Source of the DNA: an uncultured Bacteroidales bacterium
GTDB taxonomy: Bacteria > Bacteroidota > Bacteroidia > Bacteroidales > F082
Direction: 5' to 3'
Assembly (NCBI GenBank): GCA_947303055.1
Contig: CAMYXV010000012.1
Location: 1-33,785 of the forward strand
DNA length: 33,785 nt
Made by a program: the position numbers and the translations under genes
The notes under the pieces: model-generated
Seen by the model: the letters and a program-made list of their open reading frames with translations, nothing else
What the model was told of the DNA's origin: nothing
The model's database searches: none
Shown here: piece after piece, positions 1 to 33,785 of the stretch
Layout of the letters: every line of letters begins with the position of its first letter
How positions within the stretch are numbered: the first letter of the stretch is position 1

Positions 1-140
1 TCCAAAACGCCCACGACCGCTTCCTCTGCATCGACGACACGGTGTATCATATCGGTGCCTCGCTGAAGGACTTGGGGAAGAAATGGTTTGCTTTTAGCAG
101 GATGGAGATTGGGGCTGAGGCGCTGCGGGGGAAAATGTGA
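1..140 (+). CDS. 3' end of a protein, possibly ORF6N-type (partial)
   Basis: An open frame enters from the left edge (codons in phase from base 3) and stops with TGA at 138-140, giving about 45 residues. The tail contains HDRFLCIDD followed by YHIGASLKDLGKK. I associate this pattern with the C-terminal PLD-like tail of Bacteroidota ORF6N-domain (phage KilA-N/ORF6N family) proteins, where H-x-R/K-x4-D is a degenerate HKD-type motif. The family name rests on memory of that pattern and on a short fragment, so it is tentative. The gene is richer in GC than the methyltransferase that follows and lies just outside the restriction-modification operon. Confidence 0.5.
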   Translation, partial: QNAHDRFLCIDDTVYHIGASLKDLGKKWFAFSRMEIGAEALRGKM

Positions 141-191
141 TGGGATTGCGTTTTTTATCGGAATCATTGGAAAGGTTTCGGGGAAAATGTT

Positions 192-199
192 TATTTTTG
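192..199 (+). promoter_or_regulatory. -7 promoter element for the R-M operon
   Basis: TATTTTTG matches the Bacteroidota -7 consensus TAnnTTTG. A partial -33-like ATTGG lies at 166-170. The element ends 6 nt before the ATG at 206, so the transcript would be nearly leaderless. This supports 206 rather than 137 as the start of the first methyltransferase. Confidence 0.55.
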
Positions 200-205
200 C
201 AGATT

Positions 206-1642
206 ATGCCAAAGAATTTATACAAAATAGCGTCATTTTTCTCCGGTTGCGGAGGTCTTGACCTTGGTTTTGAGCAGGCAGGATTCCAAGTGATTTGGGC
301 GAATGAGTTTGAGACTCATTGTCGTGCTACCTATACCCGAAACCTTCCTAATACAGAGTTTGTGTTAGGTGATTTATGCACGATCGATCCTGATACGATT
401 CCTGTATGTGATGGTTTTATCGGTGGCCCTCCTTGTCAGTCGTGGAGTATAGGTGGCAAGCAAAATGGACTTGAGGACCAACGTGGACAATTGTTTTTGA
501 AATACATTGAACTTATTAATGACAAGAAACCCAAGTTTTTTGTAATAGAGAACGTGAAGGGTATTCTTGACGACAAATTCAAGAAAGTATTCGATGATTT
601 CCTTGATAGACTTGACAAAGCAGGATATGATGTGCAATGGGCTTTGCTCGACGCTGTTAATTTCCGCATTCCTCAGAACCGAGAGAGGGTTTTTTTAGTT
701 GGTTTCAGAAAGGAACTAAATGCGTCATTCACTTTTCCGGCTCCAACAAACACCAAGCCAATAACACTAGAACAGGCTATTGGCGACATCATCGAAGAAC
801 CATTCCATTTTTCAAATGGGGAAATAAATAAAACCGAAGAAGATACAGAAAAGAACAATCGGTATCCTAATCATGATGTATATACATCTAGGTATGGTTC
901 ATTTTATTACAGAGGCAATAGACGAAGAGGGTGGCAGCAACCATCATTCACCATAAATGCTACTGCCGACTTTGTTCCATTACATCCGTCATCACCAAAG
1001 ATGATGTTTTATGGCCATGAAAAATGGGATTTCCAAAAGAACAGGTTGGATGAATACAGAAGATTAAGTGTGCGTGAATGTGCCCGAATACAAACATTCC
1101 CTGACGACTTTATCTTCGAGTATGATAACATAAAAGATGCTTATAAGATGATTGGCAACGCCGTTCCTCCTCATTTAGGTAAATTGATAGCCAAATCCAT
1201 TATGGCTGCTTTAAATTGCATGGATGTTGCTGCAAATATTCCGAAAAATGGCGAAGAGTCCATATCGGCACCTGTACTTGTTGGCTATTACAAAGGAGAT
1301 TTTCATAAGCAATTAATACTTAACAACAAGCTCTATTATGTTCGTTCTGATGGGCGAAAAGGATCAATGTTTAAAGAGGATTGTTCCATTGTACCAAAAT
1401 ATTTGTCACTTCACAACAAAAACCAAACTGAAATGTATGAATTAGAAGAAGAAGAACCTATACTCACAGATGCTTCCTTCTTGAAAACCTTAGGTTTTAA
1501 AACATCTGGTGAGACATACCTCTGTTTCCGATTAAAAAGTGCAAAACCTTTTAGTATAATCAATTCAGAAAGCATGAACAATCGTTTGAATTATGAGCAG
1601 GAAAAAACTTATCCATATTTTACGACAATTGACAAATTATAG
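206..1642 (+). CDS. DNA cytosine-C5 methyltransferase (first of two)
   Basis: Transfers a methyl group from S-adenosylmethionine to carbon 5 of cytosine, protecting the site cut by the linked nucleases. From the ATG at 206 the protein has 478 residues. Visible motifs are I (FSGCGGLDLGF, about 12-22), IV with the catalytic Cys in GGPPCQSW (Cys77), VI (IENV, about 114-117), VIII (PQNRERVFLVGF, about 156-167) and X (GNAVPPHLG). About 120 residues follow motif X and are not explained by the methylase fold. The start at 137 is rejected because it adds 23 residues overlapping the preceding gene and lies upstream of the -7 element. The next gene begins 4 nt after the stop, so this heads an operon. 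The AT-rich coding differs from the flanks, which fits lateral transfer. Confidence 0.95.
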   Translation: MPKNLYKIASFFSGCGGLDLGFEQAGFQVIWANEFETHCRATYTRNLPNTEFVLGDLCTIDPDTIPVCDGFIGGPPCQSWSIGGKQNGLEDQRGQLFLKYIELINDKKPKFFVIENVKGILDDKFKKVFDDFLDRLDKAGYDVQWALLDAVNFRIPQNRERVFLVGFRKELNASFTFPAPTNTKPITLEQAIGDIIEEPFHFSNGEINKTEEDTEKNNRYPNHDVYTSRYGSFYYRGNRRRGWQQPSFTINATADFVPLHPSSPKMMFYGHEKWDFQKNRLDEYRRLSVRECARIQTFPDDFIFEYDNIKDAYKMIGNAVPPHLGKLIAKSIMAALNCMDVAANIPKNGEESISAPVLVGYYKGDFHKQLILNNKLYYVRSDGRKGSMFKEDCSIVPKYLSLHNKNQTEMYELEEEEPILTDASFLKTLGFKTSGETYLCFRLKSAKPFSIINSESMNNRLNYEQEKTYPYFTTIDKL

Positions 1643-1646
1643 ATAT

Positions 1647-2891
1647 ATGAATGTTGATAGCGAACAAATAACCCTTGATAAGAGTCTTGTTGTTGCTCAG
1701 GATCAACCTTTGTCAGAAAGGGAGCTTCAAGAATGCCTTATCAATGTGCTAGGCAAAAAAAATTGTAGAATACTTACTGTTCCATCTCGTAAGTGGGTGC
1801 TTGAATTCATAGATGGTGGTAAAGTGCATCATCTTCTTGTAAGAACATGTACTTATTTAGGGAATCCCCATCCTATTTACAAGAAAAGAGTTCAATTGCC
1901 TCTTTGGTTTAACAATTATACTAATGCCATCAATAAGGAAAATCCTAATATAGATGTCCGATATATTGGCGTATATCATTATGGTGATGAGCATCATGGA
2001 GATAATATTATTTTTATTGACTTCAAAAAAGATACATATCTCACAAAAAAAGGGCATAATTCATCTGCACATGTCTATACAAATGATTTGTTTCAAGCGA
2101 TGATTTATGGCGTTTTCACTAAAGAAGATTACTTTGGTAATATTGTTTCTGCAATACGTAGAGACAAGTTCCGTGATTACATCATAGGTAACGCGTCTGA
2201 AACAACCACCCTTTTCGATTTATTCCGAAAATTCAATTGCGGTTTTACATTTGGTCAATGGCTTAAGGCTTTAGATGCAATTAAAGAGATGTACGAGAAC
2301 GAATGGAATCAATGGAAACAGCCAGAGTGGGCAGGTTTTTTCTTGGAGTACAAGTTCAACAAATTTACAATTGAAAACAATGTCACCAATCAGATGCGTT
2401 ATGTTGGTAGTTCTCTGAAACGTGAAAGAGACTTGGACTTTGATATTCGTTTTGATGAAGAAGATTTCTATGGCGACTTGAAAGCTAGTGACATATCTAA
2501 AAGAGAAACCCCAGGTAATGATCAAGAGAATCTCATTGAGTGTATTTATCAATTCGATAAGTTCTGGTATGTAATCTATGAACACGAAACACAAAAAGAC
2601 AGTGTCGCTACAGGGTATGAGGCCACAAAGGCTAGGAACCGCTACATCAAGAGTATTGACCCATCTTATGACAAAGACGAAATGTCATACCACGAACGAA
2701 TGAAGAATTCGGTTAAATTTGTAAAGATGTCTATTATTGAACTCAATCGAGTTAATTTCCGGGAGGCATTAACAGATTTCAATCAAGGTCATCAACCAGA
2801 TGGTAGCGCCAGGAAGCCAAAGTTTAACATTAACAAGAAAGTGTTGGAGAATGACAATTTTGTTGTTTTCCGTTATTTATACGATAAATAA
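1647..2891 (+). CDS. putative PD-(D/E)XK restriction endonuclease between two methylases
   Basis: A 414-residue protein of a family I do not recognise. Its position between two C5 methyltransferases suggests a restriction enzyme. The sequence offers a plausible PD-(D/E)XK centre: Glu234 in LEYKF, acidic residues around 264-266 (DLDFD), then Asp277-x-Lys279 in YGDLKAS, followed by conserved-looking WYVIYEHET. The N-terminal 180 residues contain no motif I can name and could carry target recognition. The ATG at 1647 is preferred because it starts 4 nt after the upstream stop; an earlier start at 1593 would overlap that gene by 50 nt. The stop overlaps the next start by one base (TAATG), indicating translational coupling. 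It could instead be an accessory or specificity subunit of the McrBC-like nuclease. Confidence 0.7.
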   Translation: MNVDSEQITLDKSLVVAQDQPLSERELQECLINVLGKKNCRILTVPSRKWVLEFIDGGKVHHLLVRTCTYLGNPHPIYKKRVQLPLWFNNYTNAINKENPNIDVRYIGVYHYGDEHHGDNIIFIDFKKDTYLTKKGHNSSAHVYTNDLFQAMIYGVFTKEDYFGNIVSAIRRDKFRDYIIGNASETTTLFDLFRKFNCGFTFGQWLKALDAIKEMYENEWNQWKQPEWAGFFLEYKFNKFTIENNVTNQMRYVGSSLKRERDLDFDIRFDEEDFYGDLKASDISKRETPGNDQENLIECIYQFDKFWYVIYEHETQKDSVATGYEATKARNRYIKSIDPSYDKDEMSYHERMKNSVKFVKMSIIELNRVNFREALTDFNQGHQPDGSARKPKFNINKKVLENDNFVVFRYLYDK

Positions 2892-4066
2892 TGCAAAATT
2901 TTAAATTTATAGATTTATTCTGCGGAATTGGAGGCTTTCATCAAGCAATGGAATCACTTGGAGGAGAGTGTGTCTTTGCTAGTGATATAGATGAAGATTG
3001 CCGCAAAACTTATAAAGCAAATTATGGAATAGAACCAGCAGGTGATATTACAAAAATCGAGGCTAAAGATATTCCTGAACATGATGTGTTATGTGCAGGA
3101 TTTCCTTGTCAGGCATTCTCAAAAGCTGGAAAAAGATTAGGGTTTGAAGATGAGACTAAGGGAACGTTATTCTTTGATATCTGTCGAATAATGGAATTCC
3201 ATAAACCAAAATATGCCTTGCTGGAGAATGTAAGAAATCTTGCTAGTCATGACCACGGTAATACATGGAAAGTAATCCACGACAGGCTTAAAAAACTCGG
3301 ATATAATCTTCTTTCGGAACCAGTTATATTCAGTCCGCATTATATAGGAATACCTCAGCACAGGGAACGTGTCTTTATTATGTGTATTAGAAATGACATC
3401 GGAAATATAAAGCCCTTTTCTTTTGACACTAAAAAAATACCCTCTAGCTCCATTGAGACAATTCTTCAAAACGAAGACGAAATCCCCAACGTGCAGGAAT
3501 ACCATATCTCTAAAGACATGGTGAACCTTATTGACTTGTGGAACAAATTTATACAGTCAATTAAGGTTGATAAATTGCCAGGTTTCCCCATTTGGACAGA
3601 CAGGTTATGCGAATTAGATCCAAACGAGGATTTGTCGCAATATCCAGACTGGAAACAGAACTTTATTCGTAAAAATAACGAACTGTATCTTAACAACAAG
3701 AGGTTCATTAACAGTTGGCTAAAACAAGCCCAAAAGAATCCTCTTTTCTTTGGTGCTAAAGCCAAACTGGAATGGCAAGCGGGAAACAATGGAACTCCAG
3801 ACATTTGGAACCAGATTTTTCAATTACGTCCGTCTGGAATCAGGGTCAAGGTGAATTCCTATTTCCCTGCCCTTGTTGCTATTGTTCAAACTTCGATTAT
3901 CGGCTCACGGCGCAGATTCCTCACGCCCAGAGAATGTGCGCGTTTGCAAAGTTTTCCAGATACATTCCAATACGATGTAAAACCAGCACAGGCCTATAAA
4001 CAGTTTGGTAATGCTGTAAATGTAGATTGCGCGAAACTATTTGCTAATCATATGTTTAACAAGTAA
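2891..4066 (+). CDS. DNA cytosine-C5 methyltransferase (second of two)
   Basis: A complete 391-residue m5C methyltransferase, distinct in sequence from the first one in this operon. Motif I is FIDLFCGIGGF (6-16), the catalytic Cys73 sits in AGFPCQAFSKAG, ENV is at 112-114, motif VIII is PQHRERVF, RECARLQSFP follows the variable target-recognition region, and motif X is QFGNAVNVDCAK near the C-terminus. Two C5 methylases in one operon usually mean that each modifies one strand of an asymmetric site, or that they have overlapping specificities. The start shares its first base with the preceding stop codon. Base composition is AT-rich like the two upstream genes. Confidence 0.96.
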   Translation: MQNFKFIDLFCGIGGFHQAMESLGGECVFASDIDEDCRKTYKANYGIEPAGDITKIEAKDIPEHDVLCAGFPCQAFSKAGKRLGFEDETKGTLFFDICRIMEFHKPKYALLENVRNLASHDHGNTWKVIHDRLKKLGYNLLSEPVIFSPHYIGIPQHRERVFIMCIRNDIGNIKPFSFDTKKIPSSSIETILQNEDEIPNVQEYHISKDMVNLIDLWNKFIQSIKVDKLPGFPIWTDRLCELDPNEDLSQYPDWKQNFIRKNNELYLNNKRFINSWLKQAQKNPLFFGAKAKLEWQAGNNGTPDIWNQIFQLRPSGIRVKVNSYFPALVAIVQTSIIGSRRRFLTPRECARLQSFPDTFQYDVKPAQAYKQFGNAVNVDCAKLFANHMFNK

Positions 4067-4077
4067 ATTATTTCAAA

Positions 4078-5457
4078 ATGGTTCCATTCGAAGAAACTAT
4101 TCATACAAAACAAGAACTAATAGAAGCATGCAAACGAGGTTTCGAAGATTATTCTAAAAAAAGAATATCAAAAAACGATTTTTGCATGTATTTCGGTTTC
4201 ACACACGGAAAAGCGATAACAACATTTTACGAGGGAGATTACGAACAACTCTTAATTGATGGCGGTTTTAATTCTGGAAGCAGTGCTTATTTTTCTGGAG
4301 GAATTAACGCTTGGAAGAATCTTCGAGATGGAAAATATGTTTTTCCTCCGTTCATTCAAAATAATGTAACACCCAGTGTGGCAAACAATAAGCCCCTCCA
4401 GCAAATCTTCTATGGTGCCCCAGGCACTGGCAAATCCCACAGAATCAAGGAAATCATCAAAGAACACGGCATTGATGAGAAAGAGCAGGTCATCCGCACG
4501 ACCTTCCATCCCGATAGCGATTACTCCACTTTTGTGGGTTGCTACAAACCCATTATGAAGTCCGTGCCGCAAACCTACGTGGTGGAAGGCAACGAGAAAC
4601 CCGTGATGGCCGACAAAGATAACCAAGCCACCAAAGAGGAAATCGTTTACGACTACACGCCACAAGCCTTTGTGCAAGCCTACACCAAGGCATGGACTAC
4701 GGACAAGCCCGTCATTCTTGTGATTGAGGAAATCAACCGTGGCAACTGCGCACAAATCTTCGGCGACATCTTCCAACTTTTAGACAGAGGCGACGACGGC
4801 GTTTCAGAGTATGAGATCAAGCCCGACAAGGCCTTGGAAAACTATCTGAGGGACTATTTCGCTGGCAAAGATGATGTCCCCGAAGATATTCGCAATGGCA
4901 AAATCATGAAGTTGCCCGGCAACCTCTACATCTGGGCCACCATGAACACCAGCGACCAAAGCCTATTCCCCATCGATTCGGCTTTCAAGCGCAGATGGGA
5001 GTGGAAGTATATGCCCATCAACAATCATGAGGATAAAGGCTACCAAATTGAAATCGGTGATGCAAAGTATGATTGGTGGGGCTTCTTGGTACGCATCAAC
5101 CATGTGATTAACGACACCACCAATTCGGAAGACAAAAAGTTGGGCTATTTCTTTGCCAAAGCTAAAGGCAAAACCATTGATGCCGAACAGTTTGTGGGCA
5201 AGGTGCTGTTCTACCTCTGGAACGACGTTTTCAAGAGCTATGGCTTCGACGATCCTATTTTCAGCAAAGGCGACAACAAGAAGTTTGAGTTTTCCGATTT
5301 CTTCATGAACGACGGCAATCCAAATACCGATACCGTGAATCTATTCCTTAGAAAGTTGGAAGAGACCATCAAGATGGAAGGATTACCGCTTGAAATCATC
5401 AAAGACAAACAAAACGAAGCTCAACCTGACAGCGAACCTCAAGAAGCCGAGGCATGA
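4078..5457 (+). CDS. McrB-like AAA+ NTPase subunit of a LlaJI-type restriction complex
   Basis: Motor subunit expected to bind DNA and drive NTP-dependent translocation with the nuclease encoded next. It has 459 residues. Residues 1-100 form an N-terminal domain of unknown fold, probably DNA-recognising by analogy with McrB and LlaJI R1. The AAA+ domain starts near 106 with Walker A GAPGTGKS (113-120), Walker B VILVIEE (212-218), the McrB signature MNTSDQS (289-295) and an arginine-finger region KRRW (304-307). Its last 4 bases overlap the next start (ATGA), typical of mcrB-mcrC pairs. Base composition changes sharply at about base 4376, just before the AAA+ domain: roughly 35% GC before and 50% after by hand count, suggesting a mosaic gene. 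Confidence 0.92.
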   Translation: MVPFEETIHTKQELIEACKRGFEDYSKKRISKNDFCMYFGFTHGKAITTFYEGDYEQLLIDGGFNSGSSAYFSGGINAWKNLRDGKYVFPPFIQNNVTPSVANNKPLQQIFYGAPGTGKSHRIKEIIKEHGIDEKEQVIRTTFHPDSDYSTFVGCYKPIMKSVPQTYVVEGNEKPVMADKDNQATKEEIVYDYTPQAFVQAYTKAWTTDKPVILVIEEINRGNCAQIFGDIFQLLDRGDDGVSEYEIKPDKALENYLRDYFAGKDDVPEDIRNGKIMKLPGNLYIWATMNTSDQSLFPIDSAFKRRWEWKYMPINNHEDKGYQIEIGDAKYDWWGFLVRINHVINDTTNSEDKKLGYFFAKAKGKTIDAEQFVGKVLFYLWNDVFKSYGFDDPIFSKGDNKKFEFSDFFMNDGNPNTDTVNLFLRKLEETIKMEGLPLEIIKDKQNEAQPDSEPQEAEA

Positions 5458-7709
5458 GAATCCTGATAGAAGAACACCCCTACGAAGCCACCGACGAGAT
5501 TTTGAAGGTGGTGAGCGAACTTGGCCCCACCATCAGCGTTGGGGGCAAAGTGAGCGTTGGGTATGTTGGCTATTACTACAACACGGCCATCAAGGATTGT
5601 GTGTTCATTCTACCCAAGGTCTTGCTTGACGAAGATGGGAAAGCTTTCGGAAAACACGATCCAGAAACAATCGTCCACCTTGAGAGCAAAGAGAATCCTT
5701 TGGACGAAGATGAGAGAAGATTCATTTACGAATTATCGGTATGGATTTATCGCGCCATCAGCGTCTTCAAGGAGCGCAACAAGGAAAGCAAAATCGTGTT
5801 GCATGAACGAATTGCGGAAATTGGTCACGGTCAACGACGATTGAGTAACACTTTCCTGGACATTCTGCTTTCGCTGGAACAGTTTTACAAGGATAACCAA
5901 GACTTCTTCTTCTTTGTCATCAAAAACCAACATAGCGGTCACAACAAAATCAATTGGACAAAGACCATCACGCATTCACAAGCTTTTTTGCAGAATGGAG
6001 CGCCCATCTATCTGAATCCTGTGAACAAGTGCCGTCAAGTGAATTTCGATGAGGAATTGATGGTCATCTATTTCTCCATCTTGAACTACCTGCACAACGA
6101 ATACGGGTTCCCATTCGATGCAGATTGCCATTATGAACTAATCAGTGGGCATCAGTTCAAGAGCTTTCTAAAGATGGGTAAAACTCGTCTGCAGGAAATC
6201 AAGTACAAGTACTTTTCCGACAAGGCATTGGAATTATGGGAATTGTGTCACGCTTTTTTTGACGAGGCACGACAAATCCTCATCAACACAAGGCAAAAAG
6301 AATATCTGCTCGTAAAGAGTTTCGAGATTGTCTTCGAAGACATCATTGATGATTTGCTTGGAGGTAGAAACGACGAACTCCCCAAAGAGTTACAAGAACA
6401 ACCCGATGGCAAACAAGTGGACCATCTGTTCCGTTACAAGTCGCTTACCGAGACCGACAACGAAAAAATCTATTACATCGGCGACTCAAAATACTACAAA
6501 CGCAACACGCCTATTGGCAAAGAGGCCTTGTACAAACAATTCACCTACGCAAGGAACGTCATCCAATGGAACCTTGACCTTTTCCTTGATGAGAGCAAAA
6601 CCAAAGAGCAAAGCGAGGAACGGGCAAAAGGAACCAACATTTTACGTGACGATGTGACGGAAGGCTATAATATCATCCCCAATTTCTTTATCTCGGCCAA
6701 GCAACAAGACCTAAAGATGCACAGCGACATCGAATGGATTGACAAGGACAACAAGGATTTCGCCTCACGGCAGTTTGAAAACCGTTTGTTTGACAGAGAT
6801 ACCTTGTTGGTGTGCCATTACGATGTCAATTTTCTATATGTTGTAGCCCTCTACGGCCGCAAGAATGAAGGGATAAAGGCCACATGGCGGGAAAAAGTGA
6901 AAGCGCAGTTCCGTAGGGAAATCCAAACCATGCTGCAAGACAAATACACCTTCTACGCCATGACACCACGCGAAGGGATAAACTCCGAAGATTTCCTGAA
7001 AACGAACTTCCAGCAACTGTTGGGAAAGGTGTTTACTCCGTATCACATTGAAAGTCCACAGCCGTATTATTCATTGGCGTTGGACAATGACCCAAAGTAT
7101 AATGACGAGAACGACTTGGTGCTGACATTGTTGGAACCAGGGTTCCATTACGAAAAATGTGCGTTGGGACAGGATCCAAGAGAAGTCTTGCCTTCGGTTG
7201 TGCAACCGACCATCATTGTCACGCCCCCTTCATTGCTTACAATGCATCATATCCAACGCTATCCCAACCAGTACTTCCTCATTGGTTGTTATCATTCGGA
7301 TGAACAGTTGGATTGGATCATGGGCAAGAACGACAAAAAAACGAACCTTTACAATGTCCGCTTGAAACGTCGTGGGGACACGGCCAGTGATGGGGCATTG
7401 CAGCCTAAACATCTTAAAGGGAAAGATGTGGTGTTTGTGGTTTTGTATAAGTTTGGCGAGGAAGACAAGAACGAATATCGCCTTTTCCATGTCCACCATA
7501 ATGCCACGATGAATGAAGAACGTATGCGCAAGTCGCTCTATCCCAACCCTCAAGGCAATTATTTCTGCTTCGTTTTCGATGAAGAAGTACAGCTCTCACA
7601 GCATATCGACATATCCACAATCATCACCGATGCTATTAAAAATGATGACATCGTGCCAGGCACACCTATCTTTAAGACAGGTATAGAATTGCAAGATTAT
7701 CTGAGATAG
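5454..7709 (+). CDS. LlaJI/McrC-like restriction endonuclease subunit
   Basis: Nuclease partner of the McrB-like protein, 751 residues. The catalytic region is recognisable: EIVFEDIIDDLLGG (about 290-303), then VDH with Asp323, then IYYIGDSKYYK with Asp344-x-Lys346. This is the PD-(D/E)XK arrangement of the LlaJI restriction endonuclease family, whose known member works with an McrB-like partner and two C5 methylases. The C-terminal half (about 400-751) has no motif I can name. It starts inside the mcrB-like gene by a 4-nt overlap, so the two are translationally coupled. No gene continues in the same operon: the next -7 element appears 40 nt after the stop. Confidence 0.88.
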   Translation: MRILIEEHPYEATDEILKVVSELGPTISVGGKVSVGYVGYYYNTAIKDCVFILPKVLLDEDGKAFGKHDPETIVHLESKENPLDEDERRFIYELSVWIYRAISVFKERNKESKIVLHERIAEIGHGQRRLSNTFLDILLSLEQFYKDNQDFFFFVIKNQHSGHNKINWTKTITHSQAFLQNGAPIYLNPVNKCRQVNFDEELMVIYFSILNYLHNEYGFPFDADCHYELISGHQFKSFLKMGKTRLQEIKYKYFSDKALELWELCHAFFDEARQILINTRQKEYLLVKSFEIVFEDIIDDLLGGRNDELPKELQEQPDGKQVDHLFRYKSLTETDNEKIYYIGDSKYYKRNTPIGKEALYKQFTYARNVIQWNLDLFLDESKTKEQSEERAKGTNILRDDVTEGYNIIPNFFISAKQQDLKMHSDIEWIDKDNKDFASRQFENRLFDRDTLLVCHYDVNFLYVVALYGRKNEGIKATWREKVKAQFRREIQTMLQDKYTFYAMTPREGINSEDFLKTNFQQLLGKVFTPYHIESPQPYYSLALDNDPKYNDENDLVLTLLEPGFHYEKCALGQDPREVLPSVVQPTIIVTPPSLLTMHHIQRYPNQYFLIGCYHSDEQLDWIMGKNDKKTNLYNVRLKRRGDTASDGALQPKHLKGKDVVFVVLYKFGEEDKNEYRLFHVHHNATMNEERMRKSLYPNPQGNYFCFVFDEEVQLSQHIDISTIITDAIKNDDIVPGTPIFKTGIELQDYLR

Positions 7710-7748
7710 CCTTGCTCTCTTAACACCTTGTTTTCGACATTATTTTTG

Positions 7749-7756
7749 TACTTTTG
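7749..7756 (+). promoter_or_regulatory. -7 promoter element for the Pmp3-like gene
   Basis: TACTTTTG fits TAnnTTTG and lies 18 nt upstream of the ATG at 7775. A TTGT tract about 18 nt further upstream could serve as a -33 element. Confidence 0.55.
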
Positions 7757-7774
7757 CAAAACAAAAAAGCTACC

Positions 7775-7930
7775 ATGTCCTGCCTCCAAGTCATCCTAGC
7801 CATTATCTTCCCGCCGCTGGCGGTGATCGACCGCGGCTGCGGGTCGATGCTCATCGTGTTTCTGCTCACGCTCTGCGGCTGGGTGCCGGGCGTCATCGCT
7901 GCACTGATTATCCTGAACAAGAATAAATGA
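7775..7930 (+). CDS. small Pmp3/YqaE family membrane protein
   Basis: A 51-residue protein, shorter than most gene-finder cut-offs. It reads MSCLQVILAIIFPPLAVI, then DRGCGS, then a second hydrophobic stretch ending in ALIILNKNK. The IFPPLAV segment, the Cys-containing loop and the second helix with GWVPGVIAAL match the Pmp3/YqaE (UPF0057) family of two-helix plasma-membrane proteolipids. That family is linked to membrane potential and salt or stress tolerance in other organisms. A good -7 element precedes it and the gene stands alone between the R-M operon and the next small ORF. Identification is by family pattern; the role in this organism is inferred. Confidence 0.88.
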   Translation: MSCLQVILAIIFPPLAVIDRGCGSMLIVFLLTLCGWVPGVIAALIILNKNK

Positions 7931-7951
7931 TGGAGATTGGCGGATTTTTTG

Positions 7952-7959
7952 TAATTTTG
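7952..7959 (+). promoter_or_regulatory. -7 promoter element upstream of a doubtful small ORF
   Basis: TAATTTTG fits TAnnTTTG and lies 16 nt before the ATG at 7976. It supports transcription of the 7976-8236 segment even if the ORF itself is not a real gene. Confidence 0.45.
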
Positions 7960-7975
7960 TGGGAAATAATCTGAC

Positions 7976-8236
7976 ATGGAAAACGGTGCCGAACTCTTCA
8001 ACCCCAAGGAAATGCAAGCTATTTTACAATTGTCCGCACCAATTCGAAAAATTTGGATTCGCTCGGACAATTGCGACGATGGCGTTTTTGGAATCCATTT
8101 ATCCGAGTCAATTAGAAAAAATCGAATTTCGTCGGACAGATGGGAAGACGAAGCTGTTTTGATGTACAATTTGGATGCCACAAGATCCAAGACCAGACTT
8201 TCTTATCCGATTTTGATAAGTTCCTTGAAAGTATAA
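7976..8236 (+). CDS. hypothetical small protein (doubtful)
   Basis: An 86-residue ORF with no recognised domain, starting MENGAELFNPKEMQAILQL. In its favour are a consensus -7 element 16 nt upstream and a uniform reading frame to a TAA. Against it, much of the segment consists of two diverged copies of a roughly 41-nt unit (starting near 8033 and 8098), each bounded by inverted TCCG/CGGA sequences, so the protein repeats itself weakly (IRKIWIRSDN and IRKNRISSDR). It may be a real short gene, a decayed gene, or a structured transcribed element. It is not obviously cotranscribed with the phosphatase gene that follows 24 nt later. Confidence 0.35.
   Translation: MENGAELFNPKEMQAILQLSAPIRKIWIRSDNCDDGVFGIHLSESIRKNRISSDRWEDEAVLMYNLDATRSKTRLSYPILISSLKV
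8028..8073. repeat. perfect 10-bp inverted repeat with 26-nt loop
   Basis: CAATTGTCCG at 8028-8037 is the exact reverse complement of CGGACAATTG at 8064-8073. A diverged copy of the same hairpin-like unit follows (TCCGA near 8101 and TCGGA near 8132). Another short inverted repeat, CTTATC/GATAAG, lies at 8202-8220. Confidence 0.7.
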
Positions 8237-8260
8237 AATAATAACCATAAAAGTGTAGCA

Positions 8261-9661
8261 ATGAAACACCTCCACCTTTTCCTCATCGCCGTCATCCTGT
8301 TCTGCGGCAACCTTGTGACACGAGCACAAGACAACGGCGTCACCCTGTATTTCAGCGCCGAGGAGATGCCTGACCTCATCAAATGCCTGCCTCCGCCTCC
8401 GGATACCATCGGGACGGACTTCGCCAACGACATCATGCGCTACATGTGGGGCAAGCAGCAACGCAACGACCCGGAACGCGCCGCCCTCGTCTTCCAAGAT
8501 GCCGTGTGGAACTACGACTCGCTCTTTGCCGTGTTTAAAGTGCCATTCGGCCTCGAAATCAACAAGGAAGGCACTCCCGAGATTTATAAATTCATGATCA
8601 ACAGCCTCTCCACCATCGACCCGACACGCGTCAAGCCGAAGGCTTTCTATCACCGCAAACGGCCGTTTGAGCGTTTCCACGAGCACATGCTCACGAGATA
8701 CGAGGAAGCGGAACTATCGGGCGAAGGCTCCTACCCCTCCGGGCACAGCCAGCGTGGCTATGCCACAGCCCTGCTGCTCTCCGAAATCAACCCCGACAAC
8801 GCCGACACCATCATGGCGCGTGGTTACATGTATGGCGAAAGCCGTGTCATCGCGGGCGCCCACTGGCAGAGCGACGTCGACGCCAGCCGCCTCTGCGCCG
8901 CCATCGGTGTGAGCCGCCTGCACACTAGCCCGGCTTTCCTCGCTCATCTTGAGAAAGCACGCAACGAGTTTCAGTGGCTGACAGGAAAACTGGCACTCAC
9001 CGACGACGCAAGCCAGTTTGTGAACATCACGGATGTCGTCCCCGACGCCATCTTGGAGATCCGCTATCATAGCACCTATAACTTCGTCGGAACGCGTGTG
9101 GACGGCTACCTAGAACCCGTCGCACTGCTCACCCGACAGGCCGCCGACAGCCTTCGTGCCGTTAGCGACGACCTGAAACAACAAGGCTACCGCCTGAAGA
9201 TCTTCGATGCCTATCGTCCGCAATGCGCCGTCGACCACTTCATGCGTTGGGGCGCCGATGTCAGCGATACACTCATGAAATCTTATTTCTATCCAGAAGT
9301 GCCTCGTGACAGACTCTTCGAGTTGGGCTACATCGCTGAGAAGAGCGGTCATACCCGTGGCTCCACCGTCGACCTGACCCTCTTCGACATGGCTACGGAA
9401 AAAGAAGTCGACATGGGCGGCACCTTCGATTGGTTTGGCTTGGAGAGCCATCCCGATTTCGGAGGCAACCCTGAGACAGGAGAATACTTAGGCAACGGCC
9501 GCATCACCGCCGAGCAGTTCCACAATCGGATGATTTTGCGTGAGGCCATGATGCGCCACGGCTTCGCACCTTACGCTGAGGAATGGTGGCACTTCACCTT
9601 GAAAAACGAACCGTTCCCCGACACCTATTTCACCTTCCCAGTGAAGCAACTCAGCAAGTGA
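8261..9661 (+). CDS. secreted fusion of PAP2 acid phosphatase and VanX-type D-Ala-D-Ala dipeptidase
   Basis: A 466-residue exported protein with two enzymes. A signal peptide (MKHLHLFLIAVILFCGNLVTRAQ) is followed by a class A acid-phosphatase-like PAP2 domain to about residue 235. That domain has an N-terminal LPPPPDT segment, K-x6-RP (ending KRP), PSGHS near 160 and SR-x5-H-x2-SD (SRVIAGAHWQSD). From about 250 a peptidase M15D/VanX domain begins, with FDAYRP, the zinc motif SGHTRGSTVD (about 361-370) and EEWWHF (about 440-445) providing the base Glu and third zinc His. Known relatives hydrolyse phosphomonoesters and D-Ala-D-Ala respectively. Together they suggest periplasmic salvage or turnover of cell-wall compounds, which is inference. 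It leads a run of four plus-strand genes. Confidence 0.9.
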   Translation: MKHLHLFLIAVILFCGNLVTRAQDNGVTLYFSAEEMPDLIKCLPPPPDTIGTDFANDIMRYMWGKQQRNDPERAALVFQDAVWNYDSLFAVFKVPFGLEINKEGTPEIYKFMINSLSTIDPTRVKPKAFYHRKRPFERFHEHMLTRYEEAELSGEGSYPSGHSQRGYATALLLSEINPDNADTIMARGYMYGESRVIAGAHWQSDVDASRLCAAIGVSRLHTSPAFLAHLEKARNEFQWLTGKLALTDDASQFVNITDVVPDAILEIRYHSTYNFVGTRVDGYLEPVALLTRQAADSLRAVSDDLKQQGYRLKIFDAYRPQCAVDHFMRWGADVSDTLMKSYFYPEVPRDRLFELGYIAEKSGHTRGSTVDLTLFDMATEKEVDMGGTFDWFGLESHPDFGGNPETGEYLGNGRITAEQFHNRMILREAMMRHGFAPYAEEWWHFTLKNEPFPDTYFTFPVKQLSK

Positions 9662-9684
9662 CACGCTGAAACAATACTATTCTG

Positions 9685-10356
9685 ATGAAATCTAACTTGC
9701 TATTTCAAGCGCTTACGAAATTCCTCCTCGGCGTCATCATCTTGGGTCTGCTCATCTTCTTGCCTGCAGGCTCGCTGCACTATTGGCAGGGCTGGCTGCT
9801 AATGGGCATTTTGTTCGTTCCCATGTTCATCGCAGGGCTGTTTATGATGGTCAACAATCCAGAACTTTTGAAAAAAAGGCTCAACGCCAAGGAACAAGAA
9901 AAGGAACAAAAGACCGTCGTGGCATTGAGCGGACTGCTATTTATTGCCGCCTTCGTCGTCGCAGGTCTCAACTGGCGCTTCCAATGGTGTTTACTTCCGA
10001 ATTGGGTCGTGTGGATTGCAGCCGGCCTTTTCTTGGTGTGTTATCTGCTTTATGCCGAAGTCTTGCGCGAGAACACCTATCTCTCACGAACCATCGAAGT
10101 GCAGGAGCATCAAAAAGTGATTGATACAGGGCTTTACGGCATCGTCCGCCACCCGATGTACATGGCCACCACTCTTCTCTTCCTGATGATGCCTTTGGTT
10201 TTAGCCTCGCCGATTTCGTTCGCCATCATGCTGTTGTATATCCCATTGATAGCCAAACGCATCCGCAACGAAGAGGCCGTGCTTGAGCAAGGACTGGAAG
10301 GCTACAGCGGGTACAAACAGCGGGTGAAATACAAGATTTTGCCTTTTATCTGGTAA
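9685..10356 (+). CDS. isoprenylcysteine carboxyl methyltransferase-like membrane protein
   Basis: A 223-residue integral membrane protein with about five hydrophobic segments. The C-terminal half has the ICMT/PEMT family signature: GLYGIVRHPMYMA near 150-162, then RNEEAVLEQGLEGYSGYKQRVKYKILPFIW at the end, where the RHP and EE-x3-Y regions bind S-adenosylmethionine in relatives. Bacteria lack prenylated CaaX proteins as a rule, so the natural substrate is unknown; small lipids or amines are possible. It starts 23 nt after the phosphatase-dipeptidase fusion and ends 4 nt before the HAD phosphatase gene, consistent with cotranscription. Confidence 0.85.
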   Translation: MKSNLLFQALTKFLLGVIILGLLIFLPAGSLHYWQGWLLMGILFVPMFIAGLFMMVNNPELLKKRLNAKEQEKEQKTVVALSGLLFIAAFVVAGLNWRFQWCLLPNWVVWIAAGLFLVCYLLYAEVLRENTYLSRTIEVQEHQKVIDTGLYGIVRHPMYMATTLLFLMMPLVLASPISFAIMLLYIPLIAKRIRNEEAVLEQGLEGYSGYKQRVKYKILPFIW

Positions 10357-10360
10357 AGTC

Positions 10361-11008
10361 ATGAGATACAAACTGGTGATATTTGACCTCGACGGTACGC
10401 TGCTCGACACCATTGACGACCTCAAGGAGGCCGTCAACCACGTCATGAGCTTGAGAGGCTTTCCGACTTTTACGCGCGAAGAAGTCATGGCCATGGTCGG
10501 CCACGGCGCCCGCAACCTGATGCGAAAGGCCTTACCCGATGGCCATAAGGACGATGACATGGTGGATGCCGCCTATAACGACTTCAAGGCCTACTACATT
10601 ACTCATATCGACACATACACAAAACCCTTTTCTGGCATACAAGACCTCTTGACCAAGCTGGACCAAGAAGGCGTATTACTGGCCGTCGCCTCCAACAAGT
10701 TCCAAGAGGGCACCGAACATCTCATCAAGGAGTTCTTCACCGAGACTCCATTTGTGGCGGTCTTAGGCGGTCGCCCCAACTATCCCCTCAAGCCCGACCC
10801 TGAAATCGTCACTGAAGTGCTACGCAAAGCGGGTGTCGAGAAGGAGGATGCCGTCATGGTCGGTGACTCCGACACCGACATGGAGACTGCGGCTAACGGC
10901 GGCATCACAGGCATTGCGGTGAATTGGGGGTATAGGAATATGAGTAGCATCGAAAACTTAAAGGTCGCCAATTCGATTGAAGAACTAAAACAAATACTCC
11001 TGTCATGA
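10361..11008 (+). CDS. HAD-superfamily phosphatase, phosphoglycolate phosphatase-like
   Basis: A 215-residue soluble hydrolase. The nucleophile motif DLDGTLLDT sits at residues 9-17, where the first Asp would form the phospho-aspartyl intermediate and the second Asp acts as acid/base. Motif II is AVASNKF, the conserved Lys lies in PLKPDPE, and motif IV is MVGDSDTDMETA. The cap is the helical C1 type, as in Gph and pyrophosphatase-like HADs. The substrate (phosphoglycolate, nucleotide or sugar phosphate) cannot be decided from sequence alone. Its last 4 bases overlap the vsr start (ATGA). Confidence 0.9.
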   Translation: MRYKLVIFDLDGTLLDTIDDLKEAVNHVMSLRGFPTFTREEVMAMVGHGARNLMRKALPDGHKDDDMVDAAYNDFKAYYITHIDTYTKPFSGIQDLLTKLDQEGVLLAVASNKFQEGTEHLIKEFFTETPFVAVLGGRPNYPLKPDPEIVTEVLRKAGVEKEDAVMVGDSDTDMETAANGGITGIAVNWGYRNMSSIENLKVANSIEELKQILLS

Positions 11009-11550
11009 CCGACCGTCTCACACCCGAACAACGCCACCGCGTGATGTCGCGCATCCACGGCAAGGCCACCAAGCCCGAGCTAAAGGTCAGGCAATGGCTG
11101 TGGCAGCATGGCTACCGCTATCGCCTCAATGTGAAGAGCGTGCCAGGCAAACCTGATATCGTCATGCGGCGGTATCGGACTGCCATCTTTGTGAATGGTT
11201 GTTTCTGGCACGGTCATCATGTAGAGACGCAAAATTTTGCGTCTCTACCAGCAATCACCAATTCATCATGTTGTAAGATTCCGCAGACGAATCGTGAGTT
11301 TTGGGTGAACAAAATCAAAAGAAACCAGGAGCGCGACCAAAAGAACTACCAAGTGCTGCACGACAACGGCTGGCTAGTCATCGTGGTATGGGAATGTCAG
11401 TTGGTGCCTAAGTGCATTGAGGAGACGATGCTACGCGTGGAGCTGATGCTCAACGAGCATTTTTTGGCTTTGCACCAGCCGAAGGTAGTGCCTTATGGTT
11501 TTCAGGAGACTCCGGCGGCTATGGCGGCGGAAAAGCCACCACATTATTAA
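11005..11550 (+). CDS. vsr: very short patch repair (Vsr) T:G mismatch endonuclease with an insertion
   Basis: Nicks DNA 5' of the T in T:G mismatches left by deamination of 5-methylcytosine. The 181-residue protein shows the family core: catalytic Asp51 in PGKPDIV, then FVNGCFWHGH with Cys66, Trp68, His69 and His71, then TNREFWVNKIKRNQERD and VVWECQL with Cys131. In E. coli Vsr the zinc is held by Cys66, His71, Cys73 and Cys117. Here the equivalent of Cys73 is displaced to Cys89 or Cys90 by about 16 extra residues encoded by a palindromic element at 11221-11248 and its flank. The frame remains open. Whether the enzyme still folds is uncertain. The C-terminal tail (about 155-181) is atypical and may derive from adjacent repeat DNA. 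Confidence 0.9.
   Translation: MTDRLTPEQRHRVMSRIHGKATKPELKVRQWLWQHGYRYRLNVKSVPGKPDIVMRRYRTAIFVNGCFWHGHHVETQNFASLPAITNSSCCKIPQTNREFWVNKIKRNQERDQKNYQVLHDNGWLVIVVWECQLVPKCIEETMLRVELMLNEHFLALHQPKVVPYGFQETPAAMAAEKPPHY
11221..11248. repeat. perfect 28-nt palindrome inside vsr
   Basis: GTAGAGACGCAAAA is followed directly by its exact reverse complement, with no loop. I recognise this GTAGAGACGC palindrome as a dispersed short repeat seen in Bacteroidota genomes. The 9-nt direct repeat TCATCATGT occurs on both sides (11214-11222 and 11263-11271), resembling a target-site duplication around a 40-nt insert. Confidence 0.85.
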
Positions 11551-11830
11551 CCATCCGTCCTTTCTCCTTGATGAGAAATCAAGGATTCGACGAAGTCAAA
11601 GGACCAAAGAATCAAGGCCGACATCAACGGCCCGCCGCACTTGGCGGATGCCCCTCCGCCATGTCGGCCGTGGCCCACGCACCCAACCCAGTCTGGTTTT
11701 GGCGTTCCCATTTTGCAAAGCCCTGAAAGGGCGAGACCAATTCATCGGAGGTTTCAACCTCCGCATATGTAGGGCTTCGCACCCGCGTCGCTTTGCGCCT
11801 CCCCTTCTGAGAGGGGGGCAGGGGGCAAAA
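11551..11830. repeat. intergenic patch of small palindromes, no gene
   Basis: No convincing gene is seen in these 280 nt between convergent vsr and the GH92 gene. The segment holds stacked inverted repeats: a 9-bp pair GGCCGACAT (11616-11624)/ATGTCGGCC (11661-11669) enclosing a CCGCC/GGCGG pair; GCCCT-GAA-AGGGC (11720-11732); and GGAGGTT-TC-AACCTCC (11747-11762). It ends with a C-rich to G-rich hairpin (CCCCTTCTGAGAGGGG) near 11801-11816. The last could act as a terminator-like structure, but it lacks a T-run. This looks like a mixture of dispersed Bacteroidota extragenic repeats. Confidence 0.6.
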
Positions 11831-14059
11831 CTACTTCATCCTAAACTCTAATGTTCCGCCGTCCAGAATCTGCTTGTGGGTAAGCTTGTAATCCTTAATC
11901 GGTTGGCCATTCAGCTTCACGCTTTTCACATGGATGCGTTCGGGTGTCTTGTTCTTGGCTGTGATAACAAAATCATTACCGTTTTCCAAATGCAAAGTGG
12001 CTTTGGTGAACAATGGCGTGCCTATAACATACTCTGCCGAACCCGCGTGGAAGGGATAGAAGCCAAGACTTGAGAAGATGTACCAAGCCGACATCTGGCC
12101 ACAGTCGTCGTTGCCGGCATAGCCGCAAGGCGTGGCTCGATAGAACTCGCTCCTCACCTGCTCCACCAATTCCTGTGTGCGCTCGGGCTTGCCTGCAAAA
12201 TTGTAAAGATAAACGGTATGATGACTCGGCTCGTTGCCGTGTGCGTACTGACCGATGAAACCACTGGCATTGCCGTTGACTTCGCCACTTGTGGCAGTGA
12301 GGCTGAAGTTTTCGTCAAGTTTCTTTAGGAAGCCTTTTGTGCCGCCGAAGAGGTCGATGAGGCCCTGCGGGTCTTGCGGCACGAACCACATATATTGCCA
12401 GGCGTTGCCTTCCACGAAGCAAGGCTGCTCGTACGAAAGCGGGTCGAAGCCATCAAGCCAATTGCCGTTTTCATCTTTGGGACGGAAAAAGCCCGTCTGA
12501 GCGTGGAAGAGGTTCTTGTAGAACATGCTGCGGCGATAGAAACGCTCGTAGTCTTCGGTCTTGCCTAATTTCTTGGCCACCAAAGCCACACAGGCATCGT
12601 CAAAAGCCTGCTCCATGGTGATGCTGACACTTTCGTCCTGCAAAGTTTGAGGCATGTAACCATATTTTTCCCAAACCTCAAAGGGTGAGTTGAAATGACT
12701 CCTCGTGCTGCTCTCGACCATAGCCTGATACGCCTCCTCAACATCGATTCCCGGTATTTCGGCAAGGATGGCATCGGCGAGCACGGGAATGGCGTGGTTG
12801 CCAATCATGCAGTAGTTGTCTTGTCCCCAGAGGTCCCAAATGGGCAGGTAGCCGTAGGTTTTGTGGTGCAGCACCATGTCGCGTACAAACTGTGCGGCAA
12901 TGTCGGGCGCGATAAGTGTATAAAGCGGATGGGCGGCGCGGAAGGTGTCCCAAAGGCTAAAAGTGCTGTGATACACTTGTCCGTTGGGCATCTGCTTGAT
13001 CTCGAAGTTGGTGGTCATGTAGCGACCATCCACATCGCTCATGGTGTTGGGCTGCATCAAAATGTGGTAAAGGCCCGTGTAGAAGATGGTCTTCTGCTCG
13101 TCGGTACCTTCGATGTCGATGCGGCTCAACTCGCGCTGCCAAACATCGTGAGCGGCCTTCACATAGTCGTCGAATCGCCAACTCTTGGCCTCGGCTTGCA
13201 TGTTCTTCCTTGCACCTTCGTTATCGACAGGTGAGATGGCGACTTTGACGATTAATTCATTGCTGTCTTTTGAATCAAAGTTCAAGGCGGCGCGAAGGGT
13301 GCGACCGTTCACCACATCGCTGTTGCCGACATTTAAACCGCCATTCATCAAGATATGGCTGACAATCGGCTTGGAGAACTCGGCGCGGAAATACACTTTA
13401 CGCAGTTTAGCCCACCCGCAGACGACGCGATAGCCTTCGATGGTGCGGTCATCGACGAGACGAATTTGGGCCTGGATGATATCATAATAACGGCGACCTG
13501 AGTAATAGGCATCGCCGCGAAAAGTCATTCTGTCGAGATCGAGGATAAGGGTCTGCGGCTGACCCTTCGGAAATGTATAACGATGGATACCCGTGCGAGT
13601 GGTAGCCGAAAGCTCGACATTCACGCCACTCTCCTGTAACAGCACCTGATAATACCCTGGTCGTGACGATTCCTTATCGTGGCTATAATGCTGACCGAAG
13701 TCTGCGGCCTTGAGTTGTTCGGGGGTCACCGTTCTGCTCAAGGGCATGAGGCTCACATCGATGAGGTCGGTGCAGCCCGTGCCGCTGAGGTGGGTATGGG
13801 TGAAGCCGTAGATGACGTCCTTGTTGTAGTCATAGCCCGAGCAAGGGTCCCAGGTGACCATCAGCTCCGTCTCGGGACTCAGCTGCACCATGCCTTGTGG
13901 CATCGTGGCGCCAGGGAAGGTGCTGCCGCTGAGGGCACCAGTTTCGTCGGTTTGCGTGCCGATGAAAGGATTGACGTATTGGGTGTAGTCATTGGCGCTT
14001 TGGGCGCAGAGGAAGAGGGGCAGCAGGAGGAAGGCTGCCATTAATTGTATGTGCTTCAT
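11831..14059 (-). CDS. GH92 family alpha-1,2-mannosidase, secreted
   Basis: A calcium-dependent exo-alpha-mannosidase of glycoside hydrolase family 92, 742 residues, the normal family length. After a signal peptide (MKHIQLMAAFLLLPLFLCAQSA) it opens with YTQYVNPFIGT, then the N-terminal beta-sandwich with GSTFPGATMPQGMVQLSPET and FTHTHLSGTGC. The catalytic alpha/alpha toroid contains SLWDTFRAAHPL and the active-site block GNDDCGQMSAWYIFSSLGFYP, whose acidic residues are the expected base and calcium-linked groups. It would trim mannose from host glycoproteins or yeast mannan in the periplasm or at the cell surface. A -7 element (minus-strand TACTTTTG) precedes it. The gene stands alone, with no SusC/SusD pair nearby. 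Confidence 0.95.
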   Translation of the reverse strand: MKHIQLMAAFLLLPLFLCAQSANDYTQYVNPFIGTQTDETGALSGSTFPGATMPQGMVQLSPETELMVTWDPCSGYDYNKDVIYGFTHTHLSGTGCTDLIDVSLMPLSRTVTPEQLKAADFGQHYSHDKESSRPGYYQVLLQESGVNVELSATTRTGIHRYTFPKGQPQTLILDLDRMTFRGDAYYSGRRYYDIIQAQIRLVDDRTIEGYRVVCGWAKLRKVYFRAEFSKPIVSHILMNGGLNVGNSDVVNGRTLRAALNFDSKDSNELIVKVAISPVDNEGARKNMQAEAKSWRFDDYVKAAHDVWQRELSRIDIEGTDEQKTIFYTGLYHILMQPNTMSDVDGRYMTTNFEIKQMPNGQVYHSTFSLWDTFRAAHPLYTLIAPDIAAQFVRDMVLHHKTYGYLPIWDLWGQDNYCMIGNHAIPVLADAILAEIPGIDVEEAYQAMVESSTRSHFNSPFEVWEKYGYMPQTLQDESVSITMEQAFDDACVALVAKKLGKTEDYERFYRRSMFYKNLFHAQTGFFRPKDENGNWLDGFDPLSYEQPCFVEGNAWQYMWFVPQDPQGLIDLFGGTKGFLKKLDENFSLTATSGEVNGNASGFIGQYAHGNEPSHHTVYLYNFAGKPERTQELVEQVRSEFYRATPCGYAGNDDCGQMSAWYIFSSLGFYPFHAGSAEYVIGTPLFTKATLHLENGNDFVITAKNKTPERIHVKSVKLNGQPIKDYKLTHKQILDGGTLEFRMK

Positions 14060-14079
14060 TGTCTTTTGCTTTTCGGAGG

Positions 14080-14087
14080 CAAAAGTA
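14080..14087 (-). promoter_or_regulatory. -7 promoter element for the GH92 mannosidase
   Basis: Plus-strand CAAAAGTA reads TACTTTTG on the minus strand, 20 nt upstream of the mannosidase ATG. It also sits beside the 3' end of the upstream 286-aa gene, so the two are probably separate transcripts. Confidence 0.55.
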
Positions 14088-14098
14088 ATGAAAAAGCA

Positions 14099-14959
14099 TC
14101 ATATCTCGTCTTCCACAATGTATTCTTCTGAAATGTAGGAGCAGCTATAAGGCCTGGCTTCATAGCTTTCAATAGGCCGTTTAACTTTATGGTAGGAAAG
14201 TTTTGTGGTGGATTGTTCCCCCGACACCCAAGAGTCGAAATATTCTATTACCCTTTCAACGCCTTTGTATTTGGTTCTACAACGTTTGTGTGAGTCTGGG
14301 TCAAAATAAGAGGCAAGGTCGGCCCAGCCGAGATAATCCCAAAAATTCATAGAAAAGACACCCATTCGGTAGCTTTCTTTCTCAGTTGCTTTTTCCGTGT
14401 GATAGGTTATGACTCCCTCTGAGTTTTTTGCAACTTCAATCCGTCTATATTTTGCCAATTGCTTGTCTGTATAGATTTTGTTCTGTTGAAGGAACACCAT
14501 CAGATAATCGACGGGGTCATGCTTGCCTTCCAACTCATACGAAATCTTGAAGTTCAAGCCAACATGGAACTGATAGGACAATTCCCGTCGAATGTCGAGA
14601 GCAGTGAACGCCTTTCTTTCAGGAGAAAGGACATCCTTGCCATATTGAACTATATCATGGCAATGCGATGCGGCATAGGTATGCCTGCCGATGGCATAGT
14701 GGAAAGAATACCAAATGAGGTCACTTTCCTGCAAACGGTTCCGCAAATCCACCACATCTTTAATCTTCTTCCTACGGAGATAGTTGGAGATTTCTGCAGC
14801 CAGCGCATGAAACTCGGGTGTGTCGTATTCAATATCTCTAAACAGCTTATACTGCTTGACTGCCTCGCCCGATTCAGTAAGGCCAATGGCGTATCGGTAG
14901 CCCATCCAAATCAATGCATCTTGATAAAGCCTGTCGTTCTTTTTGATTTTGTTTGACAT
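14099..14959 (-). CDS. uncharacterised protein with a duplicated YAIG-type motif
   Basis: A 286-residue soluble protein I do not recognise as a named family. It contains two copies of a motif: LIWMGYRYAIGLTESGEA near 17-34 and LIWYSFHYAIGRHTYAAS near 81-98. Each is followed about 25 residues later by an EI or DI helix end. Similar RYAxGRxTYxx segments occur, as I recall, in small proteins from phages and integrative elements. The C-terminal half holds FWDYLGWADLASYFDP and an acidic end. It is the last gene of a minus-strand cluster with an excisionase-like HTH protein and a sigma-like factor, so an accessory role is likely. No catalytic motif is visible. Confidence 0.75.
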   Translation of the reverse strand: MSNKIKKNDRLYQDALIWMGYRYAIGLTESGEAVKQYKLFRDIEYDTPEFHALAAEISNYLRRKKIKDVVDLRNRLQESDLIWYSFHYAIGRHTYAASHCHDIVQYGKDVLSPERKAFTALDIRRELSYQFHVGLNFKISYELEGKHDPVDYLMVFLQQNKIYTDKQLAKYRRIEVAKNSEGVITYHTEKATEKESYRMGVFSMNFWDYLGWADLASYFDPDSHKRCRTKYKGVERVIEYFDSWVSGEQSTTKLSYHKVKRPIESYEARPYSCSYISEEYIVEDEI

Positions 14960-14986
14960 AGTAATTTATTTATAAAGTTTAACTTC

Positions 14987-15349
14987 TTACGGCATCCTTT
15001 TCTTTGATTGGCAGTAGCGAAGAGCTTGAGCGCGAATTTGCACCAAAGTCTGGTGCTGGTCGACAAGCAGCCATTGGTCAATCTCAGATTTCGAGAATTG
15101 GAGCTTTTTCCCTTTCTTATGATAAGGGATGGCGTGCTTTCCTATCCAACCATAAACTGTTTGTTTGGCTGGGTGGTCTGGCAAGTATGCACATAGTTCC
15201 TCAAGATTGAACCACTGGTTTGCTGGTTCGACCTTCATTTGGTTTAAGTTCTGAAGCAAGGATTTCATTTCCTTGACTTCGTTAATGAGCAAGGCGACCG
15301 CCAAGGGTAGCTGCTCAAAAGTGAGTTGTTGCATATCATCAGTTTGCAT
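14987..15349 (-). CDS. excisionase-like helix-turn-helix DNA-binding protein
   Basis: A 120-residue protein. An N-terminal helical segment (about 10-40, possibly dimerising) is followed by a MerR/excisionase-type HTH at about 46-95: WFNLEELCAYLPDHPAKQTVYGWIGKHAIPYHKKGKKLQFSKSEIDQWL. The pattern of a helix, VYGWI recognition helix, PYHK wing and F-s-xSEIDxWL is typical of the helix_turn_helix_17 family that includes phage and transposon excisionases and small regulators of Bacteroidota mobile elements. It probably binds DNA to regulate the cluster or aid excision. It lies 27 nt upstream of the 286-aa gene and 16 nt after the 108-aa gene. Confidence 0.8.
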   Translation of the reverse strand: MQTDDMQQLTFEQLPLAVALLINEVKEMKSLLQNLNQMKVEPANQWFNLEELCAYLPDHPAKQTVYGWIGKHAIPYHKKGKKLQFSKSEIDQWLLVDQHQTLVQIRAQALRYCQSKKRMP

Positions 15350-15365
15350 AGTGTAATATCTATAG

Positions 15366-15692
15366 TTATATATTTGAGGGCCAATTCTTTATAATATACA
15401 ACATCCGTCGTCGAGCACTCTTGTATGTCTCCGCCTCTTTCAATATCTTTATGGCTTGATGATACGTTTTGCGGGGAATTGGCATAAAGTCGGAGAACAT
15501 CCCGCTGTTGTCTACTGCCATTGGAAACACTGAGGTATACACTTTGTCTGTCTCAAGTATATGCCAACGCACCTTATAGATACCGCGAAAGCCTTCTCTA
15601 TCCTCTATAACATCGAGGACTTCGAGAAGTATGGGGGCTAATCTGCGATTCTTTCGCCATTGAAAAAAAGTGTCGTGCTTTTTTATTTTCAT
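15366..15692 (-). CDS. small uncharacterised protein
   Basis: A basic 108-residue protein with no recognised domain, beginning MKIKKHDTFFQWRKNRR and containing KVRWHILETDKVYTSVFPMA. The ATG at 15692 is chosen over an upstream TTG at 15701 because AGGAG, unusual for this lineage, lies 2 nt before it. It sits between the sigma-like gene and the HTH gene on the same strand. The 91-100 nt gap upstream includes an AT-rich stretch but no clear -7 element. The function is unknown. Confidence 0.65.
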   Translation of the reverse strand: MKIKKHDTFFQWRKNRRLAPILLEVLDVIEDREGFRGIYKVRWHILETDKVYTSVFPMAVDNSGMFSDFMPIPRKTYHQAIKILKEAETYKSARRRMLYIIKNWPSNI

Positions 15693-15792
15693 ACTCCTCA
15701 AACTATTGGTGATTAGTTGTTTTCACCCTTATAGTATGAGAAAATCGAAAATGTTTCAGATTCCCCTAAAAAATTTCAAGAAAAAACTCCAA

Positions 15793-16683
15793 TCAACCAA
15801 TTAGGAATCGGTTAAGTTTGTTCCAAAAAGCAGTAATGGTAATCGTGGTGGAATAGAAAGGTTCGGCTTCGTGCATCATGTCTCCCGTGGAGAGATAATG
15901 GTTTTGACGCAGCTGTTTGACGGCATCGGCACACGGAAGTGCATCAATGGCTTGGCAATAGTAACCCAGAAGTATGGGATAAAGATGAAGGAAGTCATCA
16001 TTAATGCGCTTTGCCATCAGCTGGTGCTTTTCGTCAAGATGAAGACTTTCCCCTCGGAGTAAGTCGGCACGATATTTTGCGAGATGGCTCTTCATACGAT
16101 GAACAGTCACGCGGTACGAAACATCTGTCATCCCAAGTGCTTTAGCCATAGCTTCATTTGGTAATGCTTTCTGCTTGTTAAGCATCGTAAGCATGGCACG
16201 AAGAAAAATAAAACCGTCACGAGATGAGAGTTTTTGGTGGGTATAGGCCAGCAAGTCCGAGGCAATGGAAAGCATCTGTTCATCGGTCAGCATGGAAAAA
16301 TTGGCATCAGCATCGGCAAGACTTTCGGCAGGGAGTCCCTCATGGGTGACAAAACCCTCTTTGGCAGCACGCACACTAAGATAATTACGGAAAGTGTTGA
16401 GCATCCATGACTCAAAAGACTCTCGCTTTTCAATGCTCTGAAGCGATTGATAGGTCTGTTGATTATCTCCCTCCTTTCCATCGCGCAGATAAAAGAAAAA
16501 ATCATCAATCATGTCGTCGAAATCATCAAACAATTGGTATTGATATACTTCGAACCGTTCTTTTAGCTGATGATGGAGACGATGGTGCAGCAGATGGTAC
16601 ATCGCTTCGTCTGCCTGTTCTCCTCCATTAAGGATGATATCTATTAAGTCGGTATTAATTGTTTCTTTCATGTAAGTTTTCAT
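15793..16683 (-). CDS. sigma-70-like RNA polymerase factor (atypical)
   Basis: A 296-residue protein that resembles ECF/sigma-70 factors but has diverged. An N-terminal helical part (about 40-115: YQLFDDFDDMIDDFFFYLRDG, then FESWMLNTFRNYLSVRAAKE) looks like region 2. A region-4-like HTH (about 170-205: ALPNEAMAKALGMTDVSYRVTVHRMKSHLAKYRADLL) would read the -35 element. About 90 further residues end in FWNKLNRFLIG. It could drive transcription of the three genes downstream. It is divergent from the acyl-CoA ligase gene. The atypical region 2 leaves open that it is a transcription regulator rather than a working sigma. Confidence 0.65.
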   Translation of the reverse strand: MKTYMKETINTDLIDIILNGGEQADEAMYHLLHHRLHHQLKERFEVYQYQLFDDFDDMIDDFFFYLRDGKEGDNQQTYQSLQSIEKRESFESWMLNTFRNYLSVRAAKEGFVTHEGLPAESLADADANFSMLTDEQMLSIASDLLAYTHQKLSSRDGFIFLRAMLTMLNKQKALPNEAMAKALGMTDVSYRVTVHRMKSHLAKYRADLLRGESLHLDEKHQLMAKRINDDFLHLYPILLGYYCQAIDALPCADAVKQLRQNHYLSTGDMMHEAEPFYSTTITITAFWNKLNRFLIG

Positions 16684-16725
16684 ACCACAAAAGTAGAAAT
16701 TTTCTCACTCAAACAAAACATTTCC

Positions 16726-16733
16726 TATCTTTG
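16726..16733 (+). promoter_or_regulatory. -7 promoter element for the acyl-CoA ligase
   Basis: TATCTTTG fits TAnnTTTG, 27 nt upstream of the ATG at 16761. It lies downstream of the alternative start at 16659, arguing against the longer reading. Confidence 0.6.
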
Positions 16734-16760
16734 CGCCCTCAAAACTTCAATCATCATACA

Positions 16761-18422
16761 ATGAAATCAACGAAACCCGTAGAACCTACAAAACATTTTT
16801 TTGAATATTTCAACGAAAACCTTCCCAAGAACTGGGACGAACCCGCTTTGACCGACTACGACGACGTCACGAGCTATACCTATGGCGAGATGGGCGCCAA
16901 GATGATGCAGGTGCAGGCCATGCTTGAAGTGGCAGGGCTAAAGGCTGGCGACAAGATCGCCATCTGCTCGAAGAACTGCGCCAACTGGGCCATCGCCTTC
17001 CTGGCCATCGCCGCCAACCGTGGCGTGGTGGTGTCGATCATGGATGCCTTCGTCGAGAGCGACATCGAGAACCTCGTCACCCACTCCGACGCCAAGGCCA
17101 TCTTCGTCGGTCCCGCCGTATGGAAACGACTCCATCCCGAAAAGATGCCTAACATAAAAATCGCCATAGGCACAGAGCAATTCAGAGTCCTTTATATCCA
17201 GGATGAGCGCCTCTCAACGGTGAAAGAAGACGCCGAACGGCTGTATAACGAGAGATACCCTTACGGTTTCACCAAAGAAGACGTCAACCTGCCCACCGAT
17301 AACCTCGATGAGCTGATGATCATCAACTACACCTCAGGCACCACCAGTGCCCCGAAAGGTGTCATGCTGTCGTACCGCGCCATCTCCGCCAACGTACAAT
17401 ACAGCCAGGAAACCATCCCCAACCACGCCGGCTGGACCGAAGTTTGTATGCTCCCGCTCTCACACATGTTCGGTATGACCATCGAGTTCCTCTACCAGAT
17501 TGCCGGCGGCTGCCATGTCTACTTCTTGAGCAAGACCCCGTCGCCGACTGTCCTGTTAAAGGCCTACAAAGAGACCAAACCCTATATGATCCTCACCGTG
17601 CCGCTGGTGCTGGAGAAGATCTTCAAGGCGAAGATTTTCCCTGCTCTCAACAAGCCCATGGTGAAGTTCTTATGGCACACTCCGCTGCTCTGCAAGATTG
17701 TGGAGAAGACCATTTACAAGCAACTGATGGAGGCCTTTGGTGGCAACCTTATCTGGCTCATCACCGGTGGCGCCGCCATCAACGCGGAGGTGGAGAAGGT
17801 GTTCCGCCGCATCAAGTTCCCCTTCGTGGTGGGCTATGGCATGACCGAGGCCGGTCCGCTCATCTGCTACGAGCACTGGTATAACGAGATGATAGGCTGC
17901 TGCGGCTCATGCGTCACCCGCAACGAGCTGAAGATTGACTCGCCCGACCCGGAGAATGTGGTTGGCGAGATCCTGTTCAGGGGCGAACACGTGATGATGG
18001 GATACTACAAGAACGAAGAAGCCACCCGCAACGCCATCGACGAAGAGGGATGGCTGCATACCGGCGACCTCGGCACCATGAACAAGAAAGGCCTGCTGTT
18101 TATCAAAGGAAGGTCGAAGGCTATGATTCTGAGCTCCAACGGACAGAACATCTACCCTGAAGAGATCGAGGACAAGGTGAACAACCTGCCGGGTGTCGTC
18201 GAGAGTCTCGTGGTGGGCCGTCAAGGCAAAATCGTCGCCTTGGTCTATCCCGACGAGAAATACGACCTGCAAAACAAGAGCATGGAGGAACTGATGAACG
18301 AGAACCTGGCCACATTGAACGCCATGTTACCCGCCTATTCCAAGGTGTCGAGCATCGTCCTCGTCGACAAGGAATTCGAGAAGACGCCTAAACGGAGCAT
18401 CAGAAGGTTCTTATACTCTTAA
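16761..18422 (+). CDS. AMP-forming acyl-CoA ligase (long-chain type)
   Basis: Activates a carboxylic acid, probably a fatty acid, to an acyl-adenylate and then to acyl-CoA. The protein has 553 residues. The P-loop-like A3 motif YTSGTTSAPKGVMLSYRA is near 190-207, GYGMTEAGP marks A5, and the A7-A8 block is GWLHTGDLGTMNKKGLLFIKGRSK. NGQNIYPEEIED introduces the mobile C-terminal domain, and a late Lys lies in KTPKRSIRRFLYS. The ATG at 16761 is chosen because the -7 element lies after the upstream ORF start at 16659 and the first 34 residues of that longer form are not family-like. It converges on the T9SS protein gene with 5 nt between stop codons and no visible terminator. Confidence 0.93.
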   Translation: MKSTKPVEPTKHFFEYFNENLPKNWDEPALTDYDDVTSYTYGEMGAKMMQVQAMLEVAGLKAGDKIAICSKNCANWAIAFLAIAANRGVVVSIMDAFVESDIENLVTHSDAKAIFVGPAVWKRLHPEKMPNIKIAIGTEQFRVLYIQDERLSTVKEDAERLYNERYPYGFTKEDVNLPTDNLDELMIINYTSGTTSAPKGVMLSYRAISANVQYSQETIPNHAGWTEVCMLPLSHMFGMTIEFLYQIAGGCHVYFLSKTPSPTVLLKAYKETKPYMILTVPLVLEKIFKAKIFPALNKPMVKFLWHTPLLCKIVEKTIYKQLMEAFGGNLIWLITGGAAINAEVEKVFRRIKFPFVVGYGMTEAGPLICYEHWYNEMIGCCGSCVTRNELKIDSPDPENVVGEILFRGEHVMMGYYKNEEATRNAIDEEGWLHTGDLGTMNKKGLLFIKGRSKAMILSSNGQNIYPEEIEDKVNNLPGVVESLVVGRQGKIVALVYPDEKYDLQNKSMEELMNENLATLNAMLPAYSKVSSIVLVDKEFEKTPKRSIRRFLYS

Positions 18423-18427
18423 CGCTT

Positions 18428-19939
18428 TTACTCTTTTACCAACTTGATGGTAGTCGTGCCTGTTTCGCTGGCGATACGTGCCACATAGACGCCCTCGATA
18501 ACACCGCTGAGGTCAATTTCGGTATGTCCTTCACGCAGTGTGGCTGACATCACTTGTCGGCCAAACAAATCGAAGACCACGACCTCGCCATCTGAGGCAT
18601 TGGCCTCAATCATTACGTTACCCGTGGTGGGATTGGGACTGACTGTAGCGGCAAGAGGGGCAAACTCATTGACACCGACACCAGAATCATTGCCTACCCA
18701 CACATCGTCGACGTACACGCCGTCGGCATCATTGGATTTGCCCTTGAAGGCGATATAAAAAGTGGCTGAGACCTCAGGTAAGGCAATGGTGACGGAATCC
18801 CAAGTGTCGTAAATATCAGTGTATTCTCCAAGGAGATGCCAATAGTCATCCAACGAAGTAGCGTACCATACCGAGAGTTCATCGGCATTGTTATAGTTAC
18901 CGTGTGGTTCCTTATGCTTGAAAGTGAGAATTGGATCACTGACGGCGGTGATGTCCAACGGTGCAGAAACGAGCATAGCCTCTTGACCCAGCCAGATGAA
19001 GAAGGCCGTGTTGTTGAGGATAAGATAGCCGGGGTCAATCACCCAACCATCGTCACCCGCGACAATCTGGCTCTGCCAGCATACGAACTCCTCGGATGCC
19101 TCAAAGTCGTCGAAATACGGCAGGTCGTCGGTGACGACAATCACGTCACATAAGGTCGTAAACGTCTGTGAATAGGACCATTCCGACTCCAATCCTCCGC
19201 CACAGTTGGCCTTGACGCGGAAAGTGTATTCGGTGTTAGGCGTCAACCCTTCCATGAGATAGGGTTGGGAGGAGACTGTTGTCTCATGACCATTCAGGTC
19301 AATTGTCCAGCTTTCTTCGTTGCCAGCCGAAGTCCATCCGAGCAAGGCCGAGAAAGCCGTTACCTCTGTGACCTGCAGACCCATCGGACGGGCGCAGCCT
19401 CCTGCTGAGACGATGTCGATGTCGTCAACAAAGATGTAATATCCGCCGTTGCTGTGGCCCAGAAACGAGACCTGGAAGGTAGAAGACAGCTCGTCCAAAG
19501 TAAACGATGCATCGTAGGTGTTCGACCAGTCGCTGATGCTGTAGCTACCAAGTTGGTGCCAATTGTCGGTCGGCGAGGTGCGGTAACTCACCACAAGTTC
19601 GTCAGGGGTATACAAGGCCATCATCGCGTAGGCGAAGCTAAAGGTGGCGCTGCTGCTACCGGTCAAGTCGAAGGTGGGCGAAATCAGTCGAGCCTCTTCG
19701 CCAGCTGATGCGTTTTGGAAAGCCACCACGTTGGTACCCGAACCCAACATCACCGCCCATGTAGCATTGCCTGTCGTCTCTACCGTCCAACATTCCATCT
19801 CACCAGAATCAAAACCTTCGGAGTAGGACTGACCAGGTAGGATGGGAATCACGCATTGTGAGAATGCCGTAGCGGCGCTAAGAAAGATAGCTATTAAAGT
19901 CGCAAATAGTGCTTTTTTGAAGTAGAGTTTGTTTTTCAT
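18428..19939 (-). CDS. secreted adhesin-like protein with T9SS C-terminal sorting domain
   Basis: A 503-residue protein exported by Sec and then by the type IX secretion system. It has a signal peptide (MKNKLYFKKALFATLIAIFLSAATAFS). A choice-of-anchor J/cleaved-adhesin-type jelly roll follows (about 40-178, ending IFVDDIDI). Next come a fibronectin type III domain (CARPMGLQVTEVTAFSALLGW through YSQTFTT) and a second choice-of-anchor J domain ending VYVDDVWV. The C-terminal 75 residues (VSPNPTTGNVMIE, VFDLFGRQV, GVYVARI, KLVKE) are a type A T9SS sorting signal. It probably sits at the surface or is released. No enzyme motif is visible. A -7 element lies 35 nt upstream. Confidence 0.92.
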   Translation of the reverse strand: MKNKLYFKKALFATLIAIFLSAATAFSQCVIPILPGQSYSEGFDSGEMECWTVETTGNATWAVMLGSGTNVVAFQNASAGEEARLISPTFDLTGSSSATFSFAYAMMALYTPDELVVSYRTSPTDNWHQLGSYSISDWSNTYDASFTLDELSSTFQVSFLGHSNGGYYIFVDDIDIVSAGGCARPMGLQVTEVTAFSALLGWTSAGNEESWTIDLNGHETTVSSQPYLMEGLTPNTEYTFRVKANCGGGLESEWSYSQTFTTLCDVIVVTDDLPYFDDFEASEEFVCWQSQIVAGDDGWVIDPGYLILNNTAFFIWLGQEAMLVSAPLDITAVSDPILTFKHKEPHGNYNNADELSVWYATSLDDYWHLLGEYTDIYDTWDSVTIALPEVSATFYIAFKGKSNDADGVYVDDVWVGNDSGVGVNEFAPLAATVSPNPTTGNVMIEANASDGEVVVFDLFGRQVMSATLREGHTEIDLSGVIEGVYVARIASETGTTTIKLVKE

Positions 19940-19973
19940 AGTGTTTTATTTTGATAATGAATGTTTTACCCGG

Positions 19974-19981
19974 CAAAGATA
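19974..19981 (-). promoter_or_regulatory. -7 promoter element for the T9SS protein
   Basis: Plus-strand CAAAGATA reads TATCTTTG on the minus strand, 34 nt upstream of the ATG at 19939. It overlaps no gene; the EFR1 gene stops at 20004. Confidence 0.55.
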
Positions 19982-20003
19982 AACAAGTAACCCTTATCTC
20001 GCA

Positions 20004-20813
20004 TTATCCTTTTTTTCCAAAGTAATATTGCCCCTTCCCCACCGTGGCCTTGCCGTATTGGATGGCGTTGACTGGACAATGGTGGTAGCAGGCCATGCAC
20101 ATAGTGCAGTTGCCGTTCCATTTCGGGCAACCTTCTTCGAGGGTGATGTTCTTTAACGGACACACCTCCACGCATTTGCCGCAGTGGATGCAAGCCTCGG
20201 TAACGTAATATTTGCTGTCGTCGGTGGCGGAACGGTTGAAACCAGGATTCACCAAATAGGTCTTGAGCCATGCTAAACTGCCTACGACCATTTCGGAAAA
20301 ATGTTCCTTGTTGATGAGGCGCGGGATGTATCGCGTCAACATGTCATCCGACCTGTTAATTTTCAATTGGGCATTTTTTGACGTATCGAGTTTGAAGCCT
20401 GCCATACCGATATAAGTTTCAGGCATTTGCACACTGAAACAAGCAGACAGAGACCAGCTTTTTTCTTCTACAGCCTTGCGGAAAACCCTCTCGGTGTGGC
20501 CGCAATTGTCGCCACACGTGCAGGCGAAATATAGATAATTCAAGGTCCCTGAGCCCTGAGGTCCCTGAGCCTGTCGAAGGGTCGAAGGGCCGACCTTCAC
20601 CTTCAGCTTTTCGATGAAATCAATCACGAGTTTCGGTGGCGCCCAAGAGTAGACGGGGAACACGAATCCAAGGCGTTCACCTTCGGCCAATTCGTATTCG
20701 TATCTACCTTCGCGTGCTGCTTCGGGAATGAAGATTAAAGTGTCGTTAAGACCTGCTGCTAAGGTCTCTGCCACATGGCGACTGTTGCCGCAACCACTGA
20801 AATAAAAAATCAT
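20004..20813 (-). CDS. EFR1-family flavodoxin/ferredoxin fusion with a repeat insertion
   Basis: A 269-residue electron carrier. The N-terminal flavodoxin-like domain binds FMN through YFSGCGNSRHVA (4-15), with FVFPVYSWAPP near 50-60. The C-terminal 70 residues hold two 4Fe-4S motifs, CIHCGKCVEVCP and CTMCMACYHHCP. EFR1 proteins are common in anaerobes; their partners are largely unknown. Residues about 75-90, GPSTLRQAQGPQGSGT, come from a dispersed repeat inserted in frame just before the FACTCGD strand. The frame is preserved, so the protein may still work with an enlarged loop. It begins 12 nt after the higA stop on the same strand and may be cotranscribed with it. Confidence 0.9.
   Translation of the reverse strand: MIFYFSGCGNSRHVAETLAAGLNDTLIFIPEAAREGRYEYELAEGERLGFVFPVYSWAPPKLVIDFIEKLKVKVGPSTLRQAQGPQGSGTLNYLYFACTCGDNCGHTERVFRKAVEEKSWSLSACFSVQMPETYIGMAGFKLDTSKNAQLKINRSDDMLTRYIPRLINKEHFSEMVVGSLAWLKTYLVNPGFNRSATDDSKYYVTEACIHCGKCVEVCPLKNITLEEGCPKWNGNCTMCMACYHHCPVNAIQYGKATVGKGQYYFGKKG
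20544..20591. repeat. in-frame copy of the LRQAQGP-type dispersed repeat
   Basis: Two copies of GGTCCCTGAGC (20544-20554 and 20560-20570, period 16) are followed by tandem GTCGAAGG (20573-20588). The minus strand reads CCCTTCGACAGGCTCAGGGA, a repeat I recognise from many Bacteroidota genomes that encodes LRQAQGP when it falls inside genes. Here it lies inside the EFR1 gene. Confidence 0.8.
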
Positions 20814-20825
20814 AATTTGTTCTTT

Positions 20826-21191
20826 TTAAAATATACAAGCCCAACCGAACTTTCTAGAGATTTCACGCAATAGATTTAGGTCACTTATAGGAATAGTAAC
20901 CGACACGGTTTCCTTCTGTTTATTACGTTCTTCAATATTTGCCGAATCAATGTCGTATTGCGTTTGCAAGTTCATCCAAATCTCGGCAGGAACACCCAAG
21001 GCTTTTTCTAAGGCCATGGCTACAGAAAGCGAAATCGATCGTTTTCCATTGATGGTTTCACTAAGTACGGAAGGTTTAATACCCGTCAGCTCCGACAATT
21101 GTTTCTGAGTCATGTTGCGTTCTTTCAACTCGTCCTTAATCAATTCTCCAGGATGGGTTGCCACAAAAGGGGTCATTCTATTCTTATTCAT
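20826..21191 (-). CDS. higA: HigA-type antitoxin (XRE family HTH)
   Basis: A 121-residue antitoxin that neutralises HigB and represses the operon. It opens with THPGELIKDELKERNMTQKQLSELTGIKPSVLSETINGKRSISLSVAMALEKALGVPAEIWMNLQ, the classic HigA/VapI HTH with the THPGE start and the WMNLQ helix. The ATG at 21191 overlaps the higB stop by 8 nt, giving the toxin-first order of higBA operons; an upstream in-frame start at 21209 would overlap more. The C-terminal 40 residues, usually not conserved, end in FGWACIF. Direct repeats at 21535-21562 are candidate binding sites. Confidence 0.93.
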   Translation of the reverse strand: MNKNRMTPFVATHPGELIKDELKERNMTQKQLSELTGIKPSVLSETINGKRSISLSVAMALEKALGVPAEIWMNLQTQYDIDSANIEERNKQKETVSVTIPISDLNLLREISRKFGWACIF

Positions 21192-21501
21192 AATGCTTTG
21201 ATATTTCAATTAGTAATGCGTTTACAATGATTCCGTTTCCATCAGGTGAACTCTCAAAATGCAATCTGTATTGGGTATTTATCCACACTACTTCTGCACC
21301 TTTCAAATCTCCTTTCTTTTTCTCATAGTGCAGAGACTTGATTAAATACAGATCTTCAACACGTGTTGCGGCTTTAATATAATTCACCGTTTTGATGTAT
21401 TGTTTCACAACATCAAGAGACAGCTTCTTGTATTTCCGTTCTTTGGTTGTGCCAGTGGTGTAAAGCTCCTCTAATGCCTTATCATCAAATTCGATATTCA
21501 T
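21184..21501 (-). CDS. higB: HigB-type toxin (RelE superfamily mRNA interferase)
   Basis: A 105-residue ribosome-dependent RNase of the HigB/RelE fold that would cut translated mRNA when its antitoxin is lost. It starts MNIEFDDKALEELYTTG, has a Lys/Arg-rich helix (KERKYKKLSLDVVKQYIKTV) and ends with AEVVWINTQYRLHFESSPDGNGIIVNALLIEISKHY. The strand with QYRLHFE and the final IEISKHY are typical of HigB. The ATG at 21501 is chosen since a -7 element lies 19 nt upstream and the longer frame would run into the divergent MATE gene. It is the first gene of the higBA operon. Confidence 0.9.
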   Translation of the reverse strand: MNIEFDDKALEELYTTGTTKERKYKKLSLDVVKQYIKTVNYIKAATRVEDLYLIKSLHYEKKKGDLKGAEVVWINTQYRLHFESSPDGNGIIVNALLIEISKHYE

Positions 21502-21520
21502 ACCATTGTATTTGACGCTG

Positions 21521-21528
21521 CAAAGATA
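21521..21528 (-). promoter_or_regulatory. -7 promoter element for higBA
   Basis: Plus-strand CAAAGATA reads TATCTTTG on the minus strand, 19 nt upstream of the higB start. Candidate operator repeats lie just upstream of it. Confidence 0.55.
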
Positions 21529-21534
21529 TATAAT

Positions 21535-21562
21535 TTTGCGAATAATTATCAAATTTGCGAAT
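21535..21562. promoter_or_regulatory. candidate HigA operator (direct repeats)
   Basis: TTTGCGAAT occurs at 21535-21543 and again at 21554-21562, a 19-nt period close to two helical turns. The repeats lie between the divergent higBA and MATE -7 elements, so binding could influence both. Assignment to HigA is inference. Confidence 0.45.
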
Positions 21563-21587
21563 TTTTTCTTTGTGTAAAGTATTATTG

Positions 21588-21595
21588 TACTTTTG
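21588..21595 (+). promoter_or_regulatory. -7 promoter element for the MATE exporter
   Basis: TACTTTTG fits TAnnTTTG, 24 nt upstream of the ATG at 21620, and supports that start over a TTG at 21593. Confidence 0.55.
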
Positions 21596-21619
21596 CATCC
21601 ACAAAAACAAAGTATCCGT

Positions 21620-22933
21620 ATGCCCAAAGAATCCCTCAACCACTCGATACTAAAACTGGCGATCCCCAACATCATCAGCAACATCACCGTGCCGCTGCTG
21701 GGCTTCGTCGACATGATGCTGATGGGCCATCAGGACAGCATCGCCTACATCGGGGCCATCGGTTTGGGAAGCACCATCTTTAGCGTGTTGTATTCCATCT
21801 TTAGTTTCATGAGGGCGGGGACTACAGGATTTACAGCACAGGCCTATGGAGCTAATGACCGTACCGAAATTGCCTATTCTCTGTATCGTTCACTTTGCAT
21901 TGCGCTGATTGCTACCGTTTTAGTACTCTCGCTGCAAAACGCGGTAGAATGGCTTAGCATGAAGCTACTCAACGGTAGCAAGGAGGTGCTGGCCTACACC
22001 GCCACCTATTTCCGCGTGCGCATCTGGGCGGCGCCGGCGGTGCTCTGCCTCTATGCCTTCAACGGCTGGTACATCGGCATGCAAAACACCACCATCCCCA
22101 TGATTATCGCCATCTTGACCAATGTGATAAACATTGTGCTGAGCGTCATCTTCGTCAATGTCATGGGCATGGGGGTCACAGGCGTGGCTTTGGGCACTGT
22201 CATTGCACAATACTGTGGCCTGCTGACTGCCGTCATCTTCCTTTTTGCCAAGTTCCGTCACCACCTTGTCCCCATCCGGCGTGTGATTCTGTTGCAAAGC
22301 GACAAGTTAAAGCGTTTCTTCCAAGTCAACGCCGACTTCATGATTCGCAGCATCCTGCTCGTGCTGAGCATCGCCTTCTTCAACAACCAGTCGGCCAAAC
22401 TCGGCGACGACATGCTAGCGGTCAACATGATACTGATGCAGTTCTTCTACATCTTCTCTTACTTCACCGATGGCTTTGCCTACGCGGGCGAGGCGTTGGT
22501 AGGCCGTTTCACAGGTGCCCACGATGCCAAGCAACTCCGACAGACCGTCAAGCTACTGTTTCTGTGGGGCTTCCTCATCGCCTTGCCCTTCACGGTGCTT
22601 TATGCTCTCTTCCCGGATTGGTTTATCGGCCTCGTCAGCGACCAGCCCGGCATCATCCCGATGGCCAGGCCTTATCATATCTACCTCGCCGCCATCCCGC
22701 TCATCACCTTTGCGGCCTTCCTTTGGGACGGTGTATACATCGGTGCCACGGCGGCCCAAGCCATTCGCAACACGATGCTTATCTCCGCCATTGGTGTGTT
22801 TCTACCTGCCACCTTGTTATTAATGCCACGCTATGGCAACCACGGTTTGTGGATTGCTTTTCTGCTCTTCATGGTGGCCCGTGGACTTTCCATGACCTTG
22901 ATGGCGAAAAAGGCTGTCCTGACAATAAAATAA
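21620..22933 (+). CDS. MATE family multidrug efflux protein
   Basis: A 437-residue inner-membrane antiporter with about twelve transmembrane helices in two six-helix halves, the normal MATE layout. The N-terminus MPKESLNHSILKLAIPNIISNITVPLLGFVDMMLMGH is typical, with the FVDMMLMG segment matching the first-helix signature. The second half repeats the pattern around NADFMIRSILLVLSIAFFNNQSAKLG. The middle and C-terminal parts resemble DinF/NorM-like members. It would export cationic compounds using a proton or sodium gradient. It is divergent from higBA. The ATG follows a -7 element by 24 nt, so the TTG at 21593 is not used here. Confidence 0.93.
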   Translation: MPKESLNHSILKLAIPNIISNITVPLLGFVDMMLMGHQDSIAYIGAIGLGSTIFSVLYSIFSFMRAGTTGFTAQAYGANDRTEIAYSLYRSLCIALIATVLVLSLQNAVEWLSMKLLNGSKEVLAYTATYFRVRIWAAPAVLCLYAFNGWYIGMQNTTIPMIIAILTNVINIVLSVIFVNVMGMGVTGVALGTVIAQYCGLLTAVIFLFAKFRHHLVPIRRVILLQSDKLKRFFQVNADFMIRSILLVLSIAFFNNQSAKLGDDMLAVNMILMQFFYIFSYFTDGFAYAGEALVGRFTGAHDAKQLRQTVKLLFLWGFLIALPFTVLYALFPDWFIGLVSDQPGIIPMARPYHIYLAAIPLITFAAFLWDGVYIGATAAQAIRNTMLISAIGVFLPATLLLMPRYGNHGLWIAFLLFMVARGLSMTLMAKKAVLTIK

Positions 22934-22976
22934 GTGATTGTTTTACCTAAAAAGTTGATTTTCATTTTAATATTTG

Positions 22977-22984
22977 TATATTTG
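22977..22984 (+). promoter_or_regulatory. -7 promoter element upstream of the YiiX-like gene
   Basis: TATATTTG fits TAnnTTTG, 69 nt before the proposed TTG start. A TTG about 20 nt further upstream may act as a -33 element. Confidence 0.55.
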
Positions 22985-22987
22985 CAC

Positions 22988-23005
22988 CGTCAGCCTTGAC
23001 TGACG
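22988..23005 (+). promoter_or_regulatory. hairpin in the 5' leader of the YiiX-like gene
   Basis: CGTCAG (22988-22993), a six-base loop and CTGACG (23000-23005) form a perfect stem only 3 nt after the -7 element, so at the very 5' end of the transcript. A second imperfect stem GTTGC/GCAAAC follows at about 23014-23029. Confidence 0.4.
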
Positions 23006-23053
23006 CTATCACGTTGCAGGTTCGCAAACGAAACATTGAAAATCAATTGAGAT

Positions 23054-23698
23054 TTGAATAACAGTAAAGTAATATTTCTCTTATTGTTTATGGCATTGCT
23101 CACCACGGTGATGTCGTGTTCAGGCCGTGCCAAGTCTCACATTCAAGTGATGTTCGACACCATAGGCCTCCGCAATGGCGACTTGTTGTTCCGCAACGGC
23201 ATCGGGTATGAGAGCCGTGTGGTAACCGGCTTAAGTAGCGGCAAATTCTCTCATATCGGGATAGCCTATCACGATGGAAAACATTGGAATGTAATCCATG
23301 CAGTGCCAGGAGAGAACGAAAAAGACGAGCCGGAATACCTGAAATGTGAACCCATTGAGAGCTTTTACAACCGTTTTCGGGCAAAGCTTGGAGGTTCGGC
23401 ACGTGTAAGTTGCTCCGACTCAATAGCCAATATCGTGGCCGAACAGGCGCTTCAAATCGTCAACCGCAAGGTCGTTTTCGACAATAACTATGACATCAAC
23501 GACACAACAAAACTGTATTGCACGGAGCTTGTTCGCCTCGTCTATCTCGCACAGGACATCGACCTTTGCGAAGACCGCTGGCACAGGATTCCCATCATCA
23601 ACACTAAGGCACACGTGATATTTCCTGAAGACATCTGGAACAGCCCTCTGGTGATCAAGAAAAGAATATTTGACATCAAAACAACACACCTTAACTAA
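23054..23698 (+). CDS. YiiX/YebB-like NlpC/P60-fold lipoprotein hydrolase
   Basis: A 214-residue lipoprotein with signal MNNSKVIFLLLFMALLTTVMSC; the Cys at 22 would be lipidated. The rest matches YiiX/YebB-like permuted NlpC/P60 cysteine hydrolases: LRNGDLLFRNG, then SGKFSHIGIAYHDG with the catalytic His, a central helix, and LYCTELVRLVY with the catalytic Cys. Likely substrates are peptides or amides in the cell envelope. Translation must begin at the TTG at 23054, because an in-frame TGA lies at 23048 and the next ATG (23090) would remove most of the signal peptide. A structured 5' leader precedes it. Confidence 0.85.
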   Translation: MNNSKVIFLLLFMALLTTVMSCSGRAKSHIQVMFDTIGLRNGDLLFRNGIGYESRVVTGLSSGKFSHIGIAYHDGKHWNVIHAVPGENEKDEPEYLKCEPIESFYNRFRAKLGGSARVSCSDSIANIVAEQALQIVNRKVVFDNNYDINDTTKLYCTELVRLVYLAQDIDLCEDRWHRIPIINTKAHVIFPEDIWNSPLVIKKRIFDIKTTHLN

Positions 23699-23721
23699 TT
23701 ATTAATTAAAAACTTACCACT

Positions 23722-24117
23722 ATGAAAAAAGTACTTTTAGGATTCGCAGTAATTCTGTTAGCCGTAGTTGCGGTTAGTTGCTCATCCAAGTCAAACTCAC
23801 CAAAAGACGTCGCCGAAACGTTTATTCAAGCGATGAAAAGCAAAAACTACGAAAAAGCCGCCGATTGCTTCTATTATGAAGGCACCAAAGATGAAATCAA
23901 GGCCGATAGGGCTCAAGTGGTTGCCTTTATGGAAAAAGCCGGACAATCTATGGAAAAAGATGGAGGCATTAAATCCTACAAGATTAATTCTGTAGAAGAA
24001 GACGGCGACAAAGCTGTGGTGAAAGGCGAAATCACCTATGGCAACGGAGAAGTAGATGACGATGAAATCAAAACCATAAAGGTCGATGACAAATGGTATG
24101 TCGACTTGGATAAATAA
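23722..24117 (+). CDS. DUF4878-type lipoprotein
   Basis: A 131-residue small lipoprotein. The signal MKKVLLGFAVILLAVVAVSC places the lipidated Cys at residue 20. The mature part (SPKDVAETFIQAMKSKNYEKAADCFYYEG through VDDKWYVDLDK) is the NTF2-like DUF4878 fold found in many Bacteroidales, with an N-terminal helix pair and a final strand containing KWYV. The role is unknown; related domains bind small ligands or envelope partners. It lies 23 nt after the YiiX-like gene, probably in the same transcript. Confidence 0.85.
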   Translation: MKKVLLGFAVILLAVVAVSCSSKSNSPKDVAETFIQAMKSKNYEKAADCFYYEGTKDEIKADRAQVVAFMEKAGQSMEKDGGIKSYKINSVEEDGDKAVVKGEITYGNGEVDDDEIKTIKVDDKWYVDLDK

Positions 24118-24152
24118 ATAGTCGAACAACTTTGCCACAAATTCTCACCTCC

Positions 24153-24815
24153 ATGGAAGACATCCTCGAGTTCTTGGAAGCCGTGCTCCACAACAACAAC
24201 CGTCCGTGGTTTCAGGAGCACAAGAAACAGTATCAGCAGGCGCAGGCCCACTTCAACGCCATCGCCGAACAAATCATCGCCGGTGTGCAGCAGTTTGACG
24301 ACGACTGCAAAGGCCTGACGCTGAAAGACTGCACCTACCGCTTCTACCGCGACACCCGTTTCTCGCCCGACAAGCGGCCCTACAAGACCCACTTCGGTGT
24401 GTTCGTCTGTCCCGAAGGCAAGAAGTCGATGCTGGCGGGGTACTACTTCCACGTGGAGGCTAAAGAGTCGGAATACCTCGGTCACAACATGCTCTGCACG
24501 GGGATGTACATGCCCGACACCGCCATGCTGAAGACCATCCGCGACGAAATCCTCTTCAACGCCGAGCCTTTGGTGGAAAGCATCGCCAAAGCCAAAGGCT
24601 TCGGCTTGGATACCAGCAACGCCATGAAACGCGTGCCCAACGGCTATCCCAAAGACCACCCACAAGCCGAGCTGTTCAAGCAGCGCGACTGGCTGCTGGT
24701 GCAAGACCTCCCCGATGCACGCCTCTCCGACCCGCATCTCGTCGACTGGGTGGTATCGGAGTTTGAGAAGACCAAGGATTTCTGCCAGTGGCTGAATCGG
24801 ACGGTTCGTGGGTAA
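24153..24815 (+). CDS. DUF2461 family protein
   Basis: A 220-residue cytosolic protein of the TIGR02453/DUF2461 family. Recognisable blocks are FLEAVLHNNNRPWFQEHKKQY at the N-terminus, LKDCTYRFYRDTRFSPDKRPYKTHFG near 55-80, GYYFHVEAKESEYLGHNMLCTGMYMPD and KRVPNGYPKDHPQAELFKQRDW. The enzymatic function of the family is not established. The ATG at 24153 follows the DUF4878 stop by 35 nt and begins with family-typical sequence; an upstream TTG at 24132 would add seven residues that do not fit. Confidence 0.9.
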   Translation: MEDILEFLEAVLHNNNRPWFQEHKKQYQQAQAHFNAIAEQIIAGVQQFDDDCKGLTLKDCTYRFYRDTRFSPDKRPYKTHFGVFVCPEGKKSMLAGYYFHVEAKESEYLGHNMLCTGMYMPDTAMLKTIRDEILFNAEPLVESIAKAKGFGLDTSNAMKRVPNGYPKDHPQAELFKQRDWLLVQDLPDARLSDPHLVDWVVSEFEKTKDFCQWLNRTVRG

Positions 24816-24832
24816 TTGTATATTATACGGTG

Positions 24833-24848
24833 CTTTGTCAAAACAAAG
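24833..24848. terminator. weak hairpin between convergent genes
   Basis: CTTTGT (24833-24838) pairs with ACAAAG (24843-24848) across a CAAA loop, followed by TTTCGTTATTG. It lies between the DUF2461 stop and the RhuM stop and could end transcription from one or both sides, but it is short and AT-rich. Confidence 0.35.
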
Positions 24849-24853
24849 TTTCG

Positions 24854-25846
24854 TTATTGTTTCGGTAGCGTTTTGATGTTGTCCAAAAAGTCTTTCTCCA
24901 CTTGGCTTAAAGTGCGTTGCTGGTATTTCTTGTATTCGGTAGTCGCGTGTTCGATGGCTTGTTGGTGCGACACTTTCCCTGCTCCCTGAAGTAACTTTTC
25001 ACCGCTCATAGTCAAAATGTTGTCCAAATGTGCCGCCCAGTCTTTCATAGTCATCACCTGTTGGCGTTCCGCTTGTCGTTCAGCAAAGTCCAAGTATCCT
25101 GAGACAATCTGTCCCATAGCCCGCAACTCCTTCTCGTCCAGATAGTTCTTTGCGATGACGGCATCTTTCAAATGCGGTCTGTCACCCTCAAATGTCGTCA
25201 ATCCCATGAATTCCTTTTCGGCATCGGCGCGACTGACAATGACTTCGGCAGCCGTTTGGCCATGCACGGCATAATGAATCTTGTTCTGCACCCGCTTGAA
25301 AAACTCAATGGAAATGTCGGCCTTGGGATTGTAGTCGATGCTTGTGGCGTAAATATCAAGCACTTGCCTGTAAAACACCTTCTCCGAAGAACGGATGTCG
25401 CGAATGCGTTCGAGAAGTTCCTTCCAATAGCCGCCACCACCAAGGTTTTTCAGGCGGTTGTCGTCGAGGGCAAAGCCTTTTCTGATGTACTCTTTGAGTA
25501 CGCCAGTGGCCCAAATACGGAATTTGGTAGCTTTGGTTGAATTAACGCGGTAACCTACTGAAATGATGGCATCGAGATTATAGAAATTGGCATCATTAGT
25601 TTGTGTCAGACCTTCAATAGCACCATGTTGAGTGGTTATTTCCATTTTGGAAACAACCACTTTTTCGTCCAATTCCCCTTCCTGAAAAATGTTTTTCAGA
25701 TGCTTGCTAATTGCAGGAACACCTACATCAAAAAGCTGAGCCATTGCCTTCTGAGTGGCCCATAAGGATTCATCCTTAATAATCACTTGTATGACACCTT
25801 CTTCGTCAGGTAGGTGGTATAGTATGAATTGGGTTTCGTTGGTCAT
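24854..25846 (-). CDS. RhuM-family protein
   Basis: A 330-residue protein of the RhuM (virulence protein) family. Its N-terminus carries the typical ESLWATQKAMAQLFDVGVPAISKHLKNIFQEGEL, an HTH-like segment, followed by the TQTNDANFYNLDAIISVGYRVNSTKATKFRIWATGVLKEYIRKGFALDDNRLKN signature. The C-terminal helical part has YLDFAERQAERQQVMTMKDW. RhuM proteins are often found in restriction or defence loci and next to toxin-antitoxin genes, and their biochemical role is not settled. It is the last gene of the seven-gene minus-strand operon, 3 nt after the NA37 gene. Confidence 0.9.
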   Translation of the reverse strand: MTNETQFILYHLPDEEGVIQVIIKDESLWATQKAMAQLFDVGVPAISKHLKNIFQEGELDEKVVVSKMEITTQHGAIEGLTQTNDANFYNLDAIISVGYRVNSTKATKFRIWATGVLKEYIRKGFALDDNRLKNLGGGGYWKELLERIRDIRSSEKVFYRQVLDIYATSIDYNPKADISIEFFKRVQNKIHYAVHGQTAAEVIVSRADAEKEFMGLTTFEGDRPHLKDAVIAKNYLDEKELRAMGQIVSGYLDFAERQAERQQVMTMKDWAAHLDNILTMSGEKLLQGAGKVSHQQAIEHATTEYKKYQQRTLSQVEKDFLDNIKTLPKQ

Positions 25847-25849
25847 AGT

Positions 25850-26878
25850 CTATTCTTCCTCACTATAATACACCTTATAATATTTGCCTCTTTCGTCTTC
25901 GCCTTGCTCCACATTGTGACGATTGCCATTGATGATAATTTGGATTTTCTTGTCAAGATTGATAATGCGTTTGTAACTCCGCTGTTGCTTTTTAAAAGCA
26001 TGATTGGAGATAGCAAATGTATCGTCAATGGTAATGTCATTTTCCGACTCGTAATTACGCTTGAAGTTATGGAAACTTTCTATTACTTCAGGCTGCTCAA
26101 TGACTTCATGAGCGAAATCTTCAATATCAAATGTGTCTTTCTCTTTAAAAAATTTCAGCGACTTATTCAACAAATCGATTTGGTCTGCTTTTGATACTTC
26201 AAACTCTTTAGGCAATTCCTTGGTAACGAAATTCTTGGCCATCGCCATTACATTTTGAGTATTTGCATACTCATCTTTGCGTTGGCGGATATGCAAAAAG
26301 TCATCAATCCAGTATTGGGCTTCAATGCCTTTATTCGTGTTATCCACTACTGCAACGATATAGCCATTTTCGCGTTCTTTGTTGAAGATGAGGCAACCTT
26401 TGTCTAATTTCTTGATGTTGATACCCTGTTCGCTTTCAAGATTGAAATTCCCATCTTCTCGCAACACTTTCAAAAAAGTGTCTTTGTTCTCTGACTTGAA
26501 CAATCCAACAGCATCCACTGTATCGCCATCCACGATACAATCTTTGAAATAGACCGTGTAAAACTCGCCGCCCTTGATTTTCGGGTGGGTACTTTGGTCG
26601 TATAGATGCTTGGCGAGATTGACAGATTGGTCATATAGCGTTTCTGGGTCGTCAAAAATTTGTGAGACTGCTCCAAATACAACATTGTACTCAATGCCGC
26701 TATCGTGGTATAGTTCAAAGTATTCTTCGGATGTGAATGGAGCAAGAAAAAAGTTTACCAACAGGTTTCTGATCTCATCTTTAACGACAAGATTAGATTT
26801 TGACAAGATAATACCATTATCGATGGATTTATTGCCAACGAAATGGAGTGATATATGATCAATTCTTGACATTTCCAT
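25850..26878 (-). CDS. nucleoid-associated protein, NA37/NdpA family
   Basis: A 342-residue protein resembling the 37-kDa nucleoid-associated protein family (PF04245; YejK/NdpA in E. coli). Supporting features are the N-terminal IDHISLHFVGNKSIDNGIILSKS, the helical AKHLYDQSTHPKIKGGEFYTVYF, GCLIFNKERENGYIVAVVDN and the C-terminal KKIQIIINGNRHNVEQG strand pair. Relatives bind the nucleoid, and some phage inhibitors target YejK. A second ATG at 26872 gives the same protein without two residues. The start overlaps the membrane-protein gene by 20 nt. In this operon it may bring the other components to DNA, which is inference. Confidence 0.8.
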   Translation of the reverse strand: MEMSRIDHISLHFVGNKSIDNGIILSKSNLVVKDEIRNLLVNFFLAPFTSEEYFELYHDSGIEYNVVFGAVSQIFDDPETLYDQSVNLAKHLYDQSTHPKIKGGEFYTVYFKDCIVDGDTVDAVGLFKSENKDTFLKVLREDGNFNLESEQGINIKKLDKGCLIFNKERENGYIVAVVDNTNKGIEAQYWIDDFLHIRQRKDEYANTQNVMAMAKNFVTKELPKEFEVSKADQIDLLNKSLKFFKEKDTFDIEDFAHEVIEQPEVIESFHNFKRNYESENDITIDDTFAISNHAFKKQQRSYKRIINLDKKIQIIINGNRHNVEQGEDERGKYYKVYYSEEE

Positions 26879-27383
26879 TCTTTTCCTTTTTTGTTAATAT
26901 GAAATAAAAATTCAGCACGTTTCTAAGTAGCAATAAAATGCTATAAGTAGTGAGTGAAATGCTAATTGAGAAAAATACCTTACCTGTTTTTGTTGCAACA
27001 TCAACAAAAAGCGGATATACGAAATTCGAAATCAATAAGAAACCTTGGATAATAATAATATAAGCCAATTCTACTAAAAGTGTTTCATACAAATAAACAG
27101 GTCGAGAGTAAATAATAATTTCAGTCTCTTTTTTCTTTGCTTCACGAATACTACCATTCTCTACTGATAATAAAATGGCAAAAACAGAAATTGTAAAACC
27201 AATTAAAATGCCCAACACTGTTGTGATATTATTTTGATACCCCACCGCATGTCGATAATAAAAACAGTCATTCGACAAATAATACACGCACAATCCCAAT
27301 ACTATTGATAGACAAACGGCCTTTAGTATTTTCCATCGTTTTATAAGATGGAATTCAGCAATAAGCAGCAAATATTCCATCAT
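26859..27383 (-). CDS. uncharacterised four-helix membrane protein
   Basis: A 174-residue integral membrane protein with four predicted helices: about 20-36, 52-72 (GILIGFTISVFAILLSV), 102-125 (ELAYIIIIQGFLLISNFVYPLF) and 137-160. A basic loop (KKKETEIIIYSRP) lies between helices 2 and 3 and the C-terminus is basic (TKKEKNGNVKN). I recognise no family. The ATG at 27383 shares a base with the preceding stop (TGATG), so translation is coupled to the 304-aa gene. A small membrane subunit inside a nuclease operon resembles the effector or sensor layout of several defence systems, but no homology is claimed. Confidence 0.8.
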   Translation of the reverse strand: MMEYLLLIAEFHLIKRWKILKAVCLSIVLGLCVYYLSNDCFYYRHAVGYQNNITTVLGILIGFTISVFAILLSVENGSIREAKKKETEIIIYSRPVYLYETLLVELAYIIIIQGFLLISNFVYPLFVDVATKTGKVFFSISISLTTYSILLLLRNVLNFYFILTKKEKNGNVKN

Positions 27384-28297
27384 CAAAAATCTTTGGCCAT
27401 CTTTTGCAGTCTTGATAAAAGTTGAGTAGAGTTGACTTCTCCTGTTTCTGAATCCAAATCAACAGAAACAAACTCTTGTTTACAAAGCAAGGATGTATCC
27501 AGTAATATGGAATTGTTGTTTTCGTCTACCCCTTTAACCCTCACTCTTGAAATAAGAGAATCTTTATGTTGCATTTTATTCCAAAAATCTATTCCAACTT
27601 CAGTAATGCTTTCTTTGGGTGACGCTTTGGCTGTCAGCATAATGTCTCTTTTTAACGAAACGGTACGATTTGAGAAATTCAAAGCATCACTCCCTAATAA
27701 TTGCTTATCAAAATATACTTCTGCCAATGTTGTTCGAGTCAATCTTTCTACTTCAGTAAGAAAATTATTCATCATTATATCTGTCTTAAGAATATGAAAA
27801 TTTCTCCTTTGGTCAATACTATTCAAATATGCACCGGTGAATTGCGTAATATAATTCACAAAAACGGTTGAAGAAATCCCCATGAAATTTTTCTCTAAAA
27901 ACAGGTACACTTCGTTATTTATTTTCGAGATTTTAACAAGAAAGTGCGTTTTCTCTATATCGCCTTCGCTCCTTTCTTTTGGATTTGTTCTCTCGTTACC
28001 TGTTCTTTTATTTATCAGATTGGGCCTAAAATCACTTCTTGCACTTTTAAAAACGCCAACATAAGCAACATCAACATCGTTTAATTCTGTTTTATTCACG
28101 AAATCAATAAAGCAAAACTTATTGTCCCGCAAATCATAGAATTTCTTTTTCTTATCTTTTTCTTTGAAACTGCCAATGTATTCTAATACATCACCTATAA
28201 GATAAAAGGGAAATTCTTTTTCTTCATCCTCTTGTTTTTGCTTCCACATGTGTTGAATTAAGGTGTGGAAAGAAATTTTTACATCTTTTGTTGCCAT
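27383..28297 (-). CDS. uncharacterised 304-aa protein of the accessory operon
   Basis: A soluble, Lys-rich 304-residue protein that I cannot assign to a family. It begins MATKDVKISFHTLIQHMWKQ and contains FYDLRDNKFCFIDFVNKTELNDVDVAYVGVFKSARSDFRPNL and the late segment SLLCKQEFVSVDLDSETGEVNSTQLLSRLQKMAKDF. No nuclease, NTPase or HTH motif stands out. The stop codon overlaps the start of the four-helix membrane protein, and its own start lies 7 nt after the zinc-ribbon gene, so it is firmly in the operon. Such coupling suggests a complex or pathway with the membrane protein. Confidence 0.8.
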   Translation of the reverse strand: MATKDVKISFHTLIQHMWKQKQEDEEKEFPFYLIGDVLEYIGSFKEKDKKKKFYDLRDNKFCFIDFVNKTELNDVDVAYVGVFKSARSDFRPNLINKRTGNERTNPKERSEGDIEKTHFLVKISKINNEVYLFLEKNFMGISSTVFVNYITQFTGAYLNSIDQRRNFHILKTDIMMNNFLTEVERLTRTTLAEVYFDKQLLGSDALNFSNRTVSLKRDIMLTAKASPKESITEVGIDFWNKMQHKDSLISRVRVKGVDENNNSILLDTSLLCKQEFVSVDLDSETGEVNSTQLLSRLQKMAKDF

Positions 28298-28304
28298 ATT
28301 TCTT

Positions 28305-28541
28305 CTATTTTACATTTTTGTCTCGTATAATATTATGACTAAAAAGGAATCTTTCTATATCTTTCAAGTAACGTTTCTCGTTATCTAACACCCACGCAAC
28401 CTTATCACATTTTTCACACAAATACTGAAGAAAGAACATATCACCTTCTTCATCTGTTGAAAAAAACTTCATTTCATTGCCACAATTGTTACAGACAACT
28501 GTAACTTGCTCAAAATCATTTTCCCTTATACGTTTTTCCAT
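28305..28541 (-). CDS. small zinc-ribbon protein
   Basis: A 78-residue protein with two CxxC knuckles, Cys17-NN-Cys20 and Cys42-EK-Cys45, that should bind one zinc ion. The rest is helical and charged (YLKDIERFLFSHNIIRDKNVK). It starts 26 nt inside the 3' end of the PLD nuclease gene. Small zinc ribbons of this type often bind nucleic acid or act as adaptors; which applies here cannot be told. The length and the clean knuckle spacing make it a believable gene despite its size. Confidence 0.75.
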   Translation of the reverse strand: MEKRIRENDFEQVTVVCNNCGNEMKFFSTDEEGDMFFLQYLCEKCDKVAWVLDNEKRYLKDIERFLFSHNIIRDKNVK

Positions 28542-29433
28542 TGTCCGTTAGTTTAAAGAGTCCTGAATATTTTTCTTTGCTTTCAAAAAGTTCTTTATTG
28601 TATTTACCACCATAACCAACTAAATCAAAGTAAATACACTTTCGTAAAATCTGTCTAAAATTAGTCATAGAATAGTGCAGGTTTTGTTCTTCTATTCTTT
28701 TTAAAACAAAATCACCAATATCCTTTAAATGAACGTATTCCGTTGTGTCATTTGATAAAGTCTTTATTGCTTCAATTATCATTTGCTTCATCGTAGGAAC
28801 CGCACCAGGGAGTAATTCCTCAATTCTCTTTATTTCGGTTATCTCTTTTTTTACTTTTTCGTCTTTTAGGGCTTTTAGCCCGTTTTTTCTAAACGTACTA
28901 TAAATTGCCGAATAACGCAACAGATAATCTTCATCTGGAGTAAAAATTGTGTCAGTATATTTAACCGAATTGTAAATTGCTTCTAATTGGGAATAGTACT
29001 GAGGCTTCTCTTCTTTTATTATCGTATTTACCTCAAAATTGGTAGTTAGTCCACCACCTGTTAAATTGGCACTTCCAACGATAGAGGTTTTTTCTTTATT
29101 ATTAGAAAAAAGATATATTTTAGGGTGAAATACAATGCTCGTTGTATTATCCAATTTGTCTGCGTAACAATAGAATTCTAGATTTGGGCAATCTTTTTTC
29201 AAATTCAAAATGTATTGAATCGACTGTGGGTCTGTCGTCTTAAAATCTAGTCCAGTAATAATCTCTATTTTACCTTCCTTTTGAAGGCATTGTTTCATGG
29301 AATCTTCTATAACTTTAATCCCCGTTGCCTTCATAAAAGCGACCGCAATACGTGCTTCTTTCGCCTGTTGAAGTTCAAAATTGATAAGATTACCAATTGG
29401 ATAATTAATATTTGACAAAACCTGGAGTTTCAT
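28516..29433 (-). CDS. PLD-family nuclease with a single HKD motif (NgoFVII/BfiI-like)
   Basis: A 305-residue protein. The N-terminal 140 residues form a PLD catalytic domain with one motif, H103-P-K105 in VFHPKIYLFS, followed by SIVGSANLTGGGL (Ser121 and Asn123) and Glu134. A single motif suggests that it works as a dimer, as BfiI and NgoFVII-type restriction enzymes do. About 190-305 look like winged-helix DNA-binding sequence (KDIGDFVLKRIEEQNLHYSMTNFRQILRKCIYFDLVGYGG). It begins 14 nt after the methyltransferase fragment. The combination suggests a DNase acting on foreign DNA; RNA or lipid substrates are less likely but not excluded. Confidence 0.88.
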   Translation of the reverse strand: MKLQVLSNINYPIGNLINFELQQAKEARIAVAFMKATGIKVIEDSMKQCLQKEGKIEIITGLDFKTTDPQSIQYILNLKKDCPNLEFYCYADKLDNTTSIVFHPKIYLFSNNKEKTSIVGSANLTGGGLTTNFEVNTIIKEEKPQYYSQLEAIYNSVKYTDTIFTPDEDYLLRYSAIYSTFRKNGLKALKDEKVKKEITEIKRIEELLPGAVPTMKQMIIEAIKTLSNDTTEYVHLKDIGDFVLKRIEEQNLHYSMTNFRQILRKCIYFDLVGYGGKYNKELFESKEKYSGLFKLTDNGKTYKGK

Positions 29434-29447
29434 GTATTACGCGACAA

Positions 29448-29738
29448 TTAGAGACTAAACACACTAAATACATCATCAATGTCACCTACTTTTAGCTCTT
29501 TACATAATTTAGCAAAACGAGGCTGATCGTTTAATTCGATGTAAGTTTTAGAAATAGCATAGGAAAATTCCAAGTTATCATTTGAGATAACCGTATAACC
29601 CATTTTCTTGAAATGCCTGCCTACAGAACTCGTTCCTGAAAACAAATCCACAAAATTGGATGTTCCATTGATGCCCGTGCTTTTGACAACATTTTCAATA
29701 AAAGGCAACAACTTGGTTTTATTTCCGTAGTATCTCAT
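29448..29738 (-). pseudogene. N-terminal fragment of an adenine-N6 DNA methyltransferase (D12/MboI class)
   Basis: A 96-residue ORF that begins like the N-terminus of D12-class adenine methylases: MRYYGNKTKLLPFIENVV, then motif I FVDLFSGTSSVGRHFKK and the acidic NDNLEFSYAISKTYIELN. It stops at 29448. The catalytic D/N-PP-Y motif and about two thirds of the usual length are missing, and the next gene starts 14 nt later, so the rest is deleted rather than frameshifted. The ATG at 29738 is preferred since the -7 element lies at 29769-29776. It probably cannot methylate. A role as an S-adenosylmethionine-binding or regulatory fragment is possible but unsupported. Confidence 0.8.
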
Positions 29739-29768
29739 TAATTGATTTATTTGTCTATCATTTCGCTG

Positions 29769-29776
29769 CAAAATTA
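29769..29776 (-). promoter_or_regulatory. -7 promoter element for the seven-gene operon
   Basis: Plus-strand CAAAATTA reads TAATTTTG on the minus strand, 30 nt upstream of the ATG at 29738. No other consensus element was seen between the seven genes, whose spacing is 14 nt or less. Confidence 0.5.
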
Positions 29777-29821
29777 GCAAATTATCCATTAAAAACACAA
29801 GTTATCTGGAATTTCCGAACA

Positions 29822-29843
29822 GCTGAATAATCAGCGTTTTTTT
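29822..29843 (+). terminator. hairpin with T-run, plus strand
   Basis: GCTGA (29822-29826), ATAA loop and TCAGC (29831-29835) are followed by G and seven Ts. It is oriented to stop plus-strand transcription, yet no plus-strand gene lies upstream of it; it could stop antisense transcripts entering from the accessory operon. Confidence 0.4.
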
Positions 29844-29882
29844 AGTACTAATCCATTAAACACCGCACAGGTGCCATATACA

Positions 29883-29914
29883 AAAAAAACCGAGACATCA
29901 GCCTCGGTTTTTTT
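29883..29914 (-). terminator. bidirectional rho-independent terminator after pheS
   Basis: Seven As and CCGAG (29883-29894), an eight-base loop, then CTCGG and seven Ts (29903-29914) form a 12-bp perfect stem. On the minus strand it lies 18 nt after the pheS stop, insulating the accessory operon from the core genes. Confidence 0.85.
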
Positions 29915-29932
29915 GTCTGAATAGCAATCCCA

Positions 29933-30964
29933 TCAAGCCAACTCAAACTGCTCCAAGAACTTCAAGTCGTTCTCGAAGAACAGCCTCAGGTCGTTGATGC
30001 CGTATTTCAGCATGGCGATGCGCTCCACACCCATGCCGAAAGCAAAGCCCGTGTATTTCTCCGGGTCGATGCCGCTGGCAATGAGGATGTTGGGGTCGCA
30101 CATGCCACAGCCGAGGATTTCAACCCAGCCTGTGTGCTTGCAGATGTTGCAGCCCTTGCCGCCACAGATGTTGCACGAGATGTCCATCTCCGCCGAGGTC
30201 TCGGTGAAGGGGAAATAAGAGGGGCGGAAACGCACCTTGGTGCCCTCGCCGAAGAACTCCTGCACAAAGTGGTACAAGGTCTGTTTCAGGTCGGCAAAAG
30301 AGACGCCTTCGTCAATGTAAAGGCCTTCAATCTGGTGGAAGATGCAATGGGCGCGGGCCGAGATGGCCTCGTTGCGGAACACACGGCCAGGAGCGATGAT
30401 GCGGATAGGCGGTTGATGGGTCTCCATCACGCGGACCTGCACACTCGAGGTGTGGGTACGTAGCAACACATCCGAGGCCTTGTTGACATTGGGCTCCTTG
30501 CTGATGAAGAAGGTGTCCTGCATGTCGCGGGCGGGATGGTCAAGCGGGAAGTTCAAGGCCGAGAACACGTGGTAGTCGTCCTCGATCTCGGGACCTTCGG
30601 CAATGGTGAAGCCTAGGTGTGAAAAGATCTCGTTGATGTCGCGGCGCACGATGGACAAGGGGTGACGAGCACCCTTCATGTCGGCAGCGGGCATGCTCAT
30701 GTCGAAGCCAGCATCGTTGCAGTGTTGGTTCTCGAACTTTTGCAGCTGCTCTTCCACCTTGTCTTGCACGACATTCTTCAGCTCGTTGAGCTTCATGCCC
30801 ATCTCCTTGCGGAGCTCGGGAGCCACGTTCTTGAAGTCAGCGAACAAAGCGGGGATAATGCCTTTCTTGCTCAGATAAGTGATGCGGAAATTCTCCAAAG
30901 CCTCTTTGCTATCGGCCTGGAAGTCACGCACTTGGGATAGTATCTCTTCGATTCTTTCTTTCAT
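29933..30964 (-). CDS. pheS: phenylalanine-tRNA ligase alpha subunit
   Basis: Alpha chain of the (alpha-beta)2 enzyme that charges tRNA-Phe in the cytosol, 343 residues, the usual length. The N-terminal coiled coil (residues 1-90) is followed by the class II core: motif 1 region GARHPLSIVRRDINEIFSHLGFTIAEGPEIEDDYHVFSALNFPLDHPARDMQDTFF, motif 2 RVFRNEAISARAHCIFHQIEGLYID, and motif 3 GFAFGMGVERIAMLKYGINDLRLFFENDLKFLEQF. The beta subunit is not in the window. It starts 11 nt after the cyclophilin stop, so the two are likely cotranscribed, and is followed by a strong terminator. Confidence 0.98.
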   Translation of the reverse strand: MKERIEEILSQVRDFQADSKEALENFRITYLSKKGIIPALFADFKNVAPELRKEMGMKLNELKNVVQDKVEEQLQKFENQHCNDAGFDMSMPAADMKGARHPLSIVRRDINEIFSHLGFTIAEGPEIEDDYHVFSALNFPLDHPARDMQDTFFISKEPNVNKASDVLLRTHTSSVQVRVMETHQPPIRIIAPGRVFRNEAISARAHCIFHQIEGLYIDEGVSFADLKQTLYHFVQEFFGEGTKVRFRPSYFPFTETSAEMDISCNICGGKGCNICKHTGWVEILGCGMCDPNILIASGIDPEKYTGFAFGMGVERIAMLKYGINDLRLFFENDLKFLEQFELA

Positions 30965-30975
30965 GGGATTAATGA

Positions 30976-31659
30976 TTAATGGCAGCAGCTCTTTTCACCG
31001 CCTTTCTGGCAGTTTTTCTCGCAGCCTTTTTCAATCGTAACGGAAATGATAGTCACCGGCTCAACGGGCACGTCCATGCGGCCGGTTTTCACGGCAGCAA
31101 TCTTGTCGACAATATCCAAGCCTTCGATCACTTCACCGAAAACGGTATAGTCACCATCAAGATGCGGCGTGCCACCAACGGTCTTGTAGGCTTGACGTTG
31201 TTTGGCCGATAACACTTTGCCAGAACGGTTTTCAAACATATCCAACCATTTGTCGTCGTACACTTTGCCTTGCACAATGTAGAACTGCGAACCGCTGGAA
31301 GCCTTCTTGGGGTTCACCTGGTCACCTTGACGGGCAGCAGCAAGAGCACCTTTTTTATGAAAATGGTTGTCTTTGAACTCGGCAGGAACGGTGTAGCCTG
31401 GATCGAGGCGACCGTCTTTGTTTTGTCCGCCTTGAATCATGAATTGGTTGATGACGCGGTGGAAAGGCGAGCCGGTGTACCAGCCTTCATTCACCAATTT
31501 GATGAAATTGTCGCGGTGCTGCGGGGTGTCGTTATACAATTTGGCCTTCATGGTTCCCATGCTGGTCTTAATGACGACGACGGTTTCCTTTTCTGTGGTT
31601 TTCTGTGCCTGGCAGGTCAATCCGACCAGTACCAAAGCGGCGATAAGCAATTTTTTCAT
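30976..31659 (-). CDS. cyclophilin-type peptidyl-prolyl isomerase with Cys-rich tail
   Basis: A 227-residue exported foldase that interconverts cis and trans proline bonds. The signal MKKLLIAALVLVGLTCQAQ leads to the cyclophilin fold: FHRVINQFMIQGGQ carries the catalytic Arg, followed by QFYIVQGKVYD and YTVFGEVIEGLDIVDKIA. About 45 residues around KWLDMFENRSGKVLSAKQRQAYKTVGGTPHLDG extend the loop seen in bacterial periplasmic members. The last 17 residues, KGCEKNCQKGGEKSCCH, add four Cys and a His and could bind metal or form disulphides. It precedes pheS by 11 nt. Confidence 0.95.
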   Translation of the reverse strand: MKKLLIAALVLVGLTCQAQKTTEKETVVVIKTSMGTMKAKLYNDTPQHRDNFIKLVNEGWYTGSPFHRVINQFMIQGGQNKDGRLDPGYTVPAEFKDNHFHKKGALAAARQGDQVNPKKASSGSQFYIVQGKVYDDKWLDMFENRSGKVLSAKQRQAYKTVGGTPHLDGDYTVFGEVIEGLDIVDKIAAVKTGRMDVPVEPVTIISVTIEKGCEKNCQKGGEKSCCH

Positions 31660-31687
31660 ATTCCAAAGATTTTATAATTCAAGATTT

Positions 31688-31717
31688 AAGATTTAAAATT
31701 CAAAGATTTAAAATTCA
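31688..31717. repeat. two exact 15-bp tandem units
   Basis: AAGATTTAAAATTCA occurs at 31688-31702 and 31703-31717, within an AT-rich stretch (31670-31735) that continues as degenerate ATTCA repeats to the DUF4270 stop. Confidence 0.75.
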
Positions 31718-31731
31718 ACATTCAGCATTCT

Positions 31732-33084
31732 TCATTCATTCACAATCGAATAGGTAACCTCAAGGCGCATCCTCTCCATCTCATTGGATTCGGGGCCGTT
31801 GATGACCAAACGATTGGCATTGTAAGCCGCTCCGTTGATGCCCAAGCTGAGGCCAACGTTCTCTTTCTTTTCCATAATCATACTCTGAACGTATTCGGTG
31901 ACACGGAACATGACCTCCTGATTGCTTGTACTATAGGTCCCACCAAAATACCCTGTGCCTTCGTAATAGTCGGGCAAAAGGTAGGTGGTGCTGTCGGCAT
32001 TGAAACCCAACAAGATAAAGTTCGAGGGTGCCTTGTAAATCGAGTCGGTCAACATGGTGGAGGCGGGCAGGATAAGCTTGGCCTCATTGACCACAAGATG
32101 GCATCCTTCCAGCGAATCGGTCCAATGGCCGAGATTGGGGAACTTCACCCAAGCCCTCACGCCACCCATGGTCTGCAGAAAGAGTGCCGACTGACCCAAT
32201 GCCTCTTGGCCATCAATCAGTTGACTGACAAACTCAGGGCTACCTTGCGTGTAGTCGTGGTCGAAATGGTTGAAATAGGCATCCGAAGAAGTCACATAGA
32301 AATTGTAACGCATAGGCTTCTCGGGAGTGGCCGCATCGTGATAATAGAGCTGCAACAGGGTGTAAGAGTTGTTGGTCAGGTTAATATAGGAAATGGCACC
32401 GTTCGTACTCACAGGGTCACAGGTCAGATAAAGACCCTTGAAGTGTTGCTTGAACAAGTCAGGGCGCGAGTAAGCAGAGGTGTCGAGCGTCATCAGATAA
32501 TTGCCCAGTTCTTGGCTCAGTGGAACACGGATAATCGGCTGGGTAACGGTATCGGTACCGATGATGTGGACCTTAGTTTTAGGATGCGGCCAGAAATGAT
32601 AGCTATTGGCCTGGTCGATGTTTTCTGTCGCAACCGAGGTGTAGCTATAATAAGTCGAATCCACCATAAGGGAGTCCGTCAGTGCATAGGCATGTACTGT
32701 CTGCATCGTCATCGTGTCACCATAGTAGCCAGAGATGCAAAGCTGCAAAACCAATGAGTCCATCACAGGGTTGTTGCCGAAGCTTTGACCTGCCACAGAA
32801 GGACGGAACTGCGTGTAAAATCCTGCTTCCGTAGTACCAAAAACGGGGTCTTTCATAGCGCCCAGCAAAGCACTGGCGGCGTTGCTCGTGGCAATGGAGT
32901 CAAAATAGGAATGGCAGACAATTTCGGTCGTATCGGTATGATAAACGGCAATATAGTTGTTCTCGGAAATGAGGTTGTTGCCGATGGTCTCAGGCGATTT
33001 CTTGCACGAGGCAAAAGCCAATGCCAGCGTGCCAATCATTAATGCCAAGTGGATTAGAGCAGTTGAATGATGTTTTTTCATCAT
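31732..33084 (-). CDS. DUF4270 outer-membrane lipoprotein
   Basis: A 450-residue Bacteroidota lipoprotein. The signal ends FASCKKSPETIGNNLI, with the lipidated Cys near residue 27. The remaining sequence is beta-rich and includes the typical DUF4270 pieces: TSNAASALLGAMKDPVFGTTEAGFYTQFRP near 66-95, DSLVLQLCISGYYGDT and a C-terminal RMRLEVTYSIV strand. It is likely exposed at the cell envelope; no biochemical role is known. Genes of this family commonly follow a glycogen/starch synthase in Bacteroidales, as here. Two consecutive Met codons are available (33084 and 33081). Confidence 0.9.
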   Translation of the reverse strand: MMKKHHSTALIHLALMIGTLALAFASCKKSPETIGNNLISENNYIAVYHTDTTEIVCHSYFDSIATSNAASALLGAMKDPVFGTTEAGFYTQFRPSVAGQSFGNNPVMDSLVLQLCISGYYGDTMTMQTVHAYALTDSLMVDSTYYSYTSVATENIDQANSYHFWPHPKTKVHIIGTDTVTQPIIRVPLSQELGNYLMTLDTSAYSRPDLFKQHFKGLYLTCDPVSTNGAISYINLTNNSYTLLQLYYHDAATPEKPMRYNFYVTSSDAYFNHFDHDYTQGSPEFVSQLIDGQEALGQSALFLQTMGGVRAWVKFPNLGHWTDSLEGCHLVVNEAKLILPASTMLTDSIYKAPSNFILLGFNADSTTYLLPDYYEGTGYFGGTYSTSNQEVMFRVTEYVQSMIMEKKENVGLSLGINGAAYNANRLVINGPESNEMERMRLEVTYSIVNE

Positions 33085-33135
33085 GTCGAAAATTACTGAG
33101 GTGATTCTTTGTGAGATAACTCAAAAATGCGGTCC

Positions 33136-33785
33136 TTATTGTTTCTGAAGGAGAACGTCGTAAAAATCGTTGCAGGCTTGGGCATAATGCACTTGTTCCT
33201 GATAAGAAAGGACGGGCTTTTTGACAGTTTGCAGATAAGCCTCAATCTCAGGATGCAGGTGCTCGGTGCTGACCACGATGCCGTCGGAATAGTCGATGGC
33301 GGCCTTGGTCAGGTTGACATAGTTGGCTTCCTTGAAATACTTGAGGTCTTTGGCCGTCATGCCCGGCAGCTTCATCATCTTGTCGAACCCAGGTTTGAAC
33401 TCCTCCGTAAAACCGTCGTCGTAAATGGTATAGACAATCTTGGTCTCGTTGAAGAGCGGGTTGTCGCGGACGTTCATGGCGCGTTTGATATAGACAGGCA
33501 TCAAAGCGGAAATCCAGCCATGGCAGTGGATGACGTCGGGCGACCAGTTGAGTTTCTTCACCGTCTCGATAACACCACGCGTAAAGAACACGCAGCGGTA
33601 GTCGTTGTCTTCGCAAAACACGCCCTTTTCGTCATACATCAAGTACTTTTTCTTTGTGAAGAAGTCGTCGTTGTCGATAAAATAAATCTGCATCCTCGCC
33701 TTTTGGATAGAGGCCACTTTGATAATGAGCGGGTGGTCCGTGTCGTTGATGATGAGGTTCATGCCCGAGAGGCGAATCACCTCGT
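33136..33785 (-). CDS. glycogen/starch synthase, GT5-like (5' end missing)
   Basis: The frame runs off the right edge of the window, so the N-terminus is missing and the first visible GTG at 33780 is not a start. About 216 residues are present. WSPDVIHCHGWISALMPVYIKR matches the starch-synthase catalytic domain (GT5), followed by KIVYTIYDDGFTEEF and YVNLTKAAIDYSDGIVVSTEHLHPEIEAYL. The short Bacteroidetes form of about 270 residues lacks the GT1 half and ends here, in line with this stop. It would act in glycogen or starch-like polymer synthesis, but the short form has unclear activity. It is 51 nt upstream of the DUF4270 gene. Confidence 0.9.
   Translation of the reverse strand, partial: EVIRLSGMNLIINDTDHPLIIKVASIQKARMQIYFIDNDDFFTKKKYLMYDEKGVFCEDNDYRCVFFTRGVIETVKKLNWSPDVIHCHGWISALMPVYIKRAMNVRDNPLFNETKIVYTIYDDGFTEEFKPGFDKMMKLPGMTAKDLKYFKEANYVNLTKAAIDYSDGIVVSTEHLHPEIEAYLQTVKKPVLSYQEQVHYAQACNDFYDVLLQKQ

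Follow-up and report, generated by a model that had tools for sequence, protein, structure and literature searches.

The window, by which we mean the whole 33,785-nt stretch analyzed here (contig CAMYXV010000012.1 of assembly GCA_947303055.1, from an uncultured Bacteroidales bacterium, F082), carries seven ORFs in series on the minus strand (Table 1). As the initial annotation had described, these genes are tightly coupled, with successive spacings of 14, -26, 7, -4, -20 and 3 nt. The Bacteroidetes-type -7 consensus is TAnnTTTG, and the match TAATTTTG upstream of the first gene is, from its sequence, probably the promoter of the seven-gene stack. The only other minus-strand match between 24800 and 30000 is intragenic (at 26021, inside the NA37 gene), which bears out the earlier reading of a single -7 element at 29776. 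Our recount also agrees with a hand count of 33/120 GC in two lines of sequence (28561-28680), from which recent acquisition of the stack had been concluded by comparison with pheS (whole-gene GC 0.552). We drop that conclusion for the stack as a whole: low GC is limited to the first five genes (0.30-0.34), and NA37 (0.378) and RhuM (0.456) are nearer the window mean (0.457), so base composition is no proof that all seven genes were acquired. Rfam gave no match at gathering scores over the whole window, and the repeats around the stack are short or imperfect ones, for which we claim no attachment sites.

Table 1. Genes and features of the minus-strand stack, with the evidence for each.
Feature	Position	Strand	Evidence or remark
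-7 element TAATTTTG	29769..29776	-	TAnnTTTG pattern match; identical element 5' of the L061 stub
D12 adenine-methylase N-terminal stub, 96 aa	29448..29738	-	PF02086, matched over positions 1-73 of its 253
PLD-family nuclease-like protein, 305 aa	28516..29433	-	PF13091 1.2e-11; PF09565 (NgoFVII) 1.8e-7
Small zinc-ribbon-like protein, 78 aa	28305..28541	-	Sub-threshold Pfam matches; 92% identity over 74 residues with L061
A, soluble protein, 304 aa; X component (proposed sensor/regulator)	27383..28297	-	phrog_4672 4.4e-10; relatives elsewhere
B, membrane protein, 175 aa; Y component (proposed effector)	26859..27386	-	phrog_4613 2.2e-7; four hydrophobic segments by hydropathy
NA37/YejK-family protein, 342 aa; third component	25850..26878	-	PF04245 8.3e-35
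RhuM-family protein, 330 aa; often lies 3' of the cassette	24854..25846	-	PF13310 5.5e-107; PADLOC PDC-S05
Stretch without L061 match (X-Y block and about the first 50 NA37 codons)	26731..28320	-	blastn pieces stop at 28320 and restart at 26731

Pfam confirms the identities first given to the D12 methylase fragment, the PLD protein, NA37 (121.1 bits against a PF04245 cut-off of 24.6) and RhuM (357.2 bits against 33.7 for PF13310), and B has the four hydrophobic segments ascribed to it. The likeliest start codon of the methylase stub is the ATG at 29738, since the 97-aa counterpart in a second locus, L061, starts likewise; the stub is probably a remnant, and its comparison with L061 gives a dN/dS of 0.50 with 18 changes. 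The same comparison gives 0.039 for the PLD gene, and purifying selection is seen on PLD, NA37 and RhuM. The PLD protein carries an endonuclease domain over the cut-off (31.1 bits against 23.8 for PF09565) and, by eye, the motifs HPK and GSANLT, the Asp of the classical HKD motif being absent. The proposed zinc ribbon is present as an ORF whose family matches all lie below threshold. A PLD endonuclease domain is common to the window and NgoFVII-like type II restriction-modification (R-M) systems, but an intact cognate methylase is missing from the operon. The DISARM equivalog for DrmC (NF038319) reached 22.9 bits, far under its cut-off of 133.

Comparison with L061 exposes boundaries within the stack. 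Homology between the two loci begins at 29828 and takes in the -7 element; both flanks are common, and the X-Y pair between them (A and B in the window) is different. The stack is a layered mosaic of stub, PLD and ribbon; A, B and NA37; and RhuM, not one system. Tight coupling and one promoter would favor a single functional system of all seven genes, but we reject this reading because the blocks exchange separately, as the L061 flanks demonstrate. Moreover, a close PLD relative occurs in only one other genome among 149 in the family, stub, PLD and ribbon were seen together in only one other genome (that of L061), and RhuM lies 3' of six of the 13 cassettes described below. We therefore hold a seven-gene system to be very improbable.

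Within the middle layer, the pairing of A with B is conserved. A small membrane protein is encoded directly 3' of A, the soluble gene coming first, in all eight testable A loci, which come from Bacteroidia, a Monoglobus plasmid and Anaerostipes phages. Four hydrophobic segments were computed in 7/7 B-type proteins, and the eighth (L027) was called a membrane protein by eye. These counts treat L001 and L017, which have the same genes, as one locus, likewise three Anaerostipes phage records together with L028, and leave out MT838221, whose A relative is cut near the record end. NA37 is the third gene in four of the six Bacteroidia A loci, and four of the eight loci have no NA37 next to the A-B pair. 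Window A had no match in PADLOC, NCBIfam or, above cut-off, Pfam, the A profile had none among solved structures up to E 1, and window B had none in Pfam up to E 0.1. Viral-contig scans gave no relative with window A, window B or the A proteins of L004 and L005, and one with the phage A as query; plasmid tblastn with L006 A and with L019 X gave no match. The A protein of L005 matches the PADLOC candidate model PDC-M53A (PDLC04695; 1.4e-5 over residues 91-164), whereas window A does not up to E 10; a literature search under the name PDC-M53 gave no paper.

We found 13 X-Y-NA37 cassettes with differing X-Y pairs, NA37 always being third. The X position is taken by an A-like protein, an unrelated one or an NA37 paralogue; 12 cassettes have a membrane protein as Y, and in one Y carries a RelA/SpoT domain. 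Profile alignment of B with the alternative Y' gives 57% with three Y' members (reversed controls 1-2%) and 1.6% with two. For A and X' the value is 7.4% with three X' members (E 0.005, 177 columns; reversed control 0.14%) but 0.2% with two, so a relationship is suggestive only and we keep X' as a separate type. That A is a diverged NA37 is unsupported, the profile probability being 0.30% versus 0.13% reversed; with A against KwaB at 0.11%, the same as its reversed control, we see no connection between A and the NA37-paralogue X. Among solved structures, the window NA37 had three matches only, at E 0.75-0.78.

NA37 has a match in 148 of the 384 genomes of our order sample. We hand-picked 120 neighbourhoods among the matches listed, from 114 of the 148 matching genomes; four of these (L117, L123, L129 and L226) gave no NA37 ORF. 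Of the 116 scored ORFs, again among the matches listed, 19 have two or more close upstream genes, four of these 19 are in cassettes by reading, and the other 112 of the 116 are outside them; in L167, X is cut by the contig end. A family sample of 25 NA37 genomes leaves out four (G855, and G406, G912 and G917 at contig ends). Relatives of the window NA37 occur in 4 plasmid and 23 phage records, and the one of each that we examined had no cassette. An idea that solitary and cassette NA37 exclude each other was dropped because the counts are too small. The 112 ORFs outside cassettes, together with a methylase that is a stub, would fit accessory genes stacked by chance and sharing no function; for A-B-NA37 this is contradicted by an order kept in four loci while A identity falls to about 37% (L005), and we find such a chance stack hardly credible. 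The initial annotation had looked to co-occurrence elsewhere as the check on its proposal of an undescribed seven-gene defence system. The genes do recur together, as modules: A-B, A-B-NA37, and RhuM behind some of the X-Y-NA37 cassettes. The data support a candidate undescribed defence module, and the single seven-gene system falls with L061.

The Y slot also accommodates a different kind of protein. In L141, the one three-gene cassette of this sort seen, Y has a RelA/SpoT synthetase domain (1.8e-18) and one hydrophobic segment. Pairs of an NA37 paralogue and a RelA/SpoT protein lie on three plasmids, from Klebsiella, Streptomyces and Ochrobactrum; the RelA/SpoT sequence motifs were named by eye. 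The L141 X has 4 matching plasmid records, two of them examined, and the L141 Y has 29, of which four regions were examined, with an NA37 neighbour in one and none in three. The domain is absent from window B (Pfam up to E 0.1). These RelA/SpoT alternatives resemble toxSAS/CapRel in the synthetase domain, but the L141 domain is paired with an NA37 paralogue and the window Y is a membrane protein. The resemblance, and the fact that A-B is carried as a pair of genes by a plasmid and by phages and lies next to mobilisation genes (L005, named by eye), would suit a toxin-antitoxin or addiction module that stabilises mobile DNA, B being the toxin and A the antitoxin, while NA37 and RhuM travel as passengers. 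However, NA37 is kept as third gene while the X-Y pairs differ, and several cassettes adjoin R-M genes, so we think this unlikely. Toxin-antitoxin modules are often defence systems, and to that extent this alternative overlaps the explanation we prefer.

The surroundings of the cassettes would fit a role in defence. Besides RhuM, neighbours include a type IIG enzyme, PDC-M04 genes, methylases, GmrSD and, in L001/L017 and L074, HsdM and HsdS (named by eye). RhuM sits with R-M genes in R-M/PrrC loci, where it is a proposed toxin (PMC3710099); in our loci it comes after NA37 cassettes. In the DefensePredictor study, E. coli was protected by a system with a YejK domain (PMC13092281), whose likeness to the window is the NA37/YejK domain in an experimentally protective unit.

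Based on these data, we propose, with slightly better than even confidence, that X-Y-NA37 is an immune module with a sensor-effector layout that acts in the manner of abortive infection, its exchangeable X-Y pairs being served by a common NA37 gene. X (here A) would pair with Y (here B), restraining or triggering it. Y would be the effector; in the window this is B, a small membrane protein with four helices, which would act by disturbing the inner membrane. NA37, nucleoid-associated by family name, may be a shared third subunit that reports DNA state, and X-Y pairs would be swapped as blocks by recombination into a conserved NA37-RhuM end, beside R-M genes.

The roles of A and B would change if the module worked like Kiwa, whose KwaA-KwaB mechanism (PMC12904381) joins a membrane sensor to a DNA-binding soluble partner. 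B would then sense phage from the membrane at the site of injection; A, together with NA37, would bind incoming DNA and block replication and transcription, the cell surviving. A small multi-TM protein and a soluble protein of about 300 aa are common to both systems, and L079, one of two Kiwa loci from Bacteroidales that exceed the KwaB cut-off, lies behind type I R-M-like genes (by eye), as A-B-NA37 does in L001. In addition, NA37 and KwaB profiles align at 22% (E 9e-4, 145 columns; reversed control 0.4%), and at 23% in a separate comparison. Yet A against KwaB gives the same 0.11% as its reversed control, B against KwaA gives 0.22% by hhalign (reversed 0.06%), and the NA37-paralogue X against KwaB gives about 0.3% or less. 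KwaB (PF16162) had no Pfam match in A up to E 0.1 and no PADLOC match up to E 10, and PADLOC gave no KwaA match in B. The gene order is also reversed, KwaA preceding KwaB in L079 and L080 whereas the soluble gene is first in all eight A loci, and the window cassette has NA37 as its third gene. Sequence and gene order thus do not place A-B within Kiwa, and RelA/SpoT in the Y slot suits an effector more than a membrane sensor; we consider the Kiwa-like mode doubtful.

To our knowledge, little is understood of NA37/YejK proteins. Should NA37 prove to belong to immune cassettes whose effectors are exchangeable, part of this widespread family would gain a testable function, a nucleoid protein would be tied to membrane and alarmone-type effectors, and a route would appear for reshuffling defence genes between chromosomal sites. 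More tentatively, NA37 might be the fixed hub in a combinatorial form of immunity, a single nucleoid-type subunit serving many interchangeable X-Y sensor-effector pairs; these would include four-helix proteins, RelA/SpoT synthetases and larger proteins that have membrane segments at the C-terminus. Pairs would be swapped by recombination inside NA37, its N-terminal part varying with the pair and its C-terminal part and RhuM staying constant. Homology between the NA37 genes of different cassettes does start at differing internal points; we rate the hub lower because NA37 outside cassettes is likewise most divergent at the N-terminus. Finally, the window cassette differs from ABC-3C systems in having no ATPase, and a likeness to them is found in L153, where NA37 is the last gene of an operon that also encodes a Cap4-nuclease protein (CTD7 below cut-off) and an ATPase-like protein with DUF3732.

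Protein A (304 aa, soluble) and protein B (175 aa, membrane protein with four hydrophobic segments) are a pair. In all eight testable A loci, the window counted, A is directly followed on its strand by the gene for a membrane protein of 167-187 aa; MT838221, a ninth relative, is interrupted by the end of its record and was left out. Hydropathy gave four segments in each of the seven membrane proteins computed, and the eighth (L027) was judged by eye. The relatives of A come from Bacteroidia (G424, L001/L017; G417, L018; G105, L005/L020; G059, L006/L021; G562, L027) and, outside that class, from a Monoglobus plasmid (L004) and Anaerostipes phages (L003, L028). The family is rare: own genome included, it was found in 3 of 393 order genomes by protein search and in 4 of 395 class genomes by profile search. 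The gene for the NA37/YejK-family protein (NA37) is third in four of the six Bacteroidia A loci (window, G424, G417, G105); it does not adjoin the pair in G059, is absent from the 484 nt past the pair in G562, and was not found in the stretches inspected on the Monoglobus plasmid and Anaerostipes phage.

In the window, on contig 12 of a genome that is 58% complete, the pair lies within seven minus-strand ORFs spaced by 14, -26, 7, -4, -20 and 3 nt. GC is 0.340 in the D12 methylase stub, 0.320 in PLD, 0.308 in the zinc ribbon, 0.326 in A, 0.303 in B, 0.378 in NA37 and 0.456 in RhuM, with a window mean of 0.457. Pfam recognizes the D12 methylase start, PLD, NA37 and RhuM, and assigns no family above cut-off to A or B, which match phrog_4672 and phrog_4613, phage families without assigned function. 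PADLOC matches RhuM (PDC-S05), PLD and the methylase start, with no match to A, B, the ribbon or NA37 up to E 0.1.

We find the gene order X-Y-NA37, in which A and B fill the X and Y slots, in 13 cassettes: seven from the family sample, four from the order sample and two from other searches. Among NA37 genes the cassette is the exception. NA37 occurs in 25 of 149 family-sample genomes (27 genes), and 7 of the 21 testable genomes carry the cassette; in the order sample it occurs in 148 of 384 genomes, and 120 neighbourhoods from 114 of these gave 116 NA37 ORFs, four of them in cassettes as read.

Cassettes, plasmid pairs and other features, with coordinates where available
Locus	Positions	Strand	Feature	Genome, source	Cassette neighbour (basis)
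Window	29776-29769	-	TAATTTTG element upstream of stack		
Window	29738-24854	-	seven-ORF stack; A-B cassette	G000, family sample	
L017			A-B cassette	G424, family sample	HsdM/HsdS (by eye)
L018			A-B cassette	G417, family sample	type IIG, PDC-M04A/B (family search)
L020			A-B cassette	G105, other search	
L019			X'-Y' cassette	G411, other search	C5 methylase, opposite strand (family search)
L074			X'-Y' cassette	G884, family sample	HsdM/HsdS (by eye)
L133			X'-Y' cassette	order sample	
L056			NA37-paralogue X, larger membrane Y	G904, family sample	type II methylase, opposite strand (family search)
L061			NA37-paralogue X, larger membrane Y	G892, family sample	
L067			NA37-paralogue X, larger membrane Y	G915, family sample	ATPase matching PDC-M62A (family search)
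L167			NA37-paralogue X, larger membrane Y	order sample	
L141			NA37-paralogue X (5.8e-20), RelA/SpoT Y (1.8e-18)	order sample	N6 methylase/specificity (family search)
L152			X unclassified; Y 150 aa, three segments	order sample	GmrSD (family search)
L243	3998-6182		plasmid pair	Streptomyces	
L244	3510-5590		plasmid pair	Klebsiella	
L247	1916-3999		plasmid pair	Ochrobactrum	
Window	24854-25846		RhuM, variable N-terminal part		
Window	137-7709		second defence-type locus		
L153	740-5326		Cap4-nuclease operon, NA37 last		
L140	1497-5224		896-aa protein gene, NA37		
L171	2063-5171		311-aa and 374-aa pair, NA37		
L079	1645-7719		Kiwa pair		
L246	2483-3511		phage NA37		
L022	10538-14820		CRISPR array, cas1-like gene (by eye)		

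The occupants of the X and Y slots vary. B against a profile of three Y' members gave 57% over 98 columns (reversed controls 1-2%), falling to 1.6% with two members; A against three X' members gave 7% (E 0.005, 177 columns; control 0.1%) and 0.2% with two. The Y of L152 compared with B gave 60% over 49 columns, a figure without a reversed control. X is PF04245 in L056 (6.4e-55) and L061 (9.5e-19); that of L067 is NA37-like by BLAST (9.6e-7) and at 93% in hhalign, with no PF04245 match in the Pfam scan, and that of L167 was judged a paralogue by eye. The larger membrane Y proteins of these four loci have two or three hydrophobic segments, and the RelA/SpoT Y of L141 also has a single hydrophobic segment.

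A candidate abortive-infection-type module is the favoured reading, given that A and B stay paired, that Y varies and that R-M genes lie nearby. In such a module, A would be the regulator or sensor, B the membrane effector and NA37 the DNA-state subunit; Y is called the effector chiefly because a RelA/SpoT domain is found in that slot. The main rival is a Kiwa-like mode (mechanism as outlined in a review, PMC12904381): sensing would fall to the membrane protein, and the DNA would be held by the soluble proteins. A weak alignment joins the NA37 and KwaB profiles (22% over 145 columns, E 9e-4; reversed control 0.4%), yet profile comparison matched neither A to KwaB nor B to KwaA. The YejK nucleoid-associated domain is among the newly validated E. 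coli defence domains of DefensePredictor (PMC13092281), and RhuM is located in R-M loci and proposed to be a toxin (HEPN paper, PMC3710099). In the open-access literature, without implying absence from print, we found no paper on PDC-M53 or NA37 in conflict systems and nothing joining ABC-3C or toxSAS to nucleoid-associated proteins; for DUF4868, the single paper found concerns treponeme genomes.

The X-Y pair of the window differs from that of L061, a relative with both stack ends. DNA homology between them runs from 29828 to 28320 (94%; promoter, methylase stub, PLD, ribbon) and from 26731 to 24856 (87%; most of NA37, and RhuM), with no match between 28320 and 26731. In window coordinates, homology to L019 starts at 26761, to L056 at 26857 and to L074 only at 26323. 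Across six other same-genus cassettes (L067 omitted), NA37 residues 1-60 are 29-72% identical to the window protein, and residues 241-342 are 91-96% identical in L019, L056, L061 and L074, 80% in L017 and 75% in L018. The L074 protein stays at 29-33% through residue 180 and reaches 96-97% beyond. Four non-cassette NA37 proteins (L060, L063, L065, L023) likewise have lower identity at the N-terminus (44-54%) and higher identity at the C-terminus (76-81%); ordinary divergence accordingly accounts for some of the gradient. Recombination inside NA37 is supported by the abrupt steps in the DNA comparison, most of all those of L074 and L061; these steps do not establish contact between the N-terminus and X-Y.

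RhuM lies 3' of NA37 in 6 of the 13 cassettes (window, L019, L056, L061, L074, L152). In 75-nt bins, the N-terminal part of the cassette RhuM genes contains a variable stretch between regions that are better conserved. The pattern is clear in L019, L056 and L074 and weaker in L061, and the stretch is perhaps a swapped recognition region.

In our reading, the PLD block is an R-M-like unit with a decayed methylase. Between the window and L061, dN/dS is 0.039 for PLD, 0.50 for the methylase stub (18 changes) and 0.23 for the ribbon; NA37 and RhuM give 0.071 and 0.044. PLD matches occur in 3 of 149 family-sample genomes (own; G892, 98%; G820, weak) and in 4 of 247 order-sample genomes (own and three weaker).

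Pairs of an NA37 paralogue and RelA/SpoT, both families confirmed by Pfam, also occur on plasmids of Klebsiella (4-nt overlap), Streptomyces (34-nt gap) and Ochrobactrum (4-nt overlap), with no second NA37 in the stretches inspected. On the Klebsiella plasmid a DUF4231 gene lies upstream of the pair. RelA/SpoT relatives on Bacteroides, Limnohabitans and Cetobacterium plasmids had no annotated NA37 neighbour in the three regions inspected.

Several other loci were observed. A Bacteroidales Kiwa pair (L079; KwaB by Pfam model) immediately follows type I R-M-like genes recognized by eye, a placement like that of A-B-NA37 in L001; by eye, the other Kiwa locus above cut-off (L080) has no type I R-M genes. 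The L153 operon encodes a Cap4-nuclease protein, for which CTD7 of ABC-3C scores below cut-off, a 145-aa protein, a DUF3732 protein and, last, NA37. NA37 immediately follows the gene for an 896-aa protein in L140, and in L171 it follows a 311-aa and 374-aa pair resembling by eye the halves of that protein; the 896-aa and 311-aa proteins have no Pfam match at 0.01. In Tenacibaculum phage Gundel_1 (L246), NA37 adjoins a zinc-finger gene, has a C5 methylase gene close by and is not part of a cassette. The second defence-type locus of the window encodes a C5 methylase, MTaX1, a second C5 methylase, AAA_5 and a 751-aa protein with no Pfam match at 1e-5. Lastly, in a same-genus genome (L022), a CRISPR array (by eye: ORFs on both strands repeat one peptide) and a cas1-like gene, also by eye, lie roughly 2.6 kb away from an NA37 ORF.
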